37,997 nucleotides of DNA from Thermoanaerobaculum sp. (lineage in GTDB: Bacteria > Acidobacteriota > Thermoanaerobaculia > Multivoradales > UBA5704). Numbering within the stretch: position 1 is the first letter of the stretch; each line of letters begins with the position of its first letter. A model generated the notes under the pieces. It had not been told where the DNA came from. It saw nothing but the letters and a program-made list of their open reading frames with translations, and did not search any database. Positions 1-37,997 of this stretch are shown here, one piece after another. Location: assembly GCA_021154885.1 (NCBI GenBank), contig JAJKHS010000120.1, positions 1 through 37,997 on the forward strand, given 5' to 3'. A program made the translations under genes and the position numbers.

Positions 1-205
1 GGCCCTCACCCCCTACCCCCTCTCCCGCCCCCTCGCCACCCCCCTCCCCGGGAGAGGGGGACCCGGTTGAAGCTGTCTTGCTGGTCTCCCTCGTCCTTAT
101 TGTCCTTGCTGTCCTTGTCGTCCTTTCTTGCTTTTCTCCCTCTTCTCCCGGGGAGGGGGGTGGGAGGGGGCGGGAGAAGAGGGCCGGGGTGATGAGGGCC
201 TGCGC
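1..205. repeat. Intergenic inverted-repeat element, copy A
   Basis: Two C/G-rich arms, about 3-60 and 138-200, are near reverse complements. The left reads CCCTCTCCCGCCCCCTCGCC followed by a CCCGGGAGAGGG core. The right reads CTCTTCTCCCGGGGAGGGGG running into GCGGGAGAAGAGGGCCGG. The spacer is a CT-rich run. A second copy lies at 21672-21815. No gene is supported here; open frames in the stretch are compositional. It looks like a non-autonomous dispersed repeat, but mobility is inference. Confidence 0.6.
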
Positions 206-318
206 ACCACCTGAAATAAGGGCTTCTCGCGGCAAATCCCAACGTTGGGCCCGCCGCCGCCGTACAATCATCAGAAGACACTCGTCGTACCCAAGGCTCC
301 GACTCGCGAGGACGTGAC

Positions 319-1068
319 ATGATCCGGTCGCCTCTCGAAACGCCCCCTTCCTCCCCGGCGCTCCCCTCGGGCGGACGCTGGCTCGTCGTCTCCTTCCACG
401 ATCTGGCCCCCCATTCCCAGCGGCCCTGCCAGGAGCTCGTCGCCCAGCTCGCCGAGCTGGGGGTCGAGCGTGCGTCGCTCCTCGTCGTCCCCCGCTGGCA
501 CGACCTCGAGTCGATCGAGGAGCGGCCCTTCTTCCGCCACTGGCTGCTCTCGCTGGCCGAGGCCGGCCACGAGATCTGCCTCCATGGCCTCACCCACCGG
601 GCGGCGCGGGGCGAGTTCCATGGCATCGATCGCGGGCGGGCCGAGGTCAAGGTGCGCGAGGGGGCCGGCCTGCTCTCGGACCTCGGGTGCCCGGCCCGCG
701 GCTTCGTGCCGCCGCGCTGGCGGCTCAGCGCCGACGCCCGCGAGGTGCTGCGCCAGCGCGGCTTCGGCTACGCCGTCACCCTCCGGCACCTCGACCTGCT
801 GCAGGAGGACCGGCGCGTCGCCGCGCCCATGGTGTCCTTCGACGCTCACAACCTGTGGCGCCGCGTGGTCTCGCCGCTGGCGGGCCGGCTGCGCTTCGCC
901 GCCAGCCGGCAGGCGCCCATCCTGCGCATCGCCGTCCATCCGGGCGACCTCTACGAGCCCGCGGTGCGGCGCACCCTCGTCGCCCTGTTGCGGGAGGCGC
1001 TGGCCGACCGGGTGCCGGTGACCTACGGCGAGCTCGCCTCCCGCGTCGCCGGCGCCGCGGTCTCCTGA
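319..1068 (+). CDS. DUF2334-type polysaccharide deacetylase-like protein
   Basis: A 249-residue protein with the NodB-like carbohydrate esterase fold. SFHDLAP (Asp28) near the start, followed by HGLTH (His89, His93), matches the Asp-His-His metal site of polysaccharide deacetylases. A later VPPRW segment and an AVHPGDL segment fit the DUF2334 branch. The likely role is metal-dependent deacetylation of an N- or O-acetylated sugar polymer; the substrate is unknown. No signal peptide is evident, which is common in DUF2334 proteins. The ATG at 319 has a GAGG 7 bases upstream. It is followed by phoU on the same strand, 120 bases away, and no functional link is obvious. The family call is firm; the substrate cannot be named. 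Confidence 0.85.
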   Translation: MIRSPLETPPSSPALPSGGRWLVVSFHDLAPHSQRPCQELVAQLAELGVERASLLVVPRWHDLESIEERPFFRHWLLSLAEAGHEICLHGLTHRAARGEFHGIDRGRAEVKVREGAGLLSDLGCPARGFVPPRWRLSADAREVLRQRGFGYAVTLRHLDLLQEDRRVAAPMVSFDAHNLWRRVVSPLAGRLRFAASRQAPILRIAVHPGDLYEPAVRRTLVALLREALADRVPVTYGELASRVAGAAVS

Positions 1069-1090
1069 AGCGGTCGCCTGACGCTCCGGG

Positions 1091-1126
1091 CCGTCACACC
1101 GTTGACGGCAACCTGTCACAGACCTG
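1091..1126 (+). promoter_or_regulatory. Possible Pho-box-like direct repeats upstream of phoU
   Basis: CCGTCAC at 1091-1097 and CTGTCAC at 1113-1119 are spaced 22 bp apart, twice the 11-bp period of PhoB boxes, with a further CTG at 1124. The intermediate 11-bp unit does not match the consensus, so this is only suggestive. It lies about 70-100 bp before the phoU start. Confidence 0.2.
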
Positions 1127-1188
1127 CGGGGCGCCGCGCTTTCCTCTCCCGGCTCAGGGGTTTAAGATGCCCTGGCAAGGAGCTATTC

Positions 1189-1875
1189 ATGGAACGACGA
1201 CTGGACCAGGATCTCGATCGCGTACGCCAGATGCTGCTGCGGATGGGCGGCATGGTGGAGGGGATGGTCGCCAAGGCGACGCAGTCCCTGCTCGATCGCA
1301 ACAATCAACTGAGCACCGACGTGATCGCCGGGGACAACGACGTCGACCACCTGGAGATCGAGATCGACGAGCTCTGCCACCTCATCCTGGGCACCAAGCA
1401 GCCGACGGCGGTGGACCTCCGCTTCCTGGTTGCGGTGATGAAGATCAACGGCGACCTCGAGCGCATCGGCGATTCGGCGGTGAACATCGCCCAGTCCGTG
1501 CTGCAGCTCAACGACCAGCCGCCGCTCAAGCCCTACATCGACCTGCCCCACCTCTCGCAGCTCGTACAGGACATGGTACGCAAGAGCCTCGACGCCTTCG
1601 TGCGCCGGGACGCCCGCCTGGCCACCGAGGTCTGCCAGTCCGACGACGCGGTGGACGGCCTCTACAAGCAGCTCTTCCGCGAGCTGCTCACTTACATGAT
1701 GGAAGACCCGAAGACCGTGAGCCGCGCCCTCCACCTGCTGCTCATCTCGCGCAACATGGAGCGCATCGCGGACCATGCCACCAACATCGCCGAGGACGTC
1801 ATCTACTACGTCGAAGGCCGGGACATCCGCCACTCCAGCGGTCTGAGCGAAGAGGCGGCGCGCAAGGCGGTCTGA
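1189..1875 (+). CDS. phoU: Phosphate signalling/transport regulator PhoU
   Basis: A 228-residue protein with two tandem PhoU helical repeats of about 100 residues each. The first contains VAVMKINGDLERIGDSAVNI and the second LLLISRNMERIADHATNIAE. The E/D-x3-D-x2-N clusters are the metal-binding signatures of PhoU. PhoU represses the Pho regulon through the PstSCAB transporter and PhoR. The ATG at 1189 is preferred because AAGGAG lies at 1177-1182; an upstream in-frame start at 1102 has no such site and would add non-homologous residues. No pst or pho genes adjoin it here, so it stands alone or pairs with genes elsewhere. It converges on the SGNH hydrolase gene, stop to stop, with 16 bases between. 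Confidence 0.95.
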   Translation: MERRLDQDLDRVRQMLLRMGGMVEGMVAKATQSLLDRNNQLSTDVIAGDNDVDHLEIEIDELCHLILGTKQPTAVDLRFLVAVMKINGDLERIGDSAVNIAQSVLQLNDQPPLKPYIDLPHLSQLVQDMVRKSLDAFVRRDARLATEVCQSDDAVDGLYKQLFRELLTYMMEDPKTVSRALHLLLISRNMERIADHATNIAEDVIYYVEGRDIRHSSGLSEEAARKAV

Positions 1876-1891
1876 AGCGGGAAGGCGGCCT

Positions 1892-3181
1892 TCAAGGTCC
1901 TGACCTGAGGCGCGCGGCGATGGCGGCGGCCGCGGCCGCGTGGCCCAGGGGAGACCAGTGGGAGTCCTGGAGGAAGTACAGGACCTCCCCTTGCGCCGCC
2001 CGTTGCCGGAAGACCGGCGTCAGGTCCAGGAACCCGGCGCCGGGGCTCGCCTGCCGCACGATGGCGGCCAGACGGTCCGGCAGGTCATTGCTCTTCCAGC
2101 GGCCCTGCCAGCCACGGGGCTCGGCGCCGGCGGCGAAGCGAACCCGGTCGAGGTAGATCCGATCCTTGCTCGGCACGAAGACGACGAGAAGGCGGGCCCC
2201 CTGGCGCCGGCACCGCTCCCCGGCCTCGCCCAGCACCCGGCGGACCACCCCCAGGTCCGCGATCTCCTGGGGGGACAGGCGGTGCGCCGGGTATTCGAAG
2301 TACATCCGCACCTCCCGCCCGTCGCCCTGCCGCAGGACTCCGAAGGGATAGGCCAGGGTCCCCGTGGCATCCTGGCCTCCCGCGGTGCGCCCGAGGCGGC
2401 GCAGGGCGTAGAGGGCGTTGCGGGTGAAGGAGCGCAGGGCGAAGGAGTGGTTGCGCCGCGACAGCTCGGGCCAGACCGGCAGCGCCTTCTCGTAGCGCTC
2501 GACGTCCTGGAGGTCGTTGCCCTCGAAGAACGCCCAGACGCAGACACGGGGATGGAGCGGCAGGGCGTAACGCCGCAGCACCTCCAGCTCCTGCTGCGGT
2601 CCATACCAGGACTGCCCCAGGTTCACCACCGGCCGGCCCAGGTCCGCCGCCAGCCGCGAGGTCACCAGCTCGGACGCCGTCACCCCCCATCCTTCGACGA
2701 AGGAATCGCCGAGGACGACGATCTCCGCCGCCTGGGGATCCGGCCGGTTGCGAAAGCCGTTCTGGTCGTACCGGTAGCGCACGCCGTCCCAGACGAAGTC
2801 GTCGTGGGGCCGGTGCAGGTGGAGCAGCGTGGGATCGACCAAATTGCCGGGATGGCTCCAGGGCTGGGCCGCGGGCGTCCCGAAGAGGAGGCGGAAGTCG
2901 GCCAGATGCAGAAGCACGAGCGTCTCGAGCAGGCCGATGCCGAGGAGCGACGCGGCGGTCGTCACCACGAAGCCCCGCGCCAGCTCGCCGCGCCGCCGCC
3001 GGGCGAAGCCGAGGAGCGCCCCCCAGCCGAGGAGATACAGCGCCGCGAGGCCCGCGAGCACATGGACGTTGGGGAACCGGCTCGGGCTCGCCCAAACGAA
3101 CAGCCCGAGCGCGCCGAGCCCCCCCGCGAGCGTCAGCCGCAGCGTCGCCCGGCCGGCCGGCGTCAGATCTGCCCCTCCCAC
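1892..3181 (-). CDS. Membrane-anchored SGNH/GDSL-like hydrolase
   Basis: A 429-residue protein. The first 100 residues hold about three hydrophobic segments (roughly 13-31, 40-59 and 72-93), followed by an extracytoplasmic SGNH domain. VVLGDSFVEGWG carries the block I nucleophile Ser160, EGNDLQD is a block III-like motif, and DSHWSPLGH near residue 406 gives the Asp-x-His pair, as in AlgX/AlgJ-like O-acetyltransferases and esterases. The likely role is O-acyl transfer or deacylation of a surface polymer. The given start is a GTG lying inside the 3' end of the aldo/keto reductase (19-base overlap) without an obvious Shine-Dalgarno, so the true start may be slightly downstream. The overlap suggests translational coupling. 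Confidence 0.8.
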   Translation of the reverse strand: MGGADLTPAGRATLRLTLAGGLGALGLFVWASPSRFPNVHVLAGLAALYLLGWGALLGFARRRRGELARGFVVTTAASLLGIGLLETLVLLHLADFRLLFGTPAAQPWSHPGNLVDPTLLHLHRPHDDFVWDGVRYRYDQNGFRNRPDPQAAEIVVLGDSFVEGWGVTASELVTSRLAADLGRPVVNLGQSWYGPQQELEVLRRYALPLHPRVCVWAFFEGNDLQDVERYEKALPVWPELSRRNHSFALRSFTRNALYALRRLGRTAGGQDATGTLAYPFGVLRQGDGREVRMYFEYPAHRLSPQEIADLGVVRRVLGEAGERCRRQGARLLVVFVPSKDRIYLDRVRFAAGAEPRGWQGRWKSNDLPDRLAAIVRQASPGAGFLDLTPVFRQRAAQGEVLYFLQDSHWSPLGHAAAAAAIAARLRSGP

Positions 3182-4053
3182 CCGGTGCCATGGGTGCGGA
3201 ACGCGGCACGGATCGCCGCCACCGTCTCCCCCGGCAGCGGTCCCTTCGCGACCTGCTCGACGTTCTGCCGCAGGTGCTCGAGCCGGCTCGTCCCCACGAT
3301 CGCGCAGTGGACGCCATCCTGGTAAGCGGCAAAGCGCAGGGCGAGCTCGGTCCAGTCGTAAGGACCGGGATCGAGGCCGAGGGCGCGCCAGCGCTCCCAG
3401 TAGAGCGCGACGTCCGCGGCGGCCGCGGCGGCCGGGCGTTCGGCGAAGCGCCAGGGGGCGTTGGCGGCGGGGCGCTTGGCGATCACCCCCAGGCCGCGCT
3501 CCCTCGCCGTTGGCAGCGCCCGTTCAATCGCCCGCTGGTCGACCAGGTTGACCGACGTCTCGACGCTGCCGAAGGCCCCGGACGCGATCACCCATTCGAG
3601 CGGCGCGTTGTCGCCGGAGTAGGCGGCGACCCGCACCTTCCCGGCCGCCACCGCCGCCTGCAACGCGGCGACGACCTCGCCGCGCTCCAGCACCGCGAGC
3701 GGGCAGGAGTGGAGGTGGACGACGTCGATACGGTCGGTGCGCAGCCGGCCGAGGGCGGCGTCCACCCCCGCCGCGATCACCGGGCCCGTCCAATCGTCGT
3801 AGCCGGGGATGCCGTAGCCGACCTTGGTCGAGAGGACGAATTCGTCGCGGCGGCCGGCGAGGTGGCGGCCGATCCGCTCCTCGGAGAGGCCGTAAGAGCG
3901 CGCCGTGTCGATCAGGGTGACGCCGAGATCGAGGGCGCCGTGGAGGAGGCGGCCGACCTCCGCCTCGGCCAGCGCCGGATCGCCGACGTGCCCGGCGCCG
4001 AAGCCGAGGATGGGAACGGTGAGGCCGGTCCTGCCGAAGGGTCGGCGTTCCAT
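3163..4053 (-). CDS. Aldo/keto reductase (copy 1)
   Basis: A 296-residue NADPH-dependent oxidoreductase with the AKR (alpha/beta)8 barrel. The tetrad is visible: Asp49 and Tyr54 in LIDTARSYG, Lys77 in LSTKVG, and His115 in VVHLHS. AIVGTSRLEHLRQNV at the C-terminus is the cofactor-binding segment. The substrate is unknown; aldehydes and ketones are typical. It resembles the D-threo-aldose/galactose dehydrogenase-like branch by its RTGL and VDAALGRL segments. The gene has a close paralogue at 20107-20988, differing at about 19 residues plus a 3-residue Ala deletion, and similarity extends to about 20 bases on either side of the coding region. It overlaps the SGNH gene downstream. Confidence 0.93.
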   Translation of the reverse strand: MERRPFGRTGLTVPILGFGAGHVGDPALAEAEVGRLLHGALDLGVTLIDTARSYGLSEERIGRHLAGRRDEFVLSTKVGYGIPGYDDWTGPVIAAGVDAALGRLRTDRIDVVHLHSCPLAVLERGEVVAALQAAVAAGKVRVAAYSGDNAPLEWVIASGAFGSVETSVNLVDQRAIERALPTARERGLGVIAKRPAANAPWRFAERPAAAAAADVALYWERWRALGLDPGPYDWTELALRFAAYQDGVHCAIVGTSRLEHLRQNVEQVAKGPLPGETVAAIRAAFRTHGTGWEGQI

Positions 4054-4088
4054 GACGGGCGCGAGTCTAGCGCGAGTCGGGTCCCTGG

Positions 4089-4118
4089 CACCTCTAAAAG
4101 CAGCACCTCTAAAAGCAG
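4089..4118. repeat. 15-bp perfect tandem duplication at the 3' end of a peptide gene
   Basis: CACCTCTAAAAGCAG occurs twice head to tail at 4089-4103 and 4104-4118. On the minus strand it duplicates the last codons and the TAG stop of the Cys-rich peptide gene. It is probably a replication-slippage product. Confidence 0.85.
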
Positions 4119-4306
4119 ATATCGAAACAGTCGAACCGCGGGTCGGTGATGCAGCACCGGCTCACCGGGTCCCACTTGTACCCGCAGGCGTGCGGGCAGG
4201 GATTCGTGGACGTCGCCTGCGCCTGGCGCACGGCCGGGACCAGGAACAGCGCGGACAGAAGGGCCAGCTTCCAGAGCTTCGGGACAAGGGTCGTCTTGGC
4301 TTTCAT
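4109..4306 (-). CDS. Small secreted Cys-rich peptide (65 aa)
   Basis: An Lys-rich start, a hydrophobic core (about residues 12-26) and an AxA-like cleavage region near residue 30 form a Sec signal peptide. The mature part of about 34 residues holds six cysteines at 37, 41, 51, 52, 60 and 64, ending in DCFDICF. No homologous family is recognised. Disulfide-stabilised or metal-binding peptides are possible. The ATG at 4306 is chosen because AAAGGAG sits 8 bases upstream; an ATG six codons earlier overlaps that site. It is a single gene on the minus strand, and a 15-bp tandem repeat duplicates its stop codon. Two other Cys-rich peptide loci occur in this window (32435-32617 and 37145-37288), without clear sequence similarity beyond Cys content. 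Confidence 0.72.
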   Translation of the reverse strand: MKAKTTLVPKLWKLALLSALFLVPAVRQAQATSTNPCPHACGYKWDPVSRCCITDPRFDCFDICF

Positions 4307-4383
4307 CCCAGGGTCTCCTTTCATAAAGAAGGGTGCGTTGTGGGAGGGCAGAAGAGACAGGGCTGACCGTCCGCGGACTCACT

Positions 4384-5130
4384 TCACGGGGCGGCTGGCG
4401 CGGAGCCCGGCTTGAATTCCACCGTCACCAGCCGCGCCGGGCTCTTGCCCGTATTGGTCAGCGTGTGGGTATAGCCGCCGGGCTGCCACTTGACGTCACC
4501 GGACTTGAGCCTGGTGGACACCGGACCCCGGCCTTCGACGTCGCTGCGCAGCTCGAGGTCGCTCACCGCCACCACCAGGTGAGGCCCGTCGTGATGATGG
4601 CTGGGCACCGTGGCCCCCGGTTGCAGCTCGACCTCCGACACGCGGGCGCCGTCATGGACGAAGAGCACCTTGACTCGACCGCCCGGGAATTCTCGGTTTC
4701 CCTCGGGCTCCGGCGGCCAGGGAGACGGCGCCTGGCGGAGCTTTTCATCCTGGACCAGCTCAATGGTCACGTTGCGGAACGGCCGGTCCGCGAGATTCCT
4801 CGCCGTGTGTGCGAAGTCGCCGGGGGTGAAACGGGTCTCTCCGTCGGCCAGCTTGACCTCGACAGGAGCCTTGCCCTGCACCTCGTTCGTGAAGCGGGCG
4901 TCTCCCAGCGTGACGAACAGATAATCGTGCCCGTGATGGTGCAGCAGCGTGGAGGCGTGCGGCGCCACCTCGACCTGGAAGACGCGGACCTGCTCGTTTT
5001 CGAGAGCCAGGTGATGCGAGGGCTCGGCGGTGAGCTCGACCGCGGGAGCCTCGGCGCCCACACCGTTGATCGCCGCCGGTAGCAGCGACAGGCAGAGCAG
5101 GGACAGCACAGAAAAACCGATCCTCCTCAT
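4384..5130 (-). CDS. Secreted double-cupin protein
   Basis: A 248-residue protein with an N-terminal signal peptide (RRIGFSVLSLLCLSLLPAA) and two tandem cupin domains. The first carries LHHHGHDYLFV (residues about 63-73) with the later GETRFTPGDFAHT motif; the second carries PSHHHDGPHLVV and GDVKWQPGGYTHT. These are the two conserved cupin motifs with the His metal ligands. An enzymatic role cannot be assigned; exported bicupins are often annotated only as cupin-domain proteins. The ATG at 5130 lies 6 bases after AAGGAGG, and an ATG immediately before it at 5133 is nearly as good. It is monocistronic. The 260 bases upstream hold no gene I can support. Confidence 0.85.
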   Translation of the reverse strand: MRRIGFSVLSLLCLSLLPAAINGVGAEAPAVELTAEPSHHLALENEQVRVFQVEVAPHASTLLHHHGHDYLFVTLGDARFTNEVQGKAPVEVKLADGETRFTPGDFAHTARNLADRPFRNVTIELVQDEKLRQAPSPWPPEPEGNREFPGGRVKVLFVHDGARVSEVELQPGATVPSHHHDGPHLVVAVSDLELRSDVEGRGPVSTRLKSGDVKWQPGGYTHTLTNTGKSPARLVTVEFKPGSAPAAP

Positions 5131-5390
5131 CATATACCTCCTTGATCTCGGGCGATAGCGATAGCAGAGATCCGCATCCCATGGGCGGCCACTTCGGGTC
5201 ACAATCTCAAGGCGTGGGCCAGACGGGTGCGGCGACGAGCCTGGCGAATATCATAAGAGACTACGATCAGCAGGGCAAGGAGAAGCTCTCGTAGGGCTCG
5301 CCCCGGGTGAGTAAACAAACTGGTCTTGTCCGTGTCCTCCCCCAGGAGAACACCGAGCGAGGAATCGCTCGCGAGGTGCGGGGATCCAGG

Positions 5391-8102
5391 ATGACGAGAG
5401 AGATCGACGAGGAGCGGCAAAGCCAAAGCTTTCAAACTTCCGAATCCCGCGGGCTATTCGTCGGGGTAAACACGTTCGAAGATCATGACATTGGATCTCT
5501 GAGCTTCGCCGTGGACGACGCGGTGGACTTGGCCTTTCTTTTCTCCTGCGAGTTGGAGCTGGTATCGCCAGAGAGAGTCCATCTCGCCCTGGCCGGAGAG
5601 ACCAAAAAACCCGAGACGGCAGATCAACTCGAGTGGCTCCGCACCGCTGGCGCGCAGTTCGTGGAAGCCAGGGCCAATAACCTCCAGAGGCTGGCTTTCG
5701 AGCTTGGCACAGACACGGGAAAAAGCGGCATCTGGATTCTCACGTTTTCGACTCATGGCTTCAGCGACCAGGGGCAGGACTACCTCGCCGCCCTTGACTC
5801 CTGGCTTTTGCGGCTTGCGAAGACCGGAATCTCCGTGACGTCCCTCTTGGACGACATCGCCCGGGCGACCACGCCGAGGCGCCTGCTCTTCCTGGACGCC
5901 TGCCGCCGACGTTTGACCCGCAATACCCGAGGGGCCGGAGACACGGGGATGAGCGATTCGCTCGGCCAGGCGATATCCAGCGCGACGGGCCTCGCCGTGC
6001 TGAATAGCACGACGCTCGGCGGCTACTCCTATGAGGATCCGACCCTCGGCAATGGCGTCTTCACTTCCGCCATCATACATGGGCTACGGAAAGGTCTCCA
6101 CGATGACGGCAGCGGATTCGTCACGATCAACTCGCTCGCCAAGTATGTCAACGAAGAGGTCCAGGCCTGGGTGAAAACGAAAAAACCCAACGACATCGAG
6201 GTGAGCCGGGGAGTGGTCTACACGATCGAAGGACAAGTGGGCAGATTGCCGCTCGCCTCAAACGCTCTGGATGCCCTCACGCGGCGAGAACACCTCAGGC
6301 GGCGACAGCTGGCCCTGCAAAGGCTGCGACGTAATATCGGTCGGATTATATCGGGCAAGCATTTCGATGAAATCGAACGTCTGACCAGACCGGACCGGCA
6401 ACCAGAGAACGTCATGAATATTCTGTGCGAGATAGAGGCGCTCGACGGTACGGAAAGATCGCAGCGTGCGTTTCTCCACTGGTTCGAACAGCAGGCCGAA
6501 CCCGCATGGCGGAGCCGCTTCAGAAACGGCTTAGAGCTGATGTATGGACTGCAGGGAATGATCGACAAGCCCGCGGCGAAACAATGTTTTCTCGACGCCG
6601 CAGCCACTGGACATCCCGTGCCTCGGTTGTGGCTTGCCTGGCTGCGGACGACGGGTTCGTGCTCCTTCGAGCGCGACGCGGCCTCCTCCTCGTCGCTCGG
6701 CAGAGAGGATCTACACGAAGTCGAGGTGCTGGCTAAGCAAGGCGATACAGACGCCGCGATGGTGCTGGGGTTTGCTCTGACCGATGGCATTTCCTGTGAG
6801 CCGAATCGAAACCGCGCCGTCGAATTGATCCGTAAGGCTGCGCAAACCGGAGACACCGTGGCCATGAACTGCCTTGGCTATCTGGGCGAAGTCGGCATGG
6901 AAACCGAATCGGCACATCTTTTCCGGAAGGCCGCCGAGCGCGGGAACGCTCAGGCGATGTGCAACCTGGCCGGATGCTATCTGGACGGGAAAGGAGTCGA
7001 GCAAGACGCCGCAACTGCAGCCACATGGTATCAGTCCGCAGCAGAACGCGGCCACGTGGCGGCGATGAACAGTCTGGCCATACTTTATGAAAGAGGTCGC
7101 GGTGTGGCACGGGACTATCAGATCGCGCTCCACTGGTACAAGAAGGCGGCGGACAACGGCGACGCTCAGGCGATGGCGAATCTCGGCTGGATGCATTTGA
7201 AAGGAAACGGTACGCGCCAGGATGGCAATGCAGCTGTTACATGGTTCCAGCGAGCTGTAGCGGTCGGCAATACCTTTGGAATGAGGAGTCTCGGCGCCCT
7301 CTACGCCGATGGTGAACATGTTCCAAAGGATTACGGTATGGCGACCGATCTCTGGCGCCGCGCAGCAGATCTGGGCGACGTCGATGCGATGTCAACACTG
7401 GGGCAATTCTGCGAGACACAGGGGGAACCGAATCTGGCTGGACCTTGGTATCAGCGGGCCGCCGAGCTGGGAGACGCCGACGCAGCGTACAGGCTCGCGA
7501 GGCTTCATGAGGAAGGTCGGGGCATCGAGAAAGATCTCGTCAAGGCCGGTGAATATTTTCTCTTCGCCGCCGAGCGCAGCAACGTCGATGCGATGACCGC
7601 CTTGGCACGAGCATACGACAGTGGCTCGGGAGTACCGGGAAACCAGGAGGAGGCGGCGAAGTGGTACCGGAAAGCTGCGGAGCGGGGAGACCTTTCGGCA
7701 ATGGATGCCCTGGGCTGGAAATATCAGAAAGGGCTCGGGGTTCCCTTGGACCCCGGTGAGGCGGTTCGCTGGTACCTCCCCGCAGCAGAGGGCGGGCTGG
7801 CCAATGCGATGAACAATATGGGATTCATGTATGAATCAGGCGGCGGAGTTCCCAAGAACCCTGCAAGGGCCGTGGTCTGGTATCAAAAAGCGGCAGAACA
7901 GGGCCACTCCTATGGCATGTACAATCTCGGGCGCTGTTTAATGAAAGGCATAGGCATTCCGAGCGACGAGACGAAGGCGCAGGCATGGCTCCAGAAAGCC
8001 GGTGAGCAGGGTCACCCCACCGCTCAGGAGCTCGCGAGGAAGCTGCAGCCCCGCAGAGTCTCCTCCAGCGTCGCCGAACTCTGGAAGAAATTGACAAGTT
8101 AG
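5391..8102 (+). CDS. Caspase-like (peptidase C14) protease with C-terminal Sel1 repeats
   Basis: A 903-residue cytoplasmic protein. Residues about 18-285 form a caspase/metacaspase-type domain: GLFVGVNTFED begins it, the catalytic His122 is in TFSTHGFSD, and Cys171 is in LLFLDACRR. A charged linker follows (about 290-385). From about 440 to 885, at least 13 Sel1-like repeats recur every 36 residues around the pattern KAAERGDxxAMxxLG. Bacterial caspase-Sel1 proteins are predicted or shown effectors in conflict and regulated-cell-death systems, where the repeats bind partners. No signal peptide is present. ATG 5391 is preferred to a GTG at 5307 because the earlier residues are not conserved-looking, but ribosome-site support is weak for both. 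Downstream sits a broken P-loop NTPase gene, possibly the former partner. Confidence 0.9.
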   Translation: MTREIDEERQSQSFQTSESRGLFVGVNTFEDHDIGSLSFAVDDAVDLAFLFSCELELVSPERVHLALAGETKKPETADQLEWLRTAGAQFVEARANNLQRLAFELGTDTGKSGIWILTFSTHGFSDQGQDYLAALDSWLLRLAKTGISVTSLLDDIARATTPRRLLFLDACRRRLTRNTRGAGDTGMSDSLGQAISSATGLAVLNSTTLGGYSYEDPTLGNGVFTSAIIHGLRKGLHDDGSGFVTINSLAKYVNEEVQAWVKTKKPNDIEVSRGVVYTIEGQVGRLPLASNALDALTRREHLRRRQLALQRLRRNIGRIISGKHFDEIERLTRPDRQPENVMNILCEIEALDGTERSQRAFLHWFEQQAEPAWRSRFRNGLELMYGLQGMIDKPAAKQCFLDAAATGHPVPRLWLAWLRTTGSCSFERDAASSSSLGREDLHEVEVLAKQGDTDAAMVLGFALTDGISCEPNRNRAVELIRKAAQTGDTVAMNCLGYLGEVGMETESAHLFRKAAERGNAQAMCNLAGCYLDGKGVEQDAATAATWYQSAAERGHVAAMNSLAILYERGRGVARDYQIALHWYKKAADNGDAQAMANLGWMHLKGNGTRQDGNAAVTWFQRAVAVGNTFGMRSLGALYADGEHVPKDYGMATDLWRRAADLGDVDAMSTLGQFCETQGEPNLAGPWYQRAAELGDADAAYRLARLHEEGRGIEKDLVKAGEYFLFAAERSNVDAMTALARAYDSGSGVPGNQEEAAKWYRKAAERGDLSAMDALGWKYQKGLGVPLDPGEAVRWYLPAAEGGLANAMNNMGFMYESGGGVPKNPARAVVWYQKAAEQGHSYGMYNLGRCLMKGIGIPSDETKAQAWLQKAGEQGHPTAQELARKLQPRRVSSSVAELWKKLTS

Positions 8103-8116
8103 CCCTGGAGATCAGC

Positions 8117-8418
8117 ATGAACGACCAGATGCGTCAAACTATCATCGACAGCATTCGCGAGATCAGATCTAAGGAAGAGTATCCCCGCATTCTCGTCTCA
8201 TGGCGCGTGTCGCGGACCAGGCCTACGTCCATCATTATCGGTCACGCGAGGCGGAGCGGTCTCCAGGGGTAGCACCAGACGATGCACCGCGCCTCGAAGA
8301 GCGCGGAACCCTGAGCCTTCCCAAGATCCTGGTCGTCGGCCGCACCGGTGCGGGCAAGTCCAGCTTGATCCGCCGCCCGCCCGGAACGAGCTGGAGCGGA
8401 CAGCGGGATCTGGCGTAA
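8117..8418 (+). pseudogene. Truncated, frameshifted P-loop NTPase (GTPase-like) remnant
   Basis: An ATG at 8117, 14 bases after the caspase-Sel1 stop, opens a frame for 51 residues (start MNDQMRQTIIDSIREIRSKE, stop at 8272). In another frame, 8200-8418 encodes LPKILVVGRTGAGKSSLIRR, a textbook Walker A motif on a beta strand as in dynamin/Era-like GTPases. The frame then runs off into unrelated sequence and stops. No G3 or G4 motif follows, because the antitoxin gene begins 30 bases later. I read this as a gene that has suffered a frameshift and lost everything after Walker A. A short intact protein is less likely. Confidence 0.65.
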
Positions 8419-8447
8419 GATGGAGCAGGTCTTTACGGGAGGAACCG

Positions 8448-8684
8448 ATGGCCGTGACCTTGAAAGTTGAGAACGTCCCCGAAGAGGTTGCCGCGCGGCT
8501 CGAAGAGCGGGCCAGGAAGTCCCGTCGGTCTCTACAAGGGGAGCTCCTGCGGATCTTGGAGAAGGCAGTTGCAGAGGAAGACAGGCTCACGCCTTTGCAG
8601 GTCCTGGAGAAGGTTCGGTCGCTGAAGCTCAAGACTCCGGCCGAGTCCGCCGCGTTCGTCCGCCAGGACCGGGATGCCCATTAA
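8448..8684 (+). CDS. FitA-like ribbon-helix-helix antitoxin
   Basis: A 78-residue protein beginning with a beta strand (VTLKVENVPEEVAARLEER) and two helices, the N-terminal RHH DNA-binding fold of FitA/VapB-type antitoxins. SRRSLQGELLRILEKAV matches the helix-2 pattern. The acidic C-terminal half would wrap the toxin. It overlaps the PIN toxin start by 11 bases, the usual antitoxin-first coupled arrangement. A GGGAGG lies 6 bases before the ATG. It likely autorepresses the pair. Confidence 0.9.
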   Translation: MAVTLKVENVPEEVAARLEERARKSRRSLQGELLRILEKAVAEEDRLTPLQVLEKVRSLKLKTPAESAAFVRQDRDAH

Positions 8685-9084
8685 GATCGTCGTCGACGCC
8701 TCGGCTCTCGCTGCGGTGCTCTTCAGAGAGCCCAAAGCACCGACAGTCGCAGAACAGCTCGGCGACTCAGCCTTGGTGGCGCCGACTCTCTTCTCCTACG
8801 AGATCGCCAACATCTGCTGGAAGAAGCTTCGACGCCATCCTGAAAAGCGGACGACTCTCTTAGAAGTCTATACCCTCTTGGGCCGAATGGAGATCGAGGA
8901 AATCGAGGTCTCGATTCCCGAGGCCCCCCTGCTGGCGGATCGGGAGAACCTGACGGTCTACGACGCTTCCTATCTTTGGCTGGCTAGAAAGCCTGGCTTG
9001 AAACTCGTCACCCTGGATACCGACTTGGCTGCCACAGCCGCAGCTTCTCCAGAGCAAGTCCTCTCATCTGACGATGAGGAGTAG
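8674..9084 (+). CDS. vapC: VapC-family PIN-domain toxin ribonuclease
   Basis: A 136-residue PIN domain with all expected acidic residues: Asp8 in VVDAS, Glu43 in FSYEIAN, Asp97 in TVYDASYLWLA, and Asp115/Asp117 in TLDTDLA. These chelate Mg2+/Mn2+ for single-strand RNA cleavage; VapC toxins usually cut tRNA or rRNA. Its start lies inside the antitoxin gene, so translation is coupled. It appears intact, unlike the VapC remnant at 35298-35601. The pair sits directly after the decayed NTPase. Confidence 0.93.
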   Translation: MPIKIVVDASALAAVLFREPKAPTVAEQLGDSALVAPTLFSYEIANICWKKLRRHPEKRTTLLEVYTLLGRMEIEEIEVSIPEAPLLADRENLTVYDASYLWLARKPGLKLVTLDTDLAATAAASPEQVLSSDDEE

Positions 9085-9184
9085 GTGCTGCTGTAAGAAG
9101 TGCCTGGCACCTCCGCCCGCCTGCCCGGGCTCCGTGCTTCCCATGGGGGCAAACCCGTCAAATCTGCTGTGATGCTCCACTAGC

Positions 9185-9265
9185 TAGGGTAGGGGCGGGT
9201 CTGGACGGCAGGTTGGGGGCTCGACCCGCCCTGGGGAGGACATCTCGCCGTTGCAGGGTGGGTCG
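9185..9265. repeat. Dispersed G-rich intergenic repeat, copy 1
   Basis: GGGTAGGGGCGGGTCTGGA followed by GGGGGCTCGACCCGCCCTG and a GTTGCAGGGTGGGTCG tail. The reverse complement of this block recurs at 21595-21660, ending in the same CCAGACCCGCCCCTACCCTA. Both copies are intergenic and lie next to a GTGCCTGGCACC-like palindrome (here 9100-9111). No coding potential is seen. Confidence 0.6.
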
Positions 9266-9278
9266 CACAGCGGGGCAA

Positions 9279-9360
9279 GTCACCTGCCCCGAGTTGCAGA
9301 TCACCTCATCCGCGGATGGAGTGACCTCATCCGAGTTGCGGATCACCGGACTCGCGGAGC
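9279..9360. repeat. Degenerate ~20-bp tandem repeat
   Basis: Four units begin with G(A/T)(C/T/G)CACC- or GTGACC-type heads at 9279, 9299, 9321 and 9341, so the period is 20-22 bp, about two helical turns. The units share GACCTCATCCGAGTTGCGGA-like content. It lies just downstream of the TPR gene stop. The function is unknown; it could be a protein-binding array or a slipped repeat. Confidence 0.5.
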
Positions 9361-9367
9361 CGCCGCC

Positions 9368-10519
9368 TCACTGCTCGAATGCGGCCGGCTTCACCCAGTG
9401 ACGGCGGAAGTAATCCCGGATGCGAGGGAACAGCGAGTCCAACCGGCGGTGCACCAGAGAGTCCCGGAACACCAGCCACGCCGCGAGAGCGTAGCTGTGG
9501 AGCCCCCAAGCCTGCAGCATCGGGTAGCACTGCTCGACCAGCTCGGCGGCCCGCGCCGGCTCGCCCTTGAGCACGACCAGCTCGGCGAGGTCGATCGAGA
9601 GCAGGACGAGCTCGTGGTGGAGATCCCGGGCCTGGAGTTCCTCCCAGAGCCGCTTGTAGACGTCCTCCGCCTCGTCGAGCTCGCCGAGATTGCGGGCGAT
9701 CCGCCCCTCCAGCCAGTGGAGGCGGAGCTGGGTCCACTCGTCCGGGAACTGCCGGTAGAGAGGACGGGCCCGGTCGAGCACGGCGAGCGCCTCCGCGGCC
9801 TGGCCGCTGTCGTTGAGGAACCAGGCGAGGTCGTGCCGGGCGCACAGGTCGAGTCGCGGCTCCTTGCCGGGGTCGATCAGGGCGAGCCCCCGCTGGATGT
9901 GCGACAGCGCCCGCTCGGGGTTGACGTAACCGATCGCGTCCCCCATCTTGAGGAGGGTCCGCCCCTGCTGGTGCTTGTCGCCCGCCCGTCCGTACAGCTC
10001 CAAGGCCTCTTCGAGAGCGGCCTCCGCGGTCTCGAACTCTCCGATGTCGACCATGTAACCGGATTCCAGACTGAGGATGTGAGCTGCCTCCGCCGGCTCG
10101 CCCGTGCCCTCCTCGCAGATCCTCCATGCCTCGTTGAAAGCCCGGCGCGAGCCCTCGAAGTCTGAAGCCACGCGTTTCACGTTCCCGAGAGCGGCCCAGG
10201 CGGCGGCCCGCAGGTCTGCCACTCTCTTCTCTCCCACAACGGCCGGATCGAGGTGCTCGGCGACCAGGATCGCGAGGCGGACGACGTCGACCGCCTCCGC
10301 CGGCTCCGTGCGCATGTACCACCGGCTCGCCTCCAGCAGGCGGACGTAGAGGCCCCAGTTGTGAAAGCGCGCATCGGACTCCACCACCGCGAAACGCACC
10401 TCGGGCGGCAACGGCTCCAGCGCCGCCCACTGGCCCCACCCCTGGAGCTTCTCCAGCGCCAGCCTCTGCTCCTGATCGGCGTCCAACGGCGGTTCCCTCT
10501 CCACATGCCAGTCGTCCAT
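9368..10519 (-). CDS. Tetratricopeptide-repeat protein
   Basis: A 383-residue soluble protein with no signal peptide. After an acidic N-terminus, nearly the whole chain is built from helical pairs of TPR type, for example AAHILSLESGYMVDIGEFET and LLKMGDAIGYVNPERALSHI, with DEAEDVYKRLWEEL toward the C-terminus. TPRs mediate protein-protein contacts; no catalytic domain accompanies them here. Such proteins in Acidobacteriota often resemble the TPR part of regulators lacking their HTH. ATG 10519 is chosen because GAGGAG lies 7 bases upstream; a start 14 codons earlier lacks one. A specific partner cannot be named. Confidence 0.8.
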   Translation of the reverse strand: MDDWHVEREPPLDADQEQRLALEKLQGWGQWAALEPLPPEVRFAVVESDARFHNWGLYVRLLEASRWYMRTEPAEAVDVVRLAILVAEHLDPAVVGEKRVADLRAAAWAALGNVKRVASDFEGSRRAFNEAWRICEEGTGEPAEAAHILSLESGYMVDIGEFETAEAALEEALELYGRAGDKHQQGRTLLKMGDAIGYVNPERALSHIQRGLALIDPGKEPRLDLCARHDLAWFLNDSGQAAEALAVLDRARPLYRQFPDEWTQLRLHWLEGRIARNLGELDEAEDVYKRLWEELQARDLHHELVLLSIDLAELVVLKGEPARAAELVEQCYPMLQAWGLHSYALAAWLVFRDSLVHRRLDSLFPRIRDYFRRHWVKPAAFEQ

Positions 10520-10633
10520 GGATTCTCTCCTCTTGTCTTCTTCTTGCGTGTACTCTAGCATAGTGGAGACACTGAAGGAGATAAAAAAAGCCGGGCGATG
10601 CCGGCGGACATTGCGAGACGAAACGGAGGAGGG

Positions 10634-10918
10634 CTAACTGCGGCCATCCGGGTTCATGGTGCCACCGGAGTCACCCTGAGAGGGGGTGGACGTGAGGCCG
10701 TCGGGATCCATGGTGCCACGGGAGTCGCCTTTGCCGGTGGCATCCGGAAGGATGGTCTTCTGGATCTCGGCGACGGCGTCTTGGATCCAGGCGACGAGGC
10801 TGCGGTCCTGGTGTCTCGACGGTGCCTTGCCGGCGTGGTTCGCGGCCCTCGCCGGCGAGGCGAGGGGGATCAGGAGAAGGAGGAGGACGGCGATACGAAA
10901 CCCGGCGCTTCGACTCAT
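10634..10918 (-). CDS. Small secreted protein with GDSxGTMxPDG repeats
   Basis: A 94-residue protein with a clear signal peptide (RIAVLLLLLIPLASPARA, cleavage after ARA about residue 25). The mature region has an amphipathic helix (WIQDAVAEIQKTILPD) and two copies of an 11-residue motif, GDSRGTMDPDG (64-74) and GDSGGTMNPDG (82-92), near the C-terminus. AAGGAG lies 8 bases before the ATG. The repeats are Asp/Gly-rich and could bind Ca2+, but this is speculative. I do not recognise a family. It is divergent from the radical SAM locus, separated by 338 bases. Confidence 0.72.
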   Translation of the reverse strand: MSRSAGFRIAVLLLLLIPLASPARAANHAGKAPSRHQDRSLVAWIQDAVAEIQKTILPDATGKGDSRGTMDPDGLTSTPSQGDSGGTMNPDGRS

Positions 10919-11256
10919 GAAGGGGTCTCCTTGGAGGCGGTCTCCGGCTCCGTCCCGTCATTGAGACGTGGAGCGGCCTCTGCCCTTCTACAGTGCCACG
11001 CGGAGACCGTTTCGATATCAACAAATAGACCACTGGAATGAACACGGCGAGCGATCGAAAGCATGAAAAGCGGCGATGAAATTTCTTCCGACTGACCCCG
11101 CGATGAAGGAGGTGCTTTCGGGAGGTCTTTTTTTGGACCGTAAGGCCGGCTCGCTTTTGCCTTCGGAAGCTACCCCTTATATGAGGGCATAAATTTCTGT
11201 TGAACGGGGCCAGGGCCCCGCATGCTGGAGGTCTGTCCGGGAGGGAATCAGAAACC
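10919..11256. other. Divergent intergenic region between a secreted peptide and the radical SAM locus
   Basis: A 338-base region without a supportable gene. It must carry two divergent promoters. An AT-rich patch at 11173-11197 (TTATATGAGGGCATAAAT) precedes a short GGGGCC/GGCCCC hairpin at 11207-11220 and a GGGAGG about 13 bases before the radical SAM start. No defined operator is identified. Confidence 0.4.
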
Positions 11257-12756
11257 ATGCTGCGCACGAGCAGTTACACGATCTACGTCGACTTGCCGGG
11301 CAATCAGGACGAGATGCTCCTGGTCCATACCTACACCGGCGCCTTCGATCGCGTGTCGCGCCGGGTCGCCACCTATGTGAGGTCGCTGGAAGCGGGCCGC
11401 CCTCCCAAGCCGCTGTATGGCGACTGGACGCCGGAGCCCGCTCTGGATGGCGAGGCGGCCCCGCCTTCGGACGAGACGATCGGCGTGCTCTCGCGGCGGG
11501 GGTACCTGACGGCGATGACCGGCGAGCAGGAGGAGGAGTTCTTCACCCGTTACGTGGACAAGCTCCACGGCCTCCACCTGAAGCGCTGGCCCTCCTATCT
11601 CTTCATGCCGACCTACGACTGCAACCTGCGCTGTGCCTACTGTTTTCAGGATCACATGCGCACGGACCCCCGTTTCGGCCACCTGCTGCGGCGGATGACG
11701 CTCGACATGGTCGACCGCCTCTTCGCGGCGATGCCGAAGATCGAGGCGCTGCATGGCATTCCGGCAGAGGCGAGCCCGCAGCTCGACGTCGGCTTCTTCG
11801 GCGGCGAGCCGCTCCTGGCCGCCAACCGTCCCATCGTCGAGCACGTCATCCGCCGCGGCCTCGACCGCGGCGAGGCCCGCTTCTGGGCGATCTCGAACGG
11901 CACCGAGCTCGACGCCTACGAGGACCTCCTGAGCCCGGACAAGCTGGCGAGCGTGCAAATCACTCTCGACGGCCCGCCGCGCGAGCACGACCGGCGGCGG
12001 GTCTATGCCGATGGCGGCGGCTCCTGGGAGCGCATCGCCCGCAACGTCTCCATGGCCCTCGCGCGCGGCGTCGCGGTCGCCATCCGCACCAACGTCGACC
12101 GCAACAACGTTGGCGAGCTGGCCGATCTCGCCGCGGAGCTCATCCGGCAGGGCTGGGTTCGCTACCCCAACTTCGGCTCGCAGGTGGCGCCGGTCCGCGC
12201 CTCGAACGACAAGACGGACGCCGGAGCGACGCTCGACACCTGGGAGCTCGACCGCCTCCTGACGGCGATGCGCAACGCCAATCCGGACGTGGAGATCCTC
12301 GGCCGGGTGGACGACTCCCTGCGCAACCAGGCCCGCCGCATCTTCTCTCATCGCGGTCTTCCCGCTTTCAAACCCAGCTTCTGCTCGGCGCACACGGGGA
12401 TGTACATCTTCGACGCCTTCGGCGACGTCTACGCCTGCTGGGAGAAGACCGGGGACGAGAAGATCCGCATCGGTCACGTCGACGAAAATTCGGACGTCCA
12501 ATTCAGCTTCGACCTGCGCGCCCTGTGGCAGGGCCGGACGGTCGCCTCGAATCCGGTCTGCCTCAAGTGCCGCTACAACCTGTTCTGCGGCGGCGGCTGT
12601 GCCGTGCTCGCGGCCGGGCATTCCGGCGGCGATTTCTATCGAAATTATTGCGATGGCTATGCCCATCGCTTTCGGGCCGCCGTGGCCGAAGCCTATCAGG
12701 ACCACGCCAGCGGCAAAGCGTTCACGGACAAGCCGGACGCGTTCTGTGACCTCTAG
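11257..12756 (+). CDS. Radical SAM/SPASM peptide maturase
   Basis: A 499-residue enzyme. Residues 1-105 form an N-terminal domain typical of RiPP radical SAM maturases (possibly leader-binding). The CNLRCAYC motif (Cys122, Cys126, Cys129) binds the catalytic 4Fe-4S cluster, followed by FFGGEPLL (the GGE SAM-binding motif). The C-terminal SPASM region has FCSAHTG, ACWEK, CLKCRYNLFCGGGC and YCDGY, enough cysteines for two auxiliary Fe-S clusters. Such enzymes install thioether or C-C crosslinks in ribosomal peptides. The start at 11257 leaves a GGGAGG about 12 bases upstream; a start at 11200 would add residues unlike the family. The next gene, 15 bases downstream, encodes the evident substrate peptide. 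The chemistry (sactionine, ranthionine or cyclophane) cannot be read from sequence. Confidence 0.92.
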   Translation: MLRTSSYTIYVDLPGNQDEMLLVHTYTGAFDRVSRRVATYVRSLEAGRPPKPLYGDWTPEPALDGEAAPPSDETIGVLSRRGYLTAMTGEQEEEFFTRYVDKLHGLHLKRWPSYLFMPTYDCNLRCAYCFQDHMRTDPRFGHLLRRMTLDMVDRLFAAMPKIEALHGIPAEASPQLDVGFFGGEPLLAANRPIVEHVIRRGLDRGEARFWAISNGTELDAYEDLLSPDKLASVQITLDGPPREHDRRRVYADGGGSWERIARNVSMALARGVAVAIRTNVDRNNVGELADLAAELIRQGWVRYPNFGSQVAPVRASNDKTDAGATLDTWELDRLLTAMRNANPDVEILGRVDDSLRNQARRIFSHRGLPAFKPSFCSAHTGMYIFDAFGDVYACWEKTGDEKIRIGHVDENSDVQFSFDLRALWQGRTVASNPVCLKCRYNLFCGGGCAVLAAGHSGGDFYRNYCDGYAHRFRAAVAEAYQDHASGKAFTDKPDAFCDL

Positions 12757-12771
12757 CGAAAGGAGGGAGAC

Positions 12772-12999
12772 GTGAAGAAAAAGAAGAATGAGCCGCAGGT
12801 CCCGGAGATCGTCAGCCTGAACGAGGAGCTGTTCAGCCTGGAGGTCGGGAGCCTGCCGTTCGAGGAGCTGCTCGACCAGCGCCTGGCGCTCGCCGTGGCG
12901 GCGATTGGAACCAATTTCGTCTGCGACACGTTCACCTGCACCACCTTCACCGGCACGTGCACCGCCTTTGGTTGTACGAGCTTCAAAATCAGCAAGTGA
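12772..12999 (+). CDS. Putative RiPP precursor peptide (75 aa)
   Basis: A GTG start with AAGGAGG 5-6 bases upstream begins a 75-residue peptide. Residues 1-46 are a charged, helical leader (SLNEELFSLEVGSLPFEELL). Residues 47-75 are a core with four cysteines at 51, 56, 63 and 68, interleaved with Thr and Phe: CDTFTCTTFTGTC then TAFGC. Phe flanks each Cys in a regular pattern. No signal peptide and no double-Gly cleavage site are obvious, although AAIG precedes the core. It is the neighbour of a radical SAM/SPASM enzyme, the arrangement of sactipeptides, ranthipeptides and related families. It does not match the six-Cys SCIFF pattern. Function (antimicrobial, signal or metal ligand) is unknown. 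Confidence 0.82.
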   Translation: MKKKKNEPQVPEIVSLNEELFSLEVGSLPFEELLDQRLALAVAAIGTNFVCDTFTCTTFTGTCTAFGCTSFKISK

Positions 13000-13016
13000 G
13001 CAGAAAAGAGCCGAAG

Positions 13017-13484
13017 ATGAGCCGCCCCAAGCTCTCCCGCCGCTCTCAGATCCTGAACCGCTTGCTGGTATTCCTGTCGGCCGCTGCCGTGGTGGCGCTG
13101 GCCTGCCTCGCATTGCCGCTTCTCGCCGGCTCCCCTCCGCGCGCGCAGCCCGTGGCCGAGCTGGCGGCCCTGAGGCAGCAGCCGGCACCTCCGAGCCTTG
13201 CGGACGGCAAGCCGGACGCCGGCAGCAGCCAGCGCATCCAGCGCATGGAGGCCGAGCTCAAGGCTATGCAGGAAGAGGCTGCCAAGGATCCGGCGCGACC
13301 GACGGTGGCCCAGGTCCAGCGCGAATTGGACCGCATGCTCGCGGAGCGCTCCGGAGATTCCCAGGTCGCACGGCTCGAGCGCCAGGTCAAGGGGCTGCTG
13401 GCGCTCTCGCTCGTGCTGGCCGTGACGCTGTGCGGAGTTGCGATCTCCAACCTGAGGAGAGCCAGGAGCACCGCCGTCGCCTGA
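13017..13484 (+). CDS. Two-TM coiled-coil protein of the radical SAM locus
   Basis: A 155-residue protein with transmembrane segments at about 14-37 and 127-144. The intervening region is Ala/Pro-rich and then heptad-like (RIQRMEAELKAMQEEAAK and VARLERQVKGL), so it probably forms a coiled coil on one side of the membrane. No family is recognised. The ATG at 13017 is preferred, giving a start 17 bases after the precursor stop; its ribosome site (AAAAGAG) is weak. Position between the precursor and the permease suggests a role in export, immunity or membrane anchoring, but this is inference from context. Confidence 0.72.
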   Translation: MSRPKLSRRSQILNRLLVFLSAAAVVALACLALPLLAGSPPRAQPVAELAALRQQPAPPSLADGKPDAGSSQRIQRMEAELKAMQEEAAKDPARPTVAQVQRELDRMLAERSGDSQVARLERQVKGLLALSLVLAVTLCGVAISNLRRARSTAVA

Positions 13485-13497
13485 GCGGGATCGCTAT

Positions 13498-15888
13498 ATG
13501 CCCTGGAGTCAGCGTCAGCCGGGTCTCGCGTTGCTGATCGTCGCCAGCCTGGCGCTCGGAATCGGCGCCACCACGACGGTGGGCAGCATCGCCGAGGCCG
13601 TGCTGCTGCGGCCGTTGCCTTTCCGCTCGCCCGAGCGTCTCGTGGTGGCCGGGGAGGTCCTGAAAGCGAATCCGGAGATGTGGAAAGTCTCCTCCTATCC
13701 GAACTATCTGGATTGGAGGGCACGAAGCCATGTCTTCTCGCGCCTTGCGATCTCCCGTCTCTGGACTCCCGTCATGCGGCGGCCGGCGGAGCCCACGCGC
13801 CTGGTGGGCGCCGAGGTCTCCGAGGATTTCTTCTCGCTCCTCGATCTCCAGCCGGCGCTGGGGCGGCCCCTCGGACCGGGGGATTTCCGCCCCGGAGCCG
13901 AGCCCGTGGTGGTCCTCAGCCACCGCTTGTGGCAGCAGAGGTTCGGCGGCGATCCGGGGCTCGTCGGCAAGACGATCTCGCTCGACGGGACGCCGGGCAC
14001 GGTCGCCGGCATCCTGCCGGCCGGCAACGCCCTGGCCGAGCCCCTGGTGGCCGGCGACGTCGAGATCCTGAGACCCCTGGTCGTCGGCGCCAAAGATCTA
14101 TTCGCCGGCCGCGGTGTACGCGCCCTGCGGGTCCTCGGCCGGCTGCGGACGGGCGTCAGCCGGCAGCAGGCGCAGACCGAGATGCAATCGCTGGCGCGGA
14201 CCCTGGCGGCCGAGCACCCCGAAACCAACAAGGACGCCACGGTGCGCGTCGAGCTCCTGCGCGAGGTGGTGATCGCGTCCAGCCGGCCGGTCCTGCTGGC
14301 GCTGCTCGGCGCGGCGGCCCTGCTGCTGCTCATCGCCTGCGTCAACGCGGCGAACGTGCGCCTCGTGCAGCTCATCGCCCGGGGACGGGAGCTCGCCATC
14401 CGTTCGGCCATGGGAGCGGACCGCCTGCGGCTGTTCCACCAATTGCTGATGGAAAGCCTGCCGCTCGTGGGCGCGGCCGCTCTGCTCGGCTGGGTGTTGA
14501 CCTGGTGGGTCTGGGACACGTTCACCTCCCGCCTGCCGCCCGCCGTCGTCCGCCTCACGGGGCTGACCCTCGACGGCCGGGTGCTGGCGGCCACTCTCCT
14601 GGTTTCGCTGGTCGCCCTCATCCTCGTCGACCTGCTGCCCTTCCTGGAGCTGACGCGGCTCCCCCTGCTCGCCCTGCTCACCGAGAGCTCCGCCGCGGCG
14701 GGTGAATCGAGGTCCAGCCGCCGCATGCGCAACGTCCTCGTCGCCGCGGAGCTGGCCCTCTCCCTGGCGCTGCTGATCGGCGCCGGGCTGCTGACGCGGA
14801 GCCTCGTCCGGCTGTCCAGCGTCGACCTCGGCTTCCGTCCCCAGCGCGTCCTCTCCCTGCACCTCGAGCTGACCTCGCCGCCCTACGCCGAGCCGCGGCG
14901 GGCGCGGGCGTTCCTGGCCGACCTCCGCCGCGAGCTGGAGCACCGGCCGGGGATCCGCTCGGCGGCGGTGGTGGTCAACCTGCCGCTCAAGGAGGGCGGC
15001 AACATGAGCACCGGCCTGGCATTGCAGCCCGGGGCCAACCTGGACTGGCAGATCGACCTCAACGGCGTCAGCCCCGGCTACTTCGCCACCCTGGGCATCC
15101 CCCTGCTCGCGGGGCGGGACTTCTCGCCGCAAGAGATGGCGGACGATCAGCACGCGGTCGTCATCCTCGACGACGTGGCCGCCCGGCGACTGTGGCCGTC
15201 CGGAAACCCGCTCGGCCGGCGCGTGATCCTCGATTGGATGAACCCGGTGCCGCGGGAGGTCGTCGGCGTCGTCGGGGACGTGCGGGAGAGCGGCCCGGAC
15301 GCGCCGCCGCACCCCGAGGCCTACCTGCCCTATCCGCAGCTCTTCTTCGGCTCGGCGAGCCTCCTGGTCCATACCGCGGGCGATCCCCTGCGGGTGGCCC
15401 GGGAGGTCCGGAGCCAAGTGCACGCCCTGGACGCGGACGTCCCCGTCGAGAGCATCGCCACCCTGGAGCAGCTCGCCGCGTCCAGGATCGCCGACCCCAT
15501 GACGGACACCCGGATCCTCACCTCCTTCGCCGTGGCGGGCCTGCTGCTGGCCACGATCGGAGTCTACGGCGTCACCTCGTTCACGGTCTCCCAGCAGCAA
15601 CGCGACATCGGCGTCCGCATCGCCCTGGGCGCGCAGCGCCGCGACGTGACTCGGGAGATCCTGGCCCGGACCGCGGGGTGGGCGGGGCTCGGCCTGCTGC
15701 TGGGGCTGGGCGGAGGCTATCTGCTGTCGCGGCTGCTGGCGAGCATCCTCTTCGAGGTCAGCCCCCTCGACCCCTGGACGTTCATCGCCATGTCGCTGCT
15801 GCTGCTGGCGGCCGCCCTCGGGGCGAGTTGCCTGCCAGCGCGAAAAGCCTTGCAAATCGATCCGGTGCGGGCCCTCGCCGAGGGCTGA
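13498..15888 (+). CDS. Orphan MacB/FtsX-type permease (ADOP family)
   Basis: A 796-residue protein with duplicated MacB periplasmic-core plus FtsX permease halves. A TM opens the protein (LLIVASLALGIGATTTVG), and FtsX TM clusters occur near 255-370 and 660-790. RSAMGADRLRLFHQLLMES and RIALGAQRRDVTREILARTA are the classical coupling-helix segments of each FtsX half. The family is the 'acidobacterial duplicated orphan permease', which lacks a fused or adjacent ATPase. No ATPase is present in this window, so it would borrow one or act independently. The N-terminus is about 10 residues shorter than usual. The 13-base gap to the coiled-coil gene marks it as the last gene of the RiPP-type locus, where export of the modified peptide is the natural guess. 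A 64-bp related fragment occurs at 22980-23043. Confidence 0.88.
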   Translation: MPWSQRQPGLALLIVASLALGIGATTTVGSIAEAVLLRPLPFRSPERLVVAGEVLKANPEMWKVSSYPNYLDWRARSHVFSRLAISRLWTPVMRRPAEPTRLVGAEVSEDFFSLLDLQPALGRPLGPGDFRPGAEPVVVLSHRLWQQRFGGDPGLVGKTISLDGTPGTVAGILPAGNALAEPLVAGDVEILRPLVVGAKDLFAGRGVRALRVLGRLRTGVSRQQAQTEMQSLARTLAAEHPETNKDATVRVELLREVVIASSRPVLLALLGAAALLLLIACVNAANVRLVQLIARGRELAIRSAMGADRLRLFHQLLMESLPLVGAAALLGWVLTWWVWDTFTSRLPPAVVRLTGLTLDGRVLAATLLVSLVALILVDLLPFLELTRLPLLALLTESSAAAGESRSSRRMRNVLVAAELALSLALLIGAGLLTRSLVRLSSVDLGFRPQRVLSLHLELTSPPYAEPRRARAFLADLRRELEHRPGIRSAAVVVNLPLKEGGNMSTGLALQPGANLDWQIDLNGVSPGYFATLGIPLLAGRDFSPQEMADDQHAVVILDDVAARRLWPSGNPLGRRVILDWMNPVPREVVGVVGDVRESGPDAPPHPEAYLPYPQLFFGSASLLVHTAGDPLRVAREVRSQVHALDADVPVESIATLEQLAASRIADPMTDTRILTSFAVAGLLLATIGVYGVTSFTVSQQQRDIGVRIALGAQRRDVTREILARTAGWAGLGLLLGLGGGYLLSRLLASILFEVSPLDPWTFIAMSLLLLAAALGASCLPARKALQIDPVRALAEG

Positions 15889-16029
15889 ATAGAACGTCGA
15901 CTACGAGAGGAGTCTGACATGCGCACCCGTCTCCAATCTTGAGCGCAGCCATGTCTTTCCGGCATGGCGTTTCTCCTGGTTGGTTCTGGTCGTTCTGCCG
16001 CCCAACGTTTCAGCCCCATCTGGGCGTCG

Positions 16030-18585
16030 CTATCGTCCAACAAGCACAAATGCAGCCCAGTGCGCCTCGGAGTTAGCCTGCTTCAGCTTACGCTTGATCT
16101 CAGTCAACGCCTCGTCTGGCGCCTTGCCTGAATCCACTGCCGTCAAGAATTCGCTGACCAAGGTCGCCGTTACTGGATCGTCGTAGACCTTCCACCGGGT
16201 TACGACGGAATCCAACGCTCCAGCGGCGAAAAGCGCATAAGGAAGTCCCAATATCCCTTCTCCGGAGGCTACGCGACCACTTCCACTCTCGCAGCTTGAG
16301 ACGACAACCAACTCCGTAGGCATGTCAAACAATGCGAGCTCTCGAGCCCTGATGTATCGGTCACTCTCGCTACCTCCCTCCGGCCGTCCAAGCACCAACG
16401 CGCTGAGCGCCGGATTCTTGTCATCCAGGTATCCGTGCGCTGATAGTAGAACCATGCGCGATCGACCCAATCGACCAGAAGCATTCAAGTCAAATAAGTT
16501 TTTACGCGTTGCTGATGGACCACGAAATAGCGAGGTGCCTTCCACCAACATGAATCTCTTCGCGAGGGTTTCAACTTCGCGGGAAGAAAACGGAAGATCT
16601 TCGAATTGCTCTAATTGACCTGTCGCAGAGGGGCTTTCGGGTGGCGTGTCGGAGTATTTGGCACCTCCAAACACGAGCAGGCGAGCGTCGCGGCTACGGC
16701 CAGCCTGAGCGACATTCGTTAGGAGCGTAAGCATTGTCCATGAGTGCACGTACCGGACAATATGGCGGTCCACTACGAGCGCATCGCCATCATTGAGCGT
16801 TTCGAAAGGAATGCTCCAAAGGGACCCCTCTGGCGAAATAACCCACCGGCGGTAATTGGAGAGCACAGACCGAATTGGGTCAGGCAACAACTGGTTCGAT
16901 AGTGCGCTTCTTACCTTCTCGACTGAAGTCACGATCTCGGCGCCCGGGAACGAGGCGCCTCCCGGAGCAACAAAGAACGCGTCCCGAAAATACCAGACTT
17001 CGTTGCCGTTTTTGGAAATTCCCGCGAGGCCCTCTGCATGGGACAGCCCCTGAACATAGGCATCTACTGTATATTCAAGACCAGTCGCGTTTCCAAGATT
17101 AATAAGGCTCAGCTTGCCGGATGGTTCCAATATGGCAACGAGAACTTCAAGCTGCGGGCCATCGACACGCCTGGTAAGATAACTAATGAAAACTTCGTCA
17201 GCGCGGAGAACCTTGGCTACGTTGGTCGGATTTTGGATACGTGGCTGAGTCGCAACCTGGAAACGCATAGATCGTCCAGAGACATCGTCGAACATATTGG
17301 CAAACCTAATCTTGGCTGCCTGCAGCTGCCCAGCCAGAGCTTGCCGCTTAGCCTGGTCAGGGATTCCAGCCTCGAGCTGCGCTTCGAGGTCGCTCACGAG
17401 AGTCTCCGCAGTTTTCAGTGCAGTTGCGTCCGATCTCGGTACGAGGTCATCAGCCAACGCGAGTCGAAGCGAAAAGGCATCGCGTAGCGACCGCGCTTTC
17501 GACCACTCCATTCCATAGAACGCATCGAGCACCCTTCCGGCCTCTGCGGCTGCGAAGGAGAATCGTTTATAAGCACCAGCGCTCTTTTCGAAGAAGACTT
17601 GGCGATCCGCAGGCAGACGGAGGCGGAGTCTCTCGCGCTCAACAAGGGCAACGTAGTCGCCGAGAATCGGAACAGCGAGAGCGGCGTCGATATCCGCAGT
17701 GGCGAAACCAAGATTCGCCAGTAGCGGAAATGTCCGGGGATGGTCCGGGCCGAGGAGCGCCCGAAGGCCTTCGTAGCTGGCTTTGAGGCCGGCAAGAGTC
17801 TCAGCCTGGTTTTTGCTGCCGTCTTGCTGAGCCACTCGGTTCAACAGATACCAAGCTGAGTTAGCTAGTTCGTACCGCTCAGGATCACCTGCATCAAACT
17901 CGCCGACAGCTCTGATAGTTTCCCGAGCTACCGACCGAGCACGATCGAAGCGCCTGAGACGAAACGCTGTCGCAGCGACGTTCCATTTCGCGATCACAAT
18001 CTGTTTGCGCTTGACTACAGTCTCGACATGCTCGCGCGGCATTGCTGTGATGAGACGTTCTTGGCTGGCTACTATCGATTCCGCGGTGGTTAACGCGCGT
18101 TCCCACTGTAGCGTCAGCACATAGAGCTTCGAAAGAAGTGAGAGCGATTGGAGGGTAAACACATTATCAGCACCGTAACATTTCTCACGGGCCTGGTAAT
18201 TGGCTTCGGCATCTACCAACGCCTGTCCATAGTCTCGCAACTCAATACGCGCAACAATCACATTGTTCACTGCATCCAGGTAAAGATGGTGTGTCGGAGC
18301 CACAAATTTGGCGATCGTGTTGACATATGCCAACAAATCGGTCAAAGCCTCCTGAGGTCGACCAGCAGCGAGTAGATCTACGCCGCGTCGGTATGGACCA
18401 TCTAGAGCCTGAAGCCGGCTCCGCTGGGTAGCTTCGGTTTCACGAGCAAGGGCTTCATCCGTAATAATGTTACATCTGTGGATGAATAGAGGGTCTATGC
18501 TCCCAGGCGGCTGAGCTTGAGCGATTAACTTAGCGGGGCCAAGCAGGGTGAAGCAAAACAGGAGAATTTTTATCCAAACTCGCAT
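16030..18585 (-). CDS. Exported CHAT-domain cysteine protease with TPR-like N-terminus
   Basis: An 851-residue protein. A signal peptide (MRVWIKILLFCFTLLGPAKL, cleavage near AQA) is followed by about 380 residues of helical, TPR-like repeats (for example YLDAVNNVIVARIELRDYGQ). The C-terminal CHAT domain carries the catalytic dyad, His717 in LLSAHGYLD and Cys765 in VVVSSCESGSG, with the terminal LPYALFAAGA and AHWAAFVLVG motifs. CHAT proteases are caspase relatives; intracellular ones act in defence, but this one is predicted to be exported. The start overlaps nothing; its Shine-Dalgarno (TTAGGTG) includes the stop codon of the upstream hydrolase gene. Base composition is lower in GC than the flanks, which suggests acquisition. 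Substrate is unknown; the adjacent hydrolase is a candidate. Confidence 0.9.
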   Translation of the reverse strand: MRVWIKILLFCFTLLGPAKLIAQAQPPGSIDPLFIHRCNIITDEALARETEATQRSRLQALDGPYRRGVDLLAAGRPQEALTDLLAYVNTIAKFVAPTHHLYLDAVNNVIVARIELRDYGQALVDAEANYQAREKCYGADNVFTLQSLSLLSKLYVLTLQWERALTTAESIVASQERLITAMPREHVETVVKRKQIVIAKWNVAATAFRLRRFDRARSVARETIRAVGEFDAGDPERYELANSAWYLLNRVAQQDGSKNQAETLAGLKASYEGLRALLGPDHPRTFPLLANLGFATADIDAALAVPILGDYVALVERERLRLRLPADRQVFFEKSAGAYKRFSFAAAEAGRVLDAFYGMEWSKARSLRDAFSLRLALADDLVPRSDATALKTAETLVSDLEAQLEAGIPDQAKRQALAGQLQAAKIRFANMFDDVSGRSMRFQVATQPRIQNPTNVAKVLRADEVFISYLTRRVDGPQLEVLVAILEPSGKLSLINLGNATGLEYTVDAYVQGLSHAEGLAGISKNGNEVWYFRDAFFVAPGGASFPGAEIVTSVEKVRSALSNQLLPDPIRSVLSNYRRWVISPEGSLWSIPFETLNDGDALVVDRHIVRYVHSWTMLTLLTNVAQAGRSRDARLLVFGGAKYSDTPPESPSATGQLEQFEDLPFSSREVETLAKRFMLVEGTSLFRGPSATRKNLFDLNASGRLGRSRMVLLSAHGYLDDKNPALSALVLGRPEGGSESDRYIRARELALFDMPTELVVVSSCESGSGRVASGEGILGLPYALFAAGALDSVVTRWKVYDDPVTATLVSEFLTAVDSGKAPDEALTEIKRKLKQANSEAHWAAFVLVGR

Positions 18586-18595
18586 GGTTTGGCAC

Positions 18596-19927
18596 CTAAT
18601 GGCTGATTTCCCAAAATTCTGCCCCGGTTCGGCTTTCTTTGGTTAGACCGCGCTGGGCGGCTGGCAGACCCTGAGCAACCCAGCGTCTAAGGTCAACTCG
18701 CAACAAGGGGTTGTCGATTACGTACGAGTGGCCATAGCCTCTGAGCTTCGGTGCGACTGCGCTGGCATCGACAGTGTCTGCCTGCTGGACGGTAAAAACC
18801 CGTTTCCTCGAGTCGCCGATTGGAGGTGCTGCATGCACGATCGACGATGCCAGTAGCGCGAGGTCATTTGCGGACGTATAAAAGAGCCAGCCTTTAGCTG
18901 GAAGCTTTCTGATGCGAGGCCAGAGCTCGCGGAATTCGCCTTCATAGAGGTCCGCCGCCGCGAGAGCGATGCGCGTCAGCTTCGGGAGCTGTGCTTTCTG
19001 TAGCTCAAGCTGCGACAAAGTGCGAGTAACGAGACGCGAACCCATGCTATGAGCCACGAGAATAACTTCGTCAATATCTGGATGCGAAAGCAGCCACAGC
19101 AACTCAGGCCTCAGTCGCTCAATTGAAGGCTCTATATTTTCCTCGTCGTTCCAGTATTTCGGAAGGGAACCTTGGGATGGCCAGCTAAGAGCAACAGGCA
19201 ACACATCGATGTGCAGTCCAAACGAGAGTCGCGCGAGAGCCTGGATCGCTTCGGGGTACGTCACATTAAACCCATGGACGAAGATCAAGACACGGGTAAG
19301 CTCGCCATGGGGCAAGCTGGCCTTGTAATCTCTAATGTGCTTTGTTATATCTTCGCGGGTAAGAGTCTCGGGAGCATCAACGGACACTCCCCCTTGAGCG
19401 TTAGCCTCGGTGACAATCTTAACGCCATGTGGCACTGGTGAGGTTACACTGTAGTCCTCTGCCGGCATCCGCGCCACAACACGACCGTACGTAACTCCAC
19501 TTGCCACTCGTTCCCAACCAAAATACTTATGCCCATCGTGCGGAGCTGAAAGAGGCTGCCGGTCGGTGACGAACAACACTGGGACAAGCGCAAAGGGTGT
19601 TTTAAGGGCAGGCCCTCGCCTAACCGCCTCGGCAGGGGCCGCCTCTTCGCGAGCGCATTGGACTTGCTCTAGCTCCCGCAGAGCCTGTTCTTGAAGTTCC
19701 CGGTACTCCTTAGGGCGCTGTTCTGGCACGATCTTGGCAAGCTGTGCCAGCGTGCCATTTAAGTGCGATTCGAGATCGGCGAGTTGCGCCGGCTGCGACT
19801 TGCACTGAGCGACCGCGTTAGCACTGAGGACGATTAATATTGATGCTGCAATTACGACACGCACCAGCGGCAGCTCTAGTCTGACCGTATAAGGGTCCGG
19901 CTTCATCATGGTCCACTGTAGCCGCAT
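18596..19927 (-). CDS. Exported alpha/beta hydrolase (DUF900/COG4782)
   Basis: A 443-residue protein with an N-terminal signal segment (about residues 21-40, ending SANAVA) and a coiled helical stretch (49-95). The C-terminal DUF900 hydrolase has the oxyanion motif VHGFNVTYPE, the nucleophile elbow VAHSMGSR (Ser294), and a candidate catalytic His in GYGHSYVID near the end. An acidic residue in SANDLALL is a possible third member. Activity is likely esterase or lipase, with unknown substrate. ATG 19927 lies 6 bases after AAAGGAGG. It precedes the CHAT gene by 10 bases on the same strand, so the two are probably co-transcribed and translationally coupled. Confidence 0.87.
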   Translation of the reverse strand: MRLQWTMMKPDPYTVRLELPLVRVVIAASILIVLSANAVAQCKSQPAQLADLESHLNGTLAQLAKIVPEQRPKEYRELQEQALRELEQVQCAREEAAPAEAVRRGPALKTPFALVPVLFVTDRQPLSAPHDGHKYFGWERVASGVTYGRVVARMPAEDYSVTSPVPHGVKIVTEANAQGGVSVDAPETLTREDITKHIRDYKASLPHGELTRVLIFVHGFNVTYPEAIQALARLSFGLHIDVLPVALSWPSQGSLPKYWNDEENIEPSIERLRPELLWLLSHPDIDEVILVAHSMGSRLVTRTLSQLELQKAQLPKLTRIALAAADLYEGEFRELWPRIRKLPAKGWLFYTSANDLALLASSIVHAAPPIGDSRKRVFTVQQADTVDASAVAPKLRGYGHSYVIDNPLLRVDLRRWVAQGLPAAQRGLTKESRTGAEFWEISH

Positions 19928-20106
19928 AGGTAGCCTCCTTTCCCCGTGGCTCCATCCCTCTCGAGCGTGGCAGCCAGACTAGATATGGCGTGGACGTCCG
20001 AGGCGGATCCTTCCAGAGGATGTGTATATAACGGCTAATCTTGTGCTAACCGCAGGCGAAAAGCAAGGGCCGGGCGCGCGGAGGCCGACTTTGCACCCAA
20101 TATCTG

Positions 20107-20988
20107 TCAGATCTGCCCCTCCCATCCGTCGCCATGGGCGCGGAAGGCGGCGCGGATGGCCGCCGCCGTCGCCGCCGGCAGCGGTCCCTTCGCGACCTGC
20201 TCGACGTTCTGCCGCAGGTGCTCGAGCCGGCTCGTCCCTACGATCGCACAGTGGACGCCGTCCTGCCAAGCGGCGAAGCGCAGAGCGAGCTCGGTCCATT
20301 CGTAAGGGCCGGGATCGAGGCCGAGGGCGCGCCAGCGTTCCCAGTAGAGCGCGACGTCCGTGGCGGCCGGGCGTTCGGCGAAACGCCAGGGGGCGTTGGC
20401 GGCGGGGCGCTTGGCGATCACCCCCAGGCCGCGCTCCTTCGCCGCCGGCAGCGCCCGTTCGATCGCCCGCTGGTCGACCAGGTTGACCGACGTCTCGACG
20501 CTGCCGAAGGCCCCGGACTCAATGGCCCATGCGAGCGGCGCGTTGTCGCCGGAGTAGGCGGCGACCCGCACCTTCCCGTCGGCCACCGCGGCCTGCAACG
20601 CGGCGACGACCTCGCCGCGCTCCAGCACCGCGAGCGGGCAGGAGTGGAGATGGACGACGTCGATGCGGTCGGTGCGCAGCCGGCCGAGGGCGGCGTCCAC
20701 CCCGGCCGCGATCACCGGGAAGGTCCAGTCGTCAAAACCGGGGATGCCGTAGCCGACCTTGGTCGAGAGGACGAATTCGTCGCGGCGGCCGGCGAGGTGG
20801 CGGCCGATCCGCTCCTCGGAGAGGCCGTAGGAGCGCGCCGTGTCGATCAGGGTGACGCCGAGGTCGAGAGCGCCGTGGAGGAGTCGGCCGACCTCCGCCT
20901 CGGGGAGCGCCGGATCGCCGACGTGCCCGGCGCCAAGCCCAAGGATGGGGACGGCGAGGCCGGTCCTGCCGAAGGGTCGGAGCTCCAT
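20107..20988 (-). CDS. Aldo/keto reductase (copy 2)
   Basis: A 293-residue paralogue of the reductase at 3163-4053, with the same tetrad (Asp49, Tyr54, Lys77, His115). By eye the two differ at about 19 positions, including Gly90Phe, Tyr85Phe, Ala29Pro and the GETV/AATA change, plus a three-Ala deletion near residue 208. The similarity extends into short flanks: a GCGCGAGTCTAGCGCGAGT block upstream and CAGATCTGAC downstream. In copy 1 an SGNH gene begins at this point, but here sequence diverges after the same initial codons. So a block of about 0.9 kb has been duplicated or converted. The substrate is unknown. Confidence 0.93.
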   Translation of the reverse strand: MELRPFGRTGLAVPILGLGAGHVGDPALPEAEVGRLLHGALDLGVTLIDTARSYGLSEERIGRHLAGRRDEFVLSTKVGYGIPGFDDWTFPVIAAGVDAALGRLRTDRIDVVHLHSCPLAVLERGEVVAALQAAVADGKVRVAAYSGDNAPLAWAIESGAFGSVETSVNLVDQRAIERALPAAKERGLGVIAKRPAANAPWRFAERPAATDVALYWERWRALGLDPGPYEWTELALRFAAWQDGVHCAIVGTSRLEHLRQNVEQVAKGPLPAATAAAIRAAFRAHGDGWEGQI

Positions 20989-21246
20989 AAGGCGCGAGTC
21001 TAGCGCGAGTTGAGTGGTGTGCGCTCACAGAACCCTCGCAGCCGTTTTCCGACAGGCCGTCGAGAGACTGCTGAAATTTTTCCGGTGCATCCGTCAATAC
21101 AGAGACGAGGGATACGGCCCACGCGTTGCTCCGGATCCCCGGGTCAGCCGGGCGATTCCGGAGATAGATCCTGAGGCCAGTCATCCCCCTCATGAGAGAT
21201 CATCCGATCTCTCAAGGCCATAACGAGACGGACCAAGGAGGATGCC

Positions 21247-21531
21247 ATGCTTGAGATCCTGGCGCTCATCTACCTGACCCGGAAGAACGGAGGCATCGCG
21301 GAGAAGAAGGGGAATAAGCCCGGTCTCTATAAGTTTCTGACCGTCTTGTTGTGGATTGGCGGTGAGATCGTCGGGGGCATCCTCGGGGCGATTGTCGCCA
21401 GCGGGAGCGATGAGATGGGTCCCCTCTACCTGTTCGCCCTGGTGGGTGCCTTGGCGGGCGCCGGCCTGTCTCGTCTGATCGTGAACAATCTGTCGACATT
21501 GACCTCTTTGCAGACCGAGGTGTTCGACTGA
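21247..21531 (+). CDS. Small membrane protein (94 aa)
   Basis: An ATG with AAGGAGG 6 bases upstream starts a 94-residue protein. It has three hydrophobic stretches: LEILALIYL (2-10), KFLTVLLWIGGEIVGGILGA (about 29-48) and LYLFALVGALAGAGLSRLIV (about 60-79). The middle segment has GxxxG-like packing. A charged loop (RKNGGIAEKKGNKPG) follows the first segment. I do not recognise a family; the hydrophobic, Gly-rich profile suggests an inner-membrane protein. It stands alone on the plus strand. Confidence 0.75.
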   Translation: MLEILALIYLTRKNGGIAEKKGNKPGLYKFLTVLLWIGGEIVGGILGAIVASGSDEMGPLYLFALVGALAGAGLSRLIVNNLSTLTSLQTEVFD

Positions 21532-21594
21532 GAAGGAGCAATGCCCAGAGGGCCGAAGGCATAAGCCTGAGAGGAGAGAAAAGGAGCCTGGCAC

Positions 21595-21660
21595 CCGGGC
21601 CGACGTTGCAGGGCGGGTCGAGCCCCCTCCCACCCCTCCAGACCCGCCCCTACCCTAAGT
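21595..21660. repeat. Dispersed G-rich intergenic repeat, copy 2 (inverted)
   Basis: CAGGGCGGGTCGAGCCCCCT through CCAGACCCGCCCCTACCCTA is the reverse complement of the block at 9185-9265. It begins right after a CCTGGCACC palindrome half (21587-21595). No gene is present between 21532 and 21938, and this stretch of 407 bases holds only this repeat and the inverted-repeat element that follows. Confidence 0.6.
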
Positions 21661-21671
21661 AAGTTGGCGCC

Positions 21672-21815
21672 TATACCTCTATCCCCTCTCCCGCCCCCTC
21701 GCCACCCCCTCACCGGGAGAGGGGGAACGCAACGCGAACATCTTCTCTTGCCTTTCTCCCTCTTCTCCCGGCGACGGGGGGGAGGCTGGGAGAAGAAGGG
21801 CCGGGGTGATGAGGG
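21672..21815. repeat. Intergenic inverted-repeat element, copy B
   Basis: Left arm CCTCTCCCGCCCCCTCGCC with ACCGGGAGAGGG; right arm CTTCTCCCGGCGACGGGGGG with GGGAGAAGAAGGGCCGGGGT. It matches the element at 1-205 in arm sequence and layout, with a shorter and diverged spacer. It lies upstream of the Uma2-type gene. Confidence 0.6.
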
Positions 21816-21938
21816 TCTTGGGTGGCGGCGCTGAGGGGGAGTAGGCACCTCGTCGCTTCTCTCCGCTCCCGGCTCTTCCCTGCGTACCCAGAATGCGTTA
21901 TCTTTGACGCCACCGGGAAGACTCCCTATACTCGGACC

Positions 21939-22832
21939 ATGACCGAGCCCACGAGGAGAGCACTGCACCGCGAGGGCGGCTCAGGGGCTGGCAACAGCCG
22001 GCCGGAGGAGGAGACCGACTCCGACAGGAGCCTGCTCCTGCGCTGGGTCAGACGTCCGGATGGCCGTATGGAGCTGCTGGAGCTGCCGCTCACCCGGGAG
22101 GACTACCTCAATCCGCAGCTCGGAGACAAATGGGTGCAGGGCAGACCGCACGGCAGGGCCATTCTGGATCTGGCGGATCGGCTGGAGCGCTGCTTCGACT
22201 CCCGGCCCGAATTCCTGGTCCTGTTCGACGTCCAGCACGTTCTCGGGCGGGGCCTGCCCAAGCCCGCCCCGGACGTCTCGGTCATCCGCAGCGCCCGCGA
22301 TCCGGATCGCATCAATACCAGCTACAACATGGCCAGACAGGGCGTGCCGCCATGCCTGATCGTCGAGGTGATCTCGCCGCGGGACGCCCGCATCCGCGAG
22401 GTCGACGAGGTCGACAAAGTGCAGCTCTATCAGCGGATCGGGGTATCCGAGTACCTGCTGCTGGAGCTGCCGCGCGAGCCGGCCGGCCGCCTCCGGATCT
22501 TCGGTTACCGGCTGGACCCGGCCGGGACGTACCAGGAGATCGTGCCCGACGAGCAGGGCCGGCTGCTCTCCGAGACCACGGGGCTGTGGTTCTCCATCTC
22601 GCCGAAAGGGGATCAGGTGGTCATCCGTGAGGTCGCCACCGGGGAGCTGGTGCCTACCTCCAAAGAAGAGAAGAAAAACAGGTTGCGGGCTGAAGCCAAA
22701 GCAGCCCGCGAGGCCACCGCTCGCCAAGTCGCCGACGAGGCCCGCCAGGCCGCCGAAGCGAAGGCGGCCACCGCCGAGGCCGAGCTCACCCGTCTGCGCG
22801 CCGAGCTCGAGCGCCTGCGCAGCGGCGGATGA
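21939..22832 (+). CDS. Uma2-family (DUF820) PD-(D/E)XK-fold protein with coiled-coil tail
   Basis: A 297-residue protein. The central domain has the Uma2 signature: PDVSVIRSARDPDR (Asp112), CLIVEVISP (Glu143), then the DEVDKVQLYQRIGVSEYLLL segment with Lys160. Uma2 proteins are a PD-(D/E)XK restriction-endonuclease-like family, abundant in cyanobacteria and some Acidobacteriota; the in vivo role is poorly known. Residues about 245-297 form an Ala/Glu/Arg-rich helix predicted to be coiled coil. ATG 21939 is chosen because the residues upstream look like low-complexity; the ribosome site is weak. Standing alone, it may be an orphan nuclease or a plain hypothetical. Confidence 0.85.
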   Translation: MTEPTRRALHREGGSGAGNSRPEEETDSDRSLLLRWVRRPDGRMELLELPLTREDYLNPQLGDKWVQGRPHGRAILDLADRLERCFDSRPEFLVLFDVQHVLGRGLPKPAPDVSVIRSARDPDRINTSYNMARQGVPPCLIVEVISPRDARIREVDEVDKVQLYQRIGVSEYLLLELPREPAGRLRIFGYRLDPAGTYQEIVPDEQGRLLSETTGLWFSISPKGDQVVIREVATGELVPTSKEEKKNRLRAEAKAAREATARQVADEARQAAEAKAATAEAELTRLRAELERLRSGG

Positions 22833-22851
22833 GTCGGCCGCCTCCTTTCAC

Positions 22852-22984
22852 TCACTCAGGAATTAGGGCAGTCCAGGGGATTCCAATCGCTGTAGGGTAG
22901 GTGTCGTCGCTATAGTAGTAGAACTCGCTGGACACCCGCAAAGTCGCAATCCCACCACCCAGGATCCTGGCACCCAGGCACCGC
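22852..22984 (-). pseudogene. 3' fragment of a small secreted-protein gene
   Basis: On the minus strand, a frame ending at 22852 encodes GGGIATLRVSSEFYYYSDDT and continues to a natural stop after IPWTALIPE. The FYYYSDDTYPTAIG pattern resembles the C-terminus of small bacterial secreted proteins with an S-E-x-YYSD motif. No start codon or signal peptide can be placed: the frame enters a CCTGGCACC palindrome and the permease remnant at about 22970. It is probably a decayed gene. Confidence 0.45.
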
Positions 22985-23043
22985 CCGGGAGGTCCGGAGC
23001 CCAAGTGCACGCCCTGGACGCGGAGGTCCCCGCCGAAGGCTGA
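22980..23043 (+). pseudogene. Fragment of an ADOP/MacB-type permease gene
   Basis: A block of 64 bases matches the coding region at about 15396-15455 almost exactly (CCCGGGAGGTCCGGAGCCAA, then GTGCACGCCCTGGACGCGGA). A single extra C breaks the frame, and a TGA follows. No FtsX domain remains. It is a residue of a duplicated or lost permease gene. Confidence 0.6.
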
Positions 23044-23121
23044 ACGAAACGTTTCCGTAGCTCAAAAACCCCTTCCGAAGCCGCCTCCCGCCCGGGCATT
23101 CTGCTGCTGGGAGGTTCACGG

Positions 23122-23520
23122 CTAGTTGACGATGGTCAAGGGCCCATAGGTCCTTCCCTGCGACGCCCCCCCGTGAGCGGAAACCGTCTGATTCACCTGA
23201 TAGGTATCGGCCGCGAGCCCCGTAAAGGAGACCTCGCCGCCGGGCGCGCTCGGCGAAGCCCCCTGGGAGAGGCCGGTGGAGGCACTGAACACTTCCCAAC
23301 CGACGGCCGTCAGGAGGCTCTGGGGCTCGGACCGGGACGCATCCCGGCACACGATCGTGTTCGCCGCCACATGGCACTGCCCGCCGACGAAGATGCTCAC
23401 GGTTTCGGTGGGCAAGGGTGAGGGTGAGGAAGAGGTGGAGTGCGCCTGGCAACCCGCCAGCATCGCCAGGGCCAGGCTGCCACAGAGGACGAGACGGTGG
23501 ACCCGCTTGCATCGAATCAT
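23122..23520 (-). CDS. Small putative lipoprotein (132 aa)
   Basis: A signal peptide with a lipobox, SLALAMLAGC (Cys24), then a Ser/Pro-rich tether and a compact domain of about 90 residues with two further cysteines (49 and 58) and the TGLAADTYQVNQTVSAHGG stretch. No family is recognised; beta-sandwich-like surface lipoproteins have comparable patterns. ATG 23520 has TAGGAG 8 bases upstream. A 42-bp block beginning 21 bases upstream of the start is repeated ahead of the GH25 gene, so the two could share regulation. Confidence 0.75.
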   Translation of the reverse strand: MIRCKRVHRLVLCGSLALAMLAGCQAHSTSSSPSPLPTETVSIFVGGQCHVAANTIVCRDASRSEPQSLLTAVGWEVFSASTGLSQGASPSAPGGEVSFTGLAADTYQVNQTVSAHGGASQGRTYGPLTIVN

Positions 23521-23540
23521 GGGACAGGCTCCTAAGAAGT

Positions 23541-23582
23541 TGTTGACCTTGAGACGCCGATGCGGGCCGGTTCGTGAATTTT
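23541..23582. repeat. Direct repeat, copy 1 (upstream of the lipoprotein)
   Basis: TGTTGACCTTGAGACGCCGA then TGCGGGCCGGTTCGTGAATT. It matches 24351-24392 closely, the first 17 bases being identical. The two copies flank the GH25 gene, and each lies just upstream of a minus-strand gene start. Confidence 0.65.
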
Positions 23583-23627
23583 GGATCTTCTCCGCGGAGG
23601 GACGAGGGGAGGAGACTATGGAAAAGC

Positions 23628-24296
23628 TCACAGCCAGGGCATCGCGAGGCTGGACGCCATCTGTTGCAGGCTCTGCAGATTGCCCTGGAAGACGTCGAGG
23701 TCCACCGGGCCGCTGATCCCCTCCACGCTGGCGGTCTGCGAGAACTGCCAGAAGCGCCACTTTTGCCAACCCGCCGGCAGGGGTGCCGGAGCCTCGACCC
23801 CGTATTCGGCCACCCAGAGCGGATATTCGCCAAACTGCAAAGTCCACAGAGTGTCCCAGAACCCGCGGTTCGTGTAGAGGATGGGGATGCGTAATGTCCT
23901 CTGGCGGACCAGCGAGAGCCAGCTCTGGATCCCCTGAACCACCTCCTCCGAACTCTGATTGCCGGCAGTCTCGATGTCGAGAGCCGGCGGCAGGTCTCCC
24001 GGCGCGAGCAGAGGCTGCCCACCGTCCGGCCAGACGGTGCTGAGGAAGTGCTCGGCCTGCTCCTGCGGGTCGCTGCCGGGATCGTAGTAGTGATAGGCGC
24101 CACGGACCAGCCCCGCCGCCTTGACACCCGGCCAGTTGGCGCTGAACTCGGGATCGATCTCGGAGACACCCTCCGTCGCCTTGATGAAAGCGAACCGATA
24201 GCTCTGACGGGCCACGCTGTTCCAGTCCACGGTGCCCTGGAAGTGGCTCACGTCGAGCCCCAACACCCAGGAGGGATCGAGATCCGGATTTGCCAT
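23628..24296 (-). CDS. Glycoside hydrolase family 25 lysozyme-like muramidase
   Basis: A 222-residue GH25 protein. The N-terminal strand GLDVSHFQGTVDW (Asp15) and the AFIKATEG, GAYHYYDPGSDP and ALDIET motifs are family landmarks; Asp107 and Glu109 in ALDIET form the conserved DxE pair. The chain ends in DLDVFQGN, the typical last strand, after WRFWQFSQTA. GH25 enzymes cleave the beta-1,4 bond of peptidoglycan. No signal peptide is seen, so it depends on lysis or another export route, or acts in a conflict context. A truncated second GH25 exists at 32017-32130. Direct repeats at 23541 and 24351 bracket the gene. Confidence 0.92.
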   Translation of the reverse strand: MANPDLDPSWVLGLDVSHFQGTVDWNSVARQSYRFAFIKATEGVSEIDPEFSANWPGVKAAGLVRGAYHYYDPGSDPQEQAEHFLSTVWPDGGQPLLAPGDLPPALDIETAGNQSSEEVVQGIQSWLSLVRQRTLRIPILYTNRGFWDTLWTLQFGEYPLWVAEYGVEAPAPLPAGWQKWRFWQFSQTASVEGISGPVDLDVFQGNLQSLQQMASSLAMPWL

Positions 24297-24350
24297 GATT
24301 TCACCTCACAAAAGTCATTCGTAGGATTGCGTAAGCCGTGGGGCGTACGG

Positions 24351-24392
24351 TGTTGACCTTGAGACGCAGATGCGGTCGAGGCTGTGAATTTT
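24351..24392. repeat. Direct repeat, copy 2 (upstream of GH25)
   Basis: TGTTGACCTTGAGACGCAGA then TGCGGTCGAGGCTGTGAATT. It is the partner of 23541-23582 and lies 55 bases upstream of the GH25 start. Confidence 0.65.
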
Positions 24393-24579
24393 CGTACCGC
24401 TCGGAGGGCTCGTCGCTCACCGGTCTCGCCGGCGCGGCTGTACCTTAACGTCCACACCCTACGCGATCCCCTCCAGGCCTACCTGGCTGGAGACGTGCGC
24501 GTCTACGCTCCGCGAAAGTCAGCCGAAAGCAGAAGCAGCCTGAGAAACGACGAGCCCGAGCCACTGCCTCGAAAGTTAC

Positions 24580-24790
24580 GTGCAGCATCACCCTCGCAGT
24601 TGGAAAAGGAGGTGGGAGCTGGCCCGCCGGCTGCAAGGGGCGGGCTCCCTGGAGAAGGCGGTTCTCCATTTTCGCGAAGCCGCAGGCCGCCAGCCGCGCC
24701 GCAAGGAGATTTGGGCCGCTCTGGGGACGACACTCCTCCGGCTGGGCTGCAGGCGGCTCAAGCCCCATGCGATCAGCGCTTCAAGGTTTC
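24580..24790 (+). pseudogene. Decayed TPR-encoding fragment
   Basis: One plus-strand frame encodes WELARRLQGAGSLEKAVLHF followed by REAAGRQPRRKEIWAALGTT, a pair of clean TPR motifs, then degenerates. The phrasing closely echoes TPRs of the sigma-TPR protein at 29503-31734 (QPRRLDAWLDL). No start, no domain boundary and no matching frame flank it. The whole stretch 24297-24901 otherwise holds only the direct repeat; no other gene is supported. Confidence 0.45.
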
Positions 24791-24901
24791 TCCTTCGGTA
24801 TCTCGCATACGAACGAGGTAGTCTACACACGCCATGCGTACACTGCATCTCCGCGCCAATCTAAAACTATTTACCGACGCTAGCTAGCAGGCGATTTAGA
24901 G

Positions 24902-25897
24902 TTAAGAGCCATCTCTCTTTATTCGAGAAGAAGATGTCGAGGGCTTATATTTTTTCAGCGGCATCACGTTGGTATTGGGCCTTAAGTATTCTTTTATTCC
25001 TGCTATAATTTCATTTGTTTCCATAGCCCTTCTTTGTACCACGGCGAAGTCCTCCCGCAGACCTTCCAGGCAAGGTATAACTGGTAAGTTTGCAAAACTT
25101 AAAGCATTTTTTAGGGCTTCGCTGATTTTATCTGGAGTTTCCTTAATAGCCTTTTCATATTCAACAATAAAACCTTTAATGGAAGCCGCCTGCTCAGTTT
25201 CTTCGTTATTCAGAATGGCGAAACAGACCTCCTGAGTTGTCATGAGCATAGATGCATAGAGGGAAATCGCCTCGATGGCGCCATCAAACTCTGCCTCTAT
25301 CTCATCAGCAACCTGTATTAATTTCGGAACAGTAATATAAATTTGAGCAGCACTGGACACCAATAAATTGGCTACAGATTTCGCGGAGAAACAGTAGTCA
25401 TCGGCGTAATCATTATCCAACTCGAGCAATTCGGATAAACGCTCGAGAAGCTCTTCGGGCCAACCCTTAAATCTTTCATATAACTCACCTCCTCCCTTCT
25501 CGGCAAACCTTCCAGTTTCAAATAAAGACTCGAACTGCCAGTATCGATCTATGATTAGTTCTACTCCCTTACTAAATGTTAACAGCACTGAGTTCCAGTT
25601 CGGGCGCCAGAGTCCCTGCACATGGATGACTAGCCCATCCAAGAACTCTAACGTCACAGGGGGGTCGAAAATACCGCCAGGGAATGATACCGCACTTGGC
25701 GCGCAAAAGTCGTCGGGGTATCTATCCTTGACAGCAGAAATCACCAGCCCTATAAACTTTTGGTAATTTTCACTAGCAAAAAAATCGATCTGCTGATTGT
25801 TGATAACATCGCAGAACCACTTCAAATTCTCCTGGCTCAGGGTAACCGGCTCATTAGGGAATAATTGGTTATACGGCAAAATTTTCATATTGTGCAT
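24902..25897 (-). CDS. Uncharacterised protein (331 aa) paired with a PD-(D/E)XK nuclease
   Basis: A soluble protein with no signal peptide and no recognised domain. The N-terminal half has mixed alpha/beta features (FPGGIFDPPVTLEFLDGLVI). The C-terminal half is largely alpha-helical, acidic and regular, with VADEIEAEFDGAIEAISLYA and IVEYEKAIKETPDKISEALK. A short basic tail ends the chain. ATG 25897 has GAGG 6 bases upstream and lies 18 bases after the stop of the nuclease gene, so the two form an operon. The DNA is visibly AT-richer than the surroundings, consistent with recent acquisition. A partner, immunity or regulatory role for the nuclease is a guess from context. Confidence 0.72.
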   Translation of the reverse strand: MHNMKILPYNQLFPNEPVTLSQENLKWFCDVINNQQIDFFASENYQKFIGLVISAVKDRYPDDFCAPSAVSFPGGIFDPPVTLEFLDGLVIHVQGLWRPNWNSVLLTFSKGVELIIDRYWQFESLFETGRFAEKGGGELYERFKGWPEELLERLSELLELDNDYADDYCFSAKSVANLLVSSAAQIYITVPKLIQVADEIEAEFDGAIEAISLYASMLMTTQEVCFAILNNEETEQAASIKGFIVEYEKAIKETPDKISEALKNALSFANLPVIPCLEGLREDFAVVQRRAMETNEIIAGIKEYLRPNTNVMPLKKYKPSTSSSRIKRDGS

Positions 25898-25915
25898 ATT
25901 ACACCTCTAATTAGA

Positions 25916-26698
25916 CTACCAGGCGCTCGTTGTATTAGGAACTGAGGCAAATCGATGTATAAGCCTCATGATAGTTTGCGTTTGCGGCATCTGTTGAGGA
26001 GGTTGAGGCGGTTGTCGCAACGTCGCAGCATCGAATCGCTGTGTTTTTTGCAAGCTTCGAAGATTTGCGTTGAATTGGTAAAAAGTCCAAAAACGGCCGT
26101 CCGTGAGAATTCCCTTAAAATATACCGCTTGGTTACCAGCATTACGGTTCATCTGCTGCCACAAAGTCGCAAGCTGCGCGGCAAGCTGCAACTCACCTTC
26201 TTGAGCTTGAGTTTGCAAATCTCTTTTCGCTTCGACCACAAAAGATTGTAAAAGATCAGGATTTGTAACAGCCGGGAAAGGCGGCTGATTTAATACATTT
26301 TGATTCAGAAGATTGTAAAATCTAACTAGCGGCGCCATCCCTTGAGTTGAAATCAGATAATCCAGCGGCCCATGGCCAATCTGATTATTGAACATGTTCG
26401 GCGTGATACGATATTCAGGATAGATACCTAGTGTTGCGTGATCTTGGCGCTGAAGAACTAGCCGGAGGAATACATCGACGATACTCCTTCGCCCAGCTTC
26501 ATAATTAAACCACCAACGACTGACAAGCTCTCCGAGGTTAACCGCTAGCGTTTGGAAAGCTAGTATGGTTCTCGGGATTGTGATTTGCTGCACTCCCAAG
26601 GGTTGGCTGATTGTCAACGGACCGCCGAGCCCCAAAGTAAAAGCGTTGTTCTGGTTCTGTACGTTGAGCTGCGCGAAATCACTGAATGGGCTACTCAT
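25916..26698 (-). CDS. PD-(D/E)XK nuclease-domain protein
   Basis: A 260-residue protein. The core motif is visible as HGPLDYLI (Asp113) followed by FVVEAKRD (Glu156-Ala-Lys158), then a Gln-rich helix (EGELQLAAQLATLWQQ) and the terminal strand KGILTDGRFWTFYQF. This order (Glu95, Asp113, E-x-K, Gln helix, TDGxxWxF) matches the restriction-endonuclease-like fold seen in Crinkler-type and related bacterial nucleases. The N-terminal 60 residues are Gln/Asn-rich and may be a linker or recognition region. ATG 26698 lies 6 bases after TAGGAGG. It is the first gene of a two-gene, AT-rich unit. No methyltransferase, helicase or known defence partner is nearby. Confidence 0.78.
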   Translation of the reverse strand: MSSPFSDFAQLNVQNQNNAFTLGLGGPLTISQPLGVQQITIPRTILAFQTLAVNLGELVSRWWFNYEAGRRSIVDVFLRLVLQRQDHATLGIYPEYRITPNMFNNQIGHGPLDYLISTQGMAPLVRFYNLLNQNVLNQPPFPAVTNPDLLQSFVVEAKRDLQTQAQEGELQLAAQLATLWQQMNRNAGNQAVYFKGILTDGRFWTFYQFNANLRSLQKTQRFDAATLRQPPQPPQQMPQTQTIMRLIHRFASVPNTTSAW

Positions 26699-26889
26699 GC
26701 TAAACCTCCTAACGCTGAACTTTCGCCTCCAACGAGAACTCATCGCGATGTCTGGAGTTCTCAAGCCTCAAGACGCAAGGTTGGGGCACGTTGTGAAATG
26801 ATATCTGTTGTAAAATTTATCTTTAACAAAACCTTGCCGGTAATCGATGCCAAATGCGATAGCAGAACACTGTCTTGATGGAGATCCGC

Positions 26890-26985
26890 TGCCCCACCTT
26901 GCGACTTCAACTCCCGGGTCAACCGTGGGCTTCCATACGTACCACGAGCCCGCTGGTGGACCTGCTGGAAAAGCCCTCTCCTCAA
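26890..26985 (-). mobile_element. IS3-family transposase remnant
   Basis: A minus-strand frame encodes VHQRARGTYGSPRLTRELKS, the conserved HTH_21 region of IS3-family OrfB. Only about 30 codons remain; no DDE catalytic residues or terminal repeats are seen. It directly abuts the stop of the RhiA-like gene at 26982 and precedes the nuclease pair, so it marks an insertion or deletion junction. The 283 bases between the two genes hold nothing else. Confidence 0.7.
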
Positions 26986-27890
26986 ACACTCGACTTCGGT
27001 TCACCGTCTGAAGAAGCGGGCAGGCTTGAAGTGTTCTTCTTCTTGGTTTTCCTGCCTCCATGTCGACGGTTCGTCGCCTGTTTTGCCGTCTTCTTCGCCG
27101 CCGCTTGCTTCTGGACATCCGGTTTCGGCGTGGCTTGCGCCCTTTTCTTCCCCGAAGTGCGCGGCGCTTTCTTGGGTTGGGCCAGAGGCGGCTTATTGGG
27201 CTTTCGAGGCGGAGTGGTTCGCTTCGTACGAACTGGAGCGGCTGCCTTTTTGGGTTGCGTGACCCGCTCCTCATGGAGCGGAGCACCGAGAGTGATCCGG
27301 TACCCTCGGGTGGGGCTACCGTGAATTGCGTAAACTCCGCCCTCGCCAGCCGCGAGCTCGATCTCGGTCGCGCGGATCTCCTCCTCCACTAGAGGCGCCC
27401 CCACACGGGCGAGCGGACTGACGACGGCGATGAAGAAAGGAGAGGCCAAGGCTTCGATCAGCACTCCGCGGGGAGGAAGCAGGCGAGGGGGGTGGACGTC
27501 GTGCTCGCCGAGTTGGACGTGGCACCATACACCGCTTGAGAAAGTGTTTTCGATCCGGAGCTCCCCCAACCCGGCTCCCCGAACGTTGCGGGTCAGGATG
27601 GCTCCCCACGCCGACCGGCCGAGGCTGATCTCCCGGATGGCAAGGCTGTCGTGGTTCCGGCGCAGAGATAGGGCATTGGTCTGATAGACGGGTTGCCAGG
27701 GATCTTCGGGAGAAAAAGAGTAGCGAGCGAAAACCCGATAATCCCTGGGAATTGAAAAGATGGCACGCCCCCGGGGCGGTGGAGACACGATGGCCCAGGC
27801 CACGGCAGGTTCCGACGGCCGGAGCGGCGATCTCTTGTAGAGCGCGACGTGGACGATCCCGCTGGTCTCGTTGGCGATCTCGAGCTTCAT
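26982..27890 (-). CDS. RhiA-like beta-rich protein with a basic, histone-H1-like tail
   Basis: Residues 1-205 are a paralogue of the protein at 28745-29368: both start with an N-[ED]-x-S strand, share the VALYKRSPLRP/VAIYKKPVLQP, VAWxIVxPPPxG and P-x-DYxxFAxYS signatures, and end in a RGYRITLG/KGYSITTT strand. This pattern resembles RhiA-type proteins, but the assignment is tentative. Residues 206-302 are a Lys/Arg/Pro/Ala-rich tail (for example PKKAAAPVRTKRTTPPRKP), like histone H1 tails, suggesting nucleic-acid or polyanion binding. No signal peptide. ATG 27890 follows GGAGGAGAAAC. The stop lies against an IS3 remnant, so the C-terminus could be altered from the ancestor. Confidence 0.68.
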   Translation of the reverse strand: MKLEIANETSGIVHVALYKRSPLRPSEPAVAWAIVSPPPRGRAIFSIPRDYRVFARYSFSPEDPWQPVYQTNALSLRRNHDSLAIREISLGRSAWGAILTRNVRGAGLGELRIENTFSSGVWCHVQLGEHDVHPPRLLPPRGVLIEALASPFFIAVVSPLARVGAPLVEEEIRATEIELAAGEGGVYAIHGSPTRGYRITLGAPLHEERVTQPKKAAAPVRTKRTTPPRKPNKPPLAQPKKAPRTSGKKRAQATPKPDVQKQAAAKKTAKQATNRRHGGRKTKKKNTSSLPASSDGEPKSSV

Positions 27891-27932
27891 GTTTCTCCTC
27901 CACGGTTGCGGCGCGCCATCTTTCCGGCCCTC

Positions 27933-28619
27933 CTACCCGCCGCTCCCTCCTCCCGGTATATGCGGAGCCGAGGGGAAAAGCACGACCTGGGCCTGTTGAA
28001 ATCCGGAAAATTTCAGATTTTTCACCAGCAACACCGGTGGATCGGAGGGCTGCTGGAGCAGGACCAGGCTGCCTTGGAGGCAGAGAGACCCGGTGTTGGC
28101 ATCGCGGAGGCTGAATGGAACCACGGGACGCGCCGCCCCAAGGGTCGTCTCGAAAACCTCCTGGAAGATGCGAGCACGAGCCGTGTAGGTGGCGGGAGGC
28201 TCCGTCTGGGAAGCCGCTGGAGTCGAGGGTTGCGGCGCCTGTACCTCTTGGAGGGACCATTGGATGAGGTACTGCGGGTCGGAATCGTTGAACCAGACTC
28301 CGGTCTGCTGGGTGCTCGCGCTGCTTGAAGCGGGCGCGGCATCGCCGCCGGGCGAGGTCTGGGATGGATCGGGTGCAAAAGGATCCGGGAGGCTGGGCGA
28401 AGTGTCCGTAGAGGAAGCTGATGCCGCACCGGTGTCGGTCGGGGGCTGAAAGGGATCGGCTCCAAAGGGGTCCGGGAGGCTGCTGGACGACGGAGACGCG
28501 GAGGCCTGGAAGGGATCGGCCGCAAAGGGATCTGGGAGACTGTCAGACGGTGGCGGAGGCGTGGGAGAGGCCTGCGTCGCGCCGCTGGTCGCCGAGGGAT
28601 TCGGACTGGCTGCTGCCAT
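27933..28619 (-). CDS. Pro-rich repeat protein (228 aa)
   Basis: The N-terminal half is a low-complexity Pro/Ser/Ala region with three copies of SLPDPFxxDP(F/S)Q at about residues 26, 48 and 76. The C-terminal half (about 107-228) is a folded-looking domain, GVWFNDSDPQYLIQWSLQEV and then LQGSLVLLQQPSDPPVLLVK, that recurs in no family I recognise. The chain ends in GGGSGG. No signal peptide. ATG 28619 lies 8 bases after AGGAG. It sits between the two RhiA-like paralogues on the same strand with 125- and 42-base gaps, so it is likely co-expressed with them. Function unknown. Confidence 0.72.
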   Translation of the reverse strand: MAAASPNPSATSGATQASPTPPPPSDSLPDPFAADPFQASASPSSSSLPDPFGADPFQPPTDTGAASASSTDTSPSLPDPFAPDPSQTSPGGDAAPASSSASTQQTGVWFNDSDPQYLIQWSLQEVQAPQPSTPAASQTEPPATYTARARIFQEVFETTLGAARPVVPFSLRDANTGSLCLQGSLVLLQQPSDPPVLLVKNLKFSGFQQAQVVLFPSAPHIPGGGSGG

Positions 28620-28744
28620 GAGAGTGTTTCTCCTTTCAAAAAATGGCACGGCGCCAGGATCCCGAAGAATCGAATGCGCCGTGCCTGTACGAGCCTATGC
28701 GCCACCGGGCGAGCCCATGGGCGGCCCGGAGCGTGGCGGCATCA

Positions 28745-29368
28745 CTAGGTGGTGGTGATGGAATAGCCCTTCCACATCGAGCCGGTCACCGTGGCCGTGC
28801 TGCCCTCCAGAATCAGGGTCTCCGTCATCTGGGTCTCTTCGTCCACCAGGGTGCCGCCCTGGTACTGGAACTGGCTGACCACGGCAAGGTAGAAGCTCGT
28901 CCGGATGTCCTCCATCCGCACGCCGCCGGGCCACAGCACCTGCGGCGCATAGATGTCCTGGCCGGCCTTCTGGACGTGGCTCAGCACGCCGATCCCGAAG
29001 TTGTTCTCCATGCGTACTTCGTTGAGCACGAGGTCAGTGAAGACCTGGCTCATGACCGCTCCCGATGCTTGTGTGTCCTGCGAGCTCACCGAGCTGATGA
29101 CGAAGCGGGCCGACGTCTCATTGAACGAAACGACGTTGGTTTGATACACGGTGAGGCCGGGGCTGGTGGGATCGGGGTTGTTGAGATCCAATGAGTACTG
29201 GGCAAAGGCCTGGTAGTCCTCGGGGATGGGAACGACGGTCTGTCCTCCCGGCGGGGGGGCGACGATCTGCCAGGCGACGGAGTCCAGGGTGGGCTGGAGC
29301 ACCGGCTTCTTGTAGATGGCGACGCGGACGAGATCGGTGCTCCCGTTGATGATCGTGATCTGAGACAT
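28745..29368 (-). CDS. RhiA-like beta-rich protein (207 aa)
   Basis: A 207-residue, mostly beta protein beginning QITIINGSTDLVRVAIYKKP and including SVAWQIVAPPPGG and VPIPEDYQAFAQYS. It lacks the basic tail of its paralogue at 26982-27890. The VAW..VPPGG...Y pattern resembles RhiA proteins, whose biochemical role is not established; similarity is by motif only. The MSQ start at 29368 has AAAGGAAA upstream. It is the first gene after the sigma-TPR gene, separated by a 134-base gap containing a 14-bp stem-loop, so the sigma factor may control it. Confidence 0.68.
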   Translation of the reverse strand: MSQITIINGSTDLVRVAIYKKPVLQPTLDSVAWQIVAPPPGGQTVVPIPEDYQAFAQYSLDLNNPDPTSPGLTVYQTNVVSFNETSARFVISSVSSQDTQASGAVMSQVFTDLVLNEVRMENNFGIGVLSHVQKAGQDIYAPQVLWPGGVRMEDIRTSFYLAVVSQFQYQGGTLVDEETQMTETLILEGSTATVTGSMWKGYSITTT

Positions 29369-29418
29369 TTACGTTTCGTTTCCTTTCGCGGCTGAGTCGG
29401 TGATTGGGACTGGAAGGC

Positions 29419-29455
29419 GAGCGGTCTGGATCTCAGCCATTGATCCAGACCGCTC
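29419..29455 (-). terminator. 14-bp perfect stem-loop between the sigma-TPR gene and the RhiA-like gene
   Basis: GAGCGGTCTGGATC (29419-29432) and GATCCAGACCGCTC (29442-29455) pair perfectly with a 9-base loop. There is no long T-tract, so it may be a Rho-independent-like terminator, a processing site or an attenuator before the 29368 gene. A second, weaker hairpin (29480-29488 / 29505-29513) overlaps the sigma-TPR stop. Confidence 0.6.
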
Positions 29456-29479
29456 TCGAAACGCCTCCGGTCAGAAATC

Positions 29480-29513
29480 CATTCGGTTCATTAACCGGTG
29501 TTTCAACCGAATG
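29480..29513 (-). terminator. Stem-loop overlapping the sigma-TPR stop codon
   Basis: CATTCGGTT and AACCGAATG form a 9-bp stem with a 16-base loop across the stop of the gene ending at 29503. It may help end the transcript or protect the 3' end. Confidence 0.45.
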
Positions 29514-31734
29514 ACGTCTCGGACAGTTGATTTGTGAGAAGCCGACGTTCTTCGATCTGAAGGAAAGACGGCGACAGGTCCTCAGGCCCGGTGCCGGCGG
29601 TGGACGGCGCAGCCTCCGAGCCAAGCTCCGCCTGGATCCAGACCCGGAAGATTCTCGCCCGGACCGGATCGAGCCCGGCGAGCGCTACGCAGGACTCCAG
29701 GGCCTGGAGCGCCCATTGGCGCGCCCATTCGGGATAGCCCAGGCGCCGGTGCAGCACCGCCAGGTCGAGAGCAGCTGGGGCCGCCAGGTCGAAGCCGTCG
29801 CCCTCCGGCAGGAGAGACCACCCCGTTTCCGTGGCCGCCACGGCCTCCTGCAGGCGCGCGGCCCGGGCGAGCACCCGGCCGTGCTCGAGCCAGGCCGCTG
29901 GCAGGCCGGGTTGTCGCGCCACCGCCGCCTGGGAGAGCTCGATCGCGCGGTCCGTCCGGCCGAGGTGGACCAGGGCCCAGGCCGCGGTCGAGGCGGTGTC
30001 CCAGGCGTCGCCGTGGCGAGCCAGCAGGTCCTCGCTCTCCTGGAGCGTTCGCCAGGACAGGCCGCCGCGGAGCGAGATACGGCAGGCGAGCAGGTCCAAC
30101 TCCCGGGCCGGCGCCTGGAGAGTCCGGGCCACGTCGACCTCCTGGAGCGCCAGCAGGGGACGGTCGAGGGCGTCCAGCAGCCGGGCGCGCGCGATCCGGG
30201 CCTCGGCGAGCTGCGGCCGCGCCGCCACGCAGGAGGCCATCTCGCCGGCTCCCGCGAGATCGCCGCCGCAGACGCGGAGGAAGCTCAGGAGACTCAGCGC
30301 CACCGCCCGCGTGCGGGCCAGCCTCTCGACCGCGCGCCACAAGCCGCCTTCCGGCGCGAGCCGCCCGCCGGCGCTGCGGGCGGCCGCGACGAGGCGGCGC
30401 TCCAGGGCGGGAGGGTTCGCGGCGTCCACCTCCAGGGCGCGAGCGTCGCGCCGCCGGGCTTCGGCCGAGCGGCCCAGGAGCCGCAAGGGCTCCGCGCCGA
30501 GGGTCAGCGCCGCCACGTCGGTGGGGCTGCGGGCGAGGGCTTCCTCCAGCGAGCCGGCGGCTTCGTGCGGGCGGCCGGTGGCCCTTTGCAGCTCGGCCAG
30601 GGCGGTCCAGGGAGCGGGGCTTTCCGGCATCGCGTCCCGGGCGTCGCGGAAAGCCCGCTCCGCCTCCGCCGTGCGGCCGAGGCACTGCGCGTGGAGCCCC
30701 TGGAGGAGGGCGGCGGCCGGCCCGCGGTGGACTGCGAGCGCCCGCTCGCAGGCACCGGCCGCTGCCGCGGGCCGCTCCAGGAGGCGGCAGGTCGCGATCA
30801 GGTCGAGCCAGGCGTCCAGGCGGCGGGGCTGCCTCTCGACGCCGTGCTCCAGGTGCGGCAGCGCCTCCTCGGCGCGCCCCTCCTCCAGGAGCGCGCGGGC
30901 CAGCGCCAGCCGCTTCGTCCCGCCGCCCGGGTGCTGCTCGACGTAGCGCTCCAGCGCGTCCCGCCGCTCCTTGCCGAGCGGGAGGCGCAGCGCCAGGAGC
31001 CGCTGCCTCTCGACGCCCCCGGGAAGGGTCACGACCACCGCCCGGAGGGCACGCACCCGCTCCGGAGGATCTCCGGCCGCGCTCGCGCTGGCGGCTCTCC
31101 GGGGTTTCGCGGGCCGGCCCGGCGGCGGCGCGGGCGGCCGGGCGACGCCGGCCCGGTATTGGGCCAATCCTCGCGAGAGGACCTCGCGGGCCTCCTGCAT
31201 GCGCTTGCGCGCGTTGGCCTCGTTGATCGCAAGGCGGTCCGCGATCTCCCGGTAGCTGCCCAGGGAGAGATGACCGATCATCGTGTCGCGCAGGCGTTCG
31301 GGCAGGTTTTCGATCGAGCTCCGGAGGAACTGGCTCATCTCTTTCTGCAGGTAGGAGCTTTCGGGATCTCCCTCGGGAGAGGTATCGAGCAAGCCCTCGT
31401 CGGCCAGGCTTGCCGCGCCGATCTCTTCGAGGCTCTGCTCGCCTCGCCGGCGGCTCTCCCGGTGCAGGCTCATGCAGGCGTTGAAGGTTAGACGCAGGAT
31501 CCAGCCGCGGAGGTTCTCCACGCGTTCGAGATAGGCGGGCAGCTTGTGGTAGAGGAGGAGGCTCGCACGGCTGAAGGCCTCCTCCGCATCGGCTTCCTGG
31601 CGCGTGCACCGCCGGCACAGCGAGAGCATTTCGGCTCGATGCTGCAGCCAGATCCGCGTGAACGGTTCGTCCTTGGAGGAACAGGCGGTCCTCGGTTCCG
31701 TAGGGGAGAGACAGGCAATACCGGTAGTGCGCAA
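29503..31734 (-). CDS. ECF sigma factor fused to a long TPR region
   Basis: A 743-residue protein. Residues about 35-105 are sigma region 2 (LYHKLPAYLERVENLRGWIL then RLTFNACMSLHRE). Residues about 135-195 are region 4 (NLPERLRDTMIGHLSLGSYR then EIADRLAINEANARKRMQEA), so it binds -35/-10 elements with RNA polymerase. From about 245 to 740 there are many TPRs (for example RLALARALLEEGRAEEALPH). TPR-tailed ECFs exist, with the tail acting as a built-in regulatory module. The start is a TTG at 31734 with AAGGAG 5 bases upstream, an unusual start codon for a regulator. The downstream minus-strand genes (28745, 27933, 26982) are the natural regulon. Confidence 0.88.
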   Translation of the reverse strand: MRTTGIACLSPTEPRTACSSKDEPFTRIWLQHRAEMLSLCRRCTRQEADAEEAFSRASLLLYHKLPAYLERVENLRGWILRLTFNACMSLHRESRRRGEQSLEEIGAASLADEGLLDTSPEGDPESSYLQKEMSQFLRSSIENLPERLRDTMIGHLSLGSYREIADRLAINEANARKRMQEAREVLSRGLAQYRAGVARPPAPPPGRPAKPRRAASASAAGDPPERVRALRAVVVTLPGGVERQRLLALRLPLGKERRDALERYVEQHPGGGTKRLALARALLEEGRAEEALPHLEHGVERQPRRLDAWLDLIATCRLLERPAAAAGACERALAVHRGPAAALLQGLHAQCLGRTAEAERAFRDARDAMPESPAPWTALAELQRATGRPHEAAGSLEEALARSPTDVAALTLGAEPLRLLGRSAEARRRDARALEVDAANPPALERRLVAAARSAGGRLAPEGGLWRAVERLARTRAVALSLLSFLRVCGGDLAGAGEMASCVAARPQLAEARIARARLLDALDRPLLALQEVDVARTLQAPARELDLLACRISLRGGLSWRTLQESEDLLARHGDAWDTASTAAWALVHLGRTDRAIELSQAAVARQPGLPAAWLEHGRVLARAARLQEAVAATETGWSLLPEGDGFDLAAPAALDLAVLHRRLGYPEWARQWALQALESCVALAGLDPVRARIFRVWIQAELGSEAAPSTAGTGPEDLSPSFLQIEERRLLTNQLSETSFG

Positions 31735-32016
31735 GTAAGCTCCTTCGATGCACCACCGGGCAGGGGCCGGCCCTCACGAGCCGCTCCCGGCACACACCTC
31801 TCCTGCAGAGCTCGTTAAGCCACCATGGCGGGGCGCGTTCAGGTTTCTCCGGAGTGACGCTATCGATCGCGCAAGTGTGAAATCGAACGGAGGGCTGTCG
31901 GGGGAAGCCCGCCGCACGAGATGGGGGGCTTGCCGTGGGCTTCACAGACCGGAGGGCCGGAGCGTCTCTCCAAACGGCGGGCGGAAAAATCTGAACGGCA
32001 GACAAGGAGATGAACC

Positions 32017-32130
32017 CTGGAAGCAGGACCTTCCCCTGGCCCGGCGGGCATCCGGGGCTTCGACGTGAGCCATTACCAGGGAGAGATCGACTGGAGCCTG
32101 GTGGCGCAGACCGGGATGGCGTTCGCCTTC
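32017..32130 (+). pseudogene. Truncated GH25 lysozyme N-terminus
   Basis: The frame GIRGFDVSHYQGEIDWSLVA, then QTGMAFAF, is clearly the first 28 residues of a GH25 domain, matching GLDVSHFQGTVDW of the intact copy at 23628. An AAGGAG at 32004-32009 stands 7 bases before a possible CTG start, so an initiation region may survive. The gene is cut at 32131, where sequence switches to a copy of the locus at 36687 onward. The region 31735-32016 upstream holds no supported gene. Confidence 0.75.
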
Positions 32131-32375
32131 GCTAGTGCCATGAAACGGAGGCGGATGTTGAGGATATTAAAATTCGCGGGACCTCAGTCCGCATCTTGCG
32201 GCTAACCGTTCCGAGGATGTTCTTGAAAACCTTTACTGCCGGCTCATTCTCCCGCGCCTTGCGATCTTTTGCAAAACTTGTTGTACGTACCGGTCGTTGA
32301 TCTCTTGGTTCGTGTTTTCCCGGGCGGGCGCGGTCGGGGCCGGTTGGGGCTTTGGGTCTGCGGACGGCTGCCCCA
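32131..32375. pseudogene. Deletion-riddled copy of the sigma/membrane-protein/cytochrome locus
   Basis: Three collinear blocks match the right end of the window in the same order and orientation: 32131-32181 to 36687-36737 (start of the MKRRR membrane protein), 32188-32217 to 37343-37372 (end of the cytochrome gene) and 32218-32375 to 37642-37797 (its N-terminal half). About 600 and 270 bases are missing between blocks, and both heme motifs are lost. An inserted base also shifts the cytochrome frame. It is a decayed duplicate. Confidence 0.75.
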
Positions 32376-32396
32376 GCCATAGTAACCGGTGATTTC

Positions 32397-32423
32397 GGGT
32401 GGGCGGTGCAAGGCCGCCCACCC
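32397..32423 (-). terminator. Rho-independent-like hairpin after the Cys-rich peptide gene
   Basis: GGGTGGGCGG (32397-32406) and CCGCCCACCC (32414-32423) form a perfect 10-bp stem with a 7-base loop, 11 bases beyond the stop of the gene at 32435. The T-tract is poor. The same geometry (10-bp stem, 7-base loop, 8 bases past the stop) occurs at 37110-37136. Confidence 0.7.
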
Positions 32424-32434
32424 CTCGCGACGGG

Positions 32435-32617
32435 CTACGGGCAGGCGTAGCGGGCGCAGTAGGCCAGGGTGAAACCATCACACCGGCAGCAGGAGATGCA
32501 ATCACCGTTGGAGGCGCACTCGTTGCACCACATGTTCGCGCTCGCCGTCCTGGGGGCGGTCACAATCGCCGAAGCGGTCATTACGGCAGCCATGAGGATC
32601 AGCTTCAGTTTTTTCAT
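32435..32617 (-). CDS. Small secreted Cys-rich peptide (60 aa)
   Basis: A signal peptide (KKLKLILMAAVMTASAIV, cleavage near TASA-N at about residue 28) precedes a mature peptide of about 32 residues with eight cysteines (31, 34, 40, 43, 44, 46, 54, 59), including ISCCRCDG. Density of Cys suggests disulfides or metal binding. ATG 32617 is chosen because AAAGGAG sits 7 bases upstream; earlier in-frame ATGs are not supported by one. A 10-bp terminator hairpin follows. No family is recognised. It is a single gene between a pseudogene block and the amidase. Confidence 0.78.
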   Translation of the reverse strand: MKKLKLILMAAVMTASAIVTAPRTASANMWCNECASNGDCISCCRCDGFTLAYCARYACP

Positions 32618-32726
32618 CTCTTCGCTCCTTTCTGATCGATCCGCACCCATCATAGACACCTTTTCCCTCACACAGTGCTTGCGGGCCGCGAGACAGCAAG
32701 TTCCGTCTAGTGTGAGCCGCGGCTTA

Positions 32727-34532
32727 CTAGAACCCGGCCGGCCTCTCCCCCGCCACGCCGAACGCGCGTTCGAGCACCATCCCCACTTGCCCGATCAACC
32801 CGTCCTCGAACAGCCGGCCGAGGAGCGTGATCCCGTGCGGCACACGCCGTGGCGGCGCGAACGTCGGCAGCGGGTTCGCCGGGTCGGGGGCCCAGTCGCT
32901 CCGTGCTTCCGAGACCTGCACGAACCCGGCGCGCAGCGTGAGCGACGGATGGCCGGTGAAGTTCGTGATAGTGAGCTGCTCGTCGCGCAACGACGGCACG
33001 ATCAGCAGGTCGACCTCCCGGAAGATGCGCGCCATCTCCATGGCGACTTTGCGCCGCAACCGATCGGCTTGCACGAAGTCCACCGCGGAGAGGAACCGCG
33101 CCTGGCGGAAGAGGTTGGGCCACGCGTCCTTCACCTGTACCCTGAGTGAGTCGAGTTGAGATCCAAGCGTCAGCTCCTCGAACGACGCCGCGCCTTCGGC
33201 AAAGAGAATGGGCATCAGCGAGCTGTACGGCCAATCGGGAAGCGTGACTTCTTTCAGCTCCATCTTCAGCTTTTTGATCGTCTCCATCGCGGCGCGGTCC
33301 ACGTCCGTCGCGGGGCTCTCCTGCATCCACTGCGCGATGTAGCCGACTTTGAGTCCGGCGACGGGTGCCGCAGCGTCGAAGTCGAGGTGGCTCGGCACGC
33401 TCGACAGGTCGCCCGCATCCGGACCGGTGATCGCGTGCAGGACGAGCATCGCGTCCTCCACCGTTCGTGTCATGGGACCGAGCTTGTCGAGAGACCAGCA
33501 GAGCGTCATCGCGCCGGTGCGCGCCACGCGGCCGAACGTCGGACGCAGACCCGTCACGCCACAGCGCATGGCGGGAGAGACGATGCTGCCGCCGGTTTCG
33601 CTGCCGACGGAAAAGGCGACGAGCGCCGCCGCCGTCGCCGCTCCGGGCCCGGCGCTCGATCCTGAGGCGCCCTCCTCGAGCAGCCACGGGTTCATCGTCT
33701 GGCCGCCGAACCAGATGTCGTTGAGCGCGAGCGCGCCGAGCGAGAGCTTCGCGATCAGCACCGCGCCCGCCTCGTCCAACCTGCGCACGACCGCGGAGTC
33801 GGCCGCCGGCACACGGTTGCGGAAGGGCTCGGCGCCATACGTCGTGAGAATGTCCTTGGTATCCAGCAGATCCTTCACGCCGTATGGGATACCGTGCAGT
33901 GGACCCCGGTACTTGCCCGCGGCGATCTCGGCATCCGCCGCTTTCGCGCGCGCGAGCGCATGGTCCGTGGTGCGCGTAATGACCGACCGGATCTTCCCGT
34001 CGAGCCGCTCGATGCGGCTGAGATAAATCTTCGTGAGCCGCTCGGACGTAAGCTGTCGCGACTCGATCCACCTCGACAGTTGCGTCACGGGTGCGAAGGC
34101 GATGTCTGCGTCCGCGGACGGCAGCGGCACGCCATCGGCCTTCGACCGCACGAACCGGTCGCGGGACGGCGACACCGCAAGGCCCGGGAGCCTCGGGTTC
34201 CAGAGCGTGCCCGGCGAGTCGGTGGGCGCGATCACCACCTTCCGCGGCCCGGTGCGACGCTCCAGGTACGGCGCGAGCGACTGCCGCCACGAGTCGGCGG
34301 CCTGCTGCCGCTCCGCCGGCGTCATCGTCACTTGCATCAGCTTCTCCGCTTCGGCGAACGTCGCCGGCGTCACGGCGGGACCGGCTCCGGCTCCCGTGCC
34401 GAAGGTGGGCGGTGCGCCGGGCGTGACCGGTGGCGGTTGCGGCTCGGCTGACAGTGTCTGGTCGCGGCAGACGGCGGCCGCGACGAGCACGCCGAGAGGT
34501 GCGCGGATGAGGAACTGGCGGCGGGTGTTCAT
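32727..34532 (-). CDS. Tat-exported amidase-signature hydrolase
   Basis: A 601-residue amidase-signature (AS) enzyme. The Ser-cisSer-Lys triad is visible as Lys220 in GVKDLLDT, Ser292 in EGASGSSAGPG and Ser316 in GSETGGSIVSP. A twin-arginine signal peptide (NTRRQFLIRAPLGVLVAAAV) and a Pro/Gly-rich segment (35-55) precede it. AS enzymes hydrolyse amides to carboxylate and ammonia; the substrate is unknown, and fold members also act as aryl-acylamidases or Glu-tRNA amidotransferase subunits (GatA), which lack a Tat signal. Length (about 550 without the leader) is normal. The start at 34532 lacks an obvious Shine-Dalgarno. It stands alone on the minus strand. Confidence 0.9.
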   Translation of the reverse strand: MNTRRQFLIRAPLGVLVAAAVCRDQTLSAEPQPPPVTPGAPPTFGTGAGAGPAVTPATFAEAEKLMQVTMTPAERQQAADSWRQSLAPYLERRTGPRKVVIAPTDSPGTLWNPRLPGLAVSPSRDRFVRSKADGVPLPSADADIAFAPVTQLSRWIESRQLTSERLTKIYLSRIERLDGKIRSVITRTTDHALARAKAADAEIAAGKYRGPLHGIPYGVKDLLDTKDILTTYGAEPFRNRVPAADSAVVRRLDEAGAVLIAKLSLGALALNDIWFGGQTMNPWLLEEGASGSSAGPGAATAAALVAFSVGSETGGSIVSPAMRCGVTGLRPTFGRVARTGAMTLCWSLDKLGPMTRTVEDAMLVLHAITGPDAGDLSSVPSHLDFDAAAPVAGLKVGYIAQWMQESPATDVDRAAMETIKKLKMELKEVTLPDWPYSSLMPILFAEGAASFEELTLGSQLDSLRVQVKDAWPNLFRQARFLSAVDFVQADRLRRKVAMEMARIFREVDLLIVPSLRDEQLTITNFTGHPSLTLRAGFVQVSEARSDWAPDPANPLPTFAPPRRVPHGITLLGRLFEDGLIGQVGMVLERAFGVAGERPAGF

Positions 34533-34633
34533 AGAATGAGGTTCCCGAATCTCAAGCCAACATTGGCTTCAAGAGCTTGCCTGCGGATGGTAGGGCGTTC
34601 CAGAACCTGGGTCAATGGGCGAGGTGCGCGAAG

Positions 34634-35257
34634 CTACTCCGCCTTCTGACACCCCGGCCGGAGAATGGACTTCAGCCGATCATGCCAGAGAACGCGCGGG
34701 GAGGTGTCGAGAGGAAAGGTTACGAACTGTGAGTTGTCGGCGGTGTTGATTTGGAGAGTCCGGTACTTCACCGGCTCGGGAACTCCGCGGGCCAGCGCGG
34801 CGAGGCGGACCAGTTGCGGGTGCAGGGCCCTGCTCGCGGCCTCGGAGGAGTAGGTGGCGTACAGCCGCCAGAGACAGGTGGTCGGCGGCTCGCCATCGCC
34901 TGAGCATTCACAGCCGATTTGCGCGATACCCCCGGGAGTGGGGTATTCAAACCACGGCTCGCCGTAGCGGTCCCGAAAAACTCTTGCCGGCGGACCCGCA
35001 AGACGGAAGGCTTCGGCATCGGTGACGCCGGGACGGAAGGGGCCAAAAGGGCGGAGATCGACGACCTGCCCGGGCTGCACTCGCGGCATGAGAGTCACCC
35101 AGACTTCCTGACCGAGCCCCATCAGGCGGCTCCAGCCATAGGTCGAGATCCGGGCATCGTGAAGCGGCGGCTCGACGGCGGGTTCGCTCTCGATCTGGAC
35201 GCCGCAACCGAGGCTCAGAAGTCCGAGGACGAGGAGCCCTCCACTCGCGCATCGCAT
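34634..35257 (-). CDS. Putative lipoprotein (207 aa)
   Basis: A signal peptide with lipobox LSLGC (Cys18) then a soluble domain. Four more cysteines occur at about 115, 117, 127 and 203. GGIAQIGCECSGDG and VKYRTLQINTADNSQFVTFP are recognisable local patterns, but no family is identified. The protein would be anchored at the outer or inner membrane. The ATG at 35257 has a short-spaced GAGG only three bases upstream, so the start is uncertain by a few codons. The 40 bases between this start and the VapC remnant contain nothing more. Confidence 0.7.
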   Translation of the reverse strand: MRCASGGLLVLGLLSLGCGVQIESEPAVEPPLHDARISTYGWSRLMGLGQEVWVTLMPRVQPGQVVDLRPFGPFRPGVTDAEAFRLAGPPARVFRDRYGEPWFEYPTPGGIAQIGCECSGDGEPPTTCLWRLYATYSSEAASRALHPQLVRLAALARGVPEPVKYRTLQINTADNSQFVTFPLDTSPRVLWHDRLKSILRPGCQKAE

Positions 35258-35297
35258 TTCCTCATTCTCGGCCGTACTCGAGCGGTCCTGGCCCAGG

Positions 35298-35601
35298 TCA
35301 GCCCGGCTTCACTTCGAAGGGATTAACGATCCTCACCCCGAAAACTTTGAAATCACTGACATTACGAGTCACCACGACCAAGTCGTGAACGTTGTGCAAC
35401 TCGATCGATCCACGCCTCGATCTCGGCGGCTTTGTCCGGGTCCTGCTCACGGCTGATTTCGACGCCGGCCTGGAGCTCGCCAAGGGTAACGACTGAGAGG
35501 TGGAGGTCCTCGTCCGCAACTCCCTGGAGCCACGCCACCACGGCGCCGTGGGGCCGCGGCCGCCGCAGCTCCGAGATGACATTCGTGTCGAGGAGGTACA
35601 C
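35298..35601 (-). pseudogene. vapC: Broken VapC PIN toxin
   Basis: A GTG at 35601 starts MYLLDTNVISELRRP (Asp5) and runs through GELQAGVE to KAAEIEAWID, then shifts frame. The remaining C-terminus reads in another frame as LVVVTRNVSDFKVFGVRIVN to a stop at 35298. A complete VapC would have about 45 further residues between these halves, carrying the third catalytic Asp. So the gene has an out-of-frame deletion and is likely inactive. It follows an intact Phd antitoxin by 6 bases. Confidence 0.85.
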
Positions 35602-35607
35602 GGTCGC

Positions 35608-35883
35608 TCACTCAAGCGCGGTGGGTGCCCGTCGGTGCCAGCCTCGGCGCGGAGGTACGGGAATCTCGATTCGCGGCGACTCGGCAAGCAACAAATCCTT
35701 GAGCGTGGGCCGCGCCGCCTGCTCCAGTCGCCGCCACTGATCGACAGGCACCAGCACGGCTGCGTCCACTCCCCGCCGGGTGACGATCTGCGGACCCTCC
35801 GTGAGGCTCGCCTCCAGCAACTCGCCGAAGTGCGCCTTCGCATCTTGCACCGGCCATTTCTTCGCGGCTGTGTTCGAAGCCAT
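35608..35883 (-). CDS. Phd/YefM-family antitoxin
   Basis: A 91-residue protein with the Phd motif order WPVQDAKAHFGELLEAS, then GPQIVTRRGVDAAVLVPV, the N-terminal dimerisation/DNA-binding fold of Phd/YefM antitoxins. The C-terminal part (about 60-91) is Pro/Arg-rich and would neutralise a toxin. ATG 35883 has GGAG 4-5 bases upstream. It precedes the VapC pseudogene in the normal order. With the toxin broken, it may persist as a repressor or as an anti-addiction shield against related toxins. Confidence 0.88.
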   Translation of the reverse strand: MASNTAAKKWPVQDAKAHFGELLEASLTEGPQIVTRRGVDAAVLVPVDQWRRLEQAARPTLKDLLLAESPRIEIPVPPRRGWHRRAPTALE

Positions 35884-36109
35884 ATCACTCCACTCCTGGG
35901 GATACCCGAGTTAAGGCTAGTCACCTGACTAGTCCGCTTGGAGTCTACCATCGCCGACGGAGAGGAGAAAAGGGTAGAGTCGTGGCCGCCTTCCGGCGTG
36001 CCGCCGAGAAACGGCGCCAGGGCGACCGCAACCCGCCCTTCCCAGCGGCAGCTTCCCGCCGCGGGGCCCTCGTAAAATATTCGCGCGGCTCATTCGTCTA
36101 CACTAGTAG

Positions 36110-36682
36110 ATGAACGAGACGCTCACCCGCGAGAAAATGACCGCAGAGCAGGACCGTCGCATCTCCCAGGCGATTGCCCGCGAGGGCTCCCGCCTCCGGG
36201 CATTCATCCGCCGGCGCGTGGCCGACGCGAGCGATGCCGAGGACATCCTGCAGGAAGTTCTCTACGAGCTCGTAGAGGCGGTCCGGCTGATGACGCCGAT
36301 CGAGCAGGTGGGCGCGTGGTTGTTCCGCGTCGCCCGCAATCGCATCATCGATCTCTTTCGCAAACGGGCGCCGGAAGCACCGCGCGACGTCTCTGTCGAG
36401 GACGAAGCCCTCGCGCTCGAGGACCTTCTCCCCTCCACCGGCGGAGGACCTGAGGAGGAACTCGCGCGCGGCGTATTGCTGGAGGAGCTCGAGGCCGCGC
36501 TCGAGGAGTTGCCGGAGGAGCAGCGCAAGGTCTTCATCGCCCATGAGCTGGAGGGGCGCAGTTTCAAAGAGCTCGCCGCGGAGACCGGGTTGAGCATCAA
36601 CACTCTGCTGTCGCGCAAGCACTACGCAGTCCTTCACCTGCGCCGGCGGCTGCGCGACGTCTACGACGAATTCAAAGACTAG
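36110..36682 (+). CDS. ECF-subfamily RNA polymerase sigma factor
   Basis: A 190-residue sigma-70 factor of the extracytoplasmic-function type. Region 2 is around 40-85 (ADASDAEDILQEVLYELVEA, then GAWLFRVARNRIIDLFRKR). Region 4 is around 130-185 (LPEEQRKVFIAHELEGRSFK, ELAAETGLSINTLLSRKHYA). Acidic residues 97-120 lie between. It has no visible anti-sigma partner; the next gene, 11 bases downstream, encodes a small membrane protein which could serve as a sensor or anti-sigma-like protein. The ATG at 36110 lacks a clear Shine-Dalgarno; an alternative ATG at 36137 is as weak. Confidence 0.92.
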   Translation: MNETLTREKMTAEQDRRISQAIAREGSRLRAFIRRRVADASDAEDILQEVLYELVEAVRLMTPIEQVGAWLFRVARNRIIDLFRKRAPEAPRDVSVEDEALALEDLLPSTGGGPEEELARGVLLEELEAALEELPEEQRKVFIAHELEGRSFKELAAETGLSINTLLSRKHYAVLHLRRRLRDVYDEFKD

Positions 36683-36693
36683 GAGCTGGTGCC

Positions 36694-37029
36694 ATGAAAC
36701 GGAGACGGACGTTGAGGGTATTGAAATTCGCAGGAATCGCACTCGTGGCTGGAGGAGTGTTCGGGCTGCTGGTGAAGAGCCTCTGGAACTGGCTGATGCC
36801 GGCGCTGTTCGGCGTGCGCTCGATCACGTTCTGGCAGGCCTGGGGTGTGCTGCTCCTCAGCCGCATCCTCCTCGGCAGCTTCAGCGGCCACTCGCACGAC
36901 AGGCACTCGCGGGCACGCCTGATCGACCGCTGGGAGCGGATGGCTCCCGAAGAAAGGGCGAAGTTCCGCGAGCGGCTGCGGCGCCGCTGGGGACCGTTCG
37001 AAGAGGAGACGCCGGAGACGAAGGTCTGA
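36694..37029 (+). CDS. Membrane protein linked to an ECF sigma factor (111 aa)
   Basis: After a basic N-terminus (MKRRRTLRVLKF), a hydrophobic TM (AGIALVAGGVFGLLVKSLWN) and a second hydrophobic region (WQAWGVLLLSRILLGS) are followed by a charged His/Arg-rich cytoplasmic-like tail (HSHDRHSRARLIDRWERMAP) with EERAKFRERLRRRWG. ATG 36694 lies 8 bases after AGGAG, 11 bases beyond the sigma stop, so they are co-transcribed. No family is certain; a sigma-regulating role is inference. The 5' end of this gene is duplicated at 32131-32181 in the gene graveyard. Confidence 0.78.
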   Translation: MKRRRTLRVLKFAGIALVAGGVFGLLVKSLWNWLMPALFGVRSITFWQAWGVLLLSRILLGSFSGHSHDRHSRARLIDRWERMAPEERAKFRERLRRRWGPFEEETPETKV

Positions 37030-37109
37030 GGGCAGGGAAAAAAGCCCACCCAGGGGCGGCCGATCGACTCCGTGGCCTATGTAGCCCACTGCCTCTGCTG
37101 GCAGTGAAT

Positions 37110-37136
37110 GAGGCGGAGGTCCGATGCCTCCGCCTC
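37110..37136 (-). terminator. Hairpin after the Cys-rich peptide remnant
   Basis: GAGGCGGAGG (37110-37119) and CCTCCGCCTC (37127-37136) make a perfect 10-bp stem with a 7-base loop, located 8 bases after the stop at 37145. The geometry equals that at 32397-32423, although the sequence differs. Confidence 0.6.
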
Positions 37137-37144
37137 GCGTCCGT

Positions 37145-37288
37145 CTAGCAACAAGAATTCATTCCCGGGCACATGGGGACATAACCGCAGTGCTCCTGCC
37201 CGTCATCGGCGTGGCACGTCTCCTCTGGACAGCAGGAGCAGGCGGCCCCCCCAACGAGGAACCTGGCGCCTCGGTCCGCGCCACAACA
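37145..37288 (-). pseudogene. Cys-rich peptide remnant without a start codon
   Basis: A minus-strand frame, open from a TGA at 37289-37291 to a TAG at 37145, encodes a C-terminus with eight cysteines in 32 residues: ACSCCPEETCHADDG then CGYVPMCPGMNSCC. There is no ATG, GTG or TTG start and no signal peptide; a run of seven G in the coding strand at the junction suggests a frameshift. A terminator hairpin follows. It resembles other secreted Cys-rich peptides in this window in Cys density only. The rest of 37030-37354 holds nothing else supported. Confidence 0.5.
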
Positions 37289-37354
37289 TCAGAGCACCCC
37301 CTACGCCGCGTGAACCGGAGCTTTTTGGACCGCGATGATTCGGCATCTTCAGAC

Positions 37355-37867
37355 TCACCGTTCCGAGGCCATCGGGTTCACCGCGCCGCGGTGACACGTC
37401 GAGCAATTGATCGCGCGCTCCTGCGGCTTCGTCTCGAGATTCTGCATCCTCCCGAGCTGCTCGTTGATCATCCGATGCATGGCTGCCATCTCGCGAGCTG
37501 CCCGCTTGGGGCGCTTGTCGTCACTCGCAAAGTCTTGTTCAAGGTGACAGTGGGTACAGCTTACGCCCAGCGCGCGGCTGTAGCCGCCGTTCATGATCCG
37601 CAGGAATCGTCCCGCCGGCACACTCTTGAACCACGCGATCTGGACGTTCTTGAAAACCTTTCCTGCCGGCTCATTCTCCCGTCCTGCGATCTTTTGCAAA
37701 ACTTGCTGCACGTACCGGTCGTTGATCTCTTGATTCGTGTTGTCCCGGGCGGGCGCGGTCGGGGTGAGTTGGGGCTTGGGGTCTGCGGACTGCTGCTGTG
37801 ACGCACAGAGAGCGACGGTGCAGCACGCCACCAAAGTCAACAAGGCCAGAGCTTGCCGAAATATCAT
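37355..37867 (-). CDS. Small di-heme c-type cytochrome (reaction-centre cytochrome-like)
   Basis: A 170-residue protein with a hydrophobic signal segment (about 5-20) and two heme motifs, CTHCH (104-108) and CSTCH (155-159). Met residues (for example 92, 127, 130, 133) offer axial ligands. FKNVQIAWFKSVPAGRFLRI, then RALGVSCTHCH, resembles the photosynthetic-reaction-centre cytochrome c subunit-like family that is frequent in Acidobacteriota; this is not evidence for phototrophy. It would carry electrons in the periplasm. ATG 37867 has AAGGGAG 5 bases upstream. A decayed copy lacking both heme motifs occurs at 32188-32375. It diverges from the HTH gene at 37927. Confidence 0.88.
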   Translation of the reverse strand: MIFRQALALLTLVACCTVALCASQQQSADPKPQLTPTAPARDNTNQEINDRYVQQVLQKIAGRENEPAGKVFKNVQIAWFKSVPAGRFLRIMNGGYSRALGVSCTHCHLEQDFASDDKRPKRAAREMAAMHRMINEQLGRMQNLETKPQERAINCSTCHRGAVNPMASER

Positions 37868-37926
37868 AGAATCTCCCTTGTCAGGCAGCAGGCGAGAAGT
37901 CGGCCATACCGGAGGTAGCTCTACCC

Positions 37927-37997
37927 ATGGACGCAAAGATTACTCCATCGAGCGGGAACGTCTTCAGGGATCTTGGCTTCGATGAGGCTGAAGCCGA
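37927..37997 (+). CDS. Start of a HigA-like XRE antitoxin/regulator (cut by window edge)
   Basis: An ATG with GGAGGT about 10 bases upstream opens MDAKITPSSGNVFRDLGFDE, then AEA, to the end of the window. The SSGNVFRDLGF phrase is the N-terminal segment typical of HigA-like antitoxins of the HTH_37 type, which usually follow a RelE-type toxin. Only 23 residues are visible, so the HTH and any partner lie outside. Confidence 0.65.
   Translation, partial: MDAKITPSSGNVFRDLGFDEAEA

Follow-up and report, generated by a model that had tools for sequence, protein, structure and literature searches.

We analysed a 37,997-nt stretch (the window) of contig JAJKHS010000120.1 from Thermoanaerobaculum sp. 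(GCA_021154885.1). Four genes stand together on its forward strand in the order given by an earlier sequence-only reading: maturase, 75-residue peptide, two-TM protein and FtsX-type permease. The first (11257..12756, ATG start) encodes a radical SAM/SPASM maturase of 499 aa. Its stop codon is 15 bases from the GTG start of the precursor gene (12772..12999, 75 aa), and a ribosome-binding site, AGGAGGG, lies in the gap (12761..12767). The precursor has a leader region running from EIVSLN to LDQRLALAVAA (12805..12903), which matches the family leader model at E 2.3e-7 as one of its training members. The core cysteines are C51, C56, C63 and C68, each opening a C-x-x-F unit: C51-D-T-F54 (12922..12933), C56-T-T-F59 (12937..12948), C63-T-A-F66 (12958..12969) and C68-T-S-F71 (12973..12984), predicted below to form rings 1 to 4. 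The two-TM protein (155 aa, 13017..13484) and an ADOP-type FtsX/MacB permease (796 aa, 13498..15888) follow. A scan for promoters and terminators gave no promoter-like sites; terminator-like sites numbered four, where 2.4 were expected, and one of these (15948-15968) lies behind the permease. The scan is not informative.

The maturase matches Radical_SAM PF04055 (45.2 bits) and SPASM TIGR04085 (46.0 bits, cut-off 27); the Pfam SPASM model PF13186 gave no match. It carries the CX3CX2C motif (C122/C126/C129) and the complete seven-Cys SPASM motif (C376, C394, C435, C438, C444, C448, C465) of radical SAM/SPASM RiPP maturases, and all ten cysteines are invariant in the 13 aligned sequences, window included. 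In an AlphaFold2 model, residues 1-108 form three strands (8-13, 16-24, 29-34) and then helices (35-43, 72-81, 89-108). The best structural match to the predicted fold is CteB (residues 5-483, Z 20.4), which also ranks first in a PDB sequence comparison; SkfB is at Z 14.2. An RRE domain is a leader-binding fold in which three helices come after a three-stranded sheet. On this model, residues 1-108 would be an RRE-like domain, and the fold and domain plan resemble those of CteB. TigE matches as well as CteB (Z 20.0), and we count this against the thioether reading developed below.

An NCBIfam scan of the maturase matched 61 models at E 1, the best 25 of which we considered. PapB (NF047865) came top with 107.9 bits against a cut-off of 340, followed by CefB (NF038107) with 105.5 bits against 600; the sactisynthase StsB model scored 41.8 bits, and the YhhB and dynobactin maturase models were also present. 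Membership in the PapB, SCIFF, CefB, TIGR04463 and geopeptide maturase families was rejected on scores far under the curated cut-offs, and among these best 25 of 61 models the maturase family has none above cut-off. The SCIFF model (TIGR03974) reached 63.1 bits against a cut-off of 425 and the core has four cysteines, not six, in agreement with the earlier view that this is not a SCIFF system.

Relatives of the maturase occur sporadically across five phyla (phyla by record title). A candidate small precursor was found in 24 of 29 maturase loci, seven of the 24 by motif search and eye, partly filtered by C..[FYND], and most of the small peptides carry an E-[ILM]-x-S-[LF]-N-like leader motif. 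Homologous peptides with four-Cys cores follow three maturases 69-82% identical to that of the window, so the 75-aa peptide is no chance ORF. Training of the leader models used these same loci, with six sequences from five loci at first, then iteration, and finally 15 leaders; a whole-precursor alignment (A2) misaligned the leader motif of the window's clade and a leader-only alignment was used instead. The co-conservation proposed as a check by the sequence-only reading held up, in that the model from five loci found adjacent peptides at seven further maturase loci. A small leader-bearing precursor is thus co-conserved with the maturase, as in a RiPP system, and the RiPP reading is supported. 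Across 297 genomes of the phylum, all three confident leader matches (G000, G246, G008) lay beside a maturase; all three are training members of the model, which misses 10 of 23 maturase-bearing genomes, so this clean result speaks for specificity and not for sensitivity. Three more matches in these genomes (E 0.002-0.007) span the second half of the model only. A plasmid search for the maturase gave two matches, both at 30%, and a plasmid-borne maturase was rejected.

The earlier reading described the core as alternating Phe and Cys. The four Cys positions stand, although the conserved unit proves to be C-x-x-F, four times over, and not the alternation as such. Among 38 leader-selected peptides, Phe, Tyr, Asn or Asp occupies the third position after Cys at 91 of 122 cysteines, against a mean of 28.3 and a maximum of 47 in 5000 shuffles. 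The per-locus mean fraction is 0.72 (17 loci), and at every other offset it is at most 0.28. With one core for each of 14 clades, the fraction is 0.70 against 0.21 in shuffled cores (maximum 0.46). At Cys+4 these residues were found 7 times in 120 in the 38 family cores. The 91/122 count includes a truncated second peptide of locus L014, which was dropped from the per-locus, per-clade and acceptor-chemistry counts; the seven peptides found by motif search and eye were kept out of all +3 counts save the Ser, Gly and Thr expectations below. Cores were started at the end of the leader-model match, which is not a known cleavage site. The rule was conceived from these same cores, and the shuffles therefore test the pattern and not a rule fixed beforehand.

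The spacing from Cys to Cys is variable among family cores, and the residue at +3 switches between loci from Phe to Tyr, Asn or Asp. In the window's close clade, the extra residue of the window sits between units (F-TGT-C as against F-xS-C), leaving C-x-x-F intact. The same comparison bears on a crosslink at Phe of the C-C or aryl kind, such as a cyclophane, in which the core would be read as F-x-C. The window core does hold F-V-C, F-T-C and F-G-C, and the YhhB and dynobactin maturases are among the best 25 of 61 NCBIfam matches. However, the distance from F to C varies in close relatives (F-TGT-C, F-GS-C, F-RS-C) while that from C to F is fixed at three, many relatives have ringless Asn or Asp at the same place, and F/Y/N/D at Cys-2 reach 35/129 (p 0.08) in the 38 family cores. 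We therefore rejected the reading of the alternation as F-x-C cyclophane motifs and judge such a crosslink highly improbable.

The identity of the +3 residue is restricted. Asp and Asn together occur there 58 times and Glu and Gln never, against 79 and 50 times elsewhere in the cores. Ser, Thr, Gly and Ala are depleted (9/119 at +3, 353/725 elsewhere in cores); in a set that includes the seven peptides from motif search and eye, Ser was seen once where 14.9 were expected, Gly three times (expected 21.8) and Thr twice (expected 11.5). Phe, Tyr, Asn and Asp have an sp2 gamma carbon in common, and from this we infer thioethers that link each Cys to C-beta at position i+3. This use of the gamma carbon was arrived at after the fact.

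Several observations are counted against a C-beta thioether. Trp too has an sp2 gamma carbon, yet no leader-selected core has it at +3, while other core positions hold it 22 times; two cyanobacterial cores from outside this set have C-S-Q-W as their last residues. F/Y/N/D are missing at +3 of 31 of the 122 cysteines, seven of which have His, and the rule is poorly followed at L054 (0/2), L057 (0/4), L061 (3/9), L059 (4/10) and L022 (2/5). These poor fits, at L054, L057 and L061, together with the adjacent cysteines in the L059 and L061 cores, would suit cysteines that are not crosslinked at all, as in a metal- or disulphide-binding core or one altered otherwise (epimerisation, oxidation), with the +3 pattern arising from folding; the crosslink is, after all, itself a prediction. 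Neither metal binding nor disulphides readily explain a partner that stays at +3 while its identity changes and that includes Asp and Asn but no Glu or Gln, and the L023 peptides (CIINW, CIIDF, CIIDW) have a single Cys, making an internal disulphide impossible. We regard uncrosslinked cysteines as improbable.

The main rival keeps the same Cys to i+3 pairs and places the bond at C-alpha, as in sactipeptides. Streptosactin, made by GggB, has un-nested rings, Cys25-Ser28 and Cys31-Gly34 (PMC8172795, in the part available), so that spacing alone leaves the carbon undecided, and the accessible text of PMC8326336 lists Phe, Tyr, Asn and Asp among sactipeptide acceptors. Streptosactin's likeness to the window family, drawn from the peptides alone, ends at the acceptors, Ser and Gly being those depleted at +3 here. 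C-alpha chemistry offers no explanation for that depletion, for the absent Glu and Gln or for the common Asp and Asn. The enzyme, too, is nearer to PapB and CteB (NCBIfam, best 25 of 61; PDB) than to the sactisynthases StsB (41.8 bits) and SkfB (Z 14.2). PapB and CteB form thioethers, which we count in favour of a thioether here. The acceptor statistics, a sequence measure, argue against C-alpha bonds without deciding the matter, and we judge them unlikely though worth keeping in view.

Known systems each share part of the plan. Freyrasin and PapB have a SPASM maturase and repeated Cys-to-acceptor units with Cys on the N-terminal side, and the bond runs from sulphur to the C-beta of Asp (PMC9413430, as far as seen). 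Their units are CX3D with a carboxylate (PMC9413430 and PMC8172795, in part), unlike the CX2-[FYND] units here, which are often aromatic or have Asn; the window's own are CXXF, not CX3D/E. According to the portion of PMC8172795 at hand, PapB needs the carboxylate and does not accept Asn in place of Asp, and this we count against the C-beta reading where Asn would be the acceptor. Thermocellin and CteB (TIGR03974; PDB 5wgg, 5why) share the radical SAM and SPASM plan, headed by an RRE that here is a predicted RRE-like domain. SCIFF peptides have six cysteines, and thermocellin joins sulphur to the C-gamma of Thr (PMC11002830, as far as seen); the window core has four cysteines, and Thr is depleted at +3 in the family. 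The Cys-every-fifth system CefA/CefB (NF038108, NF038107) gave the second-best maturase model, and the L025 Ktedonosporobacter core grazes the CefA model (18.2 bits, cut-off 30, E 0.0017); the window peptide gave no match to it, and the Cys spacing is fixed at five residues there and variable here. The NxxC streptococcal peptides, likened by peptides alone, have a C-beta thioether with Asn and Cys three apart, although Asn20 precedes Cys23 in them and the acceptor follows Cys here (PMC8326336, accessible part).

We favour, with moderate confidence, Cys to i+3 C-beta thioethers, four of them in the window, formed at a RiPP locus whose maturase belongs to a widespread family. The N-terminal RRE-like domain would bind the EIVSLN motif of the leader, and a 5'-deoxyadenosyl radical generated at C122/C126/C129 would abstract a hydrogen from C-beta at position +3 from each core Cys. 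The Cys sulphur would then be joined to that carbon, the SPASM clusters assisting. The predicted window product has four un-nested four-residue rings, C51-F54, C56-F59, C63-F66 and C68-F71, with a mass change of -8 Da; in relatives the same geometry would have Tyr, Asn, Asp or His as acceptor. The product would be ranthipeptide-like, with acceptors that are partly aromatic and a spacing that is new. Read directly from the sequences are the set of genes, the co-conservation of peptide and maturase, the leader motif, the C-x-x-[FYND] rule and the domain plan. The earlier reading held that the bond could not be known from sequence; that stands for the carbon, while the constant C-x-x-[FYND] spacing in divergent relatives suggests which residues are joined. 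A broader form, in which one maturase family in five phyla (by record title) joins Cys to C-beta at i+3 where that position holds an sp2-gamma residue (Phe, Tyr, Asn, Asp, His), its fold retuned between benzylic and carbonyl-activated positions, with four Cys-Phe C-beta thioethers in the window, is more tentative, and we put it somewhat short of an even chance.

The ADOP permease is a candidate for handling the product at the membrane, possibly by export. It scores 792 bits with TIGR03434 (cut-off 622.3), a cut-off exceeded by 20 genes in the window's genome, the permease included; its nearest paralogue there is 40% identical. The permease recurs in close relatives, following the peptide in L014, L015 and L016 at 59, 63 and 46% identity. 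In many relatives, leader removal may fall to an M50-type intramembrane protease; the M50 model gave no match in the window's genome, so leader removal there is unexplained. The two-TM protein, its TM stretches read by eye, belongs to the operon by position. It matched no family above cut-off in NCBIfam and Pfam scans, and tblastn (E 1e-5) against the 28 other loci, short contigs among them, gave no match; we rejected it as a core part.

The same genome has a second maturase locus (C32) with a LanKC gene nearby. A hybrid radical SAM/lanthipeptide reading of it was rejected, since the LanKC has its own ILSLQ-type small ORF and appears to belong to an adjoining cluster; an ADOP gene about 5.5 kb behind the C32 maturase was on this account not counted as linked. 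L017 has a gene identified as a Trp-halogenase and L019 a homologue of it; none was identified among the other genes scanned, and halogenation was rejected as a family trait.

We found no paper on this maturase family in the literature searched, which covered few subscription papers and is weak evidence; in the portions seen of PMC9413430, PMC11002830, PMC12406949, PMC9062424, PMC8326336, PMC8172795 and PMC10885120, the C-x-x-[FYND] rule and a Cys-Phe C-beta bond were absent, which is weak evidence also. Relative to that literature the peptide family, and perhaps the Cys-to-Phe bond, would be new.

The carbon attacked by thioether-forming radical SAM enzymes has usually been learnt case by case. 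Here is a natural series in which enzyme fold and spacing are apparently kept while the acceptor goes from Phe to Tyr, Asn, Asp and His. Most deep forks of the tree lack support, which prevents a count of acceptor changes. Acceptor choice could be put to the test in one enzyme after another, their identities to the window's maturase being 46-82%. If the rule holds, the ring positions of the whole peptide family would be readable from sequence, and the four-residue Cys-aromatic unit would offer a staple for peptide engineering.

Four plus-strand genes lie 15, 17 and 13 bases apart: a 499-residue radical SAM/SPASM maturase (11257-12756), a 75-residue peptide starting at GTG with AGGAGGG ahead (12772-12999), a 155-residue protein (13017-13484) that contains two hydrophobic stretches, and a 796-residue permease (13498-15888). 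The permease is of the ADOP family (792 bits, cut-off 622.3), which has 20 genes above cut-off in this genome. The region is flanked by a caspase-like protein with SEL1-type repeats (5307-8102, plus strand, assigned by eye) and a TPR-CHAT protein (16030-18585, minus strand, PF12770). A minus-strand TPR protein at 9368-10561 weakly matches the cyclophane-RiPP protein HaaT (29.7 bits versus 1125), and similar TPR ORFs occur near the maturases of two related loci, L016 and L061. Inspection of the window's ORF list by eye also turned up two closely similar aldo/keto reductase-like ORFs, on the minus strand and 16 kb apart (3163-4053 and 20107-20988), probably a duplication.

The maturase matches PF04055 (radical SAM) and TIGR04085 (SPASM; 46.0 bits, cut-off 27), and is not among the matches of the Pfam SPASM model PF13186. 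Ten cysteines, three radical SAM and seven SPASM, do not vary across an alignment of 13 family members. NCBIfam models matching at E 1 numbered 61; among the best 25, which were examined, no equivalog scored above its cut-off. PapB reached 107.9 bits (cut-off 340), CefB 105.5 (600), TIGR04463 103.6 (525), the geopeptide maturase model 97.7 (400) and SCIFF 63.1 (425). The top PDB sequence match is CteB (5wgg, E 2.3e-15). An AlphaFold2 model (mean pLDDT 83.2, pTM 0.83; weak at 122-128 and 449-462, around the cluster ligands) has CteB as its best Foldseek match. In structural alignment CteB covers residues 5-483 with Z 20.4, TigE (8vpo) ties with it at Z 20.0, and the sactisynthase SkfB covers 111-454 with Z 14.2. 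Residues 1-108 of the model form three strands then helices, which resembles the RRE arrangement described for such maturases (PMC12406949).

The distribution of the family is patchy. A homologue search gave 13 related loci, several of them metagenome bins, with record titles from Acidobacteriota, Cyanobacteriota, Myxococcota, Chloroflexota and Pseudomonadota; their maturases are 46-82% identical to the window's. Whole-genome searching at E 1e-20 found matches in 8 of 297 genomes of the phylum, four of which, own genome included, have members at 51% identity or more, one being a contig-end fragment. Matches occur in 4/195 genomes in the phylum of Hyalangium and 6/291 in the order of Anabaena; for Ktedonosporobacter the counts are 1/386 in its phylum and 1/47 in its class, each time the centre genome itself. 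A second member of the maturase family, 58% identical to the first, is encoded in the genome from which the window comes, within locus L060 (G000:C32, 7490-13497). Its peptide core reads ACTEFTCNVY and is followed by an ILSLQ-type small ORF, a RamC-like LanKC (909 aa), an ABC transporter (599 aa) and an ADOP gene; the genes behind this maturase look like a class III lanthipeptide set.

L014 and L015 have an ADOP permease directly after the peptide; in L016 the two are separated by an M50-like protease that carries HELGH. ADOP-like pieces also lie downstream in L058 (42%) and gammaproteobacterial L022 (30%), with weaker matches further off in L054 and L059. Because the window's ADOP is closer to those of L015, L014 and L016 (63%, 59% and 46% identity) than to the 19 further ADOP matches of the same genome (at most 40%), its gene seems to move together with that of the maturase. 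Proteases of M50 type occur in 12 of the 28 other loci and, as we read the leaders, in none of eight with GG-type leaders (available flank lengths differ); they come near the daptide_HExxH and YydH/LiaK models, all below cut-off. Searching the window's genome with daptide_HExxH gave no match. The epipeptide EpeX is processed by an M50 protease (PMC10885120). A squalene-cyclase-like alpha/alpha-toroid protein stands beside the maturase in eight loci (L020, L021, L024, L025, L050, L059, L061 and L062).

The RiPP locus proposed by the sequence-only reading is real; candidate precursors adjoin the maturase in 24 of 29 loci. A first-pass leader model found peptides in seven maturase loci beyond the five seed loci, the iterated model reached 17 of 29 at E below 1e-3, and motif search with inspection added seven. 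L055, with a leader only, cut by the contig end, is counted apart. Leader model, motif search and inspection gave no precursor in L052, L026, L063 or L064; L026 and L063 are partial, and the L064 maturase is a distant relative (27%). Precursors share a leader part E-[ILM]-x-S-[LF]-N or near variants. The second half is exchangeable: it usually resembles VEELERRLELA, but several loci from cyanobacteria and myxobacteria carry a double-Gly type instead. The double-Gly leaders of L017 (5234-5659) and L019 (5493-5837), which we take to be Nif11-like, contain ELESLS or QLESLS, with cores ending CSQW; it looks as if the maturase recognition motif sits within another leader type. Polyangium L023 (7466-8287) encodes three peptides with one core Cys each (CIINW, CIIDF, CIIDW), which would yield one-ring products and be simple test substrates.

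Of the 297 phylum genomes, three gave matches to a leader-only model with E below 1e-5; these matches adjoin the maturase in every case and are training members of the model; three others gave matches at E 0.002-0.007 spanning its second half only. Thirteen of 23 maturase-bearing genomes yield a total of 36 leader matches with E no higher than 0.01. The 34 with E below 1e-4 are on the same contig as the maturase, no more than about 6 kb away, and the two weaker ones are elsewhere. The model misses ten of the 23, seven with GG-type leaders.

The Phe- and Cys-containing core noted in the sequence-only reading stands, its pattern now read as four predicted C-x-x-F staples. In 38 cores, chosen via the leader and not via core sequence, 122 cysteines have a +3 residue (N 36, D 22, F 22, Y 11, H 7, L 5, others 19). 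F, Y, N or D occupies it in 91, against a mean of 28.3 and a maximum of 47 in 5000 shufflings that permuted non-Cys residues within each core; at other offsets from -6 to +7 these residues are not above chance (lowest p = 0.08, at -2). The fraction is 0.72 when locus-weighted (17 loci) and 0.70, versus 0.21 shuffled, with one core for each of 14 clades (four close acidobacterial loci merged into one); widening the set to 44 peptides from 24 loci gives 100/142. Cys-Cys spacing ranges from 1 to 31, 4 and 5 being commonest. The window, L014 and L016 have F as acceptor, L015 has Y and F, L058 has Y, and L050 has Y, F and N; N predominates in L025 and L020, L023 has both N and D, and L062 mostly D and N. 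Poor fits are L054 (0/2), L057 (0/4), L061 (3/9), L059 (4/10) and L022 (2/5). Cores of L059 and L061 with adjacent Cys (ECCTH, SCCVDGGG) follow the rule in part only, perhaps having a different ring pattern.

Since the position is constant while acceptor identity varies, each Cys is probably bonded to the residue at i+3. The gamma carbon is sp2 in Phe, Tyr, His, Asn and Asp alike; Glu and Gln, whose functional groups match those of Asp and Asn but sit one carbon further out, are absent at +3. The D/N to E/Q ratio is 58:0 there versus 79:50 elsewhere (Fisher 3.6e-10; cores not independent), and F/Y/H to L/I/V/M is 40:6 versus 24:127. Trp occurs 0 times at +3 versus 22 elsewhere in cores, which may be a size effect. 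With such acceptors present and Glu/Gln absent, the set, we infer, fits hydrogen removal at C-beta, where the radical would be stabilised. In known ranthipeptides the sulphur is bonded to C-beta of Asp or Asn, or to C-gamma of Glu or Thr (PMC11002830, PMC8326336), and in these the bonded carbon adjoins a functional group (reviewed in PMC8326336). A sactipeptide-like thioether from Cys to C-alpha of the same i+3 residue, for which streptosactin is a precedent (PMC8172795), is the main rival, and we consider it less likely than the C-beta thioether, which we favour. We class the locus as a putative variant among the thioether peptides made by radical SAM enzymes, and its aromatic C-beta bond as a prediction that can be tested, not a finding.
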